Positions 1 through 64,000 of a DNA stretch of 64,000 nucleotides are shown in pieces (position 1 is the first letter of the stretch; every line of letters starts with the position of its first letter). The DNA comes from Halomicrobium urmianum (lineage in GTDB: Archaea > Halobacteriota > Halobacteria > Halobacteriales > Haloarculaceae). Below the pieces are notes generated by a model that was not told where the DNA came from, ran no database searches, and saw only the letters and a list, made by a program, of their open reading frames with translations. A program made the position numbers and the translations under genes. The stretch is from positions 248,001 through 312,000 of the forward strand of contig NZ_CP084090.1 in assembly GCF_020217425.1 (NCBI RefSeq), in the 5' to 3' direction.

Positions 1-590
1 CGCTGGACGTACGGCGCCCGGTAGCCCAGTCCCAGATCGCGCAGTTCGTCCTCGGTCGCCGCGGCGAGGGCCGCCGGAGTCGGATAGGCGCGGTAGGTCT
101 CGCCGTCGAACTCGACTGGCTCGCCGTATGACCGTCTGAGCGCCCGCTGCATGTCGTGGATCCGACCGACGCGCATCTGGGCCGAGCAGATGAACGAGAC
201 CAGCGACCCGAACGGCGGGTCCCGTACGATGCGCATCCCCCAGTAGGCGTCGTAGGCGTCGCCGACCACGTCGTCGTCGGGCGACGCGGCCCTGATGGCC
301 GGCAGGTCGTCGTCCAGCCTGAGCCGCCGCCGGAGGTGCGGTCCGGCGTCTGTCGTCGACTCCCACTCCAGGCGCCCGTCGACCTGACGCGCACGGACGA
401 CGTGCGAGCGGTCGTCCTCTCGGACCGTCGTCCAGTACCAGGCGTCGCCGCCCGACGGTCCCTCCGTCTCGTACATCCGGCCGTCCTCGCGGTCCCAGAG
501 GTACGACTGACCGCTCTCGATCGTCGCCTGCAGGTCCAGTCCCCCCGCGAGCGACGAGACGTCCACGTGGCCCCGCTGCATCGCTCTCAT
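1..590 (-). CDS. OGG1-like 8-oxoguanine DNA glycosylase/lyase, C-terminus outside window
   Basis: The frame is open from ATG at 590 down to the window edge, giving about 196 N-terminal residues. The segment SFICSAQMRVGRIHDM matches the helix that opens the HhH-GPD fold of OGG1-type N-glycosylase/DNA lyases. These enzymes remove 8-oxoguanine and nick the abasic site in base-excision repair. The stretch before it (about residues 1-110) corresponds to the OGG_N-like beta domain. The catalytic lysine and HhH-GPD loop would lie in the missing C-terminal part, so activity cannot be judged. A second in-frame ATG at 581 is possible. The gene is divergent from UPF0212 at 667. Function is inferred from family resemblance only. 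Confidence 0.8.
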   Translation of the reverse strand, partial: MRAMQRGHVDVSSLAGGLDLQATIESGQSYLWDREDGRMYETEGPSGGDAWYWTTVREDDRSHVVRARQVDGRLEWESTTDAGPHLRRRLRLDDDLPAIRAASPDDDVVGDAYDAYWGMRIVRDPPFGSLVSFICSAQMRVGRIHDMQRALRRSYGEPVEFDGETYRAYPTPAALAAATEDELRDLGLGYRAPYVQ

Positions 591-666
591 CGAGGGACCG
601 CGGCCGTTTCTGGCTTTCGAGACGGCCGGGCCAACCTTCTTAATAGTGGCTGTCATACCGCTAGAC

Positions 667-1137
667 ATGAACTGTCGAGTTGTCGTCGAAGCGGCAGTGC
701 CCGTCTACGACGTCGAGACCCCGGACGAGGCGGTCCGGATCGCCATCTCGAAGACCGGCGAGATGCTCAACCCGGACCTGAACTACGTGGAGATCAACAT
801 GGGCGAGCGGTCCTGCCCGCACTGCGGCGACGAACTCGAGCCCGCGTTCATCGCGGCCGACGAGAGCCTCGTCGCCCTCGAGCTCGAGATGACGGTGTTC
901 AACGTCGAGCGCGAGGAGCACGCAGCCAGGATCGCCCGGAAGGAGATCGGCCAGCGACTGGAGAACATCCCGCTGGACGTCCTGGAGATCGAGGAGATCG
1001 ACGACGACGAGGACGAGGAGGACGACGAGTCCACCGAGGAAGTCGAGGTGACCGTCGAGGAGGTCACCGAGGCCGACTCGAACCGGGACGACGATGACGA
1101 CGTCCTCCCCGAGTTCGAGGAGCTCATCGACGAGTAG
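667..1137 (+). CDS. UPF0212 (DUF555) family protein
   Basis: 156-residue protein beginning MNCRVVVEAAVPVYDV, the characteristic start of the archaeal UPF0212/DUF555 family, whose function is unknown. A CxxC pair (SCPHCGDE, about residues 50-57) suggests a metal-binding knuckle. The last 45 residues are almost pure Asp/Glu, typical of haloarchaeal acidic tails. An earlier in-frame GTG exists at 646, but ATG 667 is preferred because a TATA-like CTTCTTAATA lies about 27 nt upstream, which would make the transcript leaderless. Confidence 0.85.
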   Translation: MNCRVVVEAAVPVYDVETPDEAVRIAISKTGEMLNPDLNYVEINMGERSCPHCGDELEPAFIAADESLVALELEMTVFNVEREEHAARIARKEIGQRLENIPLDVLEIEEIDDDEDEEDDESTEEVEVTVEEVTEADSNRDDDDDVLPEFEELIDE

Positions 1138-1534
1138 CGCGCCGACCACTGGCACACCGCACGCGACATCTCGCCCCCGCTTCTACCCACTGGCGACTCG
1201 ATCAGACCAGCGGCGTCTGCGACGCTGCCGGACCCGCCGTCAACGAGGTGCCCGCGTCCGTAGCGCGGGCGCGGTCGGATCGAGCCGAACCGATAGACGG
1301 TCCCGCTCCGCGACGCGGTTTCGTCTCACGCGCGGTTATACGGTGCCTTCCACGGCACGAACGGTCTAAACGATCGCATGGACCGCCGTTAGAAACTGGA
1401 TACCGACGGGAACGTCTCTCGCTGATTCGGGCCGTCGAAACCGTACGGAGAGCGACTGCTGCGGCGAGAGCATTCGAAAAAGCAGGAGACCTGCGTCTGA
1501 CGGGTAGAGATGTCGAACGGAGAAGACGCTGGAA
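1138..1534. other. intergenic stretch, no gene recognised
   Basis: About 400 bp between UPF0212 and the UPF0058 gene. I see no reading frame with haloarchaeal composition. One small hairpin has arms GTGCC and GGCAC near 1350-1365, just after a TATA-like GGTTATACGG (about 1336-1345). This could be an orphan promoter, but no product is visible. Confidence 0.5.
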
Positions 1535-1771
1535 TCAGTCGGCAGCGGCGGAGACAGGCTCTTTCTCTTCGTCGTTCATCTCTGACGTGATCCCCTTGGC
1601 GAGAGCGAAGACTGCGGCCTTGTGATCGGTCTTGGACTTGTGAATCGATGTCGGCTGGACGCCGAGCTCCGCGTATTCGTCGTGTTCCACCGTATCGCCC
1701 GTTTCCTGCTCGTAGTGGCTCTGTACCTGTGCAAGCAGGCCGTGAAGATGGATTAGTTCCTGCTTTTTCAT
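1535..1771 (-). CDS. UPF0058 family protein (copy 1)
   Basis: 78-residue protein starting MKKQELIHLHGLLAQV. This N-terminus, the middle motif SIHKSKTDHKAAVFALA and the short length are diagnostic of the archaeal UPF0058 family, whose function is not established. ATG 1771 is chosen because it gives the family N-terminus; a GTG four codons upstream (1783) is also in frame. GC is lower than in neighbouring genes. A second family member lies at 42564-42845, with the same HKSK.EHKHAVF motif. Confidence 0.85.
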   Translation of the reverse strand: MKKQELIHLHGLLAQVQSHYEQETGDTVEHDEYAELGVQPTSIHKSKTDHKAAVFALAKGITSEMNDEEKEPVSAAAD

Positions 1772-1913
1772 GGTCACCCCCACCTAATAACTCGAGGGTT
1801 ATAGTAGTACTCTGAGTGACGTTACCATACGTCCGTCCGGAGTATAACGGTCTATAACCGTCGATTCCGAGGACCGTGAAAGATTTTTGTCTCCGGCGGG
1901 GCACCCTTCTTAT

Positions 1914-2318
1914 ATGGACTACGACGACATGCTGGATAAGGCGCTCGAAGACACGCCGGACATCGAGGGGTCCAGCGACCGGTTCGAGGTCCCCGAACCC
2001 GACGTGCGTCAGGAAGGTAACACGACGGTCTACGAGAACTTCCAGGACCTGGTCGACCGGCTCGACCGGGACGAGGACCACGTCATGAAGTTCCTGCAGA
2101 ACGAGCTGGGCACCAGCGGCCACATCGACGAGAGCGGCCGCGCCCGGCTGACGGGCGACTTCCGCGAGGACCGGATCGCCGAGGCCGTCGACGCCTACAC
2201 CGAGGAATTCGTCCTCTGTCCCGAGTGCGGGCTACCGGACACGCGCCTGGAGCGGGAACAGGGCGCGATACTGCTCCGCTGTGAGGCCTGCGGCGCCCGC
2301 TCGCCGACCGGTTCCTGA
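1914..2318 (+). CDS. eif2b: translation initiation factor aIF2 subunit beta
   Basis: 134 residues from ATG 1914. The N-terminal half is a helical/alpha-beta domain (VYENFQDLVDRLDRDEDHVMKFL about residues 38-60). The C-terminus carries a zinc ribbon (CPECGLPDTRL then CEACGARS, four cysteines about residues 103-127). This is the full archaeal aIF2-beta architecture and the length fits the haloarchaeal family. It is a subunit of the heterotrimer that brings initiator tRNA to the ribosome. Very strong family match. The start agrees with homologues beginning MDYDDMLD. Confidence 0.95.
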   Translation: MDYDDMLDKALEDTPDIEGSSDRFEVPEPDVRQEGNTTVYENFQDLVDRLDRDEDHVMKFLQNELGTSGHIDESGRARLTGDFREDRIAEAVDAYTEEFVLCPECGLPDTRLEREQGAILLRCEACGARSPTGS

Positions 2319-2403
2319 CGGCCGATTCTCGCGGGCGGATTCGCGGTGACTACGGCGTCGCGATCGGTCGTCGAGCGCCGCCCGCCGCGACGGACTCGAT
2401 CAG

Positions 2404-2583
2404 CTACTGGAGCCCCTTGAGCGTCTGGAGGTCGCGGTCGGTGCGCGTGAACTCCGCGAGCCGGCGGCTGGCGTGACAGCCGGGACAGTGAAAAGTCGTG
2501 TCGGGGGACGGAAGGTCGCCGGGCGTCGACTCCCAGTCTTTGGCACATTCCGGGCAGAGCAGTCTGACAAACGCCTCGTCCAT
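2404..2583 (-). CDS. small zinc-binding protein
   Basis: 59-residue protein with two CxxC knuckles (LLCPECAKDW near residue 10 and FHCPGCHASR near residue 35), so it should bind one zinc ion as a ribbon. No catalytic domain fits in this length. Start ATG 2583 (MDEAFVRLLC) is preferred over an upstream in-frame codon at 2598. A TTTTTGCC stretch upstream could be its TATA region. It lies between aIF2-beta (convergent) and TFB (same strand, 73 nt apart). It is a conserved haloarchaeal-type hypothetical; I do not know its role. Confidence 0.7.
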   Translation of the reverse strand: MDEAFVRLLCPECAKDWESTPGDLPSPDTTFHCPGCHASRRLAEFTRTDRDLQTLKGLQ

Positions 2584-2656
2584 GCCAGAGAATGGCACGC
2601 TAAGCGGGCAAAAAGCTGGTGGTACCGGTCAGGCTGACCCGACTGTACCGGTCCCG

Positions 2657-3631
2657 CTACGCCGGCACGCCTTCGGCGTCGAGCAGTTCCTTGTAGCGGT
2701 TGCGGATGGTGACCTCGGAGATGTCGGCGACGTCGCTGACCTGGCTCTGGGTGACCTTCTCGTTGGTCAGCAGCGAGGCCGCGTAGACGGCCGCCGCGGC
2801 CAGTCCGACGGGCGACTTGCCGCTGAGGACGCCGCCCTGTCGGGCCGACTCGATCAGTTCCCGGGCGCGGCGCTCGACCTCGTCGGAGAGCCCGAGGTCG
2901 CTGACGAACCGTGGGACGTAGCTCTCGGGGTCGGCCGGGGCGACCTCCAGGCTCAGTTCTCGGACGACGTAGCGATAGGTGCGAGTGAGCTCCATCTTGT
3001 CGACCCGGGAGACGCGCTCGACCTCGTCGAGCGACCGGGGCGTGTTCGCCTGACGGGCCGCGGCGTACAGCGACGCGCTGGCGACGCCCTCGATGGACCG
3101 GCCCGGCAGCAGGTCCTCCTCGAGTGCGCGGCGGTAGATGACCGACGCCGTCTCGCGGACGTTCTGCGGCAGGCCGAGCGCGGAGGCCATCCGATCGATC
3201 TCGCCCAGCGCCTGCTTGAGGTTGCGCTCCTTGGAGTTGCGCGTGCGGAACCGCTCGTTCCACGTTCGGAGGCGCTTCATCTTCGAGCGCTGCTCGCTGG
3301 ACAGCGAGTTGCCGTAGGCGTCCTTGTCCTGCCAGCCGATGTTGGTCGACAGCCCCTTGTCGTGCATCATGTTGGTCGTCGGCGCGCCGACGCGGGACTT
3401 CTGGTCGCGCTCCTTCGAGTCGAACGCGCGCCACTCGGGACCGCGGTCGATCTCGTTCTCCTCGACGACCAGCCCGCAGTCCCCGCAGATCGTCTCGCCC
3501 CGCTCCTCGTCCGAGACCAGATCGCCGCCACACTCCGGACAGGTACGCTCGGTCTCGGTGCTCTCGGTCTCCTCCTGCTGCTCCCGCTCGGTGCGGGTCC
3601 GCTCGTCGGCGCGTACGTTTGATTCACTCAT
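2657..3631 (-). CDS. tfb: transcription initiation factor TFB (copy 1)
   Basis: 324 residues. The N-terminal zinc ribbon (CPECGGDLVSDEE and CGDCGLV, about residues 31-53) is followed by the B-finger/B-reader (RAFDSKERDQKSRVGAP, about 70-86) and two cyclin-fold repeats (about 125-215 and 225-318). The second cyclin fold holds the BRE-contacting helix-turn-helix SQVSDVADISEVTIRNRY. TFB bridges TBP-DNA and RNA polymerase. A TATA box CCTTATATG (3713-3721) implies a leader of roughly 60 nt unless a nearer weak box is used. A close paralogue is at 56380-57354, with long identical blocks such as LRTWNERFRTR. Confidence 0.97.
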   Translation of the reverse strand: MSESNVRADERTRTEREQQEETESTETERTCPECGGDLVSDEERGETICGDCGLVVEENEIDRGPEWRAFDSKERDQKSRVGAPTTNMMHDKGLSTNIGWQDKDAYGNSLSSEQRSKMKRLRTWNERFRTRNSKERNLKQALGEIDRMASALGLPQNVRETASVIYRRALEEDLLPGRSIEGVASASLYAAARQANTPRSLDEVERVSRVDKMELTRTYRYVVRELSLEVAPADPESYVPRFVSDLGLSDEVERRARELIESARQGGVLSGKSPVGLAAAAVYAASLLTNEKVTQSQVSDVADISEVTIRNRYKELLDAEGVPA

Positions 3632-3953
3632 TGTGGGGGTGGCCTCTCTGCCGAGGTCGAAAGCGTAAAGAATCTGCTTCCGATCTCCTTGACTATTAGT
3701 TAGTTATGCAACCATATAAGGGTGTCGCGGCCTGTGACACGTAACCGCACGACTGCGCCGGAGTAGCGGTTTCCATCTCGTCGGCACTTTTTTATCGTAT
3801 TGTACAGACCACGGCGAGGGCCGTGCCAGGCCACCGCGAGAGCCGTGCCACGACCCGCTCGCACGGTCCGGATCCCTCTGACGACGGTAGTAACGTCGTC
3901 ATACTGTCGGAACGGCCACCGTCACAGCCGTCAGTCGCGCCGGTAACCGCTTC
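3632..3953. promoter_or_regulatory. TFB promoter region plus a small tandem hairpin repeat
   Basis: The part next to TFB is AT-rich and holds the minus-strand TATA box CCTTATATG (3713-3721). Further right, a plus-strand CTTTTTTATCG (about 3787-3797) is followed by two imperfect 22-nt tandem units (3809-3830 and 3831-3852, 19 of 22 identical). The first unit is a hairpin with arms CACGGC and GCCGTG. No gene is visible for the plus-oriented AT-rich box. Confidence 0.5.
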
Positions 3954-4238
3954 CTACACGGTGAAAAGGTGCCCCTCCGCAGGGACGTCGAACAGGCCGA
4001 TGCGGGCGCCGGCGTCCAGCCAGGCGTGGCCGTAGGAGAACGAGGCCAGAGCGTTGACGGGGTCGTCCTCCTCGCGGAAGTGGCGGCCGTCCTCGAGGTA
4101 CGACCGGGCCATCTCCTCGCACTCCGCAGCGGCGTCGTGCATGGGCGTCCCCTCCGGTGGCGCCACCTCGGCGGCGTCGAGCGCCTCGGCGAGCAGTCCC
4201 TCGTAGCGGTCGGTCTTCTCGGCGAGGTCGGCTGGCAT
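3954..4238 (-). CDS. DUF357 domain protein
   Basis: 94-residue all-helical protein matching the archaeal DUF357 family: LAEKTDRYEGLLAEAL at the start, MARSYLEDGRHFREEDDPVNALASFSYGHAWLDAGARIGL in the middle. This looks like a TPR-like helical hairpin. Function is unknown. ATG 4238 (MPADLAEKT) is chosen; an upstream in-frame start at 4277 would add a non-conserved basic stretch. It is divergent from thioredoxin reductase with about 100 nt between the starts. Confidence 0.85.
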   Translation of the reverse strand: MPADLAEKTDRYEGLLAEALDAAEVAPPEGTPMHDAAAECEEMARSYLEDGRHFREEDDPVNALASFSYGHAWLDAGARIGLFDVPAEGHLFTV

Positions 4239-4338
4239 CGACGGGAGTCCTCGCCGCGGACGGATAGGCTTTCCCACGCGTGCGCTCGACCCACGAGACA
4301 GCGCAACCTACAAACCCCGGCGTACAGTACAGCCGGGC

Positions 4339-5388
4339 ATGACAGGAGACGTCGTCGAGCACCGGCAGCTCGTCATCGCGGGCACCGGCATCGCGGGTCT
4401 GACAGCCGCCATCTACGCGGCGCGGGCGAACAACGATCCGCTCGTCCTCGAAGGGGACGAGCCGGGCGGACAGCTCACGCTGACTACCGAAGTCGAGAAC
4501 TACCCCGGCTTCCCGGAGGGCATCTCCGGTCCCGACCTGGTCAACAACATGAAAGAGCAGGCCCAGCAGTTCGGGGCCGACCTCGAACACGGCGTCGTCG
4601 AGACGGTCGAGGACGACGACCGGCCCTTCCGGGTCGAACTCACCAACGGCGACGTCTACACCTGCGACGCGTTCATCACCGCGTCCGGCGCCAGCGCCCG
4701 CACGCTGGACGTCCCCGGTGAGGACGACCTGATGGGCTACGGCGTCTCGACGTGCGCCACCTGCGACGGCGCGTTCTTCCGCGGCGAGGATATGCTCGTC
4801 GTCGGCGGCGGCGACGCGGCCATGGAGGAGGCGAACTTCCTCACCAAGTTCGCCGACACCGTCTACCTGGTCCACCGCCGCGAGGAGTTCCGCGCGGAGG
4901 CCCAGTGGGTCGAGCGCATTCAGAAGAAAGTCGAGAGCGGCGACGTCGAGATCATGCGCAACACGGAACTGCTGGAGATCCACGGCTCTGCGGAGGAGGG
5001 CGTCGACCACGTGACGCTGGCACAGAACGAGTCGGGCTACCCGAAGGACAACCTCGACGACCCCGGCACGGAGACGTTCGACTTCGACGTCGGCGCCGTC
5101 TTCCTCGCGATCGGTCACACGCCGAACACGGAGTACCTGGAGGACACCGGCGTCGACCTCGACGAGGCCGGCTACGTCCGCACCGAGGGCGGCGTCGGCG
5201 AGGGCGAGACCCACACCGACGTCGAGGGGATCTTCGGCGCCGGCGACGTCGTCGACCACCACTACCAGCAGGCCGTCACCGCCGCCGGCATGGGCTGCAA
5301 GGCCGCGATGGACGCCGACGAGTACCTCGGCGACCTGCCCGAAGCGGAGGCCGGCGAGGCTGAGGCCGCCGCCGAGGCCGACGACTGA
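4339..5388 (+). CDS. trxB: thioredoxin reductase-like FAD/NAD(P)-disulfide oxidoreductase
   Basis: 349 residues. FAD-binding Rossmann motif GTGIAG (about 15-20), redox-active CATC (Cys139/Cys142), second dinucleotide motif GGGDAA (about 157-162) and the FAD-closing GAGDVVD near residue 301 appear in the order typical of low-molecular-weight thioredoxin reductases. It would pass electrons from NAD(P)H to thioredoxin. The NADPH-specific arginines are not obvious, so cofactor choice is open. The last 20 residues are an Ala/Glu-rich acidic tail. A TATA-like box about 27 nt upstream of ATG 4339 fits leaderless transcription. Confidence 0.93.
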   Translation: MTGDVVEHRQLVIAGTGIAGLTAAIYAARANNDPLVLEGDEPGGQLTLTTEVENYPGFPEGISGPDLVNNMKEQAQQFGADLEHGVVETVEDDDRPFRVELTNGDVYTCDAFITASGASARTLDVPGEDDLMGYGVSTCATCDGAFFRGEDMLVVGGGDAAMEEANFLTKFADTVYLVHRREEFRAEAQWVERIQKKVESGDVEIMRNTELLEIHGSAEEGVDHVTLAQNESGYPKDNLDDPGTETFDFDVGAVFLAIGHTPNTEYLEDTGVDLDEAGYVRTEGGVGEGETHTDVEGIFGAGDVVDHHYQQAVTAAGMGCKAAMDADEYLGDLPEAEAGEAEAAAEADD

Positions 5389-5392
5389 CACG

Positions 5393-5560
5393 AGACCTCG
5401 AACAGAGTGAGAGGTCTCGTTTCGGGCGAGCGGGAGCGACTGCAGGGAGCGACACGCGAGCAGCGAGGCCGACCGGAAGGGAGGCCTCGGACTGAGCGAG
5501 CGGGAGTGAGCGAAGCGAAGGACACGCGAGCAGCGAGGCCGCGAGGACCCGAGACCGGGC
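5393..5560. repeat. GC-rich dispersed repeat, two units plus a flanking hairpin
   Basis: Directly after the trxB stop is a hairpin with 9-bp perfect arms CGAGACCTC (5393-5401) and GAGGTCTCG (5411-5419). Then come two 36-nt units, 5426-5461 and 5496-5531. Both begin GCGAGCGGGAG and end GACACGCGAGC, with a variable middle of the GAGTGAGCGAAGCGA type, and both are followed by AGCGAGGCC. A third copy of the unit lies in frame inside the RPA-associated protein (9196-9231). Confidence 0.8.
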
Positions 5561-5645
5561 GAGCGAAGGGAAGCGGCCGCGACAGCGCGGAGCGGGTATT
5601 TCCCAACCCACAGCCACTTTATGTCGCCCAGTCGAACGGCGGGCT

Positions 5646-5933
5646 ATGGCAGACGACACTGTCACGCTGACGATCGAACAGGGAGACGAACGGGACGAAC
5701 TCACCGTGCCGACGGCGCTGATCGACATGCTTCGCGAGGAGGGCGACGAATCGGCCGCCCAGGTCGTCGGCGACGTCGCCATGATCGGGCTCGCCCAGCG
5801 CATCCACGGCGCCGTCCACCACGGCAAGGGCGAGACGCCCGAGGAGATCGAACAGCTCGACGACCTGACGATGGAGCTGTTCGAGGAGCGGTTCGGTGCC
5901 TCCTTCGGCGAGATGACCGGTCACGACCACTGA
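5646..5933 (+). CDS. conserved small acidic haloarchaeal protein, unknown function
   Basis: 95 residues, no cysteines. An N-terminal beta-like segment (VTLTIEQGDERDELTVPTAL) is followed by helices. Its composition is strongly acidic, and the start is supported by ACTTTATG about 27 nt upstream of ATG 5646. It is convergent with the riboflavin reductase gene (30-nt gap). I do not recognise a characterised domain; it resembles small hypotheticals conserved in haloarchaea. Confidence 0.75.
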   Translation: MADDTVTLTIEQGDERDELTVPTALIDMLREEGDESAAQVVGDVAMIGLAQRIHGAVHHGKGETPEEIEQLDDLTMELFEERFGASFGEMTGHDH

Positions 5934-5963
5934 CGGCGCCTGCGAGGCGGGGCGCTCGTTTTC

Positions 5964-6623
5964 TCAGCAGTCCCACCGGAGCAGGACGCCGTCGTCGACG
6001 CGCTCGACGTCCGACAGCGTCAGCGACGGGAACTCCTCGACGAAGCCGTCGCCGTCCGCGAGGGTGGGGGCGTCGCGCCCGCCGATGATCTTCGGCCCGA
6101 CGAACGCGGACAGCTCGTCGATCAGGTCCGCCTCGAACAGCGAGAAGATGAGCTCGCCGCCGCCCTCGACCATCAGCCGGTCGATCCCGTCGCCCTCCAG
6201 CTTCGCGAGCCCGGTCACGAGGTCGACGCGGTCCTCGCCGGCCGTGATGACGTGCGCGCCCGCGCCCTCAAGCTCCTCGACGAAGTCCGTCGGCGCGGCC
6301 CGGGTCGTCAGGATGTAGGTCGGCGCGCGGCCGTCGAGGACCGTCGCGTCCGGCGGCGTCCGGACCCGCGAGTCGGCGACCACGCGGGCCGGGTTGGTCG
6401 GCTCGCCCCGCGCCTCGCGGGCTGCCCGGCGGTCGGGGTCGTCCACCGTCAGCGACGGATCGTCGGCGAGCACGGTCCCCACGCCCACCATGACCGCGTC
6501 GCTGTCCGCCCGGAGCTGGTCCACCCTGTCGAAGTCCTCCTCGCCGGAGATGGCGATCTGCTCGCGCCGCCGCGAGGAGAGCTTTCCGTCCGCGCTCATC
6601 GCGGCGTTGACCACGACGTCCAT
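5964..6623 (-). CDS. 2,5-diamino-6-ribosylamino-pyrimidinone 5'-phosphate reductase
   Basis: 219 residues of the RibD C-terminal/dihydrofolate-reductase fold: VVNAAMSADGKLSS at the start, VGVGTVLADDPSLTV (about residues 46-60), and the NADPH-loop motif MVEGGGELIFSLF (about 155-167). There is no N-terminal deaminase domain. A stand-alone reductase of this kind is the archaeal ArfC/Rib7-type enzyme that reduces the ribosyl group in riboflavin and F420 precursor synthesis. ATG 6623 is chosen; upstream in-frame codons add only basic, non-conserved residues. Specificity is inferred from the family. Confidence 0.9.
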   Translation of the reverse strand: MDVVVNAAMSADGKLSSRRREQIAISGEEDFDRVDQLRADSDAVMVGVGTVLADDPSLTVDDPDRRAAREARGEPTNPARVVADSRVRTPPDATVLDGRAPTYILTTRAAPTDFVEELEGAGAHVITAGEDRVDLVTGLAKLEGDGIDRLMVEGGGELIFSLFEADLIDELSAFVGPKIIGGRDAPTLADGDGFVEEFPSLTLSDVERVDDGVLLRWDC

Positions 6624-6654
6624 GGCGGAGAGAGTGCGAGCCCGGGAAAGTCGC

Positions 6655-6963
6655 TTACGCCTCGGAGCCGCGGCCCGACTCGAGGAGCGTGCGCGTGTCA
6701 AGCGCGATCGCGCCGCGCCCGACGATCCGGAGCTTCAACACCGGCCCGTCGCACCACAGCTCGCGGACGTCGAGGACGGACTCGTGATCCCAGCCCCTGA
6801 CTCCGACCGCGCCCGCCCCGTCGACCTCGGCGACGGTGCGGGGCGTCTCTCGCTCGCTCATCGTCCAGTTCCGGTCGCCCAGTTCGAACGTCGCCGCGTC
6901 GCTCTCCGCCCACGCGAAGACGACGGCGTCCTGCTCGCGGGGCTCGTCGGCGCGCTCGCGCAC
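6655..6963 (-). CDS. small conserved hypothetical upstream of the RPA operon
   Basis: Encodes up to 102 residues from GTG 6963, or 68 from ATG 6861. The longer form is favoured because the segment AVVFAWAESDAATFELGDRNW looks protein-like and because a shared divergent promoter region with RPA lies just upstream. A core of beta-type segments (VLDVRELWCDGPVLKLRIVG) suggests a small beta-barrel, but I recognise no family. It ends 32 nt before the riboflavin reductase start on the same strand, so the two may be co-transcribed. Confidence 0.6.
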   Translation of the reverse strand: MRERADEPREQDAVVFAWAESDAATFELGDRNWTMSERETPRTVAEVDGAGAVGVRGWDHESVLDVRELWCDGPVLKLRIVGRGAIALDTRTLLESGRGSEA

Positions 6964-7009
6964 GGCCCCCTCAGAACCCTTTTCATCGCCGACTCCGAAG
7001 TGGTCCGTG

Positions 7010-8281
7010 ATGAGTTTAGAGGACCATGCCGAGGAGCTCGCCTCCGACCTCGGCGTCGACAAAGAGGAGGTCAGATCGGACCTGGAGAACCTGGTGAACT
7101 ACTCCGTCCCGGTGGACGAGGCCAAGCAGAGCCTCCGCCGGAAGTACGGCGACGGCAGCGGCGGGGGCGGCACGCCCTCGAGCAAGGACGTCGCCGAGAT
7201 CTCGCCCGACGACTCGAACGTGACCGTCACCGCTCGCGTCCTGACGGTGGGCACGCGCTCCATCCAGTACCAGGGCGACGAGCAGGTGATCCGCGAGGGC
7301 GAACTGGCCGACGAGACCGGGACCATCTCCTACACGGCGTGGGACGAGTTTGGCCTCTCGGCCGGCGACACGGTCACCGCCGGTAACGCCGGCGTCCGCG
7401 AGTGGGACGGCGAGCCCGAGCTGAACCTCGGGGAGAGCACCAGCCTGGAGTTCGAGGAGGAGCCCCTCGACGTCCCCTACGAGGTCGGCGGCGACCGCGA
7501 CCTGGCCGACCTCGTGCCGGGCGATCGGGGCCGCAACGTCGAGGTCCGCGTCCTCGAGGTCGAGGAGAAGACCATCGACGGCCGGAACGGCGAGACCGAC
7601 ATTCTCAGCGGCGTCTTCGGCGACGAGAGCGGCAGGCTTCCCTTCACGGACTGGGACCCCCACGCCGAGATCGAGGACGGGGCGTCGGTGCGCATCGAGG
7701 ACGCGTTCGTCCGGGAGTTCCGCGGCGCGCCCTCGGTCAACGTCTCGGAGTTCTCGACGGTCGAGCGGCTGGACCGCGAGGTCGCGGCCACCGAGAGCGC
7801 CCAGCGGATGAGCGTCAGTGCGGCCGTCGACACCGGCGGCCTGTTCGACGTCGAACTGACCGGGAACGTCATCCAGGTGCGCGACGGCTCGGGCCTCATC
7901 GAGCGCTGTCCCGAGTGCGGTCGGGTCGTCCAGAACGGCCAGTGCCGGAGCCACGGGGCCGTCGACGCCGAGGACGACCTGCGGACGAAGGCCATCCTCG
8001 ACGACGGAACGGGGACGGTGACCGCCGTCCTCGACGACGAACTGACCGCCGAGATCTACGGCGGCGGCCTCGAGGCGGCCCGTCAGCACGCCAGCGAGGA
8101 GATGGACCGCGAGGTGGTGGCCGACCGCATCGCCGACCGCATCGTCGGCCGCGAGTTCCGCGTCCGCGGCTCGCTGTCAGTCGACGAGTACGGCGCGAAC
8201 CTCGATGCCACCGAGTTCGCCGAGACGGACGACGACCCGGCCGATCGGGCCCGCGAGTTCGTCGCCGAGGTGGACGCATGA
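7010..8281 (+). CDS. rpa1: replication protein A (ssDNA-binding, OB-fold and zinc finger)
   Basis: 423 residues. A short N-terminal helical region (about 1-60) is followed by OB folds (about 65-150 and 160-260), a further OB-like C-terminal unit, and a zinc knuckle CPECGRVVQNGQCRSHG (about 303-319). This is the euryarchaeal RPA layout. The protein coats ssDNA during replication, repair and recombination. ATG 7010 is leaderless-compatible (CCTTTTCATC about 27 nt upstream). The stop overlaps the next start (ATGA). In haloarchaea such as Haloferax this gene forms an operon with an RPA-associated protein and a phosphoesterase, exactly the order seen here. Confidence 0.93.
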   Translation: MSLEDHAEELASDLGVDKEEVRSDLENLVNYSVPVDEAKQSLRRKYGDGSGGGGTPSSKDVAEISPDDSNVTVTARVLTVGTRSIQYQGDEQVIREGELADETGTISYTAWDEFGLSAGDTVTAGNAGVREWDGEPELNLGESTSLEFEEEPLDVPYEVGGDRDLADLVPGDRGRNVEVRVLEVEEKTIDGRNGETDILSGVFGDESGRLPFTDWDPHAEIEDGASVRIEDAFVREFRGAPSVNVSEFSTVERLDREVAATESAQRMSVSAAVDTGGLFDVELTGNVIQVRDGSGLIERCPECGRVVQNGQCRSHGAVDAEDDLRTKAILDDGTGTVTAVLDDELTAEIYGGGLEAARQHASEEMDREVVADRIADRIVGREFRVRGSLSVDEYGANLDATEFAETDDDPADRAREFVAEVDA

Positions 8282-10065
8282 GCGAGTCCGGACAGGGCGG
8301 CGCCGGCCGCCGCGAGGTGGCCTACCGGCTGTTCGCCTCCGAGTTCGACGACGCCGACTTCTCCTACTCCGAGAGCGACGAGGAGCGGGCGCCTAACTAC
8401 GTGGTCGCGCCCACGGGTGCGCGCGTGAATCGACTCTTCCTCGTGGGCGTCCTGACCGAGGTCGAGACGGTCAGCGAGGACTACCTCCGCGCCCGCGTGG
8501 TCGACCCGACCGGCCCGTTCGTCGTCTACGCCGGTCAGTACCAGCCCGACGCACTGGCCTTCCTGGAGCGTGCCGAGCCGCCGCTGTTTGTCGCCGTGAC
8601 GGGCAAGGCCCGCACCTACCAGCCCGACGACGCGGACACGGTGTACACCTCCGTCCGGCCGGAGTCGATCAGCGAGGTCGACGCCGACACCCGTGACCGC
8701 TGGGTCGTGGGGACGGCCGAGCGGACGGTCGACCGCGTCGCCCGCGCCGCCGAAGCGAAGCTCTCGGACCTCGAGGGCGACGACCTCCGGGCCGCACTGG
8801 AGGAGACCGGCGTCGACGAGGGGCTGGCCGCCGGCCTCCCCATCGCGCTGGAGCACTACGGGACGACCGGCGACTACCTCGCGGCGATGCGCGACCTGGC
8901 GGTCGACGCCGCCCGCGTCGTCGCCGGCGAGCGCGACGAGGTCGAGCCGACGACATTCGCCCCCGACCAGGGCGGCGACGACCCGCTCTCGGACCTGGCC
9001 GAGCGGACCCTCGACACCAGCGTCGTCGCCGGCGACGAGGAGACGGAGGACGTCGAGACGGCCGTCGCCGAGGGCACGCCCGAGGCGGGCGTCGAGGTCG
9101 ACGAGCGGGCCGGCACGGCCGAGCCCCAGCGGACCGACGACCCCGACGGCCCCAGCATCAGTAGCGAGGGCGAGCGGAGCGAGTCCTCGGAGACGGCGAG
9201 CGGGAGTGAACGGAGTGAGCGACACGCGAGCGCGACGGACGCGGAGCCGGAAGCCGACGAGGAGTCGGCGGGCGACGATGAAGCCGACACGGAGAGCGGC
9301 GGCGCCCCGCCCGAGGAGACGGCCGCACCCGGCGGCGAGTCCGCGCCAGCGGAGACGGGCGCCATCGGGACCGACGACTCCGGCGAGGACGTCATCGCCG
9401 AGGCCGAGGAGCCGGCCGGCGAGATGCCGTCGACGGCCAGCGGTCCCGGGCCGACGACGGAGGACGCCTCCGCCGCCGAAGACGCGGGCGAGTCCGAGTT
9501 CGGCGAAGGCGACGACGCGTCCACGGACGACGACGGCGACATCGGCGACTTCGAGCCCGAGTTCGACCTCGACGAGGAGGAGCGCGAGGAACTGGAGTCG
9601 GAGTTCGGCACCGAGTTCCAGAGCGGCACCGAGGTCGAGGAACCCGGCGAGGCCGACATCGACGCGCCGGACCCGGAGGAACTCGACGAGGAGACCGGCG
9701 TGCCGGCGGCCGCCGGCGAGTCGGAGGCGGGCCACGAGGCCACGCCCGAGGCCGAGCCAGAGACCAGCGGCGCTGACGAGACCGCCGTCGAGGAGACGGC
9801 CGACGCGGCTGCCGATGAGTCGGACGCTGGCGAACCCGCTGAGACCGACTCCACCGAGCCCGACGAGGACGTCGACCTGGAGGACGCCGTCATGGGCGCG
9901 ATGGACGACCTCGACGAGGGGGACGGGGCCGACCGCGAGGAGGTCGTCGCCGCCGTCGTCGACCGGACCGGCGCGGACCCCGGCGAGGTCGAGGACGCCG
10001 TCCAGGACGCGCTGATGGGCGGGCGCTGCTACGAGCCCGAGGACGGGCTGCTGAAGCCCATCTGA
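8278..10065 (+). CDS. RPA-associated protein (COG3390 type) with long acidic linker
   Basis: 595 residues. Residues 1-220 form an OB-fold domain (VAYRLFASEF, VGVLTEVETV, RARVVDPTGPFVVYAGQYQP). Residues 530-595 form a small helical C-terminal domain (EDAVMGAMDDLDEGDGADREE, then EDAVQDALMGGRCYEPEDG). The roughly 300 residues between are low-complexity Asp/Glu/Ala/Ser. Nucleotides 9196-9231 in this linker are a copy of the intergenic repeat at 5426-5531, translated as a Ser/Glu/Arg-rich patch that is the only strongly basic spot in the linker. The gene overlaps RPA upstream and the phosphoesterase downstream (TGATG). It likely forms a complex with RPA. Confidence 0.9.
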   Translation: MSESGQGGAGRREVAYRLFASEFDDADFSYSESDEERAPNYVVAPTGARVNRLFLVGVLTEVETVSEDYLRARVVDPTGPFVVYAGQYQPDALAFLERAEPPLFVAVTGKARTYQPDDADTVYTSVRPESISEVDADTRDRWVVGTAERTVDRVARAAEAKLSDLEGDDLRAALEETGVDEGLAAGLPIALEHYGTTGDYLAAMRDLAVDAARVVAGERDEVEPTTFAPDQGGDDPLSDLAERTLDTSVVAGDEETEDVETAVAEGTPEAGVEVDERAGTAEPQRTDDPDGPSISSEGERSESSETASGSERSERHASATDAEPEADEESAGDDEADTESGGAPPEETAAPGGESAPAETGAIGTDDSGEDVIAEAEEPAGEMPSTASGPGPTTEDASAAEDAGESEFGEGDDASTDDDGDIGDFEPEFDLDEEEREELESEFGTEFQSGTEVEEPGEADIDAPDPEELDEETGVPAAAGESEAGHEATPEAEPETSGADETAVEETADAAADESDAGEPAETDSTEPDEDVDLEDAVMGAMDDLDEGDGADREEVVAAVVDRTGADPGEVEDAVQDALMGGRCYEPEDGLLKPI

Positions 10066-10811
10066 TGGGCGTCGAACCGGTCCCGGACGAACCGGCCGCC
10101 GTCGCCGACTGCGACGGCGAGCGAGCGCTGGTGGTCGCTGACTACCACGCCGGCATCGAGCGGGGCCTGCGCCGGCAGGGCGTCGAGCTGGAAAGCGACG
10201 CCGACGCCCGCCGCGAGCGCCTGCTGGCCCTGCTGGACCGGACCGAACCGGACCGGCTGGTCGTCCTCGGCGACCTCGCCCACGCCATCGGCGACCCGGA
10301 GGGCGCCGAGCACGAGGAGTTGACGACCCTGCTCGACGCCGTCTCGGTCCCGGTAACGCTCGTGAAGGGCAACCACGACGGCGACCTGGAGCCGTTCCTG
10401 GGAGAGTTCGAGGACGTGACCGTGACGCCGAGCCACGGGACCCGGATCGGCCCCGTCGGGTTCGTCCACGGCCACACGTGGCCGAGCCCGGACGTCCTCC
10501 GAGCGGACGTGCTCTGCGTCGGCCACGAGCACCCCGTGGTCCGCCTGGAGGACGAGGTGGGCGGGACCCGCGTCGAGCGCGCGTGGCTGCGGGGCGGCCT
10601 CGACCCCGACCCCTTCGAGGCGTTCCACGACCTCGAGCTGGACGTCCGCGGCGACCTCGTGGTCTTCCCGGCGTTCAACGACCGCTCGGGCGGGACGTGG
10701 GTCAACGTCGAGGGCCAGGAGTTCCTCTCGCCGTTCCTCCCCGCCGGGCTCGCCGGCGGCGAGGCGTACCTGCTGGACGGGACGCGGCTGGGCGACTACA
10801 GACGGGTGTGA
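10065..10811 (+). CDS. calcineurin-like phosphoesterase of the RPA operon
   Basis: 248 residues with all metallophosphatase motifs in order: DYHAG (about 26-30), GDLAH (about 66-70), GNHDG (about 102-106), GHTW (about 137) and GHEHP (about 154-158). These residues hold the two catalytic metals. It belongs to the family found third in the haloarchaeal rpa1 operon, and the TGATG overlap with the previous gene shows translational coupling. A DNA-repair nuclease/phosphoesterase role acting with RPA is inferred from context; the substrate is unknown. Confidence 0.92.
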   Translation: MGVEPVPDEPAAVADCDGERALVVADYHAGIERGLRRQGVELESDADARRERLLALLDRTEPDRLVVLGDLAHAIGDPEGAEHEELTTLLDAVSVPVTLVKGNHDGDLEPFLGEFEDVTVTPSHGTRIGPVGFVHGHTWPSPDVLRADVLCVGHEHPVVRLEDEVGGTRVERAWLRGGLDPDPFEAFHDLELDVRGDLVVFPAFNDRSGGTWVNVEGQEFLSPFLPAGLAGGEAYLLDGTRLGDYRRV

Positions 10812-10855
10812 GCGGGTCTGGCGGGCGGCCGGCATCGCGACCGCCCGTCGGCGTC

Positions 10856-11119
10856 TCAGAACCAGCCCGGAACGGTGGAGGCGACGTACAGCGCCGCGGC
10901 GGCGACGACCACGTACACCATCCGGTCCCCCACGGCGGGCTCGGCCGGGCCGTCGTCGCCCCCGAGTTGCTGGTTCGCGATGAAGAGCACGATCAGGCCG
11001 GCCGCGCCGGTCAGCCAGTCGAGGACGGACGCGCCGCCCGGAATCGCCACCAGCGTGTCCGCGACGGAGACGATTCCGAAGACCACCAGCGCGCCCCAGT
11101 AGAGGCGTCTCTCGTCCAT
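10856..11119 (-). CDS. small membrane protein, unknown function
   Basis: About 87 residues with three hydrophobic segments (WGALVVFGIVSVADTLVAI, LTGAAGLIVLFIA, MVYVVVAAAALYVASTV) and an acidic loop before the third. It is probably a three-helix inner-membrane protein. Three starts are possible (11143 GTG, 11128 ATG, 11119 ATG). 11119 is chosen because a GTTTAG box centred near 11147 sits about 27 nt upstream. It is divergent from the helicase, with a strong inverted repeat between the promoters. Confidence 0.65.
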   Translation of the reverse strand: MDERRLYWGALVVFGIVSVADTLVAIPGGASVLDWLTGAAGLIVLFIANQQLGGDDGPAEPAVGDRMVYVVVAAAALYVASTVPGWF

Positions 11120-11176
11120 GACCGTCATGGGCCGAGCGGCCACTAAACGCTGGCGTCACCGAGCGACGCGCTTACG

Positions 11177-11251
11177 CTGCCGACTGTAAGTCCGTGGAAG
11201 ACTTCGCCGCCCCTGGAGTGGCGAATATCTCCATCCAGTTACAGTCGGCAG
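11177..11251. repeat. 75-nt three-stem inverted repeat between divergent promoters
   Basis: The outer arms CTGCCGACTGTAA (11177-11189) and TTACAGTCGGCAG (11239-11251) are perfect 13-bp inverted repeats. Inside them are a TGGA/TCCA pair and a TTCGCC/GGCGAA pair, so the whole piece can fold into one long hairpin. It ends 3 nt before the TTAATC box (11254-11259) that serves the helicase at 11283, and lies outside the box of the membrane protein on the other side. Confidence 0.75.
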
Positions 11252-11282
11252 TGTTAATCGGGTTCGGCCGCTAACCCCTTCG

Positions 11283-14126
11283 ATGACTGACGCCGCGACC
11301 GGCGACGCCGCCTTCACCGCGCTGGGCGAGCAGGTCCGGGGGGCTCTCTCCGAGCGCGGCTTCACCACCCCCACGGAGCCCCAGCGCCGGGCCATCCCGC
11401 CGCTGGCACGGGGGGAGGACGCCCTCGTCGTCGCGCCGACGGGCACCGGTAAGACCGAGACGGCGATGCTGCCGGTGTTCGACGCGCTCGCGGGGGGCGA
11501 GAGCGAAAACGCGGAGCGCTTCGGCATCGGTGCCCTCTACGTGACGCCGCTGCGGGCGCTCAACCGCGACATGCGCGAGCGCCTGGAGTGGTGGGGCCAG
11601 ACGCTCGATCTGGAGGTCGACGTCCGCCACGGCGACACCACGGACTACCAGCGCCAGAAGCAGGCCAACGACCCGCCGGACGTCCTCGTCACCACGCCGG
11701 AGACGGTCCAGGCGATGCTGACGGGATCGAAGCTCCGGACGGCCCTGGAGGACCTCGAACACGTCGTGATCGACGAGGTCCACGAACTGGCCGCCTCCAA
11801 GCGCGGGGCCCAGCTGACCATCGCGATGGAGCGGCTGCGCGAGATCTCCGGCCCCTTCCAGCGGATCGGGCTCTCCGCGACGGTCGGGGACCCCGAGGAA
11901 GTGGGACGTTTCCTCACCGGCGGCCGGGGCTGCGAAATCGTCGAGGTCGACGTGGGCAGCCGGCTCGAGGTGAACGTGACCCGCCCGCAGGTGACCGACC
12001 GCGACGAGTCGCTGGCGGGGAAGCTCGCGACCGACCCCGAAGTGGCCAGCCACGTCCGGGCCATCGACGAACTGATCGGCGAGCACGAGTCGGTCCTGCT
12101 GTTCGTCAACACGCGACAGACGGCGGAGGCGCTGGGCTCGCGGTTCAAGGAACTGGGCACGAACATCGACGTCCACCACGGCTCGCTGTCGAAGGAGGCC
12201 CGCATCCGCGTCGAGGACGAGTTCAAGGCGGGCGAACTGGACGCCCTCCTCTGTACGTCCTCGATGGAGCTGGGCATCGACGTGGGCCACGTCGATCACG
12301 TGATCCAGTACGGGAGCCCCCGGCAGGTCTCGCGCCTCCTCCAGCGCGTGGGGCGCGCGGGCCACCGGCGCGATCTCGTGTCGTCGGGCACCATCGTCAC
12401 GACCCACCCCGACGACACGTTCGAGGCGCTGGCCATCGCCCGCCAGGCCCAGGCCGGCGAGGTCGAACCGGCGGGCATCCACGACGGCAGCCTCGACGTC
12501 GTCGCCAACCAGGTCGCCGGCGTCGTGATGGACTTCGGCGACGTCCGCGCGATGGAAGCCTACGAGATAATCACGCGGGCCTACCCGTTCCGCGACCTCA
12601 CCGTCGACCAGTTCCGCGACGTGGTCCGCGAACTCGGCGAGAACAGGGTGATCTGGATCGACGAGGCGGCCGACACCCTGGAGAAGCGCCGCGGCACCTG
12701 GCAGTACTTCTACCAGAACCTCTCGATGATCCCCGACGAGGCAACCTACGACGTGGAGGACGTGGCCTCCGGCGACCAGGTCGGGACGCTGGACGAGCAG
12801 TTCGTCGTCAACTTCGCCCAGCCCGGCGAGGTGTTCATCCAGCGCGGCGAGATGTGGCGGATCACCGACGTCGACGAGGACGAGGAGGTCGTCACCGTCT
12901 CGCCCATCGAGGACCCCGCCGGTGAGGTGCCCTCGTGGGTCGGTCAGGAGATCCCCGTCCCCCGCGCGGTCGCCGAGGAGGTCGGCGAGATCCGCCGCGT
13001 CGCGGGCCAGCAACTACAGGGCGGCGCACCCGCCGAGTCCGTCGCCCGCGACCTCGCGCGGCGCTACGACGCCGACGCCGCGACCATCGAGAGCGCCATC
13101 GAGCAGCTGGCGGGCCACGACGCGCCCTTCCCCGACGCCGACACGGTTCTCGTCGAGTACTACGGCCACGAGGTGGTCGTCAACGCCACCTTCGGCCACA
13201 AGGTCAACGAGACGCTCGGGCGGATCCTCTCGGCCATGCTCGGCCAGCGCGCCGGGTCAACGGTCGCGATGGAGGTCGACCCCTACCGGATCGAGCTCGA
13301 ACTGCCAAGCGGGATCAGCGGCGCCGACGCCGTCGACGTGCTGGAGTCGACCGACCCCGACCACGTCGAGGCGATCATCGAACTCAGCCTGAAGAACGCC
13401 GACGCGCTGAAGTTCAAGCTCGCCCAGGTGGCCACGAAGTTCGGCACGCTCAAGCGCTGGCGCGGCCGCGGCTCGACGGACTTCGGCCGCGACCGCCTGC
13501 TGGCCGCGCTGGAGGGGACGCCCATCTACGACGAGGCCGTCCGCGAGGTGTTCCACGAGGACCTCGCCATCGACGAGACGCGGCAGGTGCTCGCGGCGAT
13601 TTCGGAGGGCGGCATCGAGGTGGAAACCACGGGCGAGCGGACGCCGATCGGTAATGGGGGACGTTCGTCAGGGCGCGAACTGCTCTCGCCGGAGCACGCC
13701 GACGCCAGCGTCATCGAGACCGTCAAGGAGCGCATCCAGAACGACCGGATCCTCCTGTTCTGTTTACACTGTCAGGAGTGGCAAACACGGCGGAAGGTCT
13801 CCCGCGTCCGCGACCAGCCGGAGTGTCCCGAGTGCGGGTCGACCCGCATCGCCGCGCTGAACCCCTGGGCCGACGAGGTGATCGCGGCGATCAAGTCGGG
13901 GGACAAGGACGACGAGCAGGAGAAGATGACCGAGCGGGCCTACCGCTCGGCGTCGCTGGTTCAGAGCCACGGCCGGCGGGCCGTCATCGCGCTCGCAGCG
14001 AGGGGCGTCGGCCCCCACAACGCCGCCCGGATCATCAACCGCCTCCGCGAGGACGAGGACGAGTTCTACCGCGACATCCTCAGCCAGGAGCGGGAGTACG
14101 CCCGCACGCAGTCGTTCTGGGGCTAG
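11283..14126 (+). CDS. Lhr-type superfamily 2 helicase
   Basis: 947 residues. Helicase motifs: Walker A APTGTGKTE (about 52-60), TPLRALNRD (motif Ia), DEVHEL (Walker B, about 161), SATVGD (motif III), then the second RecA domain with LFVNTRQTAE, STSSMELGIDVG-like CTSSMELGID and QRVGRAGHRR. A winged-helix/Lhr-specific region follows. The C-terminus has a CLHC and CPEC zinc knuckle (about residues 825-860). This is the aLhr2/ASH-Ski2-like layout of archaeal 3'-5' helicases in DNA or RNA processing. TTAATC 27 nt upstream of ATG 11283 supports a leaderless start. Confidence 0.92.
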   Translation: MTDAATGDAAFTALGEQVRGALSERGFTTPTEPQRRAIPPLARGEDALVVAPTGTGKTETAMLPVFDALAGGESENAERFGIGALYVTPLRALNRDMRERLEWWGQTLDLEVDVRHGDTTDYQRQKQANDPPDVLVTTPETVQAMLTGSKLRTALEDLEHVVIDEVHELAASKRGAQLTIAMERLREISGPFQRIGLSATVGDPEEVGRFLTGGRGCEIVEVDVGSRLEVNVTRPQVTDRDESLAGKLATDPEVASHVRAIDELIGEHESVLLFVNTRQTAEALGSRFKELGTNIDVHHGSLSKEARIRVEDEFKAGELDALLCTSSMELGIDVGHVDHVIQYGSPRQVSRLLQRVGRAGHRRDLVSSGTIVTTHPDDTFEALAIARQAQAGEVEPAGIHDGSLDVVANQVAGVVMDFGDVRAMEAYEIITRAYPFRDLTVDQFRDVVRELGENRVIWIDEAADTLEKRRGTWQYFYQNLSMIPDEATYDVEDVASGDQVGTLDEQFVVNFAQPGEVFIQRGEMWRITDVDEDEEVVTVSPIEDPAGEVPSWVGQEIPVPRAVAEEVGEIRRVAGQQLQGGAPAESVARDLARRYDADAATIESAIEQLAGHDAPFPDADTVLVEYYGHEVVVNATFGHKVNETLGRILSAMLGQRAGSTVAMEVDPYRIELELPSGISGADAVDVLESTDPDHVEAIIELSLKNADALKFKLAQVATKFGTLKRWRGRGSTDFGRDRLLAALEGTPIYDEAVREVFHEDLAIDETRQVLAAISEGGIEVETTGERTPIGNGGRSSGRELLSPEHADASVIETVKERIQNDRILLFCLHCQEWQTRRKVSRVRDQPECPECGSTRIAALNPWADEVIAAIKSGDKDDEQEKMTERAYRSASLVQSHGRRAVIALAARGVGPHNAARIINRLREDEDEFYRDILSQEREYARTQSFWG

Positions 14127-14170
14127 GAAACCACCGACCGACCGAGTTAACTGACGGGACCGCTGCCGTG

Positions 14171-14494
14171 AACGGCCAGAAAGCCCCGGTGAGCTACGCT
14201 CCCGCGGCTCGCTGCGGTCCTCACTCCGTTGCGGTCCTTGCTTCGCCGGGGTTCGCGTAGCTCGCCGCCCCTTTCAGTCCCACCCAGCGTTAGTTGGCCA
14301 ACCGACATCGGGAGGGACTGAAAGGGGCGGCCCGTTCGACGACGGCGGACGACGTCGCCCGAAAGAGCGTAGCTCTTTCGGGATGATGAAAATCGCCGGA
14401 GGCGATTTTCAGATCACAAGCACTGGAACGACCGAAGGGAGTGAAGGGCGCAGCGAGTCCCCCGAGTCGAACGGGCCGGGGCTTTCTAGCCGTC
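14171..14494. repeat. 324-bp palindrome-rich element with imperfect terminal inverted repeats
   Basis: The ends AACGGCCAGAAAGCCCCGG (14171-14189) and CCGGGGCTTTCTAGCCGTC (14476-14494) are inverted repeats matching 17 of 19. Inside lie four perfect palindromes: GAGCTACGC/GCGTAGCTC (14191-14199, 14255-14263); an 18-bp arm GCCGCCCCTTTCAGTCCC (14264-14281) with its complement at 14314-14331; CCCGAAAGAGC (14358-14368) with its complement after a GTA loop (14372-14382); and TGAAAATCGCC (14387-14397) with its complement after GGA (14401-14411). There is no coding frame. It could be a miniature inverted-repeat element or a structured RNA. Confidence 0.75.
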
Positions 14495-14578
14495 AACACT
14501 CTTCTTTCGTCGAATTCAAACTACTGTCCCTCGCCGTCTGGAGAAACGCCTATACCCGGGCCGACGCTGGCCCACCAC

Positions 14579-16333
14579 ATGCGACTGGAGGAGTACTGGG
14601 GCATCGGCCCGAAGACGAGCGAGTTGCTGGCGGAGGAACTGGGCGTCGAGCGGGCCGTCGAGGCGATCGAGTCCGCAGACACGCGGGCGCTGACCGCGGC
14701 GGGGCTCTCCCGCGGGCGGGCGACGCGGATCCTCCGGCGGGCCACCGGGGCAGAGGCGATGGACCTCCTTGCCACGCGGGACGCCCGCGACGTGTACAAG
14801 GAGCTGCTGGACCTGGCGGAGGAACACGCCGTCACCGACGCGGCGGCCGACCGGGTCCGGGTCCTGACGCCGCTGCCGTCCCGCGAGGCGATGGAGGAGC
14901 GCCTGGACGAGGTGCTGGCGGCGCGGGACGCCTGGGCGTCGCTGGACGAGCCGACGCGCGCGGACGCGCTGTCGGCGTTCGAGCGGCGGACGAACCCCGA
15001 GGACGACGAGCTCGGGGCGGTCCGGGCCGCGCTGGCGCTGCAGGAGGCGGGCGTCGACGCGGGCGTCTTCGCGCCCGTGGCCGACCTCGACGGGGCGGCG
15101 CTGGGGGACGCCGAGCGGGCGCTGGCGGGCCTGCAGGGCGGCGACCGCGTCGGCGGGGGCGCCGACGAGGAGCTCGACCGCCTGCGCGAGAGGCTTGGGC
15201 AGGTTGAGGACCTAGCCGCCGCGCCGGCTGACGTCGTCGAGGAACTGGAGTCCGCCGCGCGGCGACCGTCGGAGTTCCAGGACGCCCTCTCGCGGCACCT
15301 GGTCGACGAAGCCAGCGTCGACGCGGCCCGGGTCCGCGACGCGATGCCGGGCGAGGCCGCCGACGCCCACGAGTTCGTCGACGCGAGCCTGCGGGCGCTG
15401 TCCGGCGACCTCCGCGAGGCCGTCGACGAGCGCGGGCGCGAGGTGGCGGCGACGCTGGAGGCGGACCTCGACGCGGCGCGGGAGACGGTCGATCGGGCCG
15501 TCGAGGCGGTCGACGACGCGGCGCTGTACGTCTCGCTGGCCCGGTTCGCCATGGCCTACGACCTCACTCGTCCGGTGCTGGTCGAGGACCGGGAGACGGT
15601 CGCGGTGCGGGGGGCGCGCAACCTCTCGCTCGCGGCGGCCGGCGTGGACGTCCAGGCGGTCACCTACGCTGTCGGGGACCACGACATGGACGGAGGCCGC
15701 GAGCCGCCACGGGGCGACCGCGTGGCCGTCCTGACCGGGGCCAACTCCGGCGGGAAGACGACGCTGCTGGAGACGCTGTGCCAGGTCCAGCTACTGGCCC
15801 AGATGGGCCTGCCCGTCCCGGCCCACGAGGCGGAGGTGGGCCTGGTCGACGCCGTCGTGTTCCACCGCCGGCACGCCTCGTTCAACGCCGGGGTGCTGGA
15901 GTCCACGCTGCGGTCGGTCGTTCCGCCGCTGACCGACGCCGGCCGGACGCTGATGCTGGTCGACGAGTTCGAGGCCATCACGGAGCCGGGCAGCGCCGCG
16001 GAGCTGCTGCACGGGCTGGTGACGCTGACTGTCGACCGGGCGGCGCTGGGCGTGTTCGTCACCCACCTGGCCGACGACCTGGAGCCGCTGCCCGACGCGG
16101 CGCGCACCGACGGCATCTTCGCCGAGGGGCTGACTCCGGACCTGGAACTGTCCGTGGACTACCAGCCACGCTTCGGCACCGTCGGGAAGTCCACGCCTGA
16201 GTTCATCGTCTCGCGGCTGGTGGCGAACGCCGACGACCCCGTCGAGCGGTCGGGCTTCGAGACGCTCGCAGAGGCCGTCGGGGAGGAGGCCGTCCAGCGG
16301 ACGCTCTCCGACGCGCGCTGGTCGGCGAACTGA
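14579..16333 (+). CDS. MutS-family ATPase with N-terminal HhH (haloarchaeal MutS-like)
   Basis: 584 residues. An N-terminal helix-hairpin-helix-like region (YWGIGPKTSELLAEELG, about 6-22) precedes a coiled/helical lever region and the MutS ATPase: GANSGGKTT Walker A (about 393-401), LMLVDEFEAITEPGSAA Walker B/signature (about 459-475) and FVTHLADDLE (H-loop). There is no mismatch-recognition domain I, so it is not a classical MutS1; it resembles the MutS2/MutS5-like haloarchaeal family. TATACCC about 28 nt upstream supports ATG 14579. The role in DNA repair or recombination is inferred. Confidence 0.88.
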   Translation: MRLEEYWGIGPKTSELLAEELGVERAVEAIESADTRALTAAGLSRGRATRILRRATGAEAMDLLATRDARDVYKELLDLAEEHAVTDAAADRVRVLTPLPSREAMEERLDEVLAARDAWASLDEPTRADALSAFERRTNPEDDELGAVRAALALQEAGVDAGVFAPVADLDGAALGDAERALAGLQGGDRVGGGADEELDRLRERLGQVEDLAAAPADVVEELESAARRPSEFQDALSRHLVDEASVDAARVRDAMPGEAADAHEFVDASLRALSGDLREAVDERGREVAATLEADLDAARETVDRAVEAVDDAALYVSLARFAMAYDLTRPVLVEDRETVAVRGARNLSLAAAGVDVQAVTYAVGDHDMDGGREPPRGDRVAVLTGANSGGKTTLLETLCQVQLLAQMGLPVPAHEAEVGLVDAVVFHRRHASFNAGVLESTLRSVVPPLTDAGRTLMLVDEFEAITEPGSAAELLHGLVTLTVDRAALGVFVTHLADDLEPLPDAARTDGIFAEGLTPDLELSVDYQPRFGTVGKSTPEFIVSRLVANADDPVERSGFETLAEAVGEEAVQRTLSDARWSAN

Positions 16334-16374
16334 CGAGCAGAGCGGCGGCTGTTCGAGGGTGAACGTCGAAAAAA

Positions 16375-16458
16375 CGCCGGGAGGACGATTCGAACGTCCG
16401 TGGCACGAGGCCACCGCCACGAAGGGCGGTCCCTTAACCAGGCTGGGGTCATCCCGGC
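16375..16458 (-). tRNA. class II tRNA-like gene, probably tRNA-Ser, with irregular anticodon arm
   Basis: Read on the minus strand, the 84-nt segment has a perfect 7-bp acceptor stem (GCCGGGA/TCCCGGC), discriminator G, a T arm GGACG-loop-CGTCC with TTCGAAT, and a long variable arm (GTGGC/GCCAC). The variable arm and G73 point to serine. The anticodon arm is a 6-bp stem ACCGCC/GGCGGT closing only a 6-nt loop CTTCGT instead of the normal 5+7, and the D arm also has an offset base, so no anticodon can be read with confidence. Six T residues follow the 3' end as a terminator. It may be a functional variant, a pseudogene, or carry a sequencing indel. Confidence 0.6.
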
Positions 16459-16905
16459 ACTGATACCGCGTAAGCGAGGGTGGGATCGGGCACCCCCGCG
16501 GGTGGGCTCTGGGTGAGAGACTGGCGGACGGAGTGTGTCGTCCGTCAGTGGGTGCGCCGGCGGGGTTCGGCCGCCGCGGGCACGCGACTGCGACGGCGGC
16601 TCGCGGGCGCCCCGCCGGCGCGGCGGGCTGGCGTCCCGCGCTGGCGCGCGGGCAGTCGGATCGGAGCGGTTCGGGGCACGGTCCGATCGCGTCGAACGGC
16701 CGGTGTCCAGCCGAGCGCAGCGAAGCTCCCGGCGGCGACCAGCCGAAGAGCGGGACGGGGCGGCGCGTCGGTACGGCGTCGCGCCGGCACGTCGCCGCTC
16801 ACTTCAGTCGAGGGGCGGATGGTGGTTTGTTATTCACCGTTTACGGGCGGAGTAGGCGGCGTTGAACCGCGTTCTCGCTACCGAAAACGGCGTTCGATTC
16901 CGCGA
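16459..16905. other. intergenic stretch, no gene recognised
   Basis: About 450 bp, very GC-rich at first and then with an AT-rich patch (GGTTTGTTATTCACCGTTTA, 16823-16842). Open frames here lack haloarchaeal acidic composition (they read as Arg/Ala/Gly-rich). I looked for SRP 7S RNA and RNase P RNA core motifs on both strands and did not see them. Contents unknown. Confidence 0.45.
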
Positions 16906-17214
16906 TCAGTCGTCGACGTCGACGGCGGCTACCTCGGTGACGCCGAAGCCGTCCGCGAGGCGGTCGGCGACGGCGTCGCCGCGATCCTCGGCGTCGGCGG
17001 GGACCGCAGCGGTCACGCTGACGTCGGCGTCGACGCGGATGTCCGTCCACGTCGGTGTGACGCCGGTGACGCGTTCGACGGTCGCTGCCTCGACGGCGTC
17101 GACGCTCGCCAGCACGTCGGCGACGCCGGCTTCGAGGTCGCCGGCCTCGCCGCGCGGGACGCGCAGCGAGACGTCGGCCGTCACGTCGACCGGGACGGTC
17201 GCATGGAGCGACAT
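16906..17214 (-). CDS. small acidic protein, unknown function
   Basis: 102 residues, strongly Asp/Val/Ala-rich with alternating beta-type segments (VPVDVTADVSLRVP, TWTDIRVDADVSVTAAVPAD) and one helix (LEAGVADVLASVDAVEAATV). No cysteine, signal peptide or membrane segment. Codon use and acidity look genuine. The ATG (17214) is 2 nt from a GC-rich tRNA-minihelix-like hairpin (17217-17265). I do not recognise the family. Confidence 0.65.
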   Translation of the reverse strand: MSLHATVPVDVTADVSLRVPRGEAGDLEAGVADVLASVDAVEAATVERVTGVTPTWTDIRVDADVSVTAAVPADAEDRGDAVADRLADGFGVTEVAAVDVDD

Positions 17215-17216
17215 AG

Positions 17217-17265
17217 GGCCGGAGCCCGGAGTCGAACCGGGCCCGCGCGGGGCCAGCCTCCGGCC
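17217..17265 (-). other. tRNA acceptor/T-arm-like minihelix
   Basis: On the minus strand the 49-nt piece begins GGCCGGA and ends TCCGGCC (7-bp stem) and includes GCCCGG, TTCGACT, CCGGGC, a perfect T-arm with canonical loop. There is no D arm or anticodon arm: only 17 nt of GC-rich sequence lie in their place. It immediately precedes the ATG of the small protein at 17214. It may be a tRNA relic, a leader hairpin, or chance in GC-rich DNA. Confidence 0.4.
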
Positions 17266-17498
17266 GGGGCCGCGCGACAGCGCCGCCGCTGGCGAGTCGC
17301 GCGGCTATTCGTCGGCACACCGGGCGCGGACGCGACGGAACGCGACCGCGAGTCGGACCCCGCCGACCGGCGGCCGTCAGCGACCGGCGGAACGGACGAG
17401 CGGGCGACTACGGGCGCGTGCGACGGGAACGCGGACCAGCAGCGTACTCCCTGGGCGGTGATCGACAGGTGAGAACCGTGGCCCGCGTCCGCGCCGCG

Positions 17499-17666
17499 TC
17501 ACGCGGCGATCGGTGCGGGCCGATAGAGTGCGGTACCCACCTGACCGTTCCAGAGTGCACTCGAAACAGAGTGCATCCCCGAAGCGGCGTACTCGGCGCG
17601 TACGCCGGCACACGCGGACCGCCCGCTGTGACGGGCGGTCGCTCCGGGAGTGGTGGAAACGGTCAT
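17499..17666 (-). CDS. possible 55-residue small ORF, low support
   Basis: An ATG at 17666 opens a 55-codon frame (MTVSTTPGATARHSGRSACA at the N-terminus) ending at TGA 17499. A strong TATA-like tract at 17703-17716 lies about 43 nt upstream, which would give a short leader. Against it: third-position GC is clearly lower than in real genes nearby, the protein is not acidic, and it contains a perfect 9-bp hairpin (GACCGCCCG at 17618-17626 and its complement). The same promoter could serve a non-coding RNA. Confidence 0.25.
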   Translation of the reverse strand: MTVSTTPGATARHSGRSACAGVRAEYAASGMHSVSSALWNGQVGTALYRPAPIAA

Positions 17667-17702
17667 TTCGGTGAGCACCTCGCCGTGCCAGCACGTTCAG
17701 CA

Positions 17703-17716
17703 GGTTATATATTAAG
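17703..17716. promoter_or_regulatory. strong AT-rich promoter-like tract
   Basis: GGTTATATATTAAG is the most TATA-like sequence in a 634-bp gene-poor gap (17215-17848). It is near-palindromic, so direction is unclear. It is 130 nt upstream of halocyanin, which has a closer box of its own (CCTTTTGCGG, about 17818-17827), so this tract may drive a minus-strand small RNA or ORF. Confidence 0.45.
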
Positions 17717-17848
17717 CTTTGTTCACGGATGTGAATACACCACACGGGCAGTCGCCGACGTGCAGAGTGTCGCCGCCACGCAGGACGGGATTCCCGGCGG
17801 CTGAGAATCGCGAACGTCCTTTTGCGGTACCGACGCCCACCTCGGAGC

Positions 17849-18556
17849 ATGAGCGAGAACGAGAGCGGCGACCTGCAGCGTGCGTCGACCGACGACCGCT
17901 CCGGCAGCGGTGACGGATCGACCGTCACGCGCCGGACGGCCATGCGGACGATGGCGGGCGCAGCGGTCGCGGCAGGCGCGGCGGGGGCGGTCCCCGCCGC
18001 GGCGGCCCAGAGCGGCCCGGACTACGGCGGCTGGTTCGACGGCGTCGGCAACTTCGACGGCACCGTCGACATGACGGGCGAGGACAGCGTCACGGTCACT
18101 GTGGGCGCGCAGGGCAACGGCGGCGCGTTCGCGTTCGATCCGGCCGCCGTCCGCGTCGACCCGGGAACGACCGTCACCTGGGAATGGAGCGGGGACGGCG
18201 GCAGCCACAACGTCGTCGCCGAGGACGGGTCCTTCGAGAGCGAACTGGTCGGCGACGCGGGCCACACCTTCGAGCAGGACTTCGAGGAGGAGGGGGTCTA
18301 CCGCTACGTCTGCTCGCCTCACCGGACGATGGGCATGAAGGGCGCCGTCGTCGTCGGCGGCTCGGGCGGTTCCGGCGGCGAGAGCGTCGGAAGCGCGGCC
18401 AGCGGCGAAGGGGGCGCGGGGGCCGGCGGTTCCGGTATCGACGCGACTACCGGTCTCGTCGGCGGGTCCTTCCTGCTGGCCCTTTTCTCGCCGCTGGCGT
18501 TCGCGGCGTTCCTCCGCCGCCGGCTCTCCGGGAGACGCGGTCCCCGGCCGGAGTAG
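17849..18556 (+). CDS. halocyanin-type blue copper protein, Tat-exported, C-terminally anchored
   Basis: 235 residues. A Tat-like signal (VTRRTAMRTMAGAAVAAGAA, about residues 28-47) is followed by one plastocyanin-like domain (about 60-172). The copper ligands are visible: His in GSHNVV, then CSPHRTMGM supplying Cys, His and Met. A Gly/Ser linker leads to a C-terminal membrane helix (LVGGSFLLALFSPLAFAAF) and a basic tail, so it is anchored outside the membrane as a small electron carrier. Leaderless start is supported by CCTTTTGCGG about 27 nt upstream. A nitric oxide reductase occurs at the right end of the window, but the link is only functional speculation. Confidence 0.92.
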   Translation: MSENESGDLQRASTDDRSGSGDGSTVTRRTAMRTMAGAAVAAGAAGAVPAAAAQSGPDYGGWFDGVGNFDGTVDMTGEDSVTVTVGAQGNGGAFAFDPAAVRVDPGTTVTWEWSGDGGSHNVVAEDGSFESELVGDAGHTFEQDFEEEGVYRYVCSPHRTMGMKGAVVVGGSGGSGGESVGSAASGEGGAGAGGSGIDATTGLVGGSFLLALFSPLAFAAFLRRRLSGRRGPRPE

Positions 18557-18557
18557 A

Positions 18558-18633
18558 GTAGAAACTGAACGCGATGTCACGCTCGAGGGGAACCCGAGGT
18601 GTACCTCGATGTGTGAATCGTTTCAGGTTCTAC
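18558..18633. repeat. hairpin element, copy A
   Basis: Outer arms GTAGAAACTGAA (18558-18569) and TTCAGGTTCTAC (18622-18633) pair with one mismatch. An inner stem uses TCGAGG and CCTCGA. It starts 1 nt after the halocyanin stop and ends about 55 nt before the archease start. The whole unit aligns with copy B at 60259-60342, with a T-A to C-G compensatory change in the outer stem. Confidence 0.8.
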
Positions 18634-18687
18634 GATAGCTCCGGACAGGCTTTTGGTCGCGCTGGCCCGATGGTCCGACGAGAGACC

Positions 18688-19098
18688 GTGCCCTTCCAGT
18701 TGCGCGAACACACGGCGGACGTGGCCGTCGAGGCCACCGGCGAGACGCTGGGCGAGGCGTTCGCGGCCGTGGCGGACGGCCTGACGGCGGCCATGTGCGA
18801 CGACGTCCCGAACGGCGGCGAGCGGTTCGACCTCGAAGTGGCGGCCGAGGGCCGCGAGGCCGCCCTCTTCGACTACCTGGACGAACTGATCTACCGACGG
18901 GACGTCGATAGCGTCCTGCCGGCGGACAGCGAGGCCTCCGTCGAGCGGGTCGACGGCGAGTGGCGGGTCGCGGCCACCGCCCGCGGCGTCCCGCTGTCCG
19001 ACGTCGTCGCCCGGGACGTCAAGGCAGTCACCTACTCCGAGATGGACCTCTCCGAGACGGAGGGGGGCTGGCACGCCTACGTCGTCTTCGACGTCTGA
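18688..19098 (+). CDS. archease
   Basis: 136 residues from GTG 18688 (MPFQLREHTADVAVEATGET), matching the archease family: EHTADV near the N-terminus, FDYLDELIYRRDVD (about 72-85) and VTYSEMDLSETEGGW (about 111-125). Archease activates the RtcB RNA ligase in tRNA splicing. The conserved metal-site Asp and His/Asp residues (HTAD and terminal VFDV) are present. An ATG six codons upstream (18670) is also in frame; the GTG is preferred from the family N-terminus and the CTTTTGG box near 18652. Confidence 0.93.
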   Translation: MPFQLREHTADVAVEATGETLGEAFAAVADGLTAAMCDDVPNGGERFDLEVAAEGREAALFDYLDELIYRRDVDSVLPADSEASVERVDGEWRVAATARGVPLSDVVARDVKAVTYSEMDLSETEGGWHAYVVFDV

Positions 19099-19138
19099 GG
19101 CGGGCCGTCGCCGGCGAGTTTAACAATTTCCTACGCCA

Positions 19139-19193
19139 GGATTAATAATCATTGGTCGAATCACCGTCACTCATAGCAGCTATATTAATAAAC
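19139..19193 (+). promoter_or_regulatory. AT-rich promoter of the P-type ATPase with operator-like sequence
   Basis: TATATTAATAAAC (19181-19193) sits about 27 nt upstream of ATG 19216, fitting a leaderless transcript. Further up, GATTAATAATC (19140-19150) is a near-palindrome of the kind bound by metal-responsive repressors; which regulator binds is not known and no ArsR-type gene is adjacent. Confidence 0.55.
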
Positions 19194-19215
19194 TCCGAGG
19201 GTCTAGATCGGCCTA

Positions 19216-21534
19216 ATGACAGAGGGTACCGCAGGTACGGACCCGCCCGACGACGGCGGCGACGAGCTGCGCCTGTCCGTGCCGGACATGGACTGCGCGT
19301 CCTGCGCCGCGAAGGTAGAGTCGGCCGCCGACGGGGTCGACGGCGTCGAAGACGTAGACACGCGCCCGGCTACGGGGACGGTCGTCGTCAGCGTCCGCGA
19401 GGCGGTCGCGGAGAGCGCCGTCGCCGACGCCATCGAGGGGGCCGGGTACAGCGTGCCCGGCGCGGACGCGGACGGCGAGGAGGGAGGGCCCGCGAGCGTC
19501 TGGACGAGCCCCCGCGCGATCGCGACGGGGATCGGCGCGGTGGCGCTGTTCGCCGGCCTGCTGATCGAGTTCGGCCTCGTCGGGATCGAGGTGACCGTGG
19601 CGACGGTTCTGGGCGCCCCGATCGGCGTGGCCGACGTCCTCTTCCTCGCGGCCGTCGCGCTGGCCGGCCGCGAGATCGTCCGGGGCGGGCTCTACTCTGC
19701 TCGCAACGTCTCGCTGGACATCGACTTCCTGATGACGACGGCCATCGTCGCTGCCATCTCGGCGACGCTGCTCTCGCCCGAGGCCTCGCTGTTCTCCGAG
19801 GCGGCCACGCTGGCTGTCCTGTTCAGCACCGCAGAACTGCTGGAGGAGCACTCGATGGATCGGGCCCGCTCCTCGCTGCGCGAACTGATGGACCTCTCGC
19901 CCGACGAGGCGACAGTCCGGCGCGACGGCGAGGAGGTCACCGTCCCGGTCGACGACCTGTCGATCGGCGACCGCGTCGTGATCCCGCCCGGCGAGAAGAT
20001 CCCGGCCGACGGCACCGTCGTCGAGGGGGCCAGCGCCGTCGACGAGTCCCCGATCACCGGCGAGAGCGTCCCCGCGGACAAGGCCGTCGGCGACGAGGTG
20101 TTCGCCGGTACGATCAACGAGGAGGGCTACCTCGAGGTCGAGGTCGAGGCCGAACCGGGCGACGACACCCTCTCGCAGATCGTCCGCCTCGTCGAGGACG
20201 CCGAGGCCGACAAGACCGAGCGCGAGCAGTTCGTCGACCGCTTCTCCGGCTACTACACGCCCCTGATGGTCGCCGTCGCCGTGGGCGTCGCGACGATTCC
20301 GCCCCTCGCCTTCGGCGCCGACTGGATCACGTGGTTCGTCTACGGGATCACGATGCTCGTGCTCGCCTGCCCCTGCGCGTTCGTCATCTCGACGCCGGTC
20401 ACCGTAGTCTCGGGGATCACCAGCGCCGCGAAGAACGGCGTCCTGATCAAGGGCGGCGACCGCCTGGAGGCGATGGGGCAGGTCGACGCCGTCGCGCTGG
20501 ACAAGACGGGTACCATCACCCGGGGCGAGCTGTCGGTGACGGACGTGATCCCCGTGGGCGACCGCGACGAGGACGACGTGCTCCGCTGCGCCCGCGGACT
20601 GGAACAGCGCTCCGAGCACCCCATCGGCGAGGCCATCGTCGCCCACGCCGACGAGCGCGCCGTCGAGGGGACCGAGGTCGGCGAGTTCGAGAGCCTCACC
20701 GGCGAGGGCGTCCGGGCGACGCTATCAGGCGACCCCCACTACGCCGGCAACCCGGACCTGTTCGAGGACCTCGGGTTCGACCTCGGCCGCGTCCACGTCC
20801 TCGACGGCGGCGACGACCTCGCGGCGGAGGTCCACCACGCCTGCGAGCGCCAGGGCTGTCTCGGCCTCGTCGAGGACGCCATCCCGCGGCTCCGCGAGGA
20901 GGGCAAGACCGTGGTGCTGGTCGGCCGCGAGGACGAACTGGAGGGCGTCATCGCCGTCGCCGACGAGGTCCGCCCCGGCGCGGCCTGGACGGTCCGGCGG
21001 CTCCGCGAGCTGGGCGTCGAGACGGTGATGCTCACGGGCGACGAGGAACGGACCGCCCGCGCCATCGCCGACGAGGTCGGCATCGACCAGGTCCGCGCGG
21101 GCCTGCTCCCCGACGAGAAGGTCGACGCCGTCGAGGGACTGCTGGAGGAGTACCCCGACGGCGTGGCCATGGTCGGCGACGGCGTCAACGACGCCCCCGC
21201 GCTCGCCACGGCGACCGTCGGCGTCGCCATGGGCGCGGCCGGCACCGACGCCGCCATCGAGACGGCCGACGTCGCGCTGATGGCCGACGACGTGACGAAG
21301 CTCCCCTACCTCTCGGAGCTCGCCGCCGACGCCAACGGCATCATCCGGCAGAACATCTGGGCGAGCCTCGGGATGAAGGCCCTGCTGGCCGTCGGCGTGC
21401 CGCTCGGATACGTCACCGTCGCGATGGCCGTCCTGCTCGGCGACGCCGGGATGACCGTCGGCGTCACCGGCAACGCGATACGCCTCTCGCAGGTCGAACC
21501 GGAGGAGGCCGACGCCGAGCCCGCCCCGGCCTGA
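19216..21534 (+). CDS. Zn/Cd/Pb-type P1B heavy-metal ATPase
   Basis: 772 residues. N-terminal heavy-metal-associated domain with MDCASC (about 25-30), then membrane helices, the actuator motif TGES (about 285), the metal-binding CPC in ACPCAFVISTP (about 390), phosphorylation site DKTGT (about 429), SEHPIGEA (nucleotide domain) and GDGVNDAPAL. The sequence SGITSAAKNGVLIKGG after CPC matches ZntA/CadA-type exporters rather than CopA. It should export Zn2+, Cd2+ or Pb2+ using ATP. Specificity is inferred from motif resemblance. Confidence 0.92.
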   Translation: MTEGTAGTDPPDDGGDELRLSVPDMDCASCAAKVESAADGVDGVEDVDTRPATGTVVVSVREAVAESAVADAIEGAGYSVPGADADGEEGGPASVWTSPRAIATGIGAVALFAGLLIEFGLVGIEVTVATVLGAPIGVADVLFLAAVALAGREIVRGGLYSARNVSLDIDFLMTTAIVAAISATLLSPEASLFSEAATLAVLFSTAELLEEHSMDRARSSLRELMDLSPDEATVRRDGEEVTVPVDDLSIGDRVVIPPGEKIPADGTVVEGASAVDESPITGESVPADKAVGDEVFAGTINEEGYLEVEVEAEPGDDTLSQIVRLVEDAEADKTEREQFVDRFSGYYTPLMVAVAVGVATIPPLAFGADWITWFVYGITMLVLACPCAFVISTPVTVVSGITSAAKNGVLIKGGDRLEAMGQVDAVALDKTGTITRGELSVTDVIPVGDRDEDDVLRCARGLEQRSEHPIGEAIVAHADERAVEGTEVGEFESLTGEGVRATLSGDPHYAGNPDLFEDLGFDLGRVHVLDGGDDLAAEVHHACERQGCLGLVEDAIPRLREEGKTVVLVGREDELEGVIAVADEVRPGAAWTVRRLRELGVETVMLTGDEERTARAIADEVGIDQVRAGLLPDEKVDAVEGLLEEYPDGVAMVGDGVNDAPALATATVGVAMGAAGTDAAIETADVALMADDVTKLPYLSELAADANGIIRQNIWASLGMKALLAVGVPLGYVTVAMAVLLGDAGMTVGVTGNAIRLSQVEPEEADAEPAPA

Positions 21535-21582
21535 TCTCCGCATCGGCGAGCGGCACGTTCCGGCCGTCCCGGCACGGCAGCC

Positions 21583-24500
21583 CTACCGCGGGTCTGACTC
21601 CGCGTCCGACCCCGCCGCGGCGTCCACCGCCGGCAGCGTGAGGGCGAACGTCGACCCCTCGCCGGGTTCGGACTCGACCCAGAGGTCGCCGCCGTGGCGC
21701 TCGACGATACGCTTGCACAGCGCCAGGCCGATGCCCGTCCCGTCGTGTTCGTCGGCGGTGTGGAGCCGCTCGAACACCTCGAAGATGCGATCGGTCTCGG
21801 CCGGATCGATCCCGATACCGTCGTCGCTGACGGCGATTCGCCACCGATCGACGTCCCGTTCGGCCGATATCTCGACGCTCGGGGGCGCGTCACCGCTGTA
21901 CTCGATCGCGTTGTCGATCAGGTTCTGGAACAGCTGGCGGAGCTGATCGGCGTCGCCCTCCACGGCGGGCAACGATCCGGCGTCTATCTCGGCGCCGCTC
22001 TCCTCGATCTTGAACTGGAGGTCCGCCCGGACGTCCGCGACGACGTCGTCGAGGTCGACTCGTTCGAGCGGGTCCCCACGCGTGTCGACGCGGGAGTACT
22101 TCAGCAGCCCCTCGATCATCTCTCGCATCCGGTCGGCCCCGTCGACGGCGAACGTCAGGAACTCCCGGCCGTCCTCGTCGAACGCGTCCGCGTAGCGTCG
22201 CTCGATCAGCTGGAGGTAGCTGGAGACCATCCGAAGGGGCTCCTGCAGGTCGTGGGAGGCAGCGTAGGCGAACTGCTCTAACCGCTCGTTGGACTCCTCT
22301 AACTGGTCGACGAGCGTCTGGAGCCGCCGCTCGCGCTCGACCTGTTCGGTGATGTCCTGAGCGAGGCCCATCCCGGCGAATATCTCCCCGTCCGCGTCTC
22401 GGAGCGGCGTCGCCCACACGCGCCAGTTCCGGCCGCCGAACTCCGTCGTCGTCCGCCCGGTCTCCCCGTCCTCGACGGCGGCCCTGAACACCGGCTCGAG
22501 GTCGGCGACGGTGTCGTCGGGGACCACGTCCGGCATCCTGGCGCCCTCGAGGCGCTCCGCGGTCGGCAGCGTCCCGCCGAGCACGCTCCCCTTCGCGAGC
22601 GTGAATCTGAGGTCTTGATCGTACACGACGACCGCGCCGTTCGGGAAGTTCTCCGCCAGCGTCCGGTACCGGCGCTCTGACTCCTCCAGCCTTCGCTCGC
22701 GCTCTTTCCGTTCGGAGATGTCCCGGACCACGCCGACCTGCTTCCGGTCGCCCTCGTCCGTCGTGTACGTCGACAGGGTCCCCTCCGCCGGCACCGTCGA
22801 GCCGTCCGCCCGCAGGATGCTCGCCTCCATCGAGGGGTTCAACTCGTCCTCGCCGTCGGCCGCCGCCCGTATCGCCCTCGACTGGTCGATCGCGTCCTCG
22901 TCGACGACGAGCGAGGCGTGTTCTCCCAGCAGCTCCTCCCGGTCGTAGCCGGTCAGCTCCGCGTACGCGTCGTTGACCATGGTGAACCGGCCGTCGTCGT
23001 CTTTCACGTAGATGCCGTCGTTGATCGTCTCGACGATGGTCTCGTACCGGATCAGCTCCCGCTCGCGCTCGATCCGCTCGGTGACGTCGCGGAAGTACAC
23101 TGACAGTCCCGTCTCCGATGGGTACGCGTTCACCTCCAGCCACGCGTCGGGCTCCTCGGTGGACACCTCGAAGCTGACGGGCTCCTGCGTGTCCATCGCC
23201 TCGTGGAACCGCTCGCGGAACGCGTCGCCCGCGTCGTCGGCGAGCACGTCCCAGAGTACGCGGCCGCGTAGCTCCTCCCTCGACCGCCGCATGACGTCCG
23301 CGGCGCGCTCGTTGAGGTGCGTGAACCGCCACTCCGCGTCGAGCGCGCAGAACGCGTCCGATATCCGACCCAGGATTTCGCTCAGTTCGGTCTCGAGTTC
23401 CGTCTTCTGCCGTTCGAGCTGCCGTTCCCGGCGCTTCAGCTCGGTAATCTCCTCGCCGGCCGTGACGACGCGTTCGACCTCGCCGTCCTCTCCAAGCAGC
23501 GGCGCGGCGTTGACCCGGAACTGCATGGGGTCCCCGTCCGACGGTTCCATGATGATCCCCTGGTTGAACACGGGCTCGCCGGTCGCCAGGACCTTCGCAG
23601 ACGGCGTCTCGTCGGGCGGCAGGGGGTCGCCGTCGGCGTCGCAGACGGCCCAGTCGCCCTCGTCGACGGGGTTCTGCTTGAGTTCCTGTTCCGAGAGCCC
23701 GAACGCCTCCTGCGCGCGCTCGTTCGCCAGTATCGTCTCGCGGTCGGCGTTCTGGACCGCTATCGCGACGGGCGCCGTCCGGAGCAGCTTCTCGGTCTGA
23801 TTGTACTCGCGCCTGAGGTGTCGCTGACGGTACTTCTGCTCGGTGACGTCGTCGACTGAGACCACGATCCGCTCGTTGCCCCGCGGCGTGTCCTCCAGCG
23901 GCGCGGCGTCGATCGACAGCCAGCGGCGGCCCACGTTCGGAACGTCGGCCCGGCACTCGAACCCGCGCACGCTCGCTCCGCGCTCCGCGACCCGGACCCA
24001 CGGTAGTTCGTCCTCGGGAATCGGCTGCTCGTCAGCGTCGTACACCGCCCAGTTGTCGAGGCAGTAATCGGCGACGTCCGACTCCGAGATACCCAGCCAG
24101 TCGACCATCCGCTGGTTGGCGTGGACGAACTGACCGTCGCTCGAGACCAGGCAGATGCTGACCGGGACGGTCTCCACGATCTGCTCGACGAGGTCCCGTT
24201 CCCGCCGGAGTTGCCGTTCGTACTCGCGGCGGTCGGTCACATCGCGCGTCACCTCCGTGAACCCCTGTAGCTCGCCGTCGTCGTCCCGGACGGCCGTGAC
24301 GGTGACGCTGGCCCAGAACCGCGAGCCGTCCGCGCGGACGCGCCACCCCTCGTTCTCGACGCAGCCCTCCGCCGCCGCGGTTTCGAGGGTCCGCTCGGGA
24401 ACGCCGTCCTCGACGTCCGCCTCGGTGTAGAACGTCGAGACGTGCTCCCCGACGACGTCGTCCGACGCGTACCCCTCCAGCCGCCCAGCGCCGCCGTTCC

Positions 24501-24837
24501 AGTCGACGACGACGCCGTCCGGGTCGAGCACCGAGACGGCGTAGTCCTCGACCGCGTCGATGAGCGCGGTCAGTTCCTCGCGGTTCCGATCCCGGTCGAG
24601 GACTTCCCCGCCGTCGTCCGGTCGCCACCAGACCCGCGGTCCGCCCTCGACGACGGTCGACGCCAGTTCACCGCGGTCCTCGAGATCCGCCAGGCGCTGC
24701 TCCGCGGTCCGACGAGAACACTCTAGCTTCCCGGCCACGCCGGCTGCGGATATCGGCGTCGATGGCCTGTCCAGTCGGCCGTAAAGATCCCGGACGTCGT
24801 CCCGCGTGACGTCCGGGGCCGAACCCGGAGTTCCCAT
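21583..24837 (-). CDS. multi-PAS sensor histidine kinase with N-terminal winged-helix domain
   Basis: 1084 residues, soluble. Residues about 12-72 look like a winged HTH (DLYGRLDRPSTPISAAGVAG, then CSRRTAEQRLADLEDRGELA). About six PAS/PAC units follow between residues 85 and 850, each ending in a D(V/I)(T/S)ER- or DVTD-like helix. HisKA has the phospho-acceptor in ASHDLQEPLR (about 887), and the HATPase has NLIDNAIEYS, DDGIGI and GTGIGLALCKRIV. The kinase should be cytoplasmic and sense intracellular signals. An HTH at the N-terminus of a kinase is unusual and suggests DNA binding or dimer control. No cognate regulator is adjacent. Confidence 0.92.
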   Translation of the reverse strand: MGTPGSAPDVTRDDVRDLYGRLDRPSTPISAAGVAGKLECSRRTAEQRLADLEDRGELASTVVEGGPRVWWRPDDGGEVLDRDRNREELTALIDAVEDYAVSVLDPDGVVVDWNGGAGRLEGYASDDVVGEHVSTFYTEADVEDGVPERTLETAAAEGCVENEGWRVRADGSRFWASVTVTAVRDDDGELQGFTEVTRDVTDRREYERQLRRERDLVEQIVETVPVSICLVSSDGQFVHANQRMVDWLGISESDVADYCLDNWAVYDADEQPIPEDELPWVRVAERGASVRGFECRADVPNVGRRWLSIDAAPLEDTPRGNERIVVSVDDVTEQKYRQRHLRREYNQTEKLLRTAPVAIAVQNADRETILANERAQEAFGLSEQELKQNPVDEGDWAVCDADGDPLPPDETPSAKVLATGEPVFNQGIIMEPSDGDPMQFRVNAAPLLGEDGEVERVVTAGEEITELKRRERQLERQKTELETELSEILGRISDAFCALDAEWRFTHLNERAADVMRRSREELRGRVLWDVLADDAGDAFRERFHEAMDTQEPVSFEVSTEEPDAWLEVNAYPSETGLSVYFRDVTERIERERELIRYETIVETINDGIYVKDDDGRFTMVNDAYAELTGYDREELLGEHASLVVDEDAIDQSRAIRAAADGEDELNPSMEASILRADGSTVPAEGTLSTYTTDEGDRKQVGVVRDISERKERERRLEESERRYRTLAENFPNGAVVVYDQDLRFTLAKGSVLGGTLPTAERLEGARMPDVVPDDTVADLEPVFRAAVEDGETGRTTTEFGGRNWRVWATPLRDADGEIFAGMGLAQDITEQVERERRLQTLVDQLEESNERLEQFAYAASHDLQEPLRMVSSYLQLIERRYADAFDEDGREFLTFAVDGADRMREMIEGLLKYSRVDTRGDPLERVDLDDVVADVRADLQFKIEESGAEIDAGSLPAVEGDADQLRQLFQNLIDNAIEYSGDAPPSVEISAERDVDRWRIAVSDDGIGIDPAETDRIFEVFERLHTADEHDGTGIGLALCKRIVERHGGDLWVESEPGEGSTFALTLPAVDAAAGSDAESDPR

Positions 24838-25181
24838 AGGTGTCCTCTTGTGTCATCTATGCGTAAACAGTTGGCGTTCAGGAAAGCTCTCTCACCGACA
24901 ACGGAGGAAATCGAATCCGCAACCAGAGGTTACAGAGATGCCATATCGTCCGGGTAGACGAGAGGCCGTTATCCTCACCGGGACTCGAATCGCTCCGTTC
25001 CACGTCGGGATGCGGACGCCGTCGCTCGCGGGTCTGATGTCGGAGCAGTGCACCGTCAGGGGTTCGGACCACGCCGAGACGGTCCCGCTCGCATCGCTAC
25101 GCTCGGCCGCGCGGGCTGCGACTCGTCTACTTCATCTCTGATCAGCACAGTAGTCGCTCGCGAATGTGCTCGCGACAGAAG
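24838..25181. other. intergenic region with a degenerate tRNA-Glu 3' fragment
   Basis: 344 bp without a gene. Nucleotides 25048-25070 match the 3' end (acceptor plus T arm, antisense) of the tRNA-Glu genes to the right at 20 of 23 positions, with no D or anticodon arm next to it. Another TTCGA-like stretch (24910-24925) does not pair as a T arm. The kinase promoter (TGTTTACGC near 24868) is at the left end. Confidence 0.55.
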
Positions 25182-25256
25182 TGCTCCGTCAGGGATTCGA
25201 ACCCTGGTCATTGCCTCGAGAGGGCAATATGATTGGCCGGACTACACTAACGGAGC
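25182..25256 (-). tRNA. tRNA-Glu (CTC), copy 2 of tandem pair
   Basis: 75 nt on the minus strand: acceptor GCTCCGT/ACGGAGC with discriminator A, anticodon stem TTGCC/GGCAA with loop CTCTCGA (anticodon CTC, reading GAG), T arm CAGGG with TTCGAAT and CCCTG. All arms are canonical. The sequence is identical to the copy at 25297-25371, with a 40-nt spacer between. The shared promoter is probably upstream of the other copy. Confidence 0.95.
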
Positions 25257-25296
25257 GTGTAGTGTTGCGATCAGGTCGAGCGATCGGTCGCTCGAA

Positions 25297-25371
25297 TGCT
25301 CCGTCAGGGATTCGAACCCTGGTCATTGCCTCGAGAGGGCAATATGATTGGCCGGACTACACTAACGGAGC
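25297..25371 (-). tRNA. tRNA-Glu (CTC), copy 1 of tandem pair
   Basis: Identical 75-nt sequence to 25182-25256, first in transcription direction. Upstream (25374-25412) a GTTTAACGG-type AT-rich box and a 9-bp inverted repeat (GCAACCGTT and AACGGTTGC) could form the promoter/operator region for the pair. Confidence 0.95.
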
Positions 25372-25438
25372 GTGCAACCGTTCGTAACGCGGGTTTCCGT
25401 TTAACGGTTGCGTTTCAGCGTCGCCCTGTGTGGATTTC

Positions 25439-26602
25439 TCACTCGTCGTTCTCGAAGGGGGAGCCCGCGGCCTCGGGCTCCTCGCCGGCGATGCTGATGA
25501 TGTTCTCCCGGCCGACGCGGAGCTTGCTGATCTCGCCGTCCTCCTCCATGTCAGAGAGGAGCATGCTCACCTTGGACTTGGACCACTCGGTCTCCTCGAC
25601 GATGTTGACCTGCTTCATGCGGCCGCCGTTGTCCTCCAGGAGCTGCAGCACGCGGTCGCTGTCGGAGAGGAGTTCCTCCTCCGGGACCGCGGGGGACTCG
25701 GGCTCCTGGTCCGGTTCGGGAGCGCTGGCCTCGGCCGCCGCACCGCCGTCGCCGTCGTTCCAGGGGACGGCGGGGCGGCCGAAGTGGAGGACGGCGCCGC
25801 CGACCAGTGCGACGAGCAGGGCGACTGCGCCGGCCATCCACATCAGCCCGCCGCTGTCGCCCTCGGCGGGCAGCGCCGTCGTCGAGTCGTCGTCGGCGGT
25901 GCCGTCGGTCCGCGCGTCGCCGTCGCCGCCGCTCTCGACCAGTTCCCGCGGACCGAACTCGATGTAGGGACGGCTGGGGCCGAACTCGCGCTCGCCCTCC
26001 CAGGTGACCATCTCGCTGTCGGTCAGCGAGCCCGGCGAGGACTGCGTCGTCGGGTCGGGCTCGACGCGCGCGAACGCGAGGTTCGGGCCGCGCTCGACCA
26101 CCAGCGACTGGTCCTCTCCGATGTAGAACGCGCCGGCGAAGACGTCGCTGACGACGACCCGGTCGCCGTCGGTCCGCGCTACTCCGTGCCAGTGGAAGGA
26201 CAGGGAGACGGTCCCGCGGTCGGTGAAGCTCGTGGTCACGTTGACCGAGGCGTCCCGGTCGAAGCCGGTCGCGCGCATCTCGCGTCCGGTCTGGTTCTCC
26301 CCGACGGCGACCAGTCGCTCTGCGCGGGTGACGAAGTTGCGGTAGACCTCCGTCTCCTCGGACTGGAACCGCTCGGCGTAGTCCTCGAACTGCTGGCGCT
26401 CGCTCTCGTTCGCCAGGCGTCTGGAGTGTTTCACCGTCCACTCGGCGGACCCGTTCTCGGTGACGGTCACCACGAAGGTGGTCCGGTCGAACCCGTCGGG
26501 CTGTGCCAGCAGCGGTCCGGCCTCGTCGGCGCTACCGGCCGCGGGCACGAGGGCTGCGACCACCACGAGGACGGCGACAGCCCACAGAACCTGGCGACGC
26601 AT
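25439..26602 (-). CDS. exported membrane-anchored protein with cytoplasmic winged HTH
   Basis: 387 residues. A signal-like hydrophobic start (VLWAVAVLVVVAALVPAAGSA) is followed by an extracellular beta-rich domain (about 25-245), a transmembrane helix (GLMWMAGAVALLVALVGGAV, about 252-271), an acidic linker and a C-terminal winged HTH (about 310-375, LLEDNGGRMKQVNIVEETEW then SKSKVSMLLSDMEEDGEI). This one-component membrane regulator layout is common in haloarchaea; the ligand and targets are unknown. CTTTTATTC about 28 nt upstream fits a leaderless ATG. It is co-oriented with the FAD/Fe-S gene upstream. Confidence 0.85.
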   Translation of the reverse strand: MRRQVLWAVAVLVVVAALVPAAGSADEAGPLLAQPDGFDRTTFVVTVTENGSAEWTVKHSRRLANESERQQFEDYAERFQSEETEVYRNFVTRAERLVAVGENQTGREMRATGFDRDASVNVTTSFTDRGTVSLSFHWHGVARTDGDRVVVSDVFAGAFYIGEDQSLVVERGPNLAFARVEPDPTTQSSPGSLTDSEMVTWEGEREFGPSRPYIEFGPRELVESGGDGDARTDGTADDDSTTALPAEGDSGGLMWMAGAVALLVALVGGAVLHFGRPAVPWNDGDGGAAAEASAPEPDQEPESPAVPEEELLSDSDRVLQLLEDNGGRMKQVNIVEETEWSKSKVSMLLSDMEEDGEISKLRVGRENIISIAGEEPEAAGSPFENDE

Positions 26603-26692
26603 CTACCGTATACCACCCAAGGGTAGAATAAAAGCGCTGTGTCTCCCCCCATCGTCAGGGAAAATCGCCACAGACGAGCCCGCTCGAAGCCG

Positions 26693-29600
26693 TTACGGGT
26701 GCTGACGGTCCGGCAGGGCCGCGGCGAGGCGCTCGACGGGATGCGGCGGCTCCTCGCCGCCCGGTCGGTCACCCAGTTGCGTCCGGCAGGAGGCCCCGGG
26801 CGCGACGACCCGGTCGCCGTCGCTGTCGGCGACCTGGTCGAACAGGATCGAGCCGACGGCGCGGCTCATCGAGTAGTGCTCGGCCTCGTAGCCGAAGGAG
26901 CCGGCCATGCCGCAACACCCGGAGTCCAGCGGGTCGACCGCGTAGCCCGCGCGCCGGAGGACGCCGACGGCGTGGTGGTCCTTGGTGGTCGCCTTCTGGT
27001 GGCAGTGGCCGTGGTAGGTCAGCGACTCGTCGGGCGCCGCCCAGTCGACGTTCCGGTCGAGTTCGAAGTGGTCGACGTACTCGCAGACGCCGTAGGCGTT
27101 CCGGGCGACCGGGTCGGCCTCGTCGCCGAGCAGGTCGTAGTAGTCCGACTGGAACATGACGGCGTCGGAGGGTTCGACGGCGACCACGTCCCAGCCCTCG
27201 CGGACGGCGGGTTCCAGAGCGTCGACGTTGGTCCGCGCGCGTCGGCGGGAAACGTCGAGGAAGCCCTTGGAGTGGGCCGCGCGCCCGCTGGCGGTCACGC
27301 CCTCGGGCACCCGCACGTGGACGCCGGCCGCCTCCAGCACCCGGACGGCGTCTTTGAGCACCTCGGGGTGGCTGTAGTTGTAGTAGGTGTCGGGAAAGAG
27401 CAGGACGCGCCGCTCCGCGTCGGCTTCGGGCACAGCCGGTCCGCGGTCGTCGAACCAGTCGGTGAACGACTCGCTCCGGAAGGAGGGGAGGTCGCGCTCC
27501 CGGGCGATACCCAGCAGCTTCTCCGCGAGGAGGTCGGACCCGGGCGCCTTCGCCAGCCAGTTGGAGACGGGCGCCAGCGCGCTCCCGACGGCGCTGAGCC
27601 GGTCGACGTTAGCGAACAGGCGGTCCCGCAGGCCCGCGCCGCCCTCCTCGTGACGGGCGTGCTGGACCTCCGCCTTGAGCTTCGCCATGTCGACCTCGCT
27701 GGGGCAGTCCTTCGCGCAGCCCTTGCAGCCGATGCAGAGGTCCAGCACCTCGCTGGCGAACTCATCGTCGGTGGGGTCGGCCGGCAGGTCGCCGCTCATC
27801 GCCCGACGGAGGGCGTTGGCCCGACCGCGGGTCGCCGTCACCTCCTCGTCGGCGGCGCGGTAGGTCGGACACATCACGCCGCCGGTGGTCTCCTGCGGGC
27901 CGCGACAGCCGCCGCAGCCGTGACAGAGCTCGACCATCCCCTGCATCCCGTTGTCGTTGTCCCACTCCAGGCTCGGCTCGAACCCGGCGTCGAACTCGTA
28001 GTCGGGGTCGAACCGCAGGTCGTCGGTCACGGCGACGGCGCGGGCCCGCGGCGGGACGCCCTCCGGGATCGTCTCGTCCTCGGCGTAGCCCACGACCTGC
28101 CCGGGGTTGAGCAGCCAGTCGGGATCGAAGGTCGTCTTCAGGTCGCGGAACAGCTCCCAGACGTCCTGCCCGTACAGCTTCCGGTTCCACCGCGTGCGCG
28201 CCCGGCCGTCGCCGTGCTCGCCGGAGACGCTGCCGCCGTACTCGACGACGAGGTCGGTCGCGCCGTCGGCGATCGCTTCCATCTGCTCGACGCCCGCCTC
28301 GGTCTTGGTGTTTATCAGCGGCCGGATGTGCAGGCAGCCTGGGCCGGCGTGCGCGTAGAAGCTCGCGAACGTGTCGTTGTCGGCCAGCAGGTCCTGGAAG
28401 TCGGCGACGAACTCCGGCAGGTTCTCCGGCGGGACCGCGGTGTCCTCGATGAAGCTGACGTGCTTGGCGTCGGTCGTCCGCCCCAGCAGGATGGGGAGAC
28501 CGCTCTTGCGGAGCTTCCAGAAGCGCTCGCGCTCGGCGTCGCCGTGGGCCTCCTGACCGTGGAAGGCCCGCCGGGGCGCTGCCGTCAGCGACTCCGCGCC
28601 GTCCCCGGGTTCGCCCTCAGGGTCGGTCTCGCCGTCGACGCGGTCGGCCAGCAGGTCGGCCACCAGCTGCTGGCCCTCGTCGTCGTCCTCGGCGTAGAAC
28701 TCGACCAGCAGGACTGCGCCGGTCCCCTCCGGCAGCAGGGTGTCGACCAGCGCGCCGAACTCCTCGGTGTCGCTCGCCAGGTCCAGCAGGACGTCGTCGA
28801 GCACCTCCACCGCGGCCGGGTCGTGGTCGAGGATGGGGTCGACGTCCGCCATGGCGGTGACCAGCTCGGGGTAGCTCAGCAGGGCCAGCGCCTTCGTCTC
28901 GGGGACGGGCTCCAGCGATACGGACGCCTCGGTGACGACGGCCAGCGTCCCCTCGCTACCCGCCAGCAGGCGCGCGACGTTGATCCGACCTTCCTCGCCG
29001 AACTCGCCGTCGGCCTCCGCCAGCAGGCGATCGAGGTTGTATCCGGAGACGTTGCGCTTCAGGTCGGGGAACGCGGCCTCGACCCCCTCGGCCTCCTCGT
29101 CGACGACCCGGACCACGGCGTCGTAGATGCGCGCCGCCAGATCGCCGTCGCCGGCCCGCTCGCGGGCCTCGTCGAGGGTCACCTCGCCGAACGTCGTCAC
29201 CGTGCCGTCGGCGAGAACGACCTCGCACTCCTCGACGTAGTGGTCCGTCTTGCCGTACTTCAGGGAGTGTGCGCCCGTGGAGTTGTTCCCGATGGCACCG
29301 CCCAGCGCGCTCTTGTCGCCCCAGGCCGGGTCCGGCGCGAACTTCAGGCCGTGGTCGGCCAGGCGGTCGTTCAGTTCCCCGAGAGTAACGCCCACCTCGG
29401 CGCGGGCCGTCCGCGCGTCGGGGTCGACGTCGACGACGCCGTCCATGTGCCGCGTGAAGTCGAGGACGACGGCCTCGTTGACCGCCTGCCCGGCGAGGCT
29501 GGTCCCGCCCCCGCGGGGCAGCACCGGTACGGACCGCTCGGCGCAGTAGGCGACCGTCGCGGCGACGTCCCCGGTCGACTGCGGGAAGACGACGCCGACC

Positions 29601-29791
29601 GGCGTCACCGAGTACGCGCTGGCGTCCGTGGCGTACAGCCCGCGAGTGTACTCGTCGAACCGCACTTCGCCGTCGACCCGGTCGCGCAGGTCGGCGACGA
29701 ACCCCGGTCGGGCCACCTCGCCGCCCGCGTGGTCGTAGTCGGCCCGCTCGTCGCTGGCCGGCTCCTCGCTTGCCCCCGTTCGTGCGCCCAT
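26693..29791 (-). CDS. FAD-binding/Fe-S oxidoreductase fusion (D-lactate/glycolate dehydrogenase type)
   Basis: 1032 residues. N-terminal FAD_binding_4 domain (VLPRGGGTSLAGQAVNEAV about 89-107, GNNSTGAHSLKYG about 166-178), FAD-oxidase C domain (about 260-560), then two 4Fe-4S type clusters (CHGCGGC about 621 and CIGCKGCAKDCPSE about 688) and a CCG-type cysteine-rich module (GCCGMAGSFG near 977). This fuses GlcD-like and GlcF/heterodisulfide-reductase-like parts, as in membrane-associated dehydrogenases that oxidise D-2-hydroxyacids and pass electrons to quinone. The exact substrate cannot be read. It is divergent from the liv operon. Confidence 0.9.
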   Translation of the reverse strand: MGARTGASEEPASDERADYDHAGGEVARPGFVADLRDRVDGEVRFDEYTRGLYATDASAYSVTPVGVVFPQSTGDVAATVAYCAERSVPVLPRGGGTSLAGQAVNEAVVLDFTRHMDGVVDVDPDARTARAEVGVTLGELNDRLADHGLKFAPDPAWGDKSALGGAIGNNSTGAHSLKYGKTDHYVEECEVVLADGTVTTFGEVTLDEARERAGDGDLAARIYDAVVRVVDEEAEGVEAAFPDLKRNVSGYNLDRLLAEADGEFGEEGRINVARLLAGSEGTLAVVTEASVSLEPVPETKALALLSYPELVTAMADVDPILDHDPAAVEVLDDVLLDLASDTEEFGALVDTLLPEGTGAVLLVEFYAEDDDEGQQLVADLLADRVDGETDPEGEPGDGAESLTAAPRRAFHGQEAHGDAERERFWKLRKSGLPILLGRTTDAKHVSFIEDTAVPPENLPEFVADFQDLLADNDTFASFYAHAGPGCLHIRPLINTKTEAGVEQMEAIADGATDLVVEYGGSVSGEHGDGRARTRWNRKLYGQDVWELFRDLKTTFDPDWLLNPGQVVGYAEDETIPEGVPPRARAVAVTDDLRFDPDYEFDAGFEPSLEWDNDNGMQGMVELCHGCGGCRGPQETTGGVMCPTYRAADEEVTATRGRANALRRAMSGDLPADPTDDEFASEVLDLCIGCKGCAKDCPSEVDMAKLKAEVQHARHEEGGAGLRDRLFANVDRLSAVGSALAPVSNWLAKAPGSDLLAEKLLGIARERDLPSFRSESFTDWFDDRGPAVPEADAERRVLLFPDTYYNYSHPEVLKDAVRVLEAAGVHVRVPEGVTASGRAAHSKGFLDVSRRRARTNVDALEPAVREGWDVVAVEPSDAVMFQSDYYDLLGDEADPVARNAYGVCEYVDHFELDRNVDWAAPDESLTYHGHCHQKATTKDHHAVGVLRRAGYAVDPLDSGCCGMAGSFGYEAEHYSMSRAVGSILFDQVADSDGDRVVAPGASCRTQLGDRPGGEEPPHPVERLAAALPDRQHP

Positions 29792-29885
29792 ACGCGCCCC
29801 TACGTCCGCGGACCGATTAATCCACCGTCGCTCGCCGCGCGTCGCCCGCCGTGGGTCTAAATAACACGCCTCACAGACGACAGGA

Positions 29886-29926
29886 ACCTGCCGGTGACCG
29901 GGAGTTTATTTATTCTCGCGGCAGGT
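29886..29926 (+). promoter_or_regulatory. liv operon promoter flanked by an 8-bp inverted repeat
   Basis: TTTATTTAT (29905-29913) is a good TATA box about 30 nt upstream of ATG 29941. It is bracketed by ACCTGCCG (29886-29893) and CGGCAGGT (29919-29926), a perfect inverted repeat with a 25-nt gap, suggesting an operator over the promoter. A TTATTTAG on the minus strand (29857-29864) may serve the divergent dehydrogenase. Confidence 0.6.
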
Positions 29927-29940
29927 CCCTCTCGACAAGT

Positions 29941-31071
29941 ATGGGCATCACGGAGACGGTTCACGACGGGCGCGGCGCCGTCGCCGAGCGACCCGCCGCG
30001 GCGCTCGTCGGCGTGGTCGCCGGCTACCTCCTTCTGGACCTCCTCGTCAAGCTGGCGGGGACGTCCGTGTTCTTCATGGGGGTCAAGGTGATCGGCGGCG
30101 CGCTGACGATCAGTTCGCTCGCGTCGATGGCCCTCGACGGGCTGCTGGTGGGGCTGGCCGTCGGGCTGGCGGGCATCGGGCTGTCGATGACGTACAGCAT
30201 CCTCGACTTCGCCAACTTCGCGCACGGCGACACGGTCACGGCCGGGGCGTTCGTCGGCTGGGTGGCCGCCTACGTCGCCGCCGGCATCGGGACCGGCGCG
30301 TCGCTGGCCGATCTGGTGATGTTCGACACGGGGCAGCAACTGAGCGTCACGCTGACGCCGGTAGCGGTCCTGGTCGGCCTGGTCGTGGCCGCGGCCGGCA
30401 CGGTCGCCGTCGCGCTGCTGATCGACCGGCTGGCCTACCGGCCGATGCGGGACGCGGGCTCTATCTCGCTGCTGATCGCCTCCATCGGGGTCGCGCTCGC
30501 GCTGCGGTACGTCGTCGCCTTCCTCTTCGGCACGCAGTCGTCCGGGGTCGCGAGCCAGGGCTTCCGGCTGATCCTGCTGAACCCCGCGGGCCAGCAGCCG
30601 GTCGCCATCACCGACAACGAGCTCGCCCTGCTGGCGATCTCGCTGGCCCTCATGCTGGGGATTCACCTCCTGCTCCAGCGGACCAAGCTCGGCAAGGCGA
30701 TGCGGGCGATGGCCGACAACGAGGACCTCGCGCGGGTGACCGGCATCCCGACCGAGCGGGTGATCCGGCTGACCTGGATCCTCGGGGGCGCGCTGGCCGG
30801 CGTCGCCGGCTACCTGCTCGTGCTGGAGAGCGGTACCATCTCCTTCAACTTCGGCTGGATCCTCCTGCTGCTGATCTTCGCCGCGGTGATCCTAGGCGGC
30901 ATCGGCTCCATCTACGGCGCGATGGCCGGCGGCGTCGTCATCGGGCTCGTCGACAGCATGGCGCTGATCTGGCTCCCCTCCGGGCTGACCCGGGCGGCGG
31001 CCTTCCTCGCGCTGATCGTCGTCCTCCTGGTCCGTCCCGAGGGCATCTTCGGGGGGGTGACGACCGCATGA
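29941..31071 (+). CDS. livH: branched-chain amino acid type ABC transporter permease LivH
   Basis: 376 residues, about eight to ten hydrophobic helices. LivH family features: GLSMTYSILDFANFAHGDTV (about 80-99), and the EAA-like cytoplasmic loop around KAMRAMADNEDLARVTGIP. It forms the importer channel together with LivM. ATG 29941 follows the TATA at 29905. The stop overlaps livM (ATGA). In haloarchaea such systems may carry branched-chain amino acids, urea, or amides, so substrate is open. Confidence 0.93.
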   Translation: MGITETVHDGRGAVAERPAAALVGVVAGYLLLDLLVKLAGTSVFFMGVKVIGGALTISSLASMALDGLLVGLAVGLAGIGLSMTYSILDFANFAHGDTVTAGAFVGWVAAYVAAGIGTGASLADLVMFDTGQQLSVTLTPVAVLVGLVVAAAGTVAVALLIDRLAYRPMRDAGSISLLIASIGVALALRYVVAFLFGTQSSGVASQGFRLILLNPAGQQPVAITDNELALLAISLALMLGIHLLLQRTKLGKAMRAMADNEDLARVTGIPTERVIRLTWILGGALAGVAGYLLVLESGTISFNFGWILLLLIFAAVILGGIGSIYGAMAGGVVIGLVDSMALIWLPSGLTRAAAFLALIVVLLVRPEGIFGGVTTA

Positions 31072-32342
31072 GCCTCGCCTGGTCGGAGTGGACCGACGAT
31101 CGCTCGGACGTCCAGCTGGTCGCCGGCTTCGTGGCGGCCATCTGGCTCGGGATGGCGCTGTTCGCCGCGCTCGTGGGCGGCCCCGACTGGCCCAACCTCG
31201 CCGCGAACTTCGTCGGGCGAGTGACCATCTTGATCGGCGCGTACGCGCTGCTCACGCTGGCGCTGAACATCCAGTGGGGCTACACGGGGCTGTTCAACAT
31301 CGGCGTCGCCGGGTTCATGGCCGTCGGCGCGTACACGACGGCCATCATGACGGCGCCGGTCGACCCCGGGACCGGCGGCGTCCCGGGCTTCGGCCTCCCG
31401 CTGTGGCTCGGCCTGATCGGCGGCATGGTCGCCGCCGCGCTCGTCGGCGCGCTCGCCGCGCTGCCGGCGCTGCGACTGGAGGCGGACTACCTCGCCATCG
31501 TGACGGTCGCCCTCTCCGAGATCATCCGGCTGTTCGTCAACTGGCAGGGCGTCCAGCACGTCTCGGTGGCCGGCGTCGAGTTCGGCACCGGCGGCGGGAC
31601 CGGCATCCGATTCGCCGCACCCAACGACGTCGTCCGCGGCCTCGTCCAGGGGCCGCTGGGCTTCCTCGTCGACGCGCTCGGCGCGCTCGGCGTCTCCGGC
31701 CCGAACGTCGTCAATATCGCGTACGGGCTCTCCCTGCTGGCCGTCGTAGCGGCGGTCTACTGGGTGCTCGACCGCCTCGCCTCGTCGCCGTTCGGCCGCG
31801 TCCTCAAGGCCATCCGCGAGGACGAGACGGTCACGCAGGCGCTCGGGAAGGACACCCGCCTGTTCAAGGTCAAGGCGTTCATGATCGGCTGCGCGCTGAT
31901 GGGGCTGGCGGGCGTCCTCTTCCGGGGTCAGGGCGGCTACATCGCGCCCGGACAGTTCCGGCCGATCATCACCTTCTACGTGTTCGCCGCGCTGATCATC
32001 GGCGGCTCCGGTTCGAACACGGGGAGCATCCTCGGGGCCGCGACGTTCACCGCCGTCCTCTTCTACTTCCCCGCACGCCTCGGCGAGAACCTCCCGTACG
32101 CCGGCCGGGGCGCGCCGGGGAACGTCGTCGACGCCCTGGGGCCGCTGTCCGCGCTGGATCCCGGGCCGCTGGTGGCTTACACGCTCTCGAACGTCAGCCT
32201 GCTCCGGTTCGTCCTCATCGGCGTCGTGATCGTGTGGGTCATGCAGAACCGACCCGAGGGGCTGCTCGGCCACCGGGTCGAACCGGCCGCGAGCGTGGAC
32301 CTCGACCGCAGCGCGGTGACGGGAGGTGACGACGATGAGTGA
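31068..32342 (+). CDS. livM: branched-chain amino acid type ABC transporter permease LivM
   Basis: 424 residues with multiple hydrophobic helices. LivM features: LALNIQWGYTGLFNIGVAGF (about 63-82), the cytoplasmic loop RVLKAIREDETVTQALGKD, and the terminal segment before LLGHRVEPAA. It pairs with LivH to form the membrane channel. It overlaps livH by 4 nt and livG by 8 nt, so the four genes are translationally coupled. Confidence 0.93.
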   Translation: MSLAWSEWTDDRSDVQLVAGFVAAIWLGMALFAALVGGPDWPNLAANFVGRVTILIGAYALLTLALNIQWGYTGLFNIGVAGFMAVGAYTTAIMTAPVDPGTGGVPGFGLPLWLGLIGGMVAAALVGALAALPALRLEADYLAIVTVALSEIIRLFVNWQGVQHVSVAGVEFGTGGGTGIRFAAPNDVVRGLVQGPLGFLVDALGALGVSGPNVVNIAYGLSLLAVVAAVYWVLDRLASSPFGRVLKAIREDETVTQALGKDTRLFKVKAFMIGCALMGLAGVLFRGQGGYIAPGQFRPIITFYVFAALIIGGSGSNTGSILGAATFTAVLFYFPARLGENLPYAGRGAPGNVVDALGPLSALDPGPLVAYTLSNVSLLRFVLIGVVIVWVMQNRPEGLLGHRVEPAASVDLDRSAVTGGDDDE

Positions 32343-33204
32343 CGCCGCATCCGACGAGCGAGAGGCGGACGCGACCACTGCGGGTACCGAGAGCGTCGAA
32401 GCGGAACGCGACGCCGTCGACGCCGAGCCCGCCGGCGACGCGCTGCTGTCCGTCGAGGACCTCCGCAAGGAGTTCGGCGGCGTCACCGCCGTCGACGGGG
32501 CCACCTTCGACGTCGAGCGCGGCTCGTTGACGGGGCTGATCGGGCCCAACGGCGCCGGCAAGTCGACCACGTTCAACTGCATCACCGGCGTCCACGAGCC
32601 CACGAGCGGAACCGTCCGCTTCGCCGGCGAGGACGTGACGGGCCTGTCGCCCGACGCCGTCGCGAACCGCGGGCTCGTCCGGACGTTCCAGATCGCCCGC
32701 GAGCTCTCGGAGATGACCGTCCTCGAGAACGTCATGCTCGCCCCGCCGGATCAGGTCGGCGAGTCGGCGACGCGGGCGGTCCTGCCGGGCCTGCGCGACG
32801 AGGTCGAGCGCACCGAGGCCGAGGTCCGCGACCGGGCCTGGGAGACCCTGGATTTCTTCGAGATCGATCACCTGGCCCACGAGTACGCCGGCACCCTCTC
32901 CGGCGGCCAGCGGAAGCTGCTGGAGATGGCCCGCGTGCTGATGACCGATCCCGACATGGTGCTGCTGGACGAACCGCTGGCCGGCGTCAATCCGACGCTG
33001 GAGGAGAAGCTGCTGGAGCGGATCCACGAACTGCGCGAGGACGGGCTGACGTTCCTGCTCGTCGAGCACGACATGGACGTGATCATGAACAACTGCGAGC
33101 ACATCGTCGTGATGCACCAGGGCGAGGTCCTGGCGGAGGGCGACGCCGAGGCGATCAGGTCGAACGAGCGCGTCCTCGAGGCCTACCTGGGAGGTGACGT
33201 ATGA
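32335..33204 (+). CDS. livG: ABC transporter ATP-binding protein LivG
   Basis: 289 residues from ATG 32335. An acidic N-terminal extension of about 35 residues precedes the ABC ATPase: Walker A GPNGAGKST, Q-loop FQIAREL, signature LSGGQRKLLEMARVL, Walker B MVLLDEPLAGV and H-switch VEHDMDVI. The ILE-type spacing and GVNPTLEEKLLERI fit LivG. It powers the importer as a heterodimer with LivF. The start overlaps livM and the stop overlaps livF (ATGA). Confidence 0.94.
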   Translation: MSDAASDEREADATTAGTESVEAERDAVDAEPAGDALLSVEDLRKEFGGVTAVDGATFDVERGSLTGLIGPNGAGKSTTFNCITGVHEPTSGTVRFAGEDVTGLSPDAVANRGLVRTFQIARELSEMTVLENVMLAPPDQVGESATRAVLPGLRDEVERTEAEVRDRAWETLDFFEIDHLAHEYAGTLSGGQRKLLEMARVLMTDPDMVLLDEPLAGVNPTLEEKLLERIHELREDGLTFLLVEHDMDVIMNNCEHIVVMHQGEVLAEGDAEAIRSNERVLEAYLGGDV

Positions 33205-34016
33205 GCGAGCGCGCCGACGCCGACGAGCGCGGCGCGGACGACGCGGCCGCCGCAGAGTCCACCGACGTGCGGGCGACCCTGTCGGAGAACGTCGACCTGC
33301 CGGACCCCGCCGAGAGCCTGCTTTCGGTCCGGGACCTCGACGCCGGCTACGGCGACCTTCAGGTGCTGGACGGCGTCGACCTTGACGTCGCCGACGGCGA
33401 GTACGTCACCGTCGTCGGCCCCAACGGCGCCGGCAAGTCGACCGTGATGAAGTCCGTCTTCGGCCTCACGGCCCACATGGGCGGCTCGATCGTCTTCGAC
33501 GGCGAGGACATCGGTGGACGCCGACCCGACGAGATCATCCACCAGGGCGTCGGCTACGTGCCCCAGACGGACAACGTGTTCTCGTCGCTGTCCGTCCGGG
33601 AGAACCTGGAGATGGGGGCCTACATCCTCGACGAGATGCCGGAGGACCGGATCTGGGAGGTGTACGACCGGTTCCCCATCCTCGAGGAGCGGTCCGAGCA
33701 GAAGGCCGGGACGCTCTCGGGCGGGCAACAGCAGATGCTCGCCATGGGCCACGCGCTGATGCTCGACCCCGACCTCCTCCTGCTGGACGAGCCCTCCGCC
33801 GGGCTGGCGCCGGACCTCGTCGACGAGATGTTCGACCGCATCGACGCCATCAACGACGCCGGCACGGCCGTTCTGATGGTCGAGCAGAACGCGAAGGAGG
33901 CGCTGCGCCGCTGCGACCGCGGGTACGTCCTCGTCCAGGGACAGAACCGCTACCAGGACGAGGGATCGACGCTCCTGGGCGACGAGGAGGTCAGGCAGGA
34001 GTTCCTCGGCGGCTGA
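33201..34016 (+). CDS. livF: ABC transporter ATP-binding protein LivF
   Basis: 271 residues. An acidic extension of about 35 residues, then Walker A GPNGAGKST, the LivF-type Q-loop stretch GVGYVPQTDNVFSSLSV, signature TLSGGQQQMLAMGHALM, Walker B LLLLDEPSAGLAP and H-like VEQNAKEAL (Gln replacing the switch His position, as is usual in LivF). Last gene of the operon; tail-to-tail with the permuted solute-binding protein, 82 nt apart. Confidence 0.94.
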   Translation: MSERADADERGADDAAAAESTDVRATLSENVDLPDPAESLLSVRDLDAGYGDLQVLDGVDLDVADGEYVTVVGPNGAGKSTVMKSVFGLTAHMGGSIVFDGEDIGGRRPDEIIHQGVGYVPQTDNVFSSLSVRENLEMGAYILDEMPEDRIWEVYDRFPILEERSEQKAGTLSGGQQQMLAMGHALMLDPDLLLLDEPSAGLAPDLVDEMFDRIDAINDAGTAVLMVEQNAKEALRRCDRGYVLVQGQNRYQDEGSTLLGDEEVRQEFLGG

Positions 34017-34098
34017 TTCGGGATCGAATCCTCGATCCGATTCTCGGAAGACGTTCGCGATCGACGCCAGCAGCCCCGTTCTCGACGGCCGGGACCGC

Positions 34099-35478
34099 TC
34101 ACCGGCTCATCGCCTGGTTGATCTCGGACGTGTACGAGGACTGCTGGGACTCGAAGGCGACCTGGGCGACGACCTCGCCGCCGGCCTCCTCGAAGGCGTC
34201 GACGAACGCCTGCTGGAGCGCCTGGCCGTAGCTGTTGTTGAGATACAGCGTGGAGGCCGTCGACGCGCCGATGTCCTCGTTCGCCAGCTGGGCCAGGACA
34301 CGACCCTGGAGCGCGTCGCTCGGCGGCGTCCGGAACACGTAGTCGTCGTCCTCCAGATTGGTGATGGCCGGCGACGTCGAGGCGGGCGAGACGCCGACGA
34401 CGCCGTTCGGCACGAACACGTTCTGCGCGACCTGGATGGTCGACTCCGAGGAGGCGGCGCCGGTGATCGACGGGTAGCCGTCGCTCACCAGCGAGTTGGC
34501 GGCGTCGATGGCCGGCTGGGCCTGGGACTGCGTGTCGGCCCGCTGGTAGTCGAACTCGAAGTCGACCTCGCCCTCGAGCTGGAGCGCCGGCAGGGTCGCA
34601 GCGTCGGCGATGGGCACGCCCAGGTTACCCAGGTCGCCCGATTCGGGCTGGAGGACGCCGAAGCGGATCGTCCGGCCCGACTCGCTGCCGTCGCCCTGGG
34701 GCTCTGGCTGGGGAACGTCCTCGCCGCCGCCGAAGTCGACGGTGTCGGTGGTCTCGTAGCCGTCCTCGTCGAAGCCGAACACCTCGTAGCTGACCGCGCC
34801 GATGTCGCCGTTCTCGTCGAAGACGACGTTGCTGGAGGCGCCCTGGTACTCGACGTTCTCGCCCGCCGCGGCCGCCTCGACGGCCGCCGGGAGCTCGGAG
34901 GGCCCGAACGTCTCGCCGCCCGGATTGGCGACCACTCGCATGTTGTCGCGGACGGCCTGCCCGTCGTTCTCGCCGGCCATGGCGTTGGCCAGGATCTGGA
35001 CGGCCGTCGCGTCGTAGGCCTGCGCGGTGAACACGCCCGGCTCGTCGTAGTCGAACTCGCTGGTGAACATCTCGGTGAACGCGTCGGCGCCCGGCCCCGA
35101 CGCGGACGGCGCCGTCCCGCGGACGTTCGACATGTCGTTGCCCACGTCCTGCGGGAGTTCGCCGTCCTGCAGGCCGTCGGTCACCAGGATCTCGGCGTCG
35201 TCGTCGCCGTAGTCGGAGTAGTAGTCGCTGAACAGCTGAATGCCGCTCTGCGGGTAGCCGACCACGACCATCACGTCCGGGGTCGAGCCGCCGCCGTCGG
35301 TGGCCGTCCCGGTGGTCTCGTCGTCGCCATCGGTGTCGGTGCCGTCGCCGCCGTCCCCGCCGTCGCCGGTCTGTTCGGTCGTACAACCGGCAAGGCCGGC
35401 GATGCCGGCCACACCCAGTGCCCCGCTACGCTTCAGAAACCGCCGTCGACTGTCCGTGCGCATGGCTGGTCGAGCCAT
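34099..35478 (-). CDS. livJ: liv-type solute-binding lipoprotein with permuted domain order
   Basis: 459 residues. A Tat-like signal (SRRRFLKRSGALGVAG) leads to a lipobox ending at Cys32 and a Gly/Asp/Thr linker (33-66). Residues 67-248 (PDVMVVVGYPQSGIQLF to YEVFGFDEDG) correspond to the C-terminal half of haloarchaeal LivJ proteins. A linker (249-268) follows, and residues 269-459 (TIRFGVLQPESGDLGNLGVP to SSYTSEINQAMSR) are the normal N-terminal half. In ordinary homologues the 459 end is continuous with residue 67. The permutation leaves one complete Peripla_BP_6 fold with new termini. AGGAGATT about 8 nt before ATG 35478 is a good ribosome-binding site. It would feed LivHMGF. Confidence 0.88.
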   Translation of the reverse strand: MARPAMRTDSRRRFLKRSGALGVAGIAGLAGCTTEQTGDGGDGGDGTDTDGDDETTGTATDGGGSTPDVMVVVGYPQSGIQLFSDYYSDYGDDDAEILVTDGLQDGELPQDVGNDMSNVRGTAPSASGPGADAFTEMFTSEFDYDEPGVFTAQAYDATAVQILANAMAGENDGQAVRDNMRVVANPGGETFGPSELPAAVEAAAAGENVEYQGASSNVVFDENGDIGAVSYEVFGFDEDGYETTDTVDFGGGEDVPQPEPQGDGSESGRTIRFGVLQPESGDLGNLGVPIADAATLPALQLEGEVDFEFDYQRADTQSQAQPAIDAANSLVSDGYPSITGAASSESTIQVAQNVFVPNGVVGVSPASTSPAITNLEDDDYVFRTPPSDALQGRVLAQLANEDIGASTASTLYLNNSYGQALQQAFVDAFEEAGGEVVAQVAFESQQSSYTSEINQAMSR

Positions 35479-35587
35479 TGAATCTCCTAATAGATATACG
35501 TTTTCGGATAGAGGTCAGGTAAGCCGTGGGTAGCGACCGGAAAACGCGCGATTTCCAGATCTCAGGTAGTGCCAGAAGAGATACGTG

Positions 35588-36331
35588 TCACGGGGCGAGC
35601 CGGTTCTTCCGGTTCTTCATGTGCTCGTTGTAGTACTCGAAGGTGATCGGACACCACTCCTCGGCGAGGTCGAGGACCTCTTCCGTCATCTGTCGAATCT
35701 CCCACTGGCTATCCGCGGCCGCCCGCATGTCGCCGACGTGCATCAGCATCCGGGCGTTCATCGACATGACCATGTTGACCTTCGTGCCGATGGGGAGGAC
35801 GAACCGGGCGTCCTCGGGCGGCATGCCGAGGTCGAGCAGCTTCTGGTAGGACTCGACGGCGTCGGCCACCGCGTCCTGGAAGACCTCCTCGCGCTTCTCG
35901 GCGGTCTCCTCGCCGACGCGGCCGGTCTGCTGGTTGCGGCCGACCCAGTCGGGGTCCGTCGCCGAGGGCGGGGTCACGACCAGCTCGCCCTCGCGGACGT
36001 CCTCGGGGTCGACGTCATCGAAGGAGACGTAGCGCATGCTCTGGACGTCGAAGGAGACGTGCCGGTGACGGGTGATCTGGGCCATACAGGAGCGGCTGAT
36101 CCCCTTCACCGCGACGGTGGCCTGCGGGTGCTCGAAGGGGCCGAAGTGGCCGTGGTCGAGGAGGTGGCCGATGAGCGTCTCCTTCTTCTCCTCGACGTCG
36201 TCGCCCTCGATCTCGGCCATCGTCTCCGAGAAGGACTGGTCGCCGACGAACGCCTCGCTGTAGTCGTTGCGTGCGGCCGTGCAGATGACTTGCTCGGGAT
36301 CCTCGGTGGCCTCCAGCAACTGGACTTCCAT
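35588..36331 (-). CDS. thyX: flavin-dependent thymidylate synthase ThyX
   Basis: 247 residues. ThyX signature RHRHVSFDVQSMRY (about 87-100) matches RHRxxSxxxxSxRY. Other conserved parts are HGHFGPFEHPQATVAV (about 60-75) and the C-terminal NARMLMHVGDMRAAADSQWEIR. It makes dTMP from dUMP using methylene-tetrahydrofolate and FAD/NADPH. TTATTGCC about 27 nt upstream supports a leaderless ATG 36331. Confidence 0.96.
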   Translation of the reverse strand: MEVQLLEATEDPEQVICTAARNDYSEAFVGDQSFSETMAEIEGDDVEEKKETLIGHLLDHGHFGPFEHPQATVAVKGISRSCMAQITRHRHVSFDVQSMRYVSFDDVDPEDVREGELVVTPPSATDPDWVGRNQQTGRVGEETAEKREEVFQDAVADAVESYQKLLDLGMPPEDARFVLPIGTKVNMVMSMNARMLMHVGDMRAAADSQWEIRQMTEEVLDLAEEWCPITFEYYNEHMKNRKNRLAP

Positions 36332-36395
36332 ACCGGGTGCCTGATGCCGACGGCAATAACGTTTCTGCGTCGAGACGGTCGCGTCGGAGCGACTG

Positions 36396-37046
36396 TCAGA
36401 GGTCCTGCCAGTCGCTGGGTTCGGCCGACAGGCCCATGACCCGGGCCTCGCGCGCGCCCTCGTTCTCGCGGATCTCCACGAGGCCGTCGAAGGCCTGCTT
36501 GATGACCTGCAGCGTCTGGTCGTCGTGCGCGCCGGAGTCGATGGTGAACACGCCGACGTAGCCCGCCGAGTCCAGCCGCGAGGAGAGGATGTGACAGAGC
36601 TTGAAGACCGTCTTCTTGTCCGTGTAGGTCAGCATCGTCGACAGCGAGACGAGCGCCAGTCGCCCGCGGTCGCGGCCGCCCTTGTGGAGCCCCTCGAGGG
36701 CCTTGGTGATGCCGATGCCGATGCCGGTCAGGTCGCCCGGCGAGGAGACGTGGTGGACGAACGCGCCCGACTCGTCGGCGTCGACGCCGTCCCCGCGGCA
36801 GTCGACGACGCCGAGCTGGGACTCGCCCAGTTCCGGGACGTCCGTCCGGAACTCGTCGACGACGGACGCCGCCCGGTCGTTGGTCGTGACGACCACGGCC
36901 CCTTCGCCGCCCCTCGCCCCCTCCTTCAGGACGTCGAACGCGATGGCCTCCTTGCCGCTCATCGCGGGCCCCGCGATGAGCAGGCTGGTGCCGGGACGCA
37001 CGCTCTCCAGCGCGTCGAAGTCGAGTACGGTTGATAGGTCGTACAT
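36396..37046 (-). CDS. RecA/KaiC-like P-loop ATPase paired with response regulator
   Basis: 216 residues. P-loop-like GPAMSGKEAI (about 25-34) and a Walker B-like RLALVSLSTML hydrophobic strand place it in the RecA/KaiC-like family of haloarchaeal signalling ATPases. Start ATG 37046 lies 13 nt after the HalX response regulator stop (37060) on the same strand; an in-frame ATG at 37076 would overlap it. The pairing suggests the ATPase acts in the same signalling path. No kinase is adjacent. Biochemical role unknown. Confidence 0.75.
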   Translation of the reverse strand: MYDLSTVLDFDALESVRPGTSLLIAGPAMSGKEAIAFDVLKEGARGGEGAVVVTTNDRAASVVDEFRTDVPELGESQLGVVDCRGDGVDADESGAFVHHVSSPGDLTGIGIGITKALEGLHKGGRDRGRLALVSLSTMLTYTDKKTVFKLCHILSSRLDSAGYVGVFTIDSGAHDDQTLQVIKQAFDGLVEIRENEGAREARVMGLSAEPSDWQDL

Positions 37047-37059
37047 GGTCTCTGAGAGG

Positions 37060-37644
37060 TCAGTTCCCGTCTCCATTGCCCAGTCCCCGTAGCGTCGCGA
37101 TGAAGTCCTCGTCGTCCTCGATGCCACCCAGCGAGCCCGACAGCTCGTCCTTCAGTTCGCCGATCTTCCCTTTAAGAGCGTCGTATTCGTCGCTCTCGGC
37201 GAGTTCCGCGTTGCTCTTGGTCGCCTCCAGGGTCGCGCGCTTCTCGACCAGCGAGTAGTACTCCTGAAGGAGGGCGTCGTACTCGGATCGATCGAGCAGG
37301 TTCTCGACGGTGTCGTGGAGCTGCTGGCTCCGGATGGGCTTCGAGAGGTAGGCGTCGAACCCCATCTCGAGGATGTCGAAGTCCGGTTCGACCGCCGTCA
37401 CCATAGCCACCCGACACTCCAGATCCCGCTCCCGGATGCGCTCGAGGACCTCGTCCCCGGAGAGTCCGGGCATCATCCTGTCCAGGAGGACCACGTCGAC
37501 GCTCTCGTCGAGCAGTTCCAGCCCTTCGTCGCCGTCGTGCGCCATCCGGACCTCGTAGTCGTCGCGCAACCACAGCCGATACGTCTCGGCTACGTCCGGT
37601 TCGTCCTCGACGATGAGCACGACAGGTCGATCCGATTCGGACAT
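37060..37644 (-). CDS. response regulator with HalX domain
   Basis: 194 residues. A receiver domain (about 8-122) has the acidic pair EDEPD, phospho-acceptor Asp in VVLLDRMMPG (about 55), Thr in VTAVEP and Lys in LSKPIRSQQL. The C-terminal HalX domain (about 125-185) is a coiled pair, TVENLLDRSEYDALLQEYYS, with SEYDALLQEYYSLVEKRATL. There is no DNA-binding domain, so output is probably by protein contact. Its neighbour downstream is the KaiC-like ATPase. Confidence 0.92.
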   Translation of the reverse strand: MSESDRPVVLIVEDEPDVAETYRLWLRDDYEVRMAHDGDEGLELLDESVDVVLLDRMMPGLSGDEVLERIRERDLECRVAMVTAVEPDFDILEMGFDAYLSKPIRSQQLHDTVENLLDRSEYDALLQEYYSLVEKRATLEATKSNAELAESDEYDALKGKIGELKDELSGSLGGIEDDEDFIATLRGLGNGDGN

Positions 37645-37743
37645 CTATTCTCTACCCCGGTTTTCTTGATCATGATACATAGCCCTGTGGGTAAGTCCCG
37701 CGCGGGCGACACGCACAAGCGGCCGGGCCCCGCACGGCCGCAC

Positions 37744-38319
37744 GTGATCGAGAACCTCGCGATCGACCGAGAAGTGTTCACCAGCAATGTCTTCCTCGTC
37801 GAGGGCGAGCGCACGGCGCTGGTCGACGTCGGCAACGACTTCGACGTCGTCGCGGCCGTCGAGGCGGCCGGCGTCGACCTCGACGTCGTCGTCCTGACCC
37901 ACACCCATCCAGACCACGTCGGCAATCTCGAGGCGGTCAGGGCGGCGACGGACGCGCCCGTCCTCGGGTTCGACGGGGAGTTCGAGGGCGTCGACGAGCG
38001 CCTCGGCGACGGCGAGACGGTCCGACTGGGCGACCACGAGTACCGTGCGCTCCACACCCCGGGCCACAAGGACGACCACCTCTGCCTGTACGCGGCGGAA
38101 CCGGGGATCCTGTTCGCCGGGGACCTCGTGTTCGCGGGCGGGAGTTTCGGCCGGACCGACCTCGCGGAGGGGGACCGCGGCGTCCTGATCGACAGCATCG
38201 ACCGCGTGTGCGACGCAGTCGACGAGGACCTGGCCGAACTCCACGTCGGCCACGGACCGAGCGTCACCGAAGACCCGTACCGCCATCTGGAGATGGCCGG
38301 GCAGGCCGCGCGGACGTGA
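37744..38319 (+). CDS. metallo-beta-lactamase-fold hydrolase
   Basis: 191 residues from GTG 37744 (MIENLAIDREVFTSNVFLVE). The zinc site THTHPDHVGN (HxHxDH) near residue 43, then TPGHKDDHLCLY, AGDLVFAGGSFGRTDL and the last metal His in VGHGPSV are all present, as in glyoxalase II-like enzymes. The GTG start fits related haloarchaeal N-termini; an upstream ATG at 37672 would add 24 residues. Substrate unknown. Divergent from the response regulator. Confidence 0.85.
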   Translation: MIENLAIDREVFTSNVFLVEGERTALVDVGNDFDVVAAVEAAGVDLDVVVLTHTHPDHVGNLEAVRAATDAPVLGFDGEFEGVDERLGDGETVRLGDHEYRALHTPGHKDDHLCLYAAEPGILFAGDLVFAGGSFGRTDLAEGDRGVLIDSIDRVCDAVDEDLAELHVGHGPSVTEDPYRHLEMAGQAART

Positions 38320-38345
38320 CGCGAGGTGAGAAGCGACGGCGACAG

Positions 38346-39146
38346 TCAGAACGCCGCCGCCAGCAGCGCGTCGTAGGCGTGCTCGTACCGGTCGGCGACC
38401 GCGGCGGGGTCGGACCGCTCGTCGCTCCCCAGGGCCGGTAGCTCGACGGTCGCCTCGACCTCGATGAGGTCGGCGACGGCGCCGACGCGCTCCTCCCGGC
38501 GGCCGTCGACCGGGCTCGACGAGGCGACCTGACAGGCCTTCCAGTAGCGGTCGCCGCGGTAGATCCGCGCCCGCCCGGGCTCGACGACGGCCACGGCGTC
38601 CGGTTCGAGGTCCCGGAGCGGCCGGGCGACGTCGGCGTAGGACTCCACCACGGCGCGGTCCCGGTCAGCGACCCGGTCAGCCAGCCGCTCCAGGGCCGGC
38701 GCGTGGAGCCGCTCCATCAGGTCGTCGAACTCGGCGAGGTCGGTCACGGTCGTCGCCTCGGCGACCGGCAGGCGCTCCCGCAGGCTCTCCGGCAGGTCGA
38801 CGGTCCCGTTGACGACGAGGGCGTCGCCGACACGGTCGGCCAGGAACTCCCGGTCCGCCTGGCCGAGGATGCCCGTCGCGGGCCCCGCCGAGGGGCGCCA
38901 GAGCCGGTGGACGGGATTGATCGCCTCGGGTTCCAGGTCGACGCCGGTCGCCCCGGCCAGTCGGGCGGCGTCCTTCCCGTACAGTCGGCCGTCGCGCGTC
39001 GCGCGCTCGTAGTCGTCGTGGTCGTGCCAGTAGTCGTTGCCCGCGCGGGGCTTGTAACCGACCGCGCCCGTGTGCTCGACCAGCCCCGTCGCGAAGGTGG
39101 TCTTGCCCGCGTCGACGCGGTCGGCGCCGGCGACGAGCAGTCGCAT
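38346..39146 (-). CDS. P-loop ATPase of unknown function
   Basis: 266 residues. Start MRLLVAGADRVDAGKTTFAT carries a Walker A (GADRVDAGKTTF, close to deviant GxxxxGK[ST]). Later conserved-looking pieces are YKPRAGNDYWHDHDDYERA and GPATGILGQADREFLADRVG. The layout resembles dethiobiotin-synthetase-like P-loop proteins but I do not recognise the family with certainty. ATG 39146 overlaps the stop of the small gene before it (ATGA), so the two form a pair. Confidence 0.75.
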   Translation of the reverse strand: MRLLVAGADRVDAGKTTFATGLVEHTGAVGYKPRAGNDYWHDHDDYERATRDGRLYGKDAARLAGATGVDLEPEAINPVHRLWRPSAGPATGILGQADREFLADRVGDALVVNGTVDLPESLRERLPVAEATTVTDLAEFDDLMERLHAPALERLADRVADRDRAVVESYADVARPLRDLEPDAVAVVEPGRARIYRGDRYWKACQVASSSPVDGRREERVGAVADLIEVEATVELPALGSDERSDPAAVADRYEHAYDALLAAAF

Positions 39147-39409
39147 CACGCGAGCCCGTAGTAGCCCGGCTCCGAGTCGTCCTCGGGCTCGGCGAAGACG
39201 AACTGCTCGGAATTCTTCAGCATCCACGGGATGGCCCAGTCCATCAGGACGTTCTCCGTCTCGACGTCGAGGTCGGCGTCGGGGTCGAGCCCCTGCAGCA
39301 GGCGGCCGACCTCGTAGATGGTGTACATCTGCTCGTCCTCCAGCACCTCGTCCGGCTCGCGGAACTCAAGCGGACGCAGGTCGTCGAACTCCGATTTCTG
39401 TCGTGGCAT
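39146..39409 (-). CDS. small acidic haloarchaeal protein (DUF5827-like)
   Basis: 87 residues, MPRQKSEFDDLRPLEFREPD at the start and EPGYYGLA at the end. Highly acidic, no cysteines or membrane parts. It resembles a conserved haloarchaeal small family (DUF5827, tentative). Translationally coupled to the P-loop ATPase downstream, which suggests a shared process. Start ATG 39409 gives a compact gene; longer in-frame starts upstream read into non-coding sequence. Confidence 0.75.
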   Translation of the reverse strand: MPRQKSEFDDLRPLEFREPDEVLEDEQMYTIYEVGRLLQGLDPDADLDVETENVLMDWAIPWMLKNSEQFVFAEPEDDSEPGYYGLA

Positions 39410-39578
39410 GTCCGCCGGTAGCCCCGCTCGACCGGTAAAGCCCTCGGAAGCGTCCCGCCGCTCGCGGAGCGGACCGACGGCCAGCGACGCGGCCGCCGCT
39501 GGCGAGCCGGCGCGCGAAAGAATGGCGGAGATTGCTACGACGCGGTCCGCGCTCGCACCGTCGGTGTCTGACGGTACC

Positions 39579-40190
39579 CTACTCGAAGTGATCGAGGCAC
39601 TTCTGGTACTCTTCGGCGGCCTTGTCCCAGTCGACGACCTCGAAGAACGCGTCGATGAAGCTGCCGCGGTCGGGCCCGTAGTCGTAGTAGTAGGAGTGCT
39701 CCCAGACGTCCAGCGCCAGGATCGGGTGGGCACCCCAGAGCGCGCCCTGGTCGTGCTTGTCGACCGCGACGTTGCGGAGCTGCTTGGCGACGGGGTCGTA
39801 CACCAGCAGCGCCCAGCCGCCGGCGGCGGACGCGGCGGCCTGGAACTCGCCCTTCCAGCCCTCGTAGGAGCCGAAGTCCTCCTCGATGCGGTCGGCGAGT
39901 TCGCCCTCGGGCTCGCCGCCGCCGTCGGAAGACATGTTCTCCCAGAACAGCGTGTGGAGATAGTGGCCACAGCCGTTGTGGGTCACGTTGCCGAGGGCGC
40001 CGGCGGTCGAGCCGAAGTCGCCGGACTCGCGGTTCTCGGCCAGCGTCTCCTCGGCCGCGGCGAGGCCGTTGACGTACCCCTGATGGTGGGTGTCGTGGTG
40101 CCAGGTGAGCACCTGCTCGGAGATGTGCGGCTCCAGGGCGTCGTAGTCGTAGGGCAGTGGCGGCAGTTCGGGGTCTGATTGCTCGGGCAT
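39579..40190 (-). CDS. sod: Mn/Fe superoxide dismutase
   Basis: 203 residues from ATG 40190. The iron/manganese SOD family pattern is complete: LPYDYDALEPHISEQVLTWH, HHDTHHQGYVNGLAAAEE, HNGCGHYLHTLFWENMS and the metal signature LDVWEHSYYYDYG (D and H ligands). It converts superoxide to peroxide and oxygen in the cytoplasm. A GGAGG-like ribosome-binding site (plus-strand TCCCTCC about 40198-40204) precedes the ATG, and CGTTTAAC further up may be its TATA, so a short leader is likely. Confidence 0.97.
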   Translation of the reverse strand: MPEQSDPELPPLPYDYDALEPHISEQVLTWHHDTHHQGYVNGLAAAEETLAENRESGDFGSTAGALGNVTHNGCGHYLHTLFWENMSSDGGGEPEGELADRIEEDFGSYEGWKGEFQAAASAAGGWALLVYDPVAKQLRNVAVDKHDQGALWGAHPILALDVWEHSYYYDYGPDRGSFIDAFFEVVDWDKAAEEYQKCLDHFE

Positions 40191-40297
40191 GAGAGATCCC
40201 TCCACTTCGAGGGGTCGACCGGCCGCCTGTTAAACGTTTAGGCGATCCGACGTGATCGCGCGGCTCAAACGTCGATCCGCCCCCGCGATCGCCGCCG

Positions 40298-41698
40298 TCA
40301 GTCCCCGCCGCGAGCGGCCTCGAACGCCTCGATGGCGCGCTCCCGGGCGGTCGAGTGGTCGACGATCGGGTCCGGATAGTCCGGCGCGGCCCGTCGGCGC
40401 TGGGTCGGTTCCAGGTCGGGCCACTCGTGGATCACGTCGGGGTCGGCGTCCCGCAACTCAGGGACGTACCGCCTGACGTACTCCGCGTCCGGGTCGTAGC
40501 GCTCGCCCTGCGTCGTCGGGTTGAAGACGCGGAAGTACGGCTGGGCGTCGGTTCCGGTCGAGGCCGCCCACTGCCACCCGCCGACGTCGTTCGCGGTGTC
40601 GTGGTCGACGAGTCTCTCGCGGAACCACTCGTAGCCGCGCCGCCAGTCGATCAGCAGGTCCTTCGTCAGGAAGGCGGCGACGATCATCCGCACCCGGTTG
40701 TGCACGTACGCCTCCTCGCGTAGCTGTCGCATCCCCGCGTCGACGATGGGATAGCCGGTCTCGCCGTCCTGCCAGGCCCGCAGTCCATCGGGGTCCTCGC
40801 GCCACCGGATCGGTCGCTCGTAGCTCTTGAAGTTCTCCGTCACGGTGTCCCGGTTGTCCCACAGCACCTGCGCGTAGAACTCGCGCCAGGCCAGTTGCGA
40901 CTGGAACTCCTCGACGGACGCCGCCGCGTCCCCGTCCGGGGCGGCCGCCATCGCTGCCTCCGTCCGCTCGTACACCTCGCGGACGCCGATGGTCCCGAAC
41001 TTCAGGTGCGGGGAGAGCCGCGACGTGCACTCGTCGGCGGGGTAGTCGCGCCGGTCCTCGTAGCGGTAGACGGGCCCGTCCAGGAAGTCCGCCAGTCGGC
41101 CGCGGGCCGCCTCGGTGCTCGCGGGCGGGATCGTCGCCTCGGGTTCGTCGAACCCCAACTCGGCGGGCGTCGGCAGCGGGTCCCCCTCGACCGGAGCGAG
41201 GGCGGACGCGTCGGGGACCGCCTGGGGAGCCGGTTTCTCCCGGTCGCGCCACTTCTTCCAGTAGTAACTGAACACGGAGTAGGGCTCGCCCGCGTTCGTC
41301 GTGATCGAGCCCGGTTCGTGGAGGACGCCGTCGGTGACGGCCCGGCGCTCGACGCCGGCGTCCGCGAGCGCGCGGCGAACGCGGGCGTCCCGCTCCGCCG
41401 CCAGCCCCGAGTAGTCCTCGCCCCACGTCACAGCCTCGGCCCCGTGCTCGTCGGCCAGCCGCGGGAGGACCTCGGCGGGGTCACCGCGCTCGACGAGGAG
41501 GTCGCTCCCCCGCTCGCGGTACCACGCTCGCAGCGACGCGAGGGCGTCGAGCAGGAAGGCGACGCGCGGCGGGGCCGCGTGCGCGAGGACGTCGTCGTCG
41601 AGGACGAAGACGGGTACCGCCGTCGCGTCCCCGGTCGCCGCCGCGAGCCCCGCGTTGTCGCTCCCACGCAGGTCGCGCCGGTGCCAGTGCAGGCGCAT
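40298..41698 (-). CDS. phr: deoxyribodipyrimidine photolyase
   Basis: 466 residues. The N-terminal Rossmann antenna domain (RLHWHRRDLRGSDNAGLAAA) and the C-terminal FAD domain are both present: RLSPHLKFGTIGVREVY (about 236-252), GYPIVDAGMRQL, RVRMIVAAFLTKDLLIDWR, and GGWQWAASTGTDAQPYFRVF. It is a class I CPD photolyase-type protein, repairing UV dimers using blue light. CTTTAAC about 30 nt upstream supports ATG 41698. Placed beside superoxide dismutase, which is a sensible UV/oxidative-stress neighbour. Confidence 0.95.
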   Translation of the reverse strand: MRLHWHRRDLRGSDNAGLAAATGDATAVPVFVLDDDVLAHAAPPRVAFLLDALASLRAWYRERGSDLLVERGDPAEVLPRLADEHGAEAVTWGEDYSGLAAERDARVRRALADAGVERRAVTDGVLHEPGSITTNAGEPYSVFSYYWKKWRDREKPAPQAVPDASALAPVEGDPLPTPAELGFDEPEATIPPASTEAARGRLADFLDGPVYRYEDRRDYPADECTSRLSPHLKFGTIGVREVYERTEAAMAAAPDGDAAASVEEFQSQLAWREFYAQVLWDNRDTVTENFKSYERPIRWREDPDGLRAWQDGETGYPIVDAGMRQLREEAYVHNRVRMIVAAFLTKDLLIDWRRGYEWFRERLVDHDTANDVGGWQWAASTGTDAQPYFRVFNPTTQGERYDPDAEYVRRYVPELRDADPDVIHEWPDLEPTQRRRAAPDYPDPIVDHSTARERAIEAFEAARGGD

Positions 41699-41884
41699 AC
41701 GCGCCCGTCGCGCCCGTCCGCCGTTAAAGGGGGGCCTATCCAGTTCGGGCCGCAAACGTCTACGAACGTGTCGTGTCAGTGTTACTGGACAGGTAGCCGT
41801 CGCACCCGACACCACCGCCGCCGACCTCCTTCCACGCAGCTTCGAGTCGAAAGAACAAGGACCCCCCACTGACAACGGACCGAT

Positions 41885-42412
41885 ATGACAGAGCGATCGC
41901 CCGACTGGGAGTTCAAGGAGCGCGACGTCATCATCCTCCGGGAACTCTCGGAAGATCCCCAGCTGTCCTCCCGCGAACTCGCCGACATCCTCGAGCGCGA
42001 GCATGACATCTCGGTCTCGCACGTCACGGTCAGCGAGTCGATCAGGAAGATGCGACAGGAGGGCGTCTTCCGCGAGGCCATCGTCCCCAACGAGGCGTAC
42101 TTCAACTTCGCCCTCTTCGAGTTCAAGTTCAATCCCGAGCAGTTCGAGGAGGGGTGGCGCGACGCGATGGAGACCATCCGGGACGACCGCCACACCCTCT
42201 TCTACTTCCTGTCGGACGGGGAGTACCAGTGGAAGTCCGTGATGATGTTCCCCACCCGGGAGGCCGAGTCGCGCTGGATCCACGACTTCTACAAGAACCA
42301 CGGGGACGTGATCCAGAACGTCCGCAACTCCGTGGTCCACAACGTCCTCAAGTTCCACACCGATCCGGAGATATTCACCGAGCTACAGGAGTGTACGCAT
42401 CAGTCCCAGTGA
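41885..42412 (+). CDS. Lrp-like winged-HTH transcriptional regulator
   Basis: 175 residues. An N-terminal winged helix (about 8-68, LRELSEDPQLSSRELADILE and SHVTVSESIRKMRQEG) precedes a helical/alpha-beta domain with aromatic residues (HTLFYFLSDGEYQWKSVMMF). It lacks a clear RAM domain, so effector type is unclear. It is single on its strand between photolyase and UPF0058. Confidence 0.8.
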   Translation: MTERSPDWEFKERDVIILRELSEDPQLSSRELADILEREHDISVSHVTVSESIRKMRQEGVFREAIVPNEAYFNFALFEFKFNPEQFEEGWRDAMETIRDDRHTLFYFLSDGEYQWKSVMMFPTREAESRWIHDFYKNHGDVIQNVRNSVVHNVLKFHTDPEIFTELQECTHQSQ

Positions 42413-42563
42413 GTGGCGTCGCCCGTCGACGTGAACAGCGGGCCGGTAGCTCCGGCGCTGTCGACGTGAACTCCAGCGGTACGCCCACCCCGCGTCGACC
42501 GCGCACGAACTCCACGACGCTGGCCGTCGCTCGGCGCGCCGGCGCCTGCCGTCCGTTCGGGCG

Positions 42564-42845
42564 CTATAGCTTGCTCTCGGCGTCCTCGGCCAGCTCCTTC
42601 ATCCGCTTGCCCACGCGGCCGGCGTCGGAGAACTCGTCCTCGCTCATGGCCGTCGCGAGCGCGTTGCCGAGCACGAAGACGGCGTGCTTGTGTTCGCTCT
42701 TGGACTTGTGGACGTCAGAGGGTTCGACGTCGAGTTCCTCGTAGGGGTCGAACAGCTCGGGGTCCACCCCGTCCATCTCGTCGCGGAAGAACTCCATGAT
42801 CAGCACCATCTGTTCGTGGAGCTCGAGGAGTTCGTCTTTGTGCAT
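42564..42845 (-). CDS. UPF0058 family protein (copy 2)
   Basis: 93 residues, MHKDELLELHEQMVLIMEFF then SDVHKSKSEHKHAVFVLGNA. Same family as 1535-1771 but more acidic and with a longer C-terminus. Function unknown. TTCTTATGC lies upstream of ATG 42845. Confidence 0.85.
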   Translation of the reverse strand: MHKDELLELHEQMVLIMEFFRDEMDGVDPELFDPYEELDVEPSDVHKSKSEHKHAVFVLGNALATAMSEDEFSDAGRVGKRMKELAEDAESKL

Positions 42846-42921
42846 CTTACCCTATCTACACGTGGCATCGAGCATAAGAATTGCCTGAGAACGGATACCA
42901 GAGACCGGACTGGCGAAAAAA

Positions 42922-43140
42922 TCAGAACACGTACTCGTCGTCGTGTCCCATCATGCCGTCGTCTTCCAGGCCCGGCTCCGCCTCTTCTTCGTCGATCGGG
43001 CCACTCGTCTTGTACGCCTTCAGTCCCGTGGAGAGCAGGTCCTCGATCGCTTCCTCGCGGTTGAGGAACTCGCCCTCTTCGACGAGCTGGGCGATCTGCA
43101 TCTCGAGGTGCTCCGGGATCGTGATCTCTACCTTGGGCAT
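42922..43140 (-). CDS. ribbon-helix-helix (CopG-like) regulator
   Basis: 72 residues. The N-terminal ribbon-helix-helix (MPKVEITIPEHLEMQIAQLV, about 1-45, with EEAIEDLLSTGL as second helix) is followed by an acidic tail ending DDEYVF. This is the size of a DNA-binding dimer with no effector domain. A paired toxin is not visible, so plain regulator is more likely than antitoxin. Confidence 0.8.
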   Translation of the reverse strand: MPKVEITIPEHLEMQIAQLVEEGEFLNREEAIEDLLSTGLKAYKTSGPIDEEEAEPGLEDDGMMGHDDEYVF

Positions 43141-43446
43141 CGCAACGTACGTCGCTTCGACAAGGGTGTACGTAAATCTGACGGGGATCGTTACAGAATC
43201 TCCAAAATCGATATGGACAACTCCGCCAGCAGGTTTCTATAGCAAGAAGTTCGGTTCCGGATATGCAAAGACACTCACTATTCCTGACGTGAGTGGTACA
43301 CGAACGATTACCGGATTGAGGTGCGCCCGGGATAGTTACCCTGAAGCGTCGAGCGCGCGAACGGACGCGCCCATGGAGAGCGCGCGCTGTCGAGGACGAG
43401 ACCGAACGGTTGCTCGCGTCGACCGTCGCAGGGGGGAGCGCCGCCG
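43141..43446. other. lower-GC intergenic stretch before menD, no gene
   Basis: 306 bp. In three 60-nt blocks I counted (43141-43320) GC is about 45-52%, clearly below the neighbouring genes. Only a very short closed frame runs into menD, with TGA overlapping its ATG; it is Arg-rich and not acidic. In many haloarchaea menF precedes menD; no isochorismate-synthase sequence is present here. Confidence 0.5.
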
Positions 43447-45204
43447 ATGACCGCACCGAACCGGAACACGCTGTGGGGCCGGACCATCGCGGACGAACTG
43501 GCGGCCGCGGGCGTGGACGCCGTCGCGGTCGCGCCGGGGAGCCGGTCGACGCCGCTGACCGTCGCCGTCGCCGAGCACCCCGACCTCCGGGCGTTCTCCC
43601 ACCTCGACGAGCGGTCTGCCGCCTTCTTCGCGCTGGGGCGGGCGCGCCGGACCGGTCGGCCGACGCCGCTCGTCTGCACCTCCGGGACGGCGGCGGCGAA
43701 CTTCCACCCCGCAGTGATCGAGGCCGACCGGGCCCGCGTGCCGATGCTCCTGCTGACCGCCGACAGGCCGCCGGAGCTGCGCGACAGCGGGGCCAACCAG
43801 ACCGTCGACCAGGAGCAGCTCTACGGCGACGCGGTCAGGAGCTACCGATCGCTCCCGGAGCCCGCGCCCGAGCCCCGACGCCTGCGCTCGCTCCGGACGA
43901 CCGTCTGCCGCTCGGTGGCCGCGGCCGAGGGGACGCCGGCCGGTCCCGTCCACCTGAACGTCCCGATGGCCAAGCCGCTGGAACCGACGCCCGTCGAGGG
44001 CGACGTCCCCGACGACCTCGCGGAGCGCGCGCCGCTGGCCGTCGAGGGCCGCGACGGTCCCTTCGTGACGACGACTGCGGGGCGGGCGCAACTGGACGAG
44101 ACCGACGCGGAACGGCTCGCCCGCACCCTGACGGACGCCGACCGCGGCCTGATCGTTGCCGGCCCCGCCAGCAGGCCGACGCCCGACCGGGCGGCGATGG
44201 CCCGCCTGGCCGAGGCGACGGGCTTCCCCGTGCTGGCCGACCCGCTCTCGGGCCACCGCTTCGGGCACGACGGCCCCTGGCTCTGCGGGGGCTACGACTC
44301 CTACCTCGACGCCGACGGGTGGCCCGACCCCGACGTCGTCGTCCGCTTCGGTGCCTCTCCCACATCCAAGGTCCTGCGGCACTACCTCCGCGACGCCGAC
44401 GCCCGGCAGTTCGTCGTCGACCCGGCCGGCGACTGGTCCGAGGCGAGCTTCACCGCGACCGACCACGTCGTCGCCGACCCGAGCTCGGTCGCCGCGGCGC
44501 TGGCCGACGCCGTCGATCGGGCGCCGGCGGCGTGGCGCGACCGCTTCCGCGCGGCCGAACGGGTCCACTGGAACCTGACCGCCGAGGCCCACGGCGAGCG
44601 CCCGTTCGAGGGGTCGGTCGCGGCCGCCGTCGCCGCCGCGGCACCGGACCCGTCGACCCTGTTCGTCTCCAACAGCATGCCGGTCCGCGACCTCGACCGC
44701 TTCGCAGAGCCCCGGGCCGCCGACGTCACCGCGCTGGGCAACCGCGGCGCGAGCGGCATCGACGGGATCGCCTCGACCGCGCTCGGGGCCGGCAGCGCGA
44801 CGGACGACCCCCTGCTCCTGCTGCTCGGCGACCTCGCCTACTACCACGACATGAACGGCCTGCTCGCCGTCGCCCGCTGCGGCGTCGACGCCACGATCGT
44901 CCTCGTGAACAACGACGGCGGCGGCATCTTCCACAAGCTACCGATCGAGTCGTTCGACCCGCCCTTCACCGGACAGTTCCGCACGCCGCACGGCCTGGAC
45001 TTCGAGCCGACGGGCGACCTCTACGACCTCGAGTTCGAGCGCGTCGCGGACCCGAGGGCGCTGGAGAGCCGGATCGCGGAGTCGGCGGCTACCGACGGGA
45101 CGCAGGTGCTCGAAGTGCAGACGGACGCCGAGAAGAGCCACCGCTACCGCGAGGAACTCCACGAGAGAACGTGCGAAGCCGTCGCCGACGCGCTGACGCA
45201 GTGA
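43447..45204 (+). CDS. menD: 2-succinyl-5-enolpyruvyl-6-hydroxy-3-cyclohexene-1-carboxylate synthase
   Basis: 585 residues of the thiamine-diphosphate MenD family: APGSRSTPLTVAVAEHPDL (about 30-48), SHLDERSAAFFALGRAR, LTADRPPELRDSGANQTVDQ (about 101-120), GNRGASGIDGIASTALG (ThDP/Mg region) and VLVNNDGGGIFHKLP. It carries out the first committed menaquinone step. menB is at 46248-47150, separated by a J-domain gene on the other strand. Confidence 0.96.
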   Translation: MTAPNRNTLWGRTIADELAAAGVDAVAVAPGSRSTPLTVAVAEHPDLRAFSHLDERSAAFFALGRARRTGRPTPLVCTSGTAAANFHPAVIEADRARVPMLLLTADRPPELRDSGANQTVDQEQLYGDAVRSYRSLPEPAPEPRRLRSLRTTVCRSVAAAEGTPAGPVHLNVPMAKPLEPTPVEGDVPDDLAERAPLAVEGRDGPFVTTTAGRAQLDETDAERLARTLTDADRGLIVAGPASRPTPDRAAMARLAEATGFPVLADPLSGHRFGHDGPWLCGGYDSYLDADGWPDPDVVVRFGASPTSKVLRHYLRDADARQFVVDPAGDWSEASFTATDHVVADPSSVAAALADAVDRAPAAWRDRFRAAERVHWNLTAEAHGERPFEGSVAAAVAAAAPDPSTLFVSNSMPVRDLDRFAEPRAADVTALGNRGASGIDGIASTALGAGSATDDPLLLLLGDLAYYHDMNGLLAVARCGVDATIVLVNNDGGGIFHKLPIESFDPPFTGQFRTPHGLDFEPTGDLYDLEFERVADPRALESRIAESAATDGTQVLEVQTDAEKSHRYREELHERTCEAVADALTQ

Positions 45205-45208
45205 CGAC

Positions 45209-46153
45209 TCACGGCCGGAGGAGCCACAGCGTCAGCGCCGACAGCCCGAACGGGACCCAGGTGCCCGCCAGCACCGCGACGCCGACGACGCTGGCGACCT
45301 CGACGCCGAACGCGACGATGGCCCCCGTCGCGATCAGGCTCCAGGCGCCGAACACGAGCGTTCCGACGCCGGGAATCGACTGGAGGTAGCCGATCAGCAG
45401 GACGGTACAGATACCGACGACGGCGTTCACGAACAGGGGAAAGGGCGGGAAGAGCGCGCTGACTAGCATCACCGGGTACAGCAGGAAGACCAGTCCGAGC
45501 AGCGTCAGCGACTGCCCCGTGGGGACGAGTCGCTCCCGCAGCGTCCGGTCGGTCGCGTACTCGTAGCCGCGGGTCCGCCCGCTTCCGCCGGTCTGGTCCC
45601 AGAAGCTGTCCGCGTAGGCAGTCCCCGCGTCGGCGGAGCGGCCCCGGCCCGACGTACTCGACCCGGTCGCCGCGCCCGAACCCGCGCCGGTAGCGGACCG
45701 CCGTCTGCCACCCCCGCGCCCGCCGTCTCTGCTCCCGCCCGCGTCGCCGAAGTCGGCGCGCTCCCGCGCTTTCCGCTCGCGCCGCCGGCGCTCGTAGGGT
45801 CCCGCGCGGTCGTTCGTCGGCCCCGATGCGTCGCGGTCGCTCGCCGCACGGGCGGCCGCCGCGGCGTCGCTGACGTCCGATCGGCCGTCCGCGGGTCCGT
45901 CACCCGACCGGTCGACGGGCGACGAGTCGTCGGCGACGTAGGCCTCGTGGCCGAGCCGGTCGTACCGGTCCCGTTCCGCCTCGTCGGTGAGGACGTCCCG
46001 CGCCTCGATGACCCGCTTCGTCGCCTCCTCGGCGTCCGCCGCGTCGCTGTGATCCGGGTGGGTCTCCTTGAGTCGCTCGCGGTAGGCGGCCTCGATCTCG
46101 CTCGTCGAAGCGTCAGGGGGGACCCCGAGGACCTCGTAGAGCGTCTCTGTCAT
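45209..46153 (-). CDS. J-domain protein with membrane helices
   Basis: 314 residues. N-terminal J domain (TLYEVLGVPPDASTSEIEAA, then HPDHSDA with the HPD motif, about 3-65), a long charged/Ser/Gly linker (about 75-205), then four hydrophobic segments (LTLLGLVFLLYPVMLVSALF onward). It lacks DnaJ zinc-finger and C-terminal domains. It probably recruits Hsp70 (DnaK) at the membrane. Head-to-head with menB; CTTTAAG lies upstream of ATG 46153. Confidence 0.85.
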   Translation of the reverse strand: MTETLYEVLGVPPDASTSEIEAAYRERLKETHPDHSDAADAEEATKRVIEARDVLTDEAERDRYDRLGHEAYVADDSSPVDRSGDGPADGRSDVSDAAAAARAASDRDASGPTNDRAGPYERRRRERKARERADFGDAGGSRDGGRGGGRRRSATGAGSGAATGSSTSGRGRSADAGTAYADSFWDQTGGSGRTRGYEYATDRTLRERLVPTGQSLTLLGLVFLLYPVMLVSALFPPFPLFVNAVVGICTVLLIGYLQSIPGVGTLVFGAWSLIATGAIVAFGVEVASVVGVAVLAGTWVPFGLSALTLWLLRP

Positions 46154-46247
46154 GCGGGGCGGGCTCTTGCCAGTGTACTCTCGCGGACGCCCCCTTAAAG
46201 CCCGCGGCGACGAGAACCTATTTGTGCGGCCTGCCCCGAGGTCCGAC

Positions 46248-47150
46248 ATGGTTTCGGAGCTGTTCGACCCCGACCGCTGGGAGCCCGTCGAGCGGTTCGA
46301 CTTCTCGGACATCACGTACCACCGCGCCGCGGACACGGGCGCCGTCCGCATCGCCTTCGACCGCCCGGAGGTGCGCAACGCCTTCCGCCCGGAGACGGTC
46401 GACGAGCTCTCGACCGCGCTGGACCACGCCAAGCGCCTCACTGACGTCGGCTGCGTCCTCCTGACCGGCAACGGTCCCTCGCCGAAGGACGACGGCTGGG
46501 CGTTCTGTTCCGGCGGCGATCAGTCGAGCCGCGGCGATTCCGGGTACGAGTATAATGCGGACGAAGACATCGGGGATCCGGACGCGCCGGAGAACGTCGG
46601 CCGCCTCCACATCCTGGAGGTCCAGCGCCAGATCCGCCACGTCCCGAAGCCCGTCGTCGCCGTCGTCCCGGGGTGGGCCGTCGGCGGCGGCCACTCGCTG
46701 CACGTCGTCTGCGACCTCACCCTCGCCAGCGAGGAGCACGCCAAGTTCCTCCAGACCGACCCCGACGTCGCCTCCTTCGACGGCGGCTTCGGCTCCGCCT
46801 ACCTCGCCCGCCAGATCGGCCAGAAGAAGGCCCGCGAGGTGTTCTTCCTCGGGAAGACCTACGACGCCGCGGAAGCCGCCGACATGGGCATGGTCAACGA
46901 GGCCGTCCCCCACGAGGAACTGGAGGAGACCGCGCTGGAGTGGGCCGAGCGGATCAACGACAAGTCGCCGACGGCCATCCGGATGCTCAAGTACGCCTTC
47001 AACCTCGACTCCGACGGCATGGTCGGCCAGCAGGTGTTCGCCGGCGAGGCCACGCGTCTGGCGTACATGACTGACGAGGCGAAGGAGGGCCGCGACGCCT
47101 TCAACGAGGGCCGCGACCCCGACTTCGACGATGTCCCCTGGCACTACTGA
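46248..47150 (+). CDS. menB: 1,4-dihydroxy-2-naphthoyl-CoA synthase
   Basis: 300 residues. Crotonase-fold MenB: FDRPEVRNAFRPETVDELS (about 38-56), CSGGDQSSRGDSGY (about 87-100), PGWAVGGGHSLHVVCDLTLA (oxyanion hole, about 141-160) and DPDVASFDGGFGSAYLARQIG. It closes the naphthoate ring in menaquinone synthesis. CTATTTGTG about 27 nt upstream fits a leaderless ATG 46248. Confidence 0.96.
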   Translation: MVSELFDPDRWEPVERFDFSDITYHRAADTGAVRIAFDRPEVRNAFRPETVDELSTALDHAKRLTDVGCVLLTGNGPSPKDDGWAFCSGGDQSSRGDSGYEYNADEDIGDPDAPENVGRLHILEVQRQIRHVPKPVVAVVPGWAVGGGHSLHVVCDLTLASEEHAKFLQTDPDVASFDGGFGSAYLARQIGQKKAREVFFLGKTYDAAEAADMGMVNEAVPHEELEETALEWAERINDKSPTAIRMLKYAFNLDSDGMVGQQVFAGEATRLAYMTDEAKEGRDAFNEGRDPDFDDVPWHY

Positions 47151-47279
47151 GGGCGTTGTAGCGTTCTTCGGTCCGTACTAGCTTTTCCGGGCGTTGCGGG
47201 AAAGATACTGGACTGTGTGCGCAGATGTACTACTTCGCTAGACCGGAGAGCCTTAAATAATGGAAAGTAACTGAATAAT

Positions 47280-47795
47280 ATGCCAGCCGCACCAGAGAGC
47301 CATCAACCATACAGAAAATCGGACTTCCCACCCCAGTTTATTGATGTTCTCGCCAATGGCGTTATGGCCATGTCTATGATAACTGTCATCACATTCTATC
47401 AGCCCGATATCGTTGATTTTCTTGCTGCGAGTTTATTCGGAGCGGGTGCCAACCTGTACTTCCACGAGTCAATTCACTACATTGCGCTGTCTCGCTTAGG
47501 GTATGATCCTATATTCGATTGGCCAAATTCTGTGTGGGCCCCTAATGTTGCGTTATCTGTTAAAGAGGGAATTATTCATCTTATCTCACCTCAAATACTG
47601 ACTGTTATCTATATCGGAATATTATTCTTGACTAACACAGATGAGATTGCTTTTATGGTAATAGTCGCGATAGTTCTCAACCTAGCTGGCGGTTTTAGAG
47701 ATGTAGCTTGGGCAATTAGAAGACTACTCTGGCCAAAAGGACATCTCGTTCTCGTGGATTCAAAGGGTAATGAATCCGTATCGTTCCAAAAGTAG
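47280..47795 (+). CDS. AT-rich membrane HExxH protein (DUF3267-like), probably acquired
   Basis: 171 residues. Four hydrophobic segments (about 25-48, 96-112, 116-140) surround the zinc-protease motif HESIHY (HExxH, about residues 61-66); a later NLAGGFRDVAWAI carries a possible third ligand Asp. The layout resembles the DUF3267/site-2-protease-like zincin family. GC in counted blocks is about 32-53%, mean near 42%, against roughly 68% nearby, and the codons often end in A/T, which marks recent transfer. CCTTAAATAATGG upstream fits a leaderless start. Catalysis and substrate are unproven. Confidence 0.7.
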   Translation: MPAAPESHQPYRKSDFPPQFIDVLANGVMAMSMITVITFYQPDIVDFLAASLFGAGANLYFHESIHYIALSRLGYDPIFDWPNSVWAPNVALSVKEGIIHLISPQILTVIYIGILFLTNTDEIAFMVIVAIVLNLAGGFRDVAWAIRRLLWPKGHLVLVDSKGNESVSFQK

Positions 47796-48044
47796 AATCT
47801 GTTCTACCACTTGTGCTATCATTTCTCTAACTGCATGAGAGCCATATTATCAATGGTTTGTAAACACCGCATACTAACCGAAAAGCGGTAGATCTAGCAT
47901 CCGCGCCGAGCGAAGCGAGGCGCGGTTCACTGAACGCGAGCGAAGCGAGCGTTCAGCCTTTTTCGCCCACATTTTTCCAAGCGGGGGTGCCCGCAGCGCC
48001 GCGGAGCGGCACGAGGACACCCCCCGCAGTAAAAAGGTGGTAGG
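47796..48044. repeat. hairpin cluster after the AT-rich gene
   Basis: A small hairpin (GTAGAA/TTCTAC, 47793-47808) overlaps the gene end. Then two hairpins share the loop GAGCGAAGCGA: CCGCGCC/GGCGCGG (47901-47907, 47919-47925) and CTGAACGC/GCGTTCAG (47930-47937, 47949-47956). A third has arms GCGGGGGTG (47981-47989) and CACCCCCCGC (48018-48027) around GCCGC/GCGGC. T-rich spacers separate them. They may end transcription of the genes on both sides. Confidence 0.7.
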
Positions 48045-48959
48045 TCAGTCGTCGGTCGCCGTCTCCGTCGCGTCGGCCATCGCGTCGACGTTGGTGAACT
48101 CGATCTCGCCGCCGATCGTGCGGTTCGGGTAGGGGATGTCGACGTCCTGGTCGTCGAACCGCTCCTTGACGGCCTGCACGTAGTCGCTCTTGACCTTGAC
48201 GAAGTCGGAGCGGCTGGGGTTGGCGATCCAGACGCGGGACTGGAGGCCGACCGAGGAGTCACCGAGTTCGACGAGGCGGACGCTCGGGGCGGGATCGTCG
48301 AGGATCTCGGGGTGGGCCTCGGCCTCCTCGACGACGATCTCGGTGGCCGCCTGGATGTCGTCGTCGTAGCCGATGCCGAAGTCGATCTTCAGGCGGAGTT
48401 TGTCCTTCGCGACGGGGTTCTTGATGACGTCCTCGGTCAGAAGCGAGTTCGGGACGGTTAGAAGCTCGTTGTCGAAGGTACGGACCCGCGAGACCCGGAG
48501 GGAGATGTCCTCGACGACGCCGGCGTTGTCGCCCCACTCGATCCAGTCGCCGATGCGGAACGGCTCGTCGGTGTAGATGAAGATGCCGGCGACGAAGTTC
48601 TTGAGGACGTCCTGCATGGCGAAGCCGATGGCCAGCGTGGCGGCCGCGCCGACGGTCGCCAGCGCGGTGAGGATGTCACCGTAGCCGGCGAAGCGGAACG
48701 CGATACCGGCCGCGGCGAAGAGGACGACGATGCTGGCGACGCGCCGGAGTGGTCTCCGGGCGTGGGCATCGAGGCTCCGCGATCGGAGCACCCGGTCGAT
48801 CGCCGGGAGGATGGCGATCTTCCCCGCGAGGTAGACGACGGCGAAGACCACGACGAACGACAGCGCCGACCCGATGGCGTCGGCGTAGGGAACGCCGGCG
48901 TCGGCCAGGGCCCGGGCGATGGCCCCGGGCTGGGCCTGCAGCAGCGGAACCTCCGTCAT
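48045..48959 (-). CDS. mscS: MscS-family mechanosensitive channel
   Basis: 304 residues. Three N-terminal hydrophobic helices, with pore helix ALATVGAAATLAIGFAMQDVLKNFVAG (MscS TM3 with Gly/Ala pattern), a beta domain (FRIGDWIEWGDNAGVVEDISLR), and a cytoplasmic alpha-beta domain. It releases solutes upon membrane tension. Start ATG overlaps the stop of yhbY (ATGA), so it is in one operon with yhbY and rnp4. Confidence 0.94.
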   Translation of the reverse strand: MTEVPLLQAQPGAIARALADAGVPYADAIGSALSFVVVFAVVYLAGKIAILPAIDRVLRSRSLDAHARRPLRRVASIVVLFAAAGIAFRFAGYGDILTALATVGAAATLAIGFAMQDVLKNFVAGIFIYTDEPFRIGDWIEWGDNAGVVEDISLRVSRVRTFDNELLTVPNSLLTEDVIKNPVAKDKLRLKIDFGIGYDDDIQAATEIVVEEAEAHPEILDDPAPSVRLVELGDSSVGLQSRVWIANPSRSDFVKVKSDYVQAVKERFDDQDVDIPYPNRTIGGEIEFTNVDAMADATETATDD

Positions 48960-49204
48960 CGCTCGAAGACGGCCGTGTGGCCGCGGGTCTCGACCACCTC
49001 GGCGCTGGCGAGGTCGGCGAGGTCGGCCGCGGCCTCCTCGACGGTCGTCCCGCCCAGCGCGGAGCGGAGGAACTTGACCTTCACCAGGTCGCGGTCCTGT
49101 AGCTGGGAGTTCAGTTCGTCCGCCACCGAGTCGACGCCGTTCTTGCCGACGCGCAGCGTCGCGTCGAGTTCGTGGATCCGCCGTCTGCGGTCCTCGTCGG
49201 TCAT
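48956..49204 (-). CDS. YhbY/CRM-domain RNA-binding protein
   Basis: 82 residues from ATG 49204: LDATLRVGKNGVDSVADELN and VKVKFLRSALGG are the CRM core (GxxG loop RVGKNG). Such proteins bind pre-ribosomal or structured RNA. GTTTAAAC about 28 nt upstream supports a leaderless start. It is located between Rpp21 and MscS. Confidence 0.9.
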   Translation of the reverse strand: MTDEDRRRRIHELDATLRVGKNGVDSVADELNSQLQDRDLVKVKFLRSALGGTTVEEAAADLADLASAEVVETRGHTAVFER

Positions 49205-49310
49205 ATCACCCGCATTTCCCGCTCGCGGGTTTAAACCCTTGCCCAACAGCGTTGGCGGGGCCGGAGAGAGGTTCACGCGCGAGGCGCGTCGACGGCGGCG
49301 TCCTGGCGGG

Positions 49311-49601
49311 CTACTCGTAGGGATACCGCGACTGGGCGCCGCAGTCGCAGGTGATCACGACGTGGCCGCCCTGCGTCCGGACCCGAGCGTTCCGGCCGGG
49401 CCGGAGGTAGGCGTCGCAGGCGTCGCAGGTGAACCGCTCGAACGAGCGGGGCAGCCGGAGGCGGTTGCGCTCGGCGACCCGACGGGCCCGGCGGACGTAC
49501 TCGCGGGCGCGGTCGTCCTCGCTGTCGGCGGCGGCCGCGCGGGCGAGGTCCTGGAGTCGCTCGACGCGCTCGCGGGCGATTTCGGTCTCCCGGCCGGTCA
49601 T
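49311..49601 (-). CDS. rnp4: RNase P protein component 4 (Rpp21/Rpr2)
   Basis: 96 residues. The Rpr2 zinc site is visible as FTCDACDAYLRPG and ITCDCGAQSRYPYE (four cysteines). N-terminal helices with many arginines (RARRVAERNRLRLPRSFERF) fit RNA binding. With its partners it forms the archaeal RNase P holoenzyme that trims the 5' ends of tRNA precursors. Divergent from the glycosyltransferase at 49676. Confidence 0.95.
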   Translation of the reverse strand: MTGRETEIARERVERLQDLARAAAADSEDDRAREYVRRARRVAERNRLRLPRSFERFTCDACDAYLRPGRNARVRTQGGHVVITCDCGAQSRYPYE

Positions 49602-49675
49602 CGTCGGGAAGTCGTGACGGCGGCGGGATAGGGGTTCCGTTAGCCTTTTGTCGTCGCTTGCGGGACAGATGTGTC

Positions 49676-50722
49676 GTGCGCGTCTGCAACTACCTGGAGA
49701 TCGAGGGGTGGCTCGACCGCAGCGGGATCGGGACGTCCGTGGACCACCAGCGGGCCGCGCTGGCCGACGCCGGCGTCGACGTCGTGACCGAGCCCTGGGC
49801 GGACGGCGACCCCGCGAGCGCGGCCGCCTCGAAGCTCTCCGGCGGGCGCTTCTTCCGGGACGTGGACCTGCTGCACTGCAACATGATCGGCCCCGGGACG
49901 GTCGCGGCGGTGCGGGGCGCGAAGCGGTCGGACACGCCGGTCGTGCTCCACTCCCACGTCACCCGCGAGGACTTCCGGGACAGCTTCCGGGGCGCTAACC
50001 TCGTCGCACCGGCGCTGGGCCGCTATCTGCGGTGGTTCTACTCGCAGGCGGACCTCGTGCTCTGTCCCAGCGACTACACGAAGGAGGTGCTGGAGTCCTA
50101 CCCCGTCGACGCACCGATCCGGTCGATCACCAACGGCATCGACCTGGATCGACTGGAGGGGTTCGAGGGGTACCGCGAGGAGTACCGCGAGCGCTACGAC
50201 CTCGACGGTCTCTGCGCCTTCGCGGTCGGCAACGTCTTCGAGCGGAAGGGCCTGTCGACGTTCTGCCGCGTCGCACAGCGGACCGACTACGACTTCGCCT
50301 GGTTCGGCACCTACGAGACGGGCCCGTCGGCGTCGCCGACGGTCAAGCGCTGGACCTCGAACCCGCCGGAGAACGTCACCTTCTCCGGGTGGGTCGACGA
50401 CGTCCGGGGTGCCTACGCCGCCGGCGACGTGTTCTTCTTCCCGGCGAAGGTCGAGAACCAGGGGATCGTCGTGCTGGAGGCGATGGCCTGCGGGAAGGCC
50501 TGCGTGATTTCGGACATCCCCGCGTTCCGCGAGTACTACGAGGACGGTCACGACTGCCTGATGTGCTCGACCGAGGACGAGTTCGTCGAGGCACTGGATC
50601 GACTCGCCGCGGACCCCGACCTGCGCGAGCGCCTGGGCGAGAACGCCAGGGAGACGGCCCGCGAGCACGGCCTCGACCGTGTGGGGGAGCGCCTCGTCGA
50701 GCACTACGAGCAACTGCGTTGA
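49676..50722 (+). CDS. glycosyltransferase, GT4 type (first of pair)
   Basis: 348 residues from GTG 49676 (MRVCNYLEIEGWLDRSGIG). The GT-B fold is evident: an N-terminal Rossmann domain, then NGIDLDRLEGFEGY, AVGNVFERKGLSTFCRVA, and the donor-binding ENQGIVVLEAMACGKACVIS with E-x7-E. CCTTTTG about 27 nt upstream supports the GTG. No hydrophobic helix is seen, so it is probably a peripheral enzyme. The acceptor is unknown. Followed by a second GT4 and a PIG-L deacetylase. Confidence 0.9.
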   Translation: MRVCNYLEIEGWLDRSGIGTSVDHQRAALADAGVDVVTEPWADGDPASAAASKLSGGRFFRDVDLLHCNMIGPGTVAAVRGAKRSDTPVVLHSHVTREDFRDSFRGANLVAPALGRYLRWFYSQADLVLCPSDYTKEVLESYPVDAPIRSITNGIDLDRLEGFEGYREEYRERYDLDGLCAFAVGNVFERKGLSTFCRVAQRTDYDFAWFGTYETGPSASPTVKRWTSNPPENVTFSGWVDDVRGAYAAGDVFFFPAKVENQGIVVLEAMACGKACVISDIPAFREYYEDGHDCLMCSTEDEFVEALDRLAADPDLRERLGENARETAREHGLDRVGERLVEHYEQLR

Positions 50723-50773
50723 ACGCGGAGCCAGATGGCAACCGTTTAGCCGATGGTCGCGTAACCGCCGGCG

Positions 50774-51877
50774 ATGACACTGCCGCGCGTGGCCGCGTTC
50801 ACGGACACCTACCTCCCCACCGTGAACGGCGTCACCTACACGGTCAAGACCTGGCGCGATCGCTGGACCGACCGCGGCAGTCACATGGACGTCGTCTACC
50901 CCCGCAGCGACCACGAGGCCCGCAGCGGCGAGTACCCCGTCGGGAGCGTCCCCTTCCCCTTCTACGACGGGTTCCGCGTCGGCGCGCCGCGGATTCCCCG
51001 GGCCGTGGCCGACGCCGACGTCGTCCACGCTCACACGCCCTTCAGCCTCGGCCTCGCGGCCGACCGGCTGGCCCGGAAGCGCGATCGGCCCCTCGTGGCC
51101 TCTTACCACACGCCGACGAGCGAGTACGCCGAGTACCTGGCCGTCAACGGCACCGTCGAGCGGGCGATCAGGTCGGGCGCGAACCGCTACGAGCGGTGGT
51201 TCTTCGACCGCGCGGACGTCGTCGTCGCGCCGAGCGAGCGGGCCGCGACCCACCTCCGGGAGAACGTCGGCGTGGCCACCCCCGTCGAGGTGGTCGCCAA
51301 CGGCGTCGACACGGACTTCTTCCGGCCCGTCGACACCGAATCGTTCCGCGAGCGATACGACCTCCCCGGCGGCCCGCTCGTCGGCTACACCGGCCGCCAC
51401 GGCTACGAGAAGTGCCTCGACGACGTCGTCGCGGCCGCCGAGGAACTCGACGTGACGCTCGTGTTCGGCGGCGACGGCCCCGCTCGCGAGGACCTCGAAC
51501 GCCAGGCCCGCGAGGCCGGCGTGGACGCGCGCTTCCTGGGCTTCCTCGACCGGTCCGAGCTCCCCGCCCTGTACGCGACGCTGGACGTCTTCGCCTTCCC
51601 CAGCCCGGTCGAGACCCAGGGGCTGGTCGCGCTGGAGGCCAACGCGTGCGGTACGCCCGTCGTCGGCGTCGATAGCGGCGCGCTGGCCGACACCATCGTC
51701 GACGGGGAGACGGGCTATCGCTACCCCGAGGGTGACATTCCGGCGTTCCGCGAGCGCATCGAGCAGGCGCTCGACGAGTACGACGACCTCCGGGACCGCT
51801 GCATCGAGCGCCGCGCCGCGACGAGCGTGGACCGCTCGGTCGACCGGATGGCCGAGATCTACGAACGAGTGCAGTAG
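50774..51877 (+). CDS. glycosyltransferase, GT4 type (second of pair)
   Basis: 367 residues. FTDTYLPTVNGVTYTVKTWR at the start and the GT4 pattern ADVVHAHTPFSLG, VANGVDTDFFRPVD, FGGDGPAREDLERQAREAG and VETQGLVALEANACGTPVVG are typical of glycolipid/mannosyl-type transferases. A GTTTAG box about 27 nt upstream suggests its own promoter. Likely works in lipid or S-layer glycan synthesis; inferred. Confidence 0.92.
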   Translation: MTLPRVAAFTDTYLPTVNGVTYTVKTWRDRWTDRGSHMDVVYPRSDHEARSGEYPVGSVPFPFYDGFRVGAPRIPRAVADADVVHAHTPFSLGLAADRLARKRDRPLVASYHTPTSEYAEYLAVNGTVERAIRSGANRYERWFFDRADVVVAPSERAATHLRENVGVATPVEVVANGVDTDFFRPVDTESFRERYDLPGGPLVGYTGRHGYEKCLDDVVAAAEELDVTLVFGGDGPAREDLERQAREAGVDARFLGFLDRSELPALYATLDVFAFPSPVETQGLVALEANACGTPVVGVDSGALADTIVDGETGYRYPEGDIPAFRERIEQALDEYDDLRDRCIERRAATSVDRSVDRMAEIYERVQ

Positions 51878-51936
51878 GTTCCGGCACGGACCCCCGCGCC
51901 CCGAACGCTTACTTCCCGGCGCGAGCGTGAAGCCGT

Positions 51937-52767
51937 ATGGACGAGCCACTCTCCCTGCTGGTGATCGGCGCGCACCCGGACGACTGCTTGATCAAGGCCG
52001 GGGGCATCGCCGCGAAGTACGCGCAGGCCGGCCACGACGTCACCTTCCTCTCGATGACGGACGGCAGCGCCGGCCACCACGAGATGGGCCGCACGAAGCT
52101 CGCGGCGCGCCGGAAGCGCGAGACCGAGGCCGTCGCGGAGACGCTGGGCATCGACTACGACGTCTGGGACGTCGCGGACGGCGAATTGATGCCGACCCTC
52201 GAGAACCGCAAGCGGCTCATCCGCTACGTCCGCGAGGTCGACCCCGACCTCGTGCTGGGGCCGCGACCGAACGACTACCACCCCGACCACCGCTACTGCG
52301 CGCGGCTGGTCCGGGACGCCGCGTACATGCTCATCGTCCCCAACGTCTGCCCGCGGGTCGATCCGATGGACGGGAATCCCGTCGTCGGCTACGTGGCCGA
52401 CGGGTTCGAGAAGCCGAACCCCTTCGAGCCCGACGTCGTGCTCGACGTCGACGACGTCGTCGACGACAAACTCGACGCCCTCCACTGCCACGAGTCCCAG
52501 CTGTACGAGTGGCTGCCCTACACCTTCGGGGAACTCGATCAGGTCCCCGAGGGCGACGAGACTCGCCGGGCGTGGCTGGGCGACGAGATGCTCGGCCACC
52601 TCGAAGCCAACACGCCGATGAACGTCGCCGACCGCTTCCGCGACGAACTGATCGTGCGCTACGGCGAAGACCGGGGCGGTGACGTCGGTCACGCCGAAGC
52701 CGTCGAAATCTCCGAGTACGGGGCCGAACTGACTGACGAGAAGCGGGACCGCCTGTTCTTCTTCTGA
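51937..52767 (+). CDS. PIG-L/LmbE family deacetylase
   Basis: 276 residues. The zinc motif AHPDD (GAHPDDCL, about 10-17) and DYHPDHRYC (third ligand) fit N-acetyl-sugar deacetylases of the LmbE/PIG-L family. It lies just after two glycosyltransferases, suggesting a role on an N-acetyl-hexosamine-linked glycan or lipid, but small-molecule deacetylases are also in this family. GCTTACTT about 26 nt upstream fits ATG 51937. Confidence 0.9.
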   Translation: MDEPLSLLVIGAHPDDCLIKAGGIAAKYAQAGHDVTFLSMTDGSAGHHEMGRTKLAARRKRETEAVAETLGIDYDVWDVADGELMPTLENRKRLIRYVREVDPDLVLGPRPNDYHPDHRYCARLVRDAAYMLIVPNVCPRVDPMDGNPVVGYVADGFEKPNPFEPDVVLDVDDVVDDKLDALHCHESQLYEWLPYTFGELDQVPEGDETRRAWLGDEMLGHLEANTPMNVADRFRDELIVRYGEDRGGDVGHAEAVEISEYGAELTDEKRDRLFFF

Positions 52768-52874
52768 GCGGCGGCCGCTCGACGTGGGGGTGACGGCAGC
52801 CGGAAACAACCTCGCGAGTTCCGCGCAGGTAGCTCGGAACCAGTGTTAGGGGACTCCCGCCCCTGGCTACGCGT

Positions 52875-53189
52875 ATGAGTGACCAGTCGGAGACGGACCC
52901 GCAGTCGACGATTTTCCACCGCTCGGTCGAACCTCGGGAGTCGACGGAAAACGAGCGCGTGCTCGGCGTCATCGCTGACGTCGAGGACTGCGACGTGACG
53001 GACCTGCCGCCGATCTACAGCCGGATCGACGACGTCCTCGAGGACCTGTTCAGCGACCCCCCCGTCCGGGAGGCGCAGGTCGAGATCTCCTTCTCCTACT
53101 ACGGCTACCGGATCACGGTCGATCAGGAGGGCGACATGACGCTGCGACGGCTGGGCGAGAAGTCGCCGAGCGATCGGACGCCCGAGTAG
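52875..53189 (+). CDS. HalOD1 output-domain protein
   Basis: 104 residues. The central part (VLGVIADVEDCDVTDLPPIY, then SFSYYGYRITVDQEG) matches the haloarchaeal HalOD1 output domain, usually fused to receivers or stand-alone. The ends are charged and disordered. Molecular function unknown. Confidence 0.88.
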   Translation: MSDQSETDPQSTIFHRSVEPRESTENERVLGVIADVEDCDVTDLPPIYSRIDDVLEDLFSDPPVREAQVEISFSYYGYRITVDQEGDMTLRRLGEKSPSDRTPE

Positions 53190-53225
53190 CCCCGGGCTGC
53201 CTCCCGGCCGGTCAGCCGGGCGACG

Positions 53226-54422
53226 TCACGAACGTCGGTCGCGCTCCCCCGCTCGCAACCGCTCGACGCGACGTTCGACGGGCGGGTGCGAGGACGGCAG
53301 GACGCGGCCGATCAGGTCCTGGCACCGTCGTCTCGCCCGAGCGACGACGTCGTCGCGCTCCGCGTCACCGCCGTCCCCGACGGCGTGGGGCAGGATACAG
53401 AGCTCGCGTACCCCCGTCCGGGCCGTCCGGAGGTCGGTCGACGGACTCGGCTGCGGCCCCGACAGCGTCTCCAGCGCGCCGGCCAGCGCGGCCGGCGAGC
53501 CCGATATCGCGACGGCTGCTTCGTCGGCGCGGAACTCCCGGATCCGCGACAGCAGCCGGTAGCACGCGCCGCCGGCGACGTACAGCGCCGTCGACGCCAC
53601 GAGCGTCGCTGGTCCGACGATGAGCATCGTCATCGCGAAGTGGTGGCTGTATCCGACGTCGCTCCAGTCCCTGTCGGACTCGACGCGCGGGAGCAGCGCC
53701 CTGAAGTATTCGACGAGTCGCTCGTTGACGCGGCGTGTCACGCTCGGGAGGAAACTCGCCGCGGTCATCACGAACGCGTCGCCGTTCTTCAGGTGGGCGA
53801 GTTCGTGTGCGAGGACGGCGTCGAGCTGGTCGTCGTCCAGGCGTTCGAGCAGCGCCGTGGTCGCGACCAGCAGCTGCTCGCCCGGACGACCGATCACGAA
53901 GCTGTTCGGCGTCTCCGAGCCGATCACCCGCACCTCCGGCGGGGCCATGTCCGCGACGTGCGCCAGGGCCGTGGCGCGCACTTCCAGTCGTCGTTCCATC
54001 TCGTCCCGGGTCGCGATGGCCTGTTCGATGGAGTCCCGGTCGGGCGCGTCGTCCGGAGACGAGTCTGTCTCCGCGTCCGCGCCGGCGTCGGCTGGAGACG
54101 GATCGCCGGACGCGTCGACGTCGCCGACTTCGGGGAGCGCGCTGGCGCTCTGACGGTAGCCGAACCGCGACTGGACGACGAGTGTCAGGACGGTACCGAC
54201 GGCGAGCGCCTCGACCGACGGGAGCGTCTCGAACCGGAGCGCGTCGACGAGCAACCCCGTGATCTCGTAGTCGAACGCCGTGACGACCGCGCCCACAGTC
54301 AGGTGGCCCAGCCAGTAGGCCACGGCGACGAAGACGACGTCGAACGCCACCAGCGCCCCGCCCAGCGCCGCCAGGCGGACCGGAGACCGCACCGAACCGC
54401 GGATCGATCGCATGGAGGGCAT
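53226..54422 (-). CDS. M48 (HtpX-like) membrane zinc metalloprotease
   Basis: 398 residues. Two N-terminal hydrophobic helices (LGGALVAFDVVFVAVAYWLG and SVEALAVGTVLTLVVQ), an acidic loop, then the peptidase: NSFVIGRPGEQLLV, HELAHLKNGD (HExxH, near residue 207), two more hydrophobic segments and the third ligand Glu in REFRADEAAVA. Typical of membrane quality-control proteases. Start 54422 is near a CTTTCAG box 30 nt up; ATG 54413 is an alternative. Confidence 0.93.
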   Translation of the reverse strand: MPSMRSIRGSVRSPVRLAALGGALVAFDVVFVAVAYWLGHLTVGAVVTAFDYEITGLLVDALRFETLPSVEALAVGTVLTLVVQSRFGYRQSASALPEVGDVDASGDPSPADAGADAETDSSPDDAPDRDSIEQAIATRDEMERRLEVRATALAHVADMAPPEVRVIGSETPNSFVIGRPGEQLLVATTALLERLDDDQLDAVLAHELAHLKNGDAFVMTAASFLPSVTRRVNERLVEYFRALLPRVESDRDWSDVGYSHHFAMTMLIVGPATLVASTALYVAGGACYRLLSRIREFRADEAAVAISGSPAALAGALETLSGPQPSPSTDLRTARTGVRELCILPHAVGDGGDAERDDVVARARRRCQDLIGRVLPSSHPPVERRVERLRAGERDRRS

Positions 54423-54477
54423 ACGCGAGTGTACTGACAGCAGAACTGAAAGAACTGACGGAGCGGCGGGGCGGCCG

Positions 54478-55812
54478 TCAGGCCAGCGCGCTGCCGGCGC
54501 GGATGATCTCGCGCTCGTCGAAGGCGGGGCCGACGAACTGGAGGCCGACCGGGAGATCGTCGCCCGTCTCGCCGGCGGGGACGGTGATGGCCGGGAGGTT
54601 CGCGAGGTTCACCGGCGTCGTATTGGCGTCGGCGAGGTACATCTGCAGGGGGTCGTCGAGGCTCTCGCCCAGTTCCATCGGCGGGACGGGCATGGTCGGC
54701 GACGCGAGCACGTCGGCCTCGGAGAGCGCCTCGTCGAAGTCCTGCTTGACCCAGGCGCGGGCGTCCTGGGCCTTCCGGTAGTACTTGTCCTGGTAGCCCG
54801 CGGAGAGGGCGTAAGTGCCCAGCAGGACCCGGCGTTTGACCTCCTGGCCGAAGCCCTCCTCGCGGGAGCGAGCGAAGCTCTCGTTCCAGTCGCCCTCGAA
54901 GCCGCCGCTCTGACCGTACCGGACGCCGTCGAAGCGGGCCAGGTTCGAGGAGGCCTCCGACATCGCGATGACGTAGTAGGCCTCAACGGCGTGCTCGACG
55001 GAGGGGAGGTCGACCTCGTGGTAGGACGCGCCCTGCGATTCCAGTTCGTCCAGGGCGTCCCAGAAGACCTCGACGACCTCCTCGTCGGCGCCCTCGACGA
55101 GCTCCGTGGGCACGCCGATGGACATGCCGTCGACGTCGCCGTCGGCGGCGTCGGCGAACTCGTAGTCCGCGCCGTTCTCTTGCTCGCGGGCGTCGCCCGC
55201 TCGCTCGTCCGAGGCGCGTAGCGCCTCGCGGGCGTCCCTGGTCGTCGCGTCGCGCTCGTCGGGGCCGGCGATGACCTCCAGCAGCTCGGCGGCCTCCTCG
55301 ACGGTGGGCGCGATGGGCCCGATCTGCTCCAGGGAGTTGGCGTAGGCGACCAGCCCGTACCGGGAGACCAGCCCGTAGGTGGGCTTGAGGCCGACGACGC
55401 CGCAGAAGGCGGCGGGACAGCGGACGGAGCCGCCGGTGTCGGTGCCGAGCGCTGCGTCGGCGTCGCCCGCGGCCACGACGGCGGCCGAACCGCCGGAAGA
55501 GCCGCCCGGGACGTGGCCCGGCGCTGCGGGGTTGTCAGTGGCGCCGAACGCCGACGTCTCGGTCGTCGTCCCCATCCCGAACTCGTCCATGTTGGTCTTC
55601 CCGGGGATGGTCGCGCCGGCCTCGGTCAGGCGCTCGACGACCGTGGCGTCGTAGGGCGGGACGTAGTCGGCCAGCATGTCCGACCCGCAGGTCGTCCGGA
55701 CGCCCTCGGTCGAGATGTTGTCCTTGACGGCGACGGTCCAGTCGGACAGCGGGCCGTCGTCGGCGCCCTCGATGCGCTCCGCCGTGACGTAGCCGTTGTA
55801 CTCGCTCGACAT
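54478..55812 (-). CDS. gatA: aspartyl/glutamyl-tRNA amidotransferase subunit A
   Basis: 444 residues. The amidase triad is present: Lys in WTVAVKDNIS (about 30), Ser in GGSSGGSAAVV and nucleophile region GTDTGGSVRCPAAFCGVVGL. A region around residues 187-222 (nucleotides about 55170-55260) holds charged residues and coincides with two perfect DNA palindromes (GCGGGC/GCCCGC at 55186-55200; CGAGGCGC/GCGCCTCG at 55210-55228). It makes Gln- and/or Asn-tRNA by transamidation. Start ATG 55812 overlaps the gatC stop. Confidence 0.95.
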   Translation of the reverse strand: MSSEYNGYVTAERIEGADDGPLSDWTVAVKDNISTEGVRTTCGSDMLADYVPPYDATVVERLTEAGATIPGKTNMDEFGMGTTTETSAFGATDNPAAPGHVPGGSSGGSAAVVAAGDADAALGTDTGGSVRCPAAFCGVVGLKPTYGLVSRYGLVAYANSLEQIGPIAPTVEEAAELLEVIAGPDERDATTRDAREALRASDERAGDAREQENGADYEFADAADGDVDGMSIGVPTELVEGADEEVVEVFWDALDELESQGASYHEVDLPSVEHAVEAYYVIAMSEASSNLARFDGVRYGQSGGFEGDWNESFARSREEGFGQEVKRRVLLGTYALSAGYQDKYYRKAQDARAWVKQDFDEALSEADVLASPTMPVPPMELGESLDDPLQMYLADANTTPVNLANLPAITVPAGETGDDLPVGLQFVGPAFDEREIIRAGSALA

Positions 55813-56090
55813 CACGACACCTTCGGACCTTTGAAGTACCCCTCCTCGGTCTCGGGGGCGTTGCGCAGCGCCTCCTCCCGGTCGAGGCTGTCGCGGACCT
55901 CGTCGGGCCGCATCACGTTCGTGAGGTCCGCCTCGCGGTCGACCTCGGGGACCTCGTCGAGCGTCTCGAAGTACGAGAGGATGTCGCCGAACTGCGCCGT
56001 GAATCGCTCGACCTCCTCGTCGTCGAGGTCGACGCGGGCCAGGTCCGCCACGTGGCGGACGTCGTCCGGATCGACGGCGTCGTCGCTCAT
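55812..56090 (-). CDS. gatC: aspartyl/glutamyl-tRNA amidotransferase subunit C
   Basis: 92 residues. The GatC pattern is clear: VRHVADLARVDLDDEEVERF (about 11-30), FGDILSYFETLDEVPEVD, and the terminal EGYFKGPKVS. It stabilises GatA and is coupled to it by an ATGA overlap. CCCTTACCG about 30 nt upstream supports ATG 56090. gatB is not in this window. Confidence 0.95.
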   Translation of the reverse strand: MSDDAVDPDDVRHVADLARVDLDDEEVERFTAQFGDILSYFETLDEVPEVDREADLTNVMRPDEVRDSLDREEALRNAPETEEGYFKGPKVS

Positions 56091-56301
56091 GTTCGCCCCG
56101 AACGCCGGACCGGCGGTAAGGGTTTCGGTGTAGCGGAAATCGAGGCTATCTCCACGTCGAGACCGACTCAGCGGCCTCGACCGTACAGCCGCGTTCGATA
56201 TCCGCCACCTCGACGAACGCCAGTCGGCCGGGAACGTTGCTTACCACTATACCCAACGTCGGTTTCCGAATCGAAAAGATGACCTAGCTGAATAGGCAAA
56301 A

Positions 56302-56309
56302 CTTTTAAG
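56302..56309 (+). promoter_or_regulatory. TATA box of TFB copy 2
   Basis: CTTTTAAG in the AT-rich tract GGCAAAACTTTTAAGTC. It is 71 nt before ATG 56380, so a leader of about 50 nt is predicted, unusual beside the leaderless genes around it. The rest of the 56091-56379 gap shows no gene. Confidence 0.7.
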
Positions 56310-56379
56310 TCGGCGTGGCAAGTATACGCAACCGGAAAGCGAGTTCTTCGGGCACGTGGCCCGGTAGCCCCCCTAACCA

Positions 56380-57354
56380 ATGACCGACACCACTATCAGA
56401 CGGTACACGAGCGAGAGCGAGCGCACCGACGAGACGGAAGACGAGCAGGAGGAGGAACTGGTCTGTCCGGAGTGTGGTGGCGACCTGGTCTCCGACGAGG
56501 AGCGCGGCGAGACGGTCTGCGAGGAGTGCGGTCTCGTCGTCGAGGAGGACGAGATCGATCCCGGGCCCGAGTGGCGTGCGTTCGACTCGAAGGAGAAAGA
56601 CGAGAAGTCCCGCGTCGGCGCGCCGACGACCAACATGATGCACGACAAGGGGCTGTCGACCAACATCGGCTGGCAGGACAAGGACGCCTACGGCAACTCG
56701 CTGTCCTCGCGCCAGCGCGAGAAGATGCAGCGCCTCCGAACGTGGAACGAGCGGTTCCGGACCCGCGACTCCAAGGAGCGTAACCTCAAGCAGGCGCTGG
56801 GCGAGATCGACCGCATGGCCTCCGCGCTCGGCCTGCCCGAGAACGTCCGCGAGACGGCGTCGGTCATCTACCGCCGCGCGCTGGACGAGGACCTGCTGCC
56901 GGGCCGGTCCATCGAGGGCGTCGCGACGGCCTCGCTGTACGCCGCGGCCCGACAGGCCGGCACGCCCCGATCGCTGGACGAGCTCACCGCCGTCTCCCGG
57001 GTCGACAAGGACGAGATCGCCCGCACCTACCGCTACGTCGTTCGCGAACTCGGCCTGGAGATCCAGCCCGCCGACCCCGAGAGCTACGTCCCGCGGTTCT
57101 CCTCCGACCTGGAGCTGTCCGACGAGGTCGAGCGCCGCGCCCGACAGCTCCTGCAGAACGCCAAGGATCAGGGCGTCCACTCCGGCAAGTCGCCCGTCGG
57201 CCTCGCCGCCGCAGCGGTGTACGCCGCCTCGCTGCTGACCAACGAGAAGGTCACCCAGAGCCAGGTCAGCGAGGTCGCCAACATCTCCGAGGTCACTATC
57301 CGCAACCGCTACCACGAGCTGCTCGAAGCCGAAGAGGACATCCAGAGCGTCTGA
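56380..57354 (+). CDS. tfb: transcription initiation factor TFB (copy 2)
   Basis: 324 residues, same length as copy 1. Zinc ribbon CPECGGDLVSDEE and CEECGLV, B-finger RAFDSKEKDEKSRVGAP, two cyclin folds, and C-terminal SQVSEVANISEVTIRNRY. It differs from copy 1 mainly at the N-terminus and in cyclin repeat 1/2 surfaces (EIARTYRYVVRELGLEIQPA against the ELTRTYR form). Paired TFBs of this sort are usual in haloarchaea and could serve different promoter sets. Confidence 0.97.
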   Translation: MTDTTIRRYTSESERTDETEDEQEEELVCPECGGDLVSDEERGETVCEECGLVVEEDEIDPGPEWRAFDSKEKDEKSRVGAPTTNMMHDKGLSTNIGWQDKDAYGNSLSSRQREKMQRLRTWNERFRTRDSKERNLKQALGEIDRMASALGLPENVRETASVIYRRALDEDLLPGRSIEGVATASLYAAARQAGTPRSLDELTAVSRVDKDEIARTYRYVVRELGLEIQPADPESYVPRFSSDLELSDEVERRARQLLQNAKDQGVHSGKSPVGLAAAAVYAASLLTNEKVTQSQVSEVANISEVTIRNRYHELLEAEEDIQSV

Positions 57355-57392
57355 TCGCAAGGCAGTAGGCGACGCCGACGCAGCGGGGGCAC

Positions 57393-57866
57393 ATGGAGAC
57401 CACCCGTCACTTTACTGCGACCACGTACGTCGTCCACGAGGGAGCCGTCGCTCTCCACGAGCACGACGGCATCGGCACGTGGCTGCCGCCCGGCGGCCAC
57501 GTCGACCGGGACGAACTCCCCCACGAGACGGCGGTCCGCGAGGTCCGCGAGGAGCTCGGCATCGACGTCGAACTCGTCGCGGAGACGGACGCCATCGAGA
57601 GCGACACCGTCGAGCCGCTGCCGCAACCGCGGCACTTCCAGCTCGCCGACGTCAACGTGACCGAGCAGGGCGTGGGTCACCAGCACGTCGACATGGTCTA
57701 CTACGCCCGCGCTCCCCACCGCGAGGTCGACCCCGCCGAGGGCGAACAGCCCGTCGAGACCTGGACGTGGTTCGACCGCGAGGACCTGACGACCGACGAC
57801 CGCCTCGACGCGGACGTCGTCGCCATCGGGCTCCGGGCCATCGACGCCGTGTCCGACCGCAGGTGA
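57393..57866 (+). CDS. NUDIX hydrolase
   Basis: 157 residues. The NUDIX box starts GGHVDRDELPHETAV (about 35) and runs into REVREELGI, matching GX5EX7REUXEEXGU. It hydrolyses a nucleoside diphosphate linked to another group; substrate unknown. The gene begins 38 nt after the TFB stop on the same strand. Confidence 0.92.
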   Translation: METTRHFTATTYVVHEGAVALHEHDGIGTWLPPGGHVDRDELPHETAVREVREELGIDVELVAETDAIESDTVEPLPQPRHFQLADVNVTEQGVGHQHVDMVYYARAPHREVDPAEGEQPVETWTWFDREDLTTDDRLDADVVAIGLRAIDAVSDRR

Positions 57867-57960
57867 CCCCTCGCGACGGCGCGTTTGCCCGCCTCCGGGT
57901 CCAGACGGCTGCCCTCGGCGGCCCCACGGTTGTATAGCGCCGGGGCACGTATTGCCGACC

Positions 57961-58170
57961 ATGGACCGACGCTGTCCCGACTGCGACGTCCACATGGAGG
58001 ACGTGAAGCTCCGGACCTACGACGCGAACCCGCTCGCCGTGACGACCGACGAGCACCGCGAGGGAATTCTCGGAAAGCTGGGGGTACACGAGCGCCTCGA
58101 CGTGAAGGCGCTGATGTGTCCCCGGTGCGGACTGGTGCGGACCTACGCCGACCTCGGCGACCTCGACTGA
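57961..58170 (+). CDS. small zinc-binding protein
   Basis: 69 residues from ATG 57961: MDRRCPDCDVHMEDVKLRTY with CxxC, then LMCPRCGLVRTYADLGDLD with a second CxxC, so it likely binds one zinc. GTATAG about 30 nt upstream supports a leaderless start. Conserved-looking but of unknown role. Confidence 0.75.
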   Translation: MDRRCPDCDVHMEDVKLRTYDANPLAVTTDEHREGILGKLGVHERLDVKALMCPRCGLVRTYADLGDLD

Positions 58171-58210
58171 CAGCGGTTCCAGAACTCCGGGCGAACCGCC
58201 CGGCCCTCGC

Positions 58211-59401
58211 TCACTCGCCGACCAGCGACGCGACGTACTTCGTGACGTGGTCGTCCATCCGTCGCTTGTAGCCGGCCTGCCGGGCCAGCCGGTCGAGTTC
58301 GCGGGCCGCGAGGCTCCCGTACTGGGCGGCCTTCTTGTCGCGGTCGACGACTGCGTCCGGGAGCCACTCGGCTGCCGCCCGCCGCAGGGCCCACTTGCGC
58401 TCGTCGCCGCGGACGAGCTGCGAGCCGGACAGCCCCAGCGCCGCCGCGACGACGCGGTCGGAAAGCAGCGGTGTCACCGGCTCGACCCCGGCGGCGCGCA
58501 GCGCGAGGACGTCCCGTTCGAGCTGGTCGGGCAGCCCAGTCAGCACTTCCCGGCGCGCCCCCCGGACCGTGTCCGCGTCGACCCGGGGGTCGTCGGGCGC
58601 CTTCGCTACCTTGGCGTAGCCGCCGAACAGCTCGTCGGCCCCCTGTCCGAGGACGAGCCGGTCGTGCCCGTCCGCCGCGGCGCGCTCCGCGGTCAGATAG
58701 AGGGGGAGCGCTATCTGGACGGCCATGGCGTTCGTCCGCCCGGTCGCGGCGACGATGTCGGGCACGGCCCGCTCCAGGTCGTCGTGGGTCAACTCGACGA
58801 CTGTCAGGTCTCGGCCCAGCAGGTCTGCGGCCGACCGGGCCGCCTCGACGTCGTGGCTGTCCGGGAAGCCGGCGACGTACAGCGGCGCGTCCAGGCGGGC
58901 GGCCAGCAGCGCCGAGTCGACGCCGCCGGAGAAGGCGACGGCCGTCGACGCGTCGCCGTCGTCTGCGATGGCACCCCCGTCCGCCGCGTCCCCGACGGCC
59001 GCATCGAGCGCCGCCCGGACGGCTGCGACGGCGCGCTCGTCGTCGTCGACCGGCTCCGGGTCTGGTAGCGACCAGAGCCGCTCGGTGCCGTCCGCCGTGA
59101 CGCGGTAGCCGGCGGGGACCGGCTCGGGGTCCGAGAGGTCTCTCCGGTCGTGGCTCCACGCGCCGTCGGCGGTGGGAGCGGTCGCGTCCGGCGTGTATTC
59201 GCCGGCCGCACCCGTGGTCGCGTCCGGCGTAGACTCGCCGGCCGCCCCGTGGGACGCACTTTGATCGTAGAACAGCGGCTCCCGTCCGAGGACGTCCCGG
59301 ACGAGCGCGCCGTCGAGCGGGCCGGCGAAGCCGCGCGTCCCCGGGAGCGGGTCGCCGTCGTCGACGGCCGTCCCAACGAGGTCCGGCGATGCCCCCCGCA
59401 T
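58211..59401 (-). CDS. asparagine synthase-like protein (ATP-PPase domain)
   Basis: 396 residues. Variable acidic N-terminal region (about 1-130) without an obvious glutaminase Cys2; then SGGVDSALLAARLDAPLYVA (PP-loop, about 159-178) and GQGADELFGGYAKV (about 251-264), typical of AsnB-type synthases. The N-terminal region carries a 12-residue tandem repeat (AAGESTPDATTG, AAGEYTPDATAP), encoded at 59181-59252. Without a glutaminase it may use ammonia or act on another acceptor. The start overlaps the upstream gene stop (ATGA). Confidence 0.85.
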   Translation of the reverse strand: MRGASPDLVGTAVDDGDPLPGTRGFAGPLDGALVRDVLGREPLFYDQSASHGAAGESTPDATTGAAGEYTPDATAPTADGAWSHDRRDLSDPEPVPAGYRVTADGTERLWSLPDPEPVDDDERAVAAVRAALDAAVGDAADGGAIADDGDASTAVAFSGGVDSALLAARLDAPLYVAGFPDSHDVEAARSAADLLGRDLTVVELTHDDLERAVPDIVAATGRTNAMAVQIALPLYLTAERAAADGHDRLVLGQGADELFGGYAKVAKAPDDPRVDADTVRGARREVLTGLPDQLERDVLALRAAGVEPVTPLLSDRVVAAALGLSGSQLVRGDERKWALRRAAAEWLPDAVVDRDKKAAQYGSLAARELDRLARQAGYKRRMDDHVTKYVASLVGE

Positions 59402-60087
59402 CAGTCGAGGAGGCCGTCGATGCGGTTCTTCACGCGGCGCTTGGCCCCGCCGGCGGCCTGCCGGAAGCTGATCCGCCAGGGCGTTCGCTTGCCCTCGACG
59501 GTGGTCCGACCGTCGACGATGGCACCGAGGATTCCCTCGAGGGTCCGGTCGGCGGCGTCGACGCGCGTGACCGCCTGGCCCACCATCTCGCTGACGTGCG
59601 CGTCGCTGCCGGCGGTCATGGACATGCCGCTGCGGCGGGCCAGGCGCTCGGCCTGGCGGTTCGCCCGACCGGTCAGCAGCCGGGAGTTGTACACCTCGAC
59701 GGCGTCCGCTGCGGTCAGGTCGTCCGTGGTGACGTTGGCGAGGACGCCGCTGCGCGACTCCTGGAACGGGTGGGGAACGACGGCGATGCCCCCGAGGTCG
59801 TCGATCCGGTCGAGCGTCTCCCCGAACGGCAGGCCGGAGGGGACGGCTTCCTCGACGCCGAGCGCGAGGACGTGCCCGGCGCGGCTGGTCACCTCCATCC
59901 CGGGGATGCCGACGAGCCCGTAGTCGGGGGCCAGTTCGGCGGCCCGCAGGCTGGCGTCGATCTCGTCGTGGTCGGTGACCGCCAGCGCGTCGAGCCCGAC
60001 GGCCGCCGCCTGCTCGAGCAGGAGTTCGACGGAGTCCCGGCCGTCGTAGGACAGTTCCGAGTGGGCGTGGAGCTCGACCGACAGCAC
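59401..60087 (-). CDS. PHP-domain metal-dependent phosphoesterase
   Basis: 228 residues from GTG 60087 (MLSVELHAHSELSYDGRDSV). PHP motifs: HAHSELSYDG, VTDHDEIDA, GMEVTS, PHPFQESRSG and GSDAHVSE, holding a multinuclear metal site. It is similar to the RNase/5'-3' exonuclease-like PHP proteins of archaea. TCCCTTTTGCC about 30 nt upstream supports the GTG. Coupled to the asparagine-synthase-like gene downstream. Confidence 0.9.
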   Translation of the reverse strand: MLSVELHAHSELSYDGRDSVELLLEQAAAVGLDALAVTDHDEIDASLRAAELAPDYGLVGIPGMEVTSRAGHVLALGVEEAVPSGLPFGETLDRIDDLGGIAVVPHPFQESRSGVLANVTTDDLTAADAVEVYNSRLLTGRANRQAERLARRSGMSMTAGSDAHVSEMVGQAVTRVDAADRTLEGILGAIVDGRTTVEGKRTPWRISFRQAAGGAKRRVKNRIDGLLD

Positions 60088-60258
60088 GGACCCCCGTTCG
60101 CAGTCAGATGGCAAAAGGGACTCGGTACGCGCCGAACCGGCCGAATCGGCACCGAGACGGCGAGCGGGCGTCGTCGGCGGCGTGCGAGCAGTCCCGTCTC
60201 GACGGGGTTCGTGCCGACGAAGCGAAACGAAAAAGGCAGAGAAGCGGAATCCATCCGA

Positions 60259-60342
60259 TATAGTAGAAATTGAACGCAATGACACACTCGAGGGGCGCCT
60301 TGGGTGCGCCTCGATGTGTAAATAGTTTCAATTTCTACTATA
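60259..60342. repeat. hairpin element, copy B
   Basis: Perfect 16-bp arms TATAGTAGAAATTGAA (60259-60274) and TTCAATTTCTACTATA (60327-60342), with an inner stem TCGAGG/CCTCGA plus ACACA/TGTGT. Same architecture and about 78% identical to copy A (18558-18633). It lies between the PHP gene and rpoB''; its right arm (CTACTATAG) is about 60 nt upstream of the rpoB'' ATG and could supply promoter sequence. The rest of the 60088-60402 gap shows no gene. Confidence 0.85.
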
Positions 60343-60402
60343 GCTCTCGCCGCGTGGCTGTCCGCATCGCTCGCAGACCAACCAGCGACGCCCTCGCTTC
60401 GT

Positions 60403-61986
60403 ATGAACGTGGAAGACAGACGCGACATCTCACGGGAGTACTTCACGAAGGAACGACTGGCCGAGCACCACTTCCGCTCGTTCAACGCATTTCTAGAGCG
60501 GGGGATGCAGGAGGTCGTCGACGAGAAGGAGACGATCGAGACGGACATCGGCGACAAAGAGGGACAGGAGCCCGTCTTCGTCGAACTGGGCGACGTGCGC
60601 GTGCTGACGCCGCGGGTCCGCGAGGCCGACGGCAGCGAGGAGCTGCTCTATCCCCAGGAGGCCCGCCTGCGGAACCTCACCTACGCCGCGCCCGTGTTCA
60701 TGGAGATGGCCATCGTCCGCGGCGGCGAGGAGGAGCCCGAGCAGGTAGTCGACCGCTACGAGGCCAAGGTCGGCCGGCTCCCGATCATGGTCGGGTCGGC
60801 CAACTGCAACCTCACGGGCGAGCGAGGCGCGTGGCGCGACGACGAGGAGCTGATCGACCTCGGCGAGGACCCCGCCGACCCCGGCGGCTACTTCATCGTC
60901 AACGGCTCCGAGCGGATGCTCATGACCAGCGAGGACCTCGCACCGAACAAGGTCCTCACCGAGCACGACACCAGGTACGGCGACGAGATCCAGCGGGCCA
61001 AGACCTTCTCGCAACGGCACGGCTACCGCGCGCTCGTCATGGTCGAGCGCGGCCGCGACCGCCTGCTGGAGGTCTCCTTCCCGGGCGTCTCCGGCGACGT
61101 CGACTTCGTGACGCTCGTCCGCGCCCTCGGACTCGAGTCGGACGAGGAGATCGTCCACCGGGTCAGCGACGACCCGGAGATCGTGAAGTTCATGCTGGAG
61201 AACCTGGAGGCCGCCGACGTCCAGACCACCGAGGAGGCCATGGAGAAGCTGGGCAAGCGCGTGGCCTCCGGCCAGGGCAAGAACTACCAGCTCCGCCGCG
61301 CGAACTACGTCATCGATCGGCACCTCCTGCCGCACCTCCACGAGGACGGCGTCGACGAGGAGGACGTCCGGATCAACAAGGCCTACTACCTCTGCCGGAT
61401 GGCCGAGGCCTGCTTCGAGCTCGCGCTCGGTCGCCGCGAGTCCGACGACAAGGACCACTACGCCAACAAGCGCCTGAAGATCAGCGGGGAGCTGATGAAG
61501 GACCTCTTCCGGACGGCGCTGAACAAGCTCGGCCGGGACGTCAAGTACCAGCTCGAACGCGCCAACATGCGCGACCGCGACCTCTCGGTGTCGACCGTCG
61601 TGCGGTCGGACGTGCTGACCGAGCGCCTGGAGCACCCGCTGGCGACCGGTAACTGGGTCGGCGGCCGCTCGGGCGTCTCCCAGCTCGTCGACCGGACCGA
61701 CTACATGGCCGTCCTGTCGCACCTGCGCCGGCTGCGCTCGCCGCTGTCGCGCAGCCAGCCCCACTTCGAGGCCCGCGACCTCCACGCCACCCAGTGGGGG
61801 CGCATCTGTCCCTCCGAGACGCCCGAAGGCCCCAACTGCGGCCTCGTCAAGAACTTCGCACAGGCCATCGAGATCAGCCAGGACGTCGAGGACGAGCGCG
61901 AGGTCAAGCGCACCCTCGCCGACATGGGCGTCGAAGGCATCCCGGGGATCGATGCGGCGGGGCAGGGGGCTCCCGCCGACGACTGA
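60403..61986 (+). CDS. rpoB2: RNA polymerase subunit B'' (Rpo2 N-terminal), stand-alone copy
   Basis: 527 residues covering the full archaeal B'' (lobe/protrusion part of Rpo2): SREYFTKERLAEHHFRSFNA, PLATGNWVGGRSGVSQLVDR, TQWGRICPSETPEGPNCGLV and terminal GVEGIPGID. In haloarchaea this gene normally sits in rpoH-rpoB''-rpoB'-rpoA'-rpoA''; here neither rpoH nor rpoB' is beside it. From memory of canonical sequences it has changes in usually fixed stretches and an insertion near SANCNLTGERGAWRDDEELI (about 131-150). It may be an extra divergent subunit or a relocated sole copy. Confidence 0.93.
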   Translation: MNVEDRRDISREYFTKERLAEHHFRSFNAFLERGMQEVVDEKETIETDIGDKEGQEPVFVELGDVRVLTPRVREADGSEELLYPQEARLRNLTYAAPVFMEMAIVRGGEEEPEQVVDRYEAKVGRLPIMVGSANCNLTGERGAWRDDEELIDLGEDPADPGGYFIVNGSERMLMTSEDLAPNKVLTEHDTRYGDEIQRAKTFSQRHGYRALVMVERGRDRLLEVSFPGVSGDVDFVTLVRALGLESDEEIVHRVSDDPEIVKFMLENLEAADVQTTEEAMEKLGKRVASGQGKNYQLRRANYVIDRHLLPHLHEDGVDEEDVRINKAYYLCRMAEACFELALGRRESDDKDHYANKRLKISGELMKDLFRTALNKLGRDVKYQLERANMRDRDLSVSTVVRSDVLTERLEHPLATGNWVGGRSGVSQLVDRTDYMAVLSHLRRLRSPLSRSQPHFEARDLHATQWGRICPSETPEGPNCGLVKNFAQAIEISQDVEDEREVKRTLADMGVEGIPGIDAAGQGAPADD

Positions 61987-62101
61987 CCAACGAGCCGGTT
62001 TATCGGCGAGTCTCAGTCGGCGGCGGGACGAGCCGACGACTAGTCAGCGAGGCGTTTCATCGCCGAACCGTAGTCAGCCGCAGAACGCGTTCGTCCCGTT
62101 T

Positions 62102-62365
62102 TCAGGGTCGCGTCTCGGGGACGGTCGGCGCCTGGTCGCTGGGCGGCATCGGCTTCCGGCCGGCCGTAGTGTCCTTGCCGATCAGGCCGTTGACCATGCA
62201 GTAGCCGGTGACGGTGTTGAACGCGAAGCTGGCCGCACCCATACTCGCCAGTTGGGCGATCCTCCGGTGGTTCGATCGGTTCGCACGACGGGCCAGCGCC
62301 AAGAGGCCCAGTGCCATTCCGGCGCGCATCAGACGCTGCTTCCCGCCGACGTTCTTCGCCTTCAT
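62102..62365 (-). CDS. small membrane protein, DUF2892 (YgaP-TM) type
   Basis: 87 residues. KQRLMRAGMALGLLALARRA, then ASMGAASFAFNTVTGYCMVN with GLIGKDT, resembles the DUF2892 membrane pair in which TG[F/Y]C precedes the end of the second helix. Role unknown. TTTATAC about 60 nt upstream could be its promoter. Confidence 0.8.
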   Translation of the reverse strand: MKAKNVGGKQRLMRAGMALGLLALARRANRSNHRRIAQLASMGAASFAFNTVTGYCMVNGLIGKDTTAGRKPMPPSDQAPTVPETRP

Positions 62366-62458
62366 GTGGTCGCGTTCGACCGCCGTCGGGAAGTGTCCTC
62401 ACCCGGGCACCTGCAGGGGGTATAAACCGGCGGAGGAAAACGGCGGACCGCGTCGCCC

Positions 62459-64000
62459 TCAGTCGTCGCTGAGGACGCCCTCGGCGACGGCCATGTCCTC
62501 GGGGCTGGGGTCGTCGGCCGTCCGGCGGAGGACGAACCGCTTGCGGACCAGATCGGCCGCGAACAGCACCGTACCGAGGATCAGCAGGGTGTCGCCGGGC
62601 ATGCGCGCCCAGAACAGGTCCTGGATGATCGGCTGGCTGTAGAACTCCAGGCTGCGCGCGAAGGCGTAGTTCTGCGTGAACGCGGCCTCCAGCTGGAGGA
62701 AGCCGACCGGGAGCAGGGAGACGAACACCATCAGCGCGAGGCCGACGTTCCACAGCCAGAACGCCCCGCGGAGCCAGGAGCCGTCCCAGCGCTCCGGATC
62801 GATCGACAGCTGGAGCATGTAGGTGACCATGCCCAGCGCCAGGAAGCCGAACGCGCCGAACATCGCGGCGTGGGCGTGGCCGACGGTGAGGTACGTGCCG
62901 TGCTCGTAGTAGTTGATCAGCGGCAGGTTGATGAAGAACCCGAGCACGCCGGCCCCGACGAAGTTCCAGACGCCGGAGGCGACGATGAACATGAACGGGA
63001 GCTTGTAGGGGAAGTCCCCGGACTCCGTCATCGCGCTGTACTGACCCAGCGCCTCGTAGAGGATGAAGACGAGGGGGATCAGCTCCAGCGTCGAGAAGAC
63101 GCTCCCGATGGGGATCCACATGTCGGGCATGCCGATCCACCAGTAGTGGTGGGAGACGCCGATGACGCCGGTGCCCATCACCAGCAGGGCCTGCAGCATG
63201 ACGGCCTTCTCGGCGCTGCGGCGCTTCAGCAGGTTCATCGACACCAGCGTCAGGCCGACGATGGCGACGATGAAGAACTCGAAGGCTCCCTCGACCCACA
63301 TGTGGACGACCCACCAGCGCCAGAACTCCGTGACGGCGAGGTTGGTCTCGGGGGTGAACAGGAAGCCGGCGGTAAAGAGCAGCGCGATCGAGCCGCCGGC
63401 GTAGAGGATCATGTGCGCGAGGCCGTAGGGCGGCTCGCGGTCCAGCAGCGGCTTCAGGCCGCGGATCGACAGCACGGCCCAGATCAGGAAGCCGGCGAGG
63501 ATGCCGAACTGCCAGACCTTGCCGACCTCGAGGTACTCCAGGCCCTCGTTGCCGACGAGCCACCACAGCGCGCCGTCGAGGTAGCCCTGCGCGCCCAGCC
63601 AGATGCCGACCATGCCGCCGACGGTGACGAAGACGAGCGCGCCCAGCAGGCCGTTGACGTAGGTCGACTGGCGCTTCGGTTCATGGCCGGTCAGCAGCGG
63701 CGGGAGGAAGAGTCCGGCGCCGAGCCACGTCGCGGCGATCCACAGGACCCCGAGGTCGATGTGCCAGGTCTTGGCGAGCGCGAAGGGAGCCCACTGGAGG
63801 ATGTTGACGCCGATCAGTTCCTCCAGCCCGAAGAAGCTCGCCCGCTCGACGTAGTAGTGGGCCAGCAGGCCGCCGAGGAGCACCTGTGCGAGGAACAGTC
63901 CGGCGGCGACGGGGATGAACCGCAACGCCGCCCGCTGGCTGGGGAAGATCTCGACGTCCTCGGGATCGGGGATGGACACGCCCTCGCCGGACGGCTCGGG
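62459..64000 (-). CDS. norB: quinol-type nitric oxide reductase large subunit, N-terminus outside window
   Basis: Open frame from the stop at 62459 to the right edge (about 513 residues seen, still in frame at 64000). NorB/NorZ signs: AKTWHIDLGVLWIAATWLGA, HMWVEGAFEFF, SHHYWWIGMPDMWIPIG, VGHAHAAMFGAFGFLALGM. There are about 12 hydrophobic helices and the heme/FeB histidines are seen. The missing N-terminal part would carry the quinol-facing domain. It reduces 2 NO to N2O in the membrane, using electrons from quinol. A GTG at 63979 is internal, not the true start. Confidence 0.92.
   Translation of the reverse strand, partial: PEPSGEGVSIPDPEDVEIFPSQRAALRFIPVAAGLFLAQVLLGGLLAHYYVERASFFGLEELIGVNILQWAPFALAKTWHIDLGVLWIAATWLGAGLFLPPLLTGHEPKRQSTYVNGLLGALVFVTVGGMVGIWLGAQGYLDGALWWLVGNEGLEYLEVGKVWQFGILAGFLIWAVLSIRGLKPLLDREPPYGLAHMILYAGGSIALLFTAGFLFTPETNLAVTEFWRWWVVHMWVEGAFEFFIVAIVGLTLVSMNLLKRRSAEKAVMLQALLVMGTGVIGVSHHYWWIGMPDMWIPIGSVFSTLELIPLVFILYEALGQYSAMTESGDFPYKLPFMFIVASGVWNFVGAGVLGFFINLPLINYYEHGTYLTVGHAHAAMFGAFGFLALGMVTYMLQLSIDPERWDGSWLRGAFWLWNVGLALMVFVSLLPVGFLQLEAAFTQNYAFARSLEFYSQPIIQDLFWARMPGDTLLILGTVLFAADLVRKRFVLRRTADDPSPEDMAVAEGVLSDD

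Follow-up and report, generated by a model that had tools for sequence, protein, structure and literature searches.

A naturally permuted Liv-type solute-binding lipoprotein of haloarchaea and the probable recurrence of its rearrangement at a single loop

We describe a gene of Halomicrobium urmianum encoding a Peripla_BP_6 (LivJ-like) solute-binding lipoprotein in which the two halves of the fold occur in swapped order. The gene occupies positions 34099..35478 on the minus strand of the window (the whole stretch of 64,000 nucleotides that was analysed) and encodes 459 amino acids in a frame that is open throughout. A preliminary description had given these coordinates correctly but left the strand unstated. 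Taken jointly, the evidence makes it probable that the protein is the permuted substrate-binding component of a LivHMGF importer and that rearrangement at the same loop has, most likely, been recurrent in haloarchaea.

The protein can be divided into five parts, all encoded on the minus strand. It opens with a Tat signal and lipobox (residues 1-32; 35383..35478), where TIGR01409 matches residues 10-29 and where the Tat motif RRRFLKR and the lipobox LAGC (...GLAGC), with the cysteine at residue 32, can be read directly; signal and lipobox have thus stayed at the front, as was originally suggested. The true start may be Met6. A low-complexity acidic, Gly/Asp-rich tether, also recognised by reading the sequence (residues 33-65; 35284..35382), leads from the cysteine of lipid attachment to the fold. 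This is followed by the ordinary second half, placed first (residues 66-250, starting TPDVMVVVGYP; 34729..35283), which was delimited using Pfam, the structure 3td9 and a profile of permuted relatives. A permutation linker of 18 residues (251-268; 34675..34728) then bridges the former C- and N-termini, and the ordinary first half comes last (residues 269-459, with RTIRFGVLQPESG at its start and SEINQAMSR at its end; 34102..34674).

The circular permutation proposed in the preliminary description is borne out by two alignments and by the predicted fold. PF13458 matches the protein with a score of 93.2 bits (gathering cut-off 31.7; E=3.2e-26) in two stretches: profile positions 1-188 correspond to residues 270-458, while the remainder of the profile precedes them in the chain, so that the match is not colinear. 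Sequence alignment with Thermotoga LivK (PDB 3td9) places chain residues 16-202 at residues 270-458 and chain residues 204-327 at residues 66-188. Since the Pfam and 3td9 segments both occur in reversed order, the halves of the window protein are swapped. The swapped order is also seen with a profile built from 43 permuted relatives, all of which are matched by PF13458; the pocket motifs SP.ST and DG (second half) are nearly or fully invariant in these sequences. The genome encodes three further Peripla_BP_6 proteins, all in normal order and colinear with the profile. Profile annotation covers the permuted proteins only in part, and a large permuted group has in this way been hidden.

An AlphaFold2 model of the window protein, made with the 43 permuted sequences, reached a pLDDT of 90.8 and a pTM of 0.88, compared with 93.5 and 0.90 for the normal-order homologue L098. 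Each model contains 27 helices and strands. Colinearity with the normal fold is reached only after rotation of the permuted string of elements, which is the normal string rotated by 14 with 27/27 agreement. The model is a single confident predicted fold, in line with the early view that the fold is complete, and from the pTM and the rotation of elements both halves are predicted to form one bilobed type I body. In the AlphaFold2 models the break follows 14 elements and separates a helix from a strand in the C-terminal lobe, the lobe in which it had been expected. With the order-dependent Foldseek search, the alignment to 3td9 spans 386 columns for the normal model (target TM 0.86) and only 194 for the permuted model (TM 0.44); residues 211-400 of the latter superpose on residues 4-207 of 3td9. 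No solved structure with the permuted Liv order was found among the sequence matches listed, the best match lying mostly in the first-half segment. One VIA-align match, of model m8edac812d5d4 to PDB 5er3, is unlike the other structure matches, which cover a single half: it extends over 242 residues across both halves (Z 13.5, 4.3 A, 12% identity) and is probably due to pseudo-symmetry.

The permuted order is not unique to the Halomicrobium urmianum genome. A search for homologues of the same order, called for in the preliminary description, covered a sample of 392 Halobacteriales genomes and found one-piece matches (E<=1e-80) in 159. Haloarcula homologues match in one piece over residues 7-458 with 69-75% identity, further Haloarculaceae genera also carry the gene, and full-length one-piece homologues of about 50% identity are found across the order. 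In a search of the whole phylum, those of the matches listed that lie outside Halobacteriales were broken into pieces; normal order was seen in all four outgroup loci examined. The bacterial check concerned two plasmid matches, the best covered (Tistrella and Neorhizobium), rather than a systematic survey, and neither is permuted. The permuted protein had no match at E<=1e-30 in six genomes of the same genus (G059-G064), despite the synteny of the locus with Haloarcula; this points to either loss or transfer.

Several individual cases were recorded during this survey. In one genome (G288:C2:2081090-2083861) the permuted gene appears to be split into two matches with a gap of about 1.3 kb, possibly caused by an insertion. 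Tandem pairs of permuted binding-protein genes occur in f17 genomes (L072:7850-10633, L073:7377-10165 and L095:7693-10492); the second copy carries a Tat signal, lacks a lipobox and has hardly any tether. Five genomes contain both orders: G103 (L068/L155), G275 (L078/L151), G276 (L090/L152), G279 (L153 together with permuted matches) and G353 (L089/L154). In most of these, each binding-protein gene adjoins liv genes.

The gene lies beside a set of transporter genes on the plus strand. These encode a livH-like permease (29851..31071; PF02653; start codon probably over-extended; the best named models, LivH/UrtB, below cut-off), a livM-like permease (31068..32342; PF02653; LivM model below cut-off), a livG-like ATPase (32326..33204; PF00005 and PF12399) and a livF-like ATPase (33201..34016; PF00005; LivF model below cut-off). 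About 80 bp separate the end of livF from the stop codon of the binding-protein gene, the two being convergent (tail-to-tail). This convergent arrangement is present in nearly all haloarchaeal loci examined, with the order of the binding protein permuted or normal according to lineage. A promoter and terminator scan gave no match, the models used being of bacterial style and unsuited to archaea. Beyond the binding-protein gene (35588-37644) are thyX, a DUF7504 gene and a HalX response regulator, an order repeated in several Haloarcula-group loci (L048, L049, L093 and L094). In two close relatives (L049:7392-9206 and L093:8697-10521) some 1.8 kb of extra DNA separates the stop codons of the binding-protein gene and livF.

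The history of the order was followed on a tree of 110 binding proteins (SBP), whose halves were first put into one order. The permuted proteins form five groups on this tree, with five order changes: A (32 rows, order-wide), B (Haloarcula and the window protein), C (G039/G044), D (G048) and E (sister of the normal-order protein L114). A tree of LivHMGF, in which the order of the binding protein leaves no trace, requires six changes and again groups E with L114. Across the two trees the permuted genes thus fall into four to six groups. The permuted genes are clustered on the trees, yet five to six order changes are needed.

In AU tests, which were made after the tree had been seen, with groups named post hoc and mostly with quick searches under LG+G4 rather than a mixture model, a single permuted clade was rejected by the re-ordered SBP data (p=0.003; 0.018 without long rows; 0.008 in a 74-row set) and by LivHMGF (p=0.0005). 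LivHMGF also rejects A+E, A+B, A+B+C+D and B+E. The N-half alone rejects the single clade (p=0.034) as well as A+E and B+E (p<0.001); the C-half alone rejects none of the three (p=0.28, 0.25 and 0.34, respectively). The re-ordered protein rejects both A+E and B+E but does not reject A+B+C+D together (p=0.18), so that only E is robustly separate there; it is also the only group whose separation is confident in both data sets. Between group D and normal-order L130 the identity after re-ordering reaches 72%, and therefore at least this order change is not among the oldest. On the combined tree tests (SBP, halves and LivHMGF), at least two order changes are well supported and four to six are favoured. 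We give an even chance to the stronger statement that one orthologous binding-protein locus was permuted at the identical loop at least four times independently in haloarchaea.

An ancient, single permutation in the ancestor of the haloarchaea, with several later reversions or replacements by normal-order genes, would account for what the groups have in common. All permuted genes share the same breakpoint loop (...SSYTSxIxxAL, then PDxLxVIGYP...), their internal linkers measure 16-22 residues in every group (exactly 18 in B, C and D), as expected from one origin, some linkers of different groups contain an xPGxxxR-like motif, and the C-half does not reject one clade. This history must nevertheless be paid for with one gain and nine losses, compared with five gains on the SBP tree or five to six on both trees, and the maximum-likelihood loss rate in a free two-state model is 0. 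In addition, the outgroups have the normal order and each reversion would have to recreate the exact old termini. We consider a single ancient event unlikely.

Alternatively, one permutation may have been spread by gene transfer, with the halves later converted by normal-order paralogues in the same cell. The genomes holding both orders (G275, G276, G279, G353 and G103) would provide the opportunity, and the trees of the N-half and C-half are unequally decisive. Against this, careful trees of the halves put D nearest L100/L130 and E close to L114 or to normal-order relatives of L114 (for the C-half, E with L114 at 96/86 and D with normal-order L100/L130 at 96/90), and LivHMGF, which are separate genes, likewise pair E with L114. 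Such transfer and conversion seem to us distinctly improbable.

Recurrent permutation thus remains our preferred reading. At loci of this type, and starting from an ancestor of normal order, the rearrangement would most likely have happened at one loop on more than one occasion. In each case the old termini would have been joined by a linker, of 18 residues in the window protein, and new termini opened in the helix-to-strand loop of the C-terminal lobe. The most likely origin is an in-frame tandem duplication that later lost its first N-half, located behind the signal, and its last C-half, in which case the pre-domain segment of the second copy would have become the linker. The normal-order proteins L138 and L139 (G181 and G169) carry a pre-domain xPGSEAGR (xPGSxxGR) before the first strand that resembles the linkers of permuted groups C and D. 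This fits a linker derived from the pre-domain segment, and the segment is possibly an ancestral linker or the trace of a reversion. Duplication intermediates (N-C-N or C-N-C) and half-gene remnants were sought beside the genes and none was found, the only related cases being the tandem permuted pairs of some f17 genomes.

The Tat/lipobox anchor has been kept at the front of the chain, so that the tether now joins the other lobe. This relocation may bring some benefit. A difference in tether length as the reason for permutation was considered and rejected: lengths are similar, with overlapping medians (18.5-37 in permuted groups and 33 in normal proteins).

The protein probably serves, anchored in the membrane, to bind the substrate for a LivHMGF ABC importer of the branched-chain-amino-acid type (HAAT). 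The ligand would most likely be an amino acid or a comparable small solute, bound by the usual closure of two lobes and passed to LivH/LivM. The NCBIfam Liv models are matched only below cut-off and therefore do not fix the substrate. The protein might instead be a sensor or another receptor outside transport. As the gene is convergent with livHMGF, it is not on the livHMGF transcript, which could be taken in favour of a sensor. On the other hand, the binding-protein gene adjoins livHMGF in nearly all loci, whichever the order, and the groups of binding proteins largely track those of LivHMGF on the trees, which makes a sensor very unlikely. That the swapped order is an artefact of assembly or annotation, a reservation attached to the preliminary description, has practically no probability left, since the frame is open throughout and the same order recurs across numerous independently assembled genomes. 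One of these, the complete genome NZ_CP119794.1, holds a permuted one-piece homologue, and local assembly error is excluded.

Natural circular permutations are usually compared between distant proteins and regarded as single ancient events. Here, permuted and ordinary versions, up to 72% identical, adjoin the same transporter in related genomes, and therefore the causes and costs of permutation, the anchoring lobe and the duplication route become directly testable. If at least four permutations did occur at one loop, this would imply either selection (for example, for attachment of the lipid anchor to the opposite lobe) or a mutational route with a strong bias, and repeated permutation would supply natural before/after pairs of one protein. 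Natural permuted Liv scaffolds are also possible starting points for biosensor design.

The protein can be compared with three known types. Like the LivJ/LivK-type HAAT proteins (3td9, 1usg and 4gnr; PF13458), it has both homologous halves, the pocket motifs and an adjacent livHMGF; unlike them, it has swapped halves, a new linker and an anchor on the other lobe. The normal-order haloarchaeal homologues (L098, L100, L114 and L130) are Tat-lipoproteins of up to 72% identity after re-ordering whose gene neighbourhood matches in most cases (not seen around L130), but they have the ordinary order and no internal linker. In full-text searches of papers open without subscription, we found no report of a permuted Liv-type or Peripla_BP_6 binding protein. 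The preliminary description had made the same point for Peripla_BP_6 lipoproteins, and it stands for that family; a permuted solute-binding lipoprotein of another family had, however, already been described. This closest precedent is TpMglB-2 (Tp0684) of Treponema pallidum, a natural permuted MglB-type binding lipoprotein for which Type Ic / Cluster Bc was proposed (PMC4990184). It is a glucose-binding relative of MglB with a bilobed fold in which ligand-induced closure was shown, and its authors propose anchoring as a possible reason for the permutation (PMC4990184). Both are anchored, permuted type I lipoproteins with the two termini in one lobe and an extra linker between the old ends, the fold being a predicted one in our case. 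They differ in that the break of TpMglB-2 is in the N lobe (the first three strands moved to the end) and that of the window protein in the C lobe (14 elements moved), and in that TpMglB-2 is bacterial and MglB-type whereas the window protein is archaeal, PF13458/LivJ-type and apparently recurrent at one site. Because break site and sequence type differ, the window protein is an analogue of Type Ic / Cluster Bc and not a member.

Follow-up and report, generated by a model that had tools for sequence, protein, structure and literature searches.

Halomicrobium urmianum carries, besides the housekeeping gene in its RNA polymerase (RNAP) operon, a second intact gene for RNAP subunit B''. This gene, which we call B''2, encodes 527 amino acids at positions 60403..61986 (+ strand) of the window, the 64,000-nucleotide stretch analyzed here (contig 1:248001-312000; the genome is haloarchaeal, 4.25 Mb in size and 99% complete), and its product is 86% identical to that of the operon copy. 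The best reading of the sequence is a duplicated, neofunctionalizing or conditional B'' that may be able to replace the native subunit in RNAP. On balance, we think it probable that B''2 is a functional paralog copied from the native rpoB'' in this lineage, most likely forming a minority second RNAP beside the single B'. This view draws on an intact gene, single-copy partners, asymmetric but constrained evolution, and the lack of a counterpart in the relatives searched; B''2 would then be expressed and incorporated, and could alter promoter use or inhibitor tolerance.

The initial annotation had described a full-length B'', and the gene bears this out. The open reading frame begins with ATG, is uninterrupted by stops, contains the Pfam domains Rpb2_1, Rpb2_2 and Rpb2_3, reaches 811 bits with the B'' equivalog NF007175, for which 355 is the cut-off, falls within the ~500-530 residues of the family, and ends before the B' domains. 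With the haloarchaeal housekeeping B'' (NF007175/PRK09606) it has in common its domains, length, N-terminus, PADD tail, and the fork motif SQLVDRTDYM.VLSHLRR..SETPEGPNCGLVKN. It differs from the housekeeping subunit in lying outside the operon, in its 86% identity, in a 5-residue insert, in changes at 23 near-invariant residues, and in protein evolution that is ~10-fold faster. Domains and score place B''2 in the B'' family; its location, outside the rpoH-rpoB' interval, marks it as a paralog and not the housekeeping ortholog. The stretch around SANCNLTGERGAWRDDEELIDLG is suited to unique peptides for this copy.

The genome search that had been proposed, for a second rpoB'' next to rpoH and rpoB', found the canonical gene at contig 1:1998133-1999692, between rpoH and B' and 1.69 Mb from B''2. 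It sits in a complete rpoH-B''-B'-A'-A'' operon of overlapping or abutting genes, in which the rpoH stop overlaps the B'' ATG, and B', A' and A'' follow. This rules out a split operon and leaves the first of the two alternatives originally offered, a paralogous B'' with the canonical operon elsewhere. B' is present once in the genome (one PF00562 match), A' and A'' are present once each, and B'' is present twice; among these four genes only B'' is duplicated, and the operon is normal. Since B', A' and A'' are single-copy, an alternative polymerase is possible, in which B''2, if expressed, would pair with B', and to that extent the earlier proposal stands in part. An assembly artifact or contamination is unlikely, as B''2 lies inside a 3.36-Mb contig, between genes that are syntenic in congeners, and has a host-like GC3.

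A second intact B'' is restricted to this genome among the 436 haloarchaeal genomes of the order that we searched with the B''2 protein. Searches of 7 genomes of the genus, 146 of the family (133 of which gave a match) and 391 of the order (from 87 genera) found none in any other species. Other genomes with two matches have a single gene in pieces or at contig ends, or a short extra fragment in a draft assembly (e.g. G106). The initial annotation had named two circumstances that together would count against a paralog, namely that this is the only rpoB'' in the genome and that close relatives have the same place as their normal locus, and neither was found. Searches of the IMG/VR, phage and plasmid collections returned no relative of B''2 with real similarity, and we reject a viral or plasmid origin on the same grounds. 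We found no report of a duplicated half of an archaeal catalytic-core subunit in the literature searched, which is weak evidence of absence.

Several irregular B'' genes came to light in these searches. One genome from another family of the order (G405) has, besides its intact B'', a 76-codon decayed fragment with a stop and 46% identity (L055:1501-1728), left over from a further B'' duplication or transfer. In G060 the B'' gene at C16:174443-176004 (L047/L053) comes out in two pieces that overlap, and it contains an in-frame TGA; this is either a sequencing error or a genuine frameshift in an essential gene. Across 390 genomes of the phylum, a search for the fork domain gave two matches only in this genome and in two others, one of which (G603) has 9% contamination. 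The other, a 2.5-Mb single-contig genome of the same phylum (G529), has two PF04565 (Rpb2 fork domain) matches and could be another case of a duplicated B or B''.

The setting of B''2 points to an insertion into an older gene order. Its divergent left neighbor is a gene for a PHP-domain (CehA/McbA-like) phosphoesterase (59401..60210, - strand) that is ancestral in the genus, and its right neighbor encodes a small YgaP-like TM membrane protein of 87 aa (62102..62365, - strand; Pfam PF11127). These are the PHP and DUF2892 flanks first noted, if, as we take it, the PF11127 gene is the one meant by the latter. Beyond lies a heme-copper oxidase subunit I-like gene (62459..63979, - strand), an ancestral nearby gene in three congeners, where it is ~3-4 kb from the PHP gene. 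In the one congener in which that interval was read through (G004), it holds three ORFs, one TraB-like, one short and one of the radical-SAM kind (names assigned by eye), and is without a B''; in another (G006), other genes precede the PHP gene. None of the sampled congeners has a B'' next to the PHP gene, and other genes are found there instead, so B''2 was either gained in this lineage or lost from all six of them, the second being the less likely. The coding sequence is the only part over which the two B'' loci resemble each other as DNA. The native rpoB'' would have been copied into the PHP-oxidase interval in this lineage only, losing its operon partners.

Two TFB paralogs occur in the window, as the initial annotation recorded, one at about 2678-3229 (- strand) and one ~3 kb from B''2 at 56380..57354 (+ strand). 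The genome has ~11 TFB genes (21 TFIIB-domain matches), and three of them are on contig 2. The TFB gene nearer to B''2 is an ancestral neighbor: it occupies the same place, at 90-93% identity, in five of the six congener regions compared, all five of which are without B''2. The two genes therefore did not arrive together, a link of B''2 to the adjacent TFB is ruled out, and the theme of promoter specialization that the TFB genes had suggested is left unsupported.

Between the PHP gene and B''2 lies an 86-bp near-palindromic dispersed repeat (CTATAGTAGAAATTGAA...TTCAATTTCTACTATAG, also written CTATAGTAGAAATTGAACGCA...GTTTCAATTTCTACTATAG) at 60257..60344, ending ~60 bp before the B''2 ATG; a further copy in the window is at ~18551-18640. 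Exact arms are found in 31 copies on three contigs of this genome, in none of six congeners, and nearly all of the 21 copies inspected are intergenic. The repeat was likewise not found in plasmid or viral collections. It is similar to MITE/SMR elements, mobile repeats without a transposase that have been described from Haloquadratum (PMC3119063). Of the AT-rich, TATA-like sequences upstream of B''2, the nearest sit inside it, which makes the promoter of B''2 uncertain; the repeat may itself supply that promoter. Production of B''2 from a promoter of its own would be conditional.

B''2 has diverged in a markedly asymmetric manner. Canonical B'' proteins within the genus are ~94-99.6% identical, and B''2 is 79-87% identical to all haloarchaeal B'' other than the native copy. 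In relative-rate tests against congeners, amino-acid changes number 61 in B''2 vs 6 in the native copy (p 1e-12), silent changes 41 vs 22 (p 0.02), and omega is about 0.29 on the B''2 branch vs about 0.07 between canonical copies, a roughly fourfold difference. The higher omega, the faster silent change and a few AGA/AGG codons are also what a weakly expressed gene in the course of being lost would show, and occurrence in one genome leaves a function without support from cross-species conservation. B''2 could accordingly be read as a redundant duplicate in early decay, under relaxed selection, unbroken so far and without a distinct role; the relic in G405 is a reminder that extra copies do arise and decay. 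We regard this as rather unlikely, given the purifying signature that persists over ~170 substitutions. B''2 has 67 changed residues, while 2000 neutral runs averaged 121-124 and never gave fewer than 103; this is half of the expected amino-acid changes, and its frame is intact with zero stops; 11% of neutral simulations run with its own silent-change spectrum were likewise stop-free. Its changes avoid near-invariant columns (defined by at least 97% invariance across the 101 canonical haloarchaeal B''), with 23/390 of these altered vs 40/130 elsewhere (p 4e-12), and they are conservative in 78% of cases vs 48% expected. The 23 altered columns, set beside 12, 7 and 4 in the next most divergent sequences, agree with the earlier remark that several usually invariant stretches look changed. 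Together these patterns argue that B''2 is still under purifying selection as a protein, and that it is selected much more loosely, or differently, than the native copy.

The origin of B''2 is recorded differently in different parts of the gene. Trees of silent positions join B''2 to the native copy with support from 96/99 to 100/99, and they do so as well when only C/G differences are coded (97/98), so GC richness in common is no explanation. The likeness at silent sites is greatest in the middle part (61105..61854, + strand; codons ~235-484, with approximate boundaries), which covers most of the lobe, the second protrusion part and the fork. With C/G differences only, silent divergence from the native gene amounts to 19/131 there and 31/100 in the ends (p 0.0035, with block limits chosen post hoc), and the middle-block tree again pairs the two copies (98/97). 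This suggests gene conversion of codons ~234-484 by the native gene. A silent-only chi-square scan for mosaicism was significant, yet control pairs were similarly heterogeneous, and the case for mosaicism therefore rests on the C/G-only contrast and the block trees. Whole-gene DNA and protein trees leave B''2 unplaced.

The ends of the protein complicate this picture. With 14 non-haloarchaeal outgroups of the phylum, the tree of residues 1-234 and 485-527 places B''2 outside 38/38 canonical haloarchaeal B'' (99/95), AU tests on the ends reject a grouping with the native copy (p 0.017) or with the genus (p 0.019), and at sites uniform in haloarchaea B''2 has the residue of the outgroup majority (e.g. 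L126, R191, L92, T186, V501). Mere acceleration simulated under LG or C20 gave the basal placement in 0/160 runs, which rules out a simple long-branch artifact under those models, though not under a site-profile null, in which an accelerated native copy took only the residues tolerated at each site and reached the same likelihood gap in 6/100 runs. On this control with site-specific constraints, convergence may account for the basal placement. These observations leave a live alternative, an older or foreign B'' that was acquired and then converted: a chimera with ends derived from some lineage beyond the haloarchaea sampled here and a middle that the native gene would have overwritten. The C/G silent distance of the ends to the native gene, which is close to the congener distance while the middle is much closer, is in keeping with such a history. 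We hold it to be possible but tentative, however, because the site-profile null can produce the same signal, residues 1-234 stand, in silent distance from the native copy, closer to the congener level than to the far level, silent sites over the whole gene favor the native gene as sister, the block limits were set after the fact, and no donor was found. A duplication in or near the genus, with later gene conversion of the middle, appears most likely from the sequence comparisons.

The distribution of changes along the protein hints at what a duplicated B'' might do. The short insertion originally reported near residues 131-150 is a stretch of five residues in the protrusion domain (E140-W144; 60820..60834, + strand) that has a counterpart in 0/101 canonical haloarchaeal B''. 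The fraction of changed positions is 14% in the N-terminal protrusion, 11% in the lobe, 7.5% in the second protrusion part, 4.6% in the fork, and 29% in the C-terminal tail. By analogy, the fork would line the active centre, as in bacterial RNAP and Pol II, and the protrusion and lobe would be turned toward promoter DNA and initiation factors, as in Pol II. In the fork (427-491), 3/65 positions have changed and active-centre residues are conserved; the best-matching archaeal B chain in the PDB scores 538 bits with the native copy and 531 bits with B''2. An AlphaFold model built from 27 close homologs had a mean pLDDT of 43.5 and was unusable. By these analogies, B''2 is more likely to differ in initiation or regulation than in catalysis.

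Change has been fastest at the C-terminal edge, the junction at which B'' gives way to B' (10/34 residues). Such change might be expected of a decoy or negative regulator that binds B' or an assembly intermediate and forms no active enzyme, a role we consider very improbable, as a decoy would have no need of the fork and catalytic-side residues that B''2 has kept. The near-native middle core instead makes it most likely that B''2 replaces B'' beside the single B'. In the duplication model that we favor, B''2, which corresponds to the N-terminal half of Rpo2, the second-largest subunit, with its protrusion, lobe and fork, evolves ~10x faster than its operon counterpart and retains the regions that bind B', template and active centre together. 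It would pair with the only B' and join the common A'/A'' platform instead of native B'', giving a minority form of polymerase with an altered protrusion, lobe and B''/B' C-terminal edge and with changed contacts to initiation factors, DNA or inhibitors.

The sole near-invariant change in the fork before the end of the domain is G436A (codon 436; 61708..61710, + strand), at a position that is Gly in 101/101 canonical sequences and corresponds to E. coli RpoB 522, a rifampicin-resistance site, by PDB alignment numbering. B''2 might on this account be a resistance or self-protection subunit, making an RNAP tolerant of an inhibitor from a competing archaeon or virus. A role in inhibitor tolerance has been proposed for the actinomycete genes rpoB(R) and rpoB2, and Nonomuraea rpoB(R) likewise combines a lobe indel with fork substitutions (PMC5431353). 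In B''2, G436A is the one candidate for a resistance-type substitution in the fork. We are doubtful of this role for B''2, since replacing Gly by Ala is a mild change and other archaea usually have Ala or Ser at 436.

B''2 is most like these actinomycete duplications (Nonomuraea gerenzanensis rpoB(R), Nocardia farcinica rpoB2; PMC5431353). Each adds to an intact housekeeping gene a second, divergent one for the same part of RNAP, with an indel in a peripheral domain and a substitution in the fork, so that two forms of RNAP are possible. B''2 falls outside that set in being archaeal, in covering the N-terminal half (B'') only with a common B', and in having no known resistance or metabolic role. 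The two rpoA genes of Francisella (PMC3294249) are also non-identical paralogs of one core RNAP subunit within a genome, but they encode the alpha subunit and occur in all sequenced members of the genus, whereas B''2 occurs in one genome. The second subunits of plant Pol IV/V (PMC7714444) likewise arose by duplication of the second-largest-subunit gene and serve a specialized polymerase; they differ in being eukaryotic and full length, and other subunits are duplicated too.

Overall, B''2 is an archaeal counterpart to the actinomycete rpoB duplications, and the organism may be able to build two versions of its core RNAP. Archaea are taken to have a single RNAP, with specificity coming from TFB/TBP paralogs. 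It is unlikely, in our estimation, that the two forms would differ by exchange of B'' only and also involve a chimeric B''2 with ends from outside the known haloarchaea and a catalytic middle re-copied from the native gene; were that so, the natural B''/B' split would mark an exchangeable module. More generally, if B''2 is used, it would offer a natural test of whether an archaeon runs two core enzymes that differ in B'' only, and would bear on the reason for the B''/B' split and on how a core subunit may diverge without lethality.
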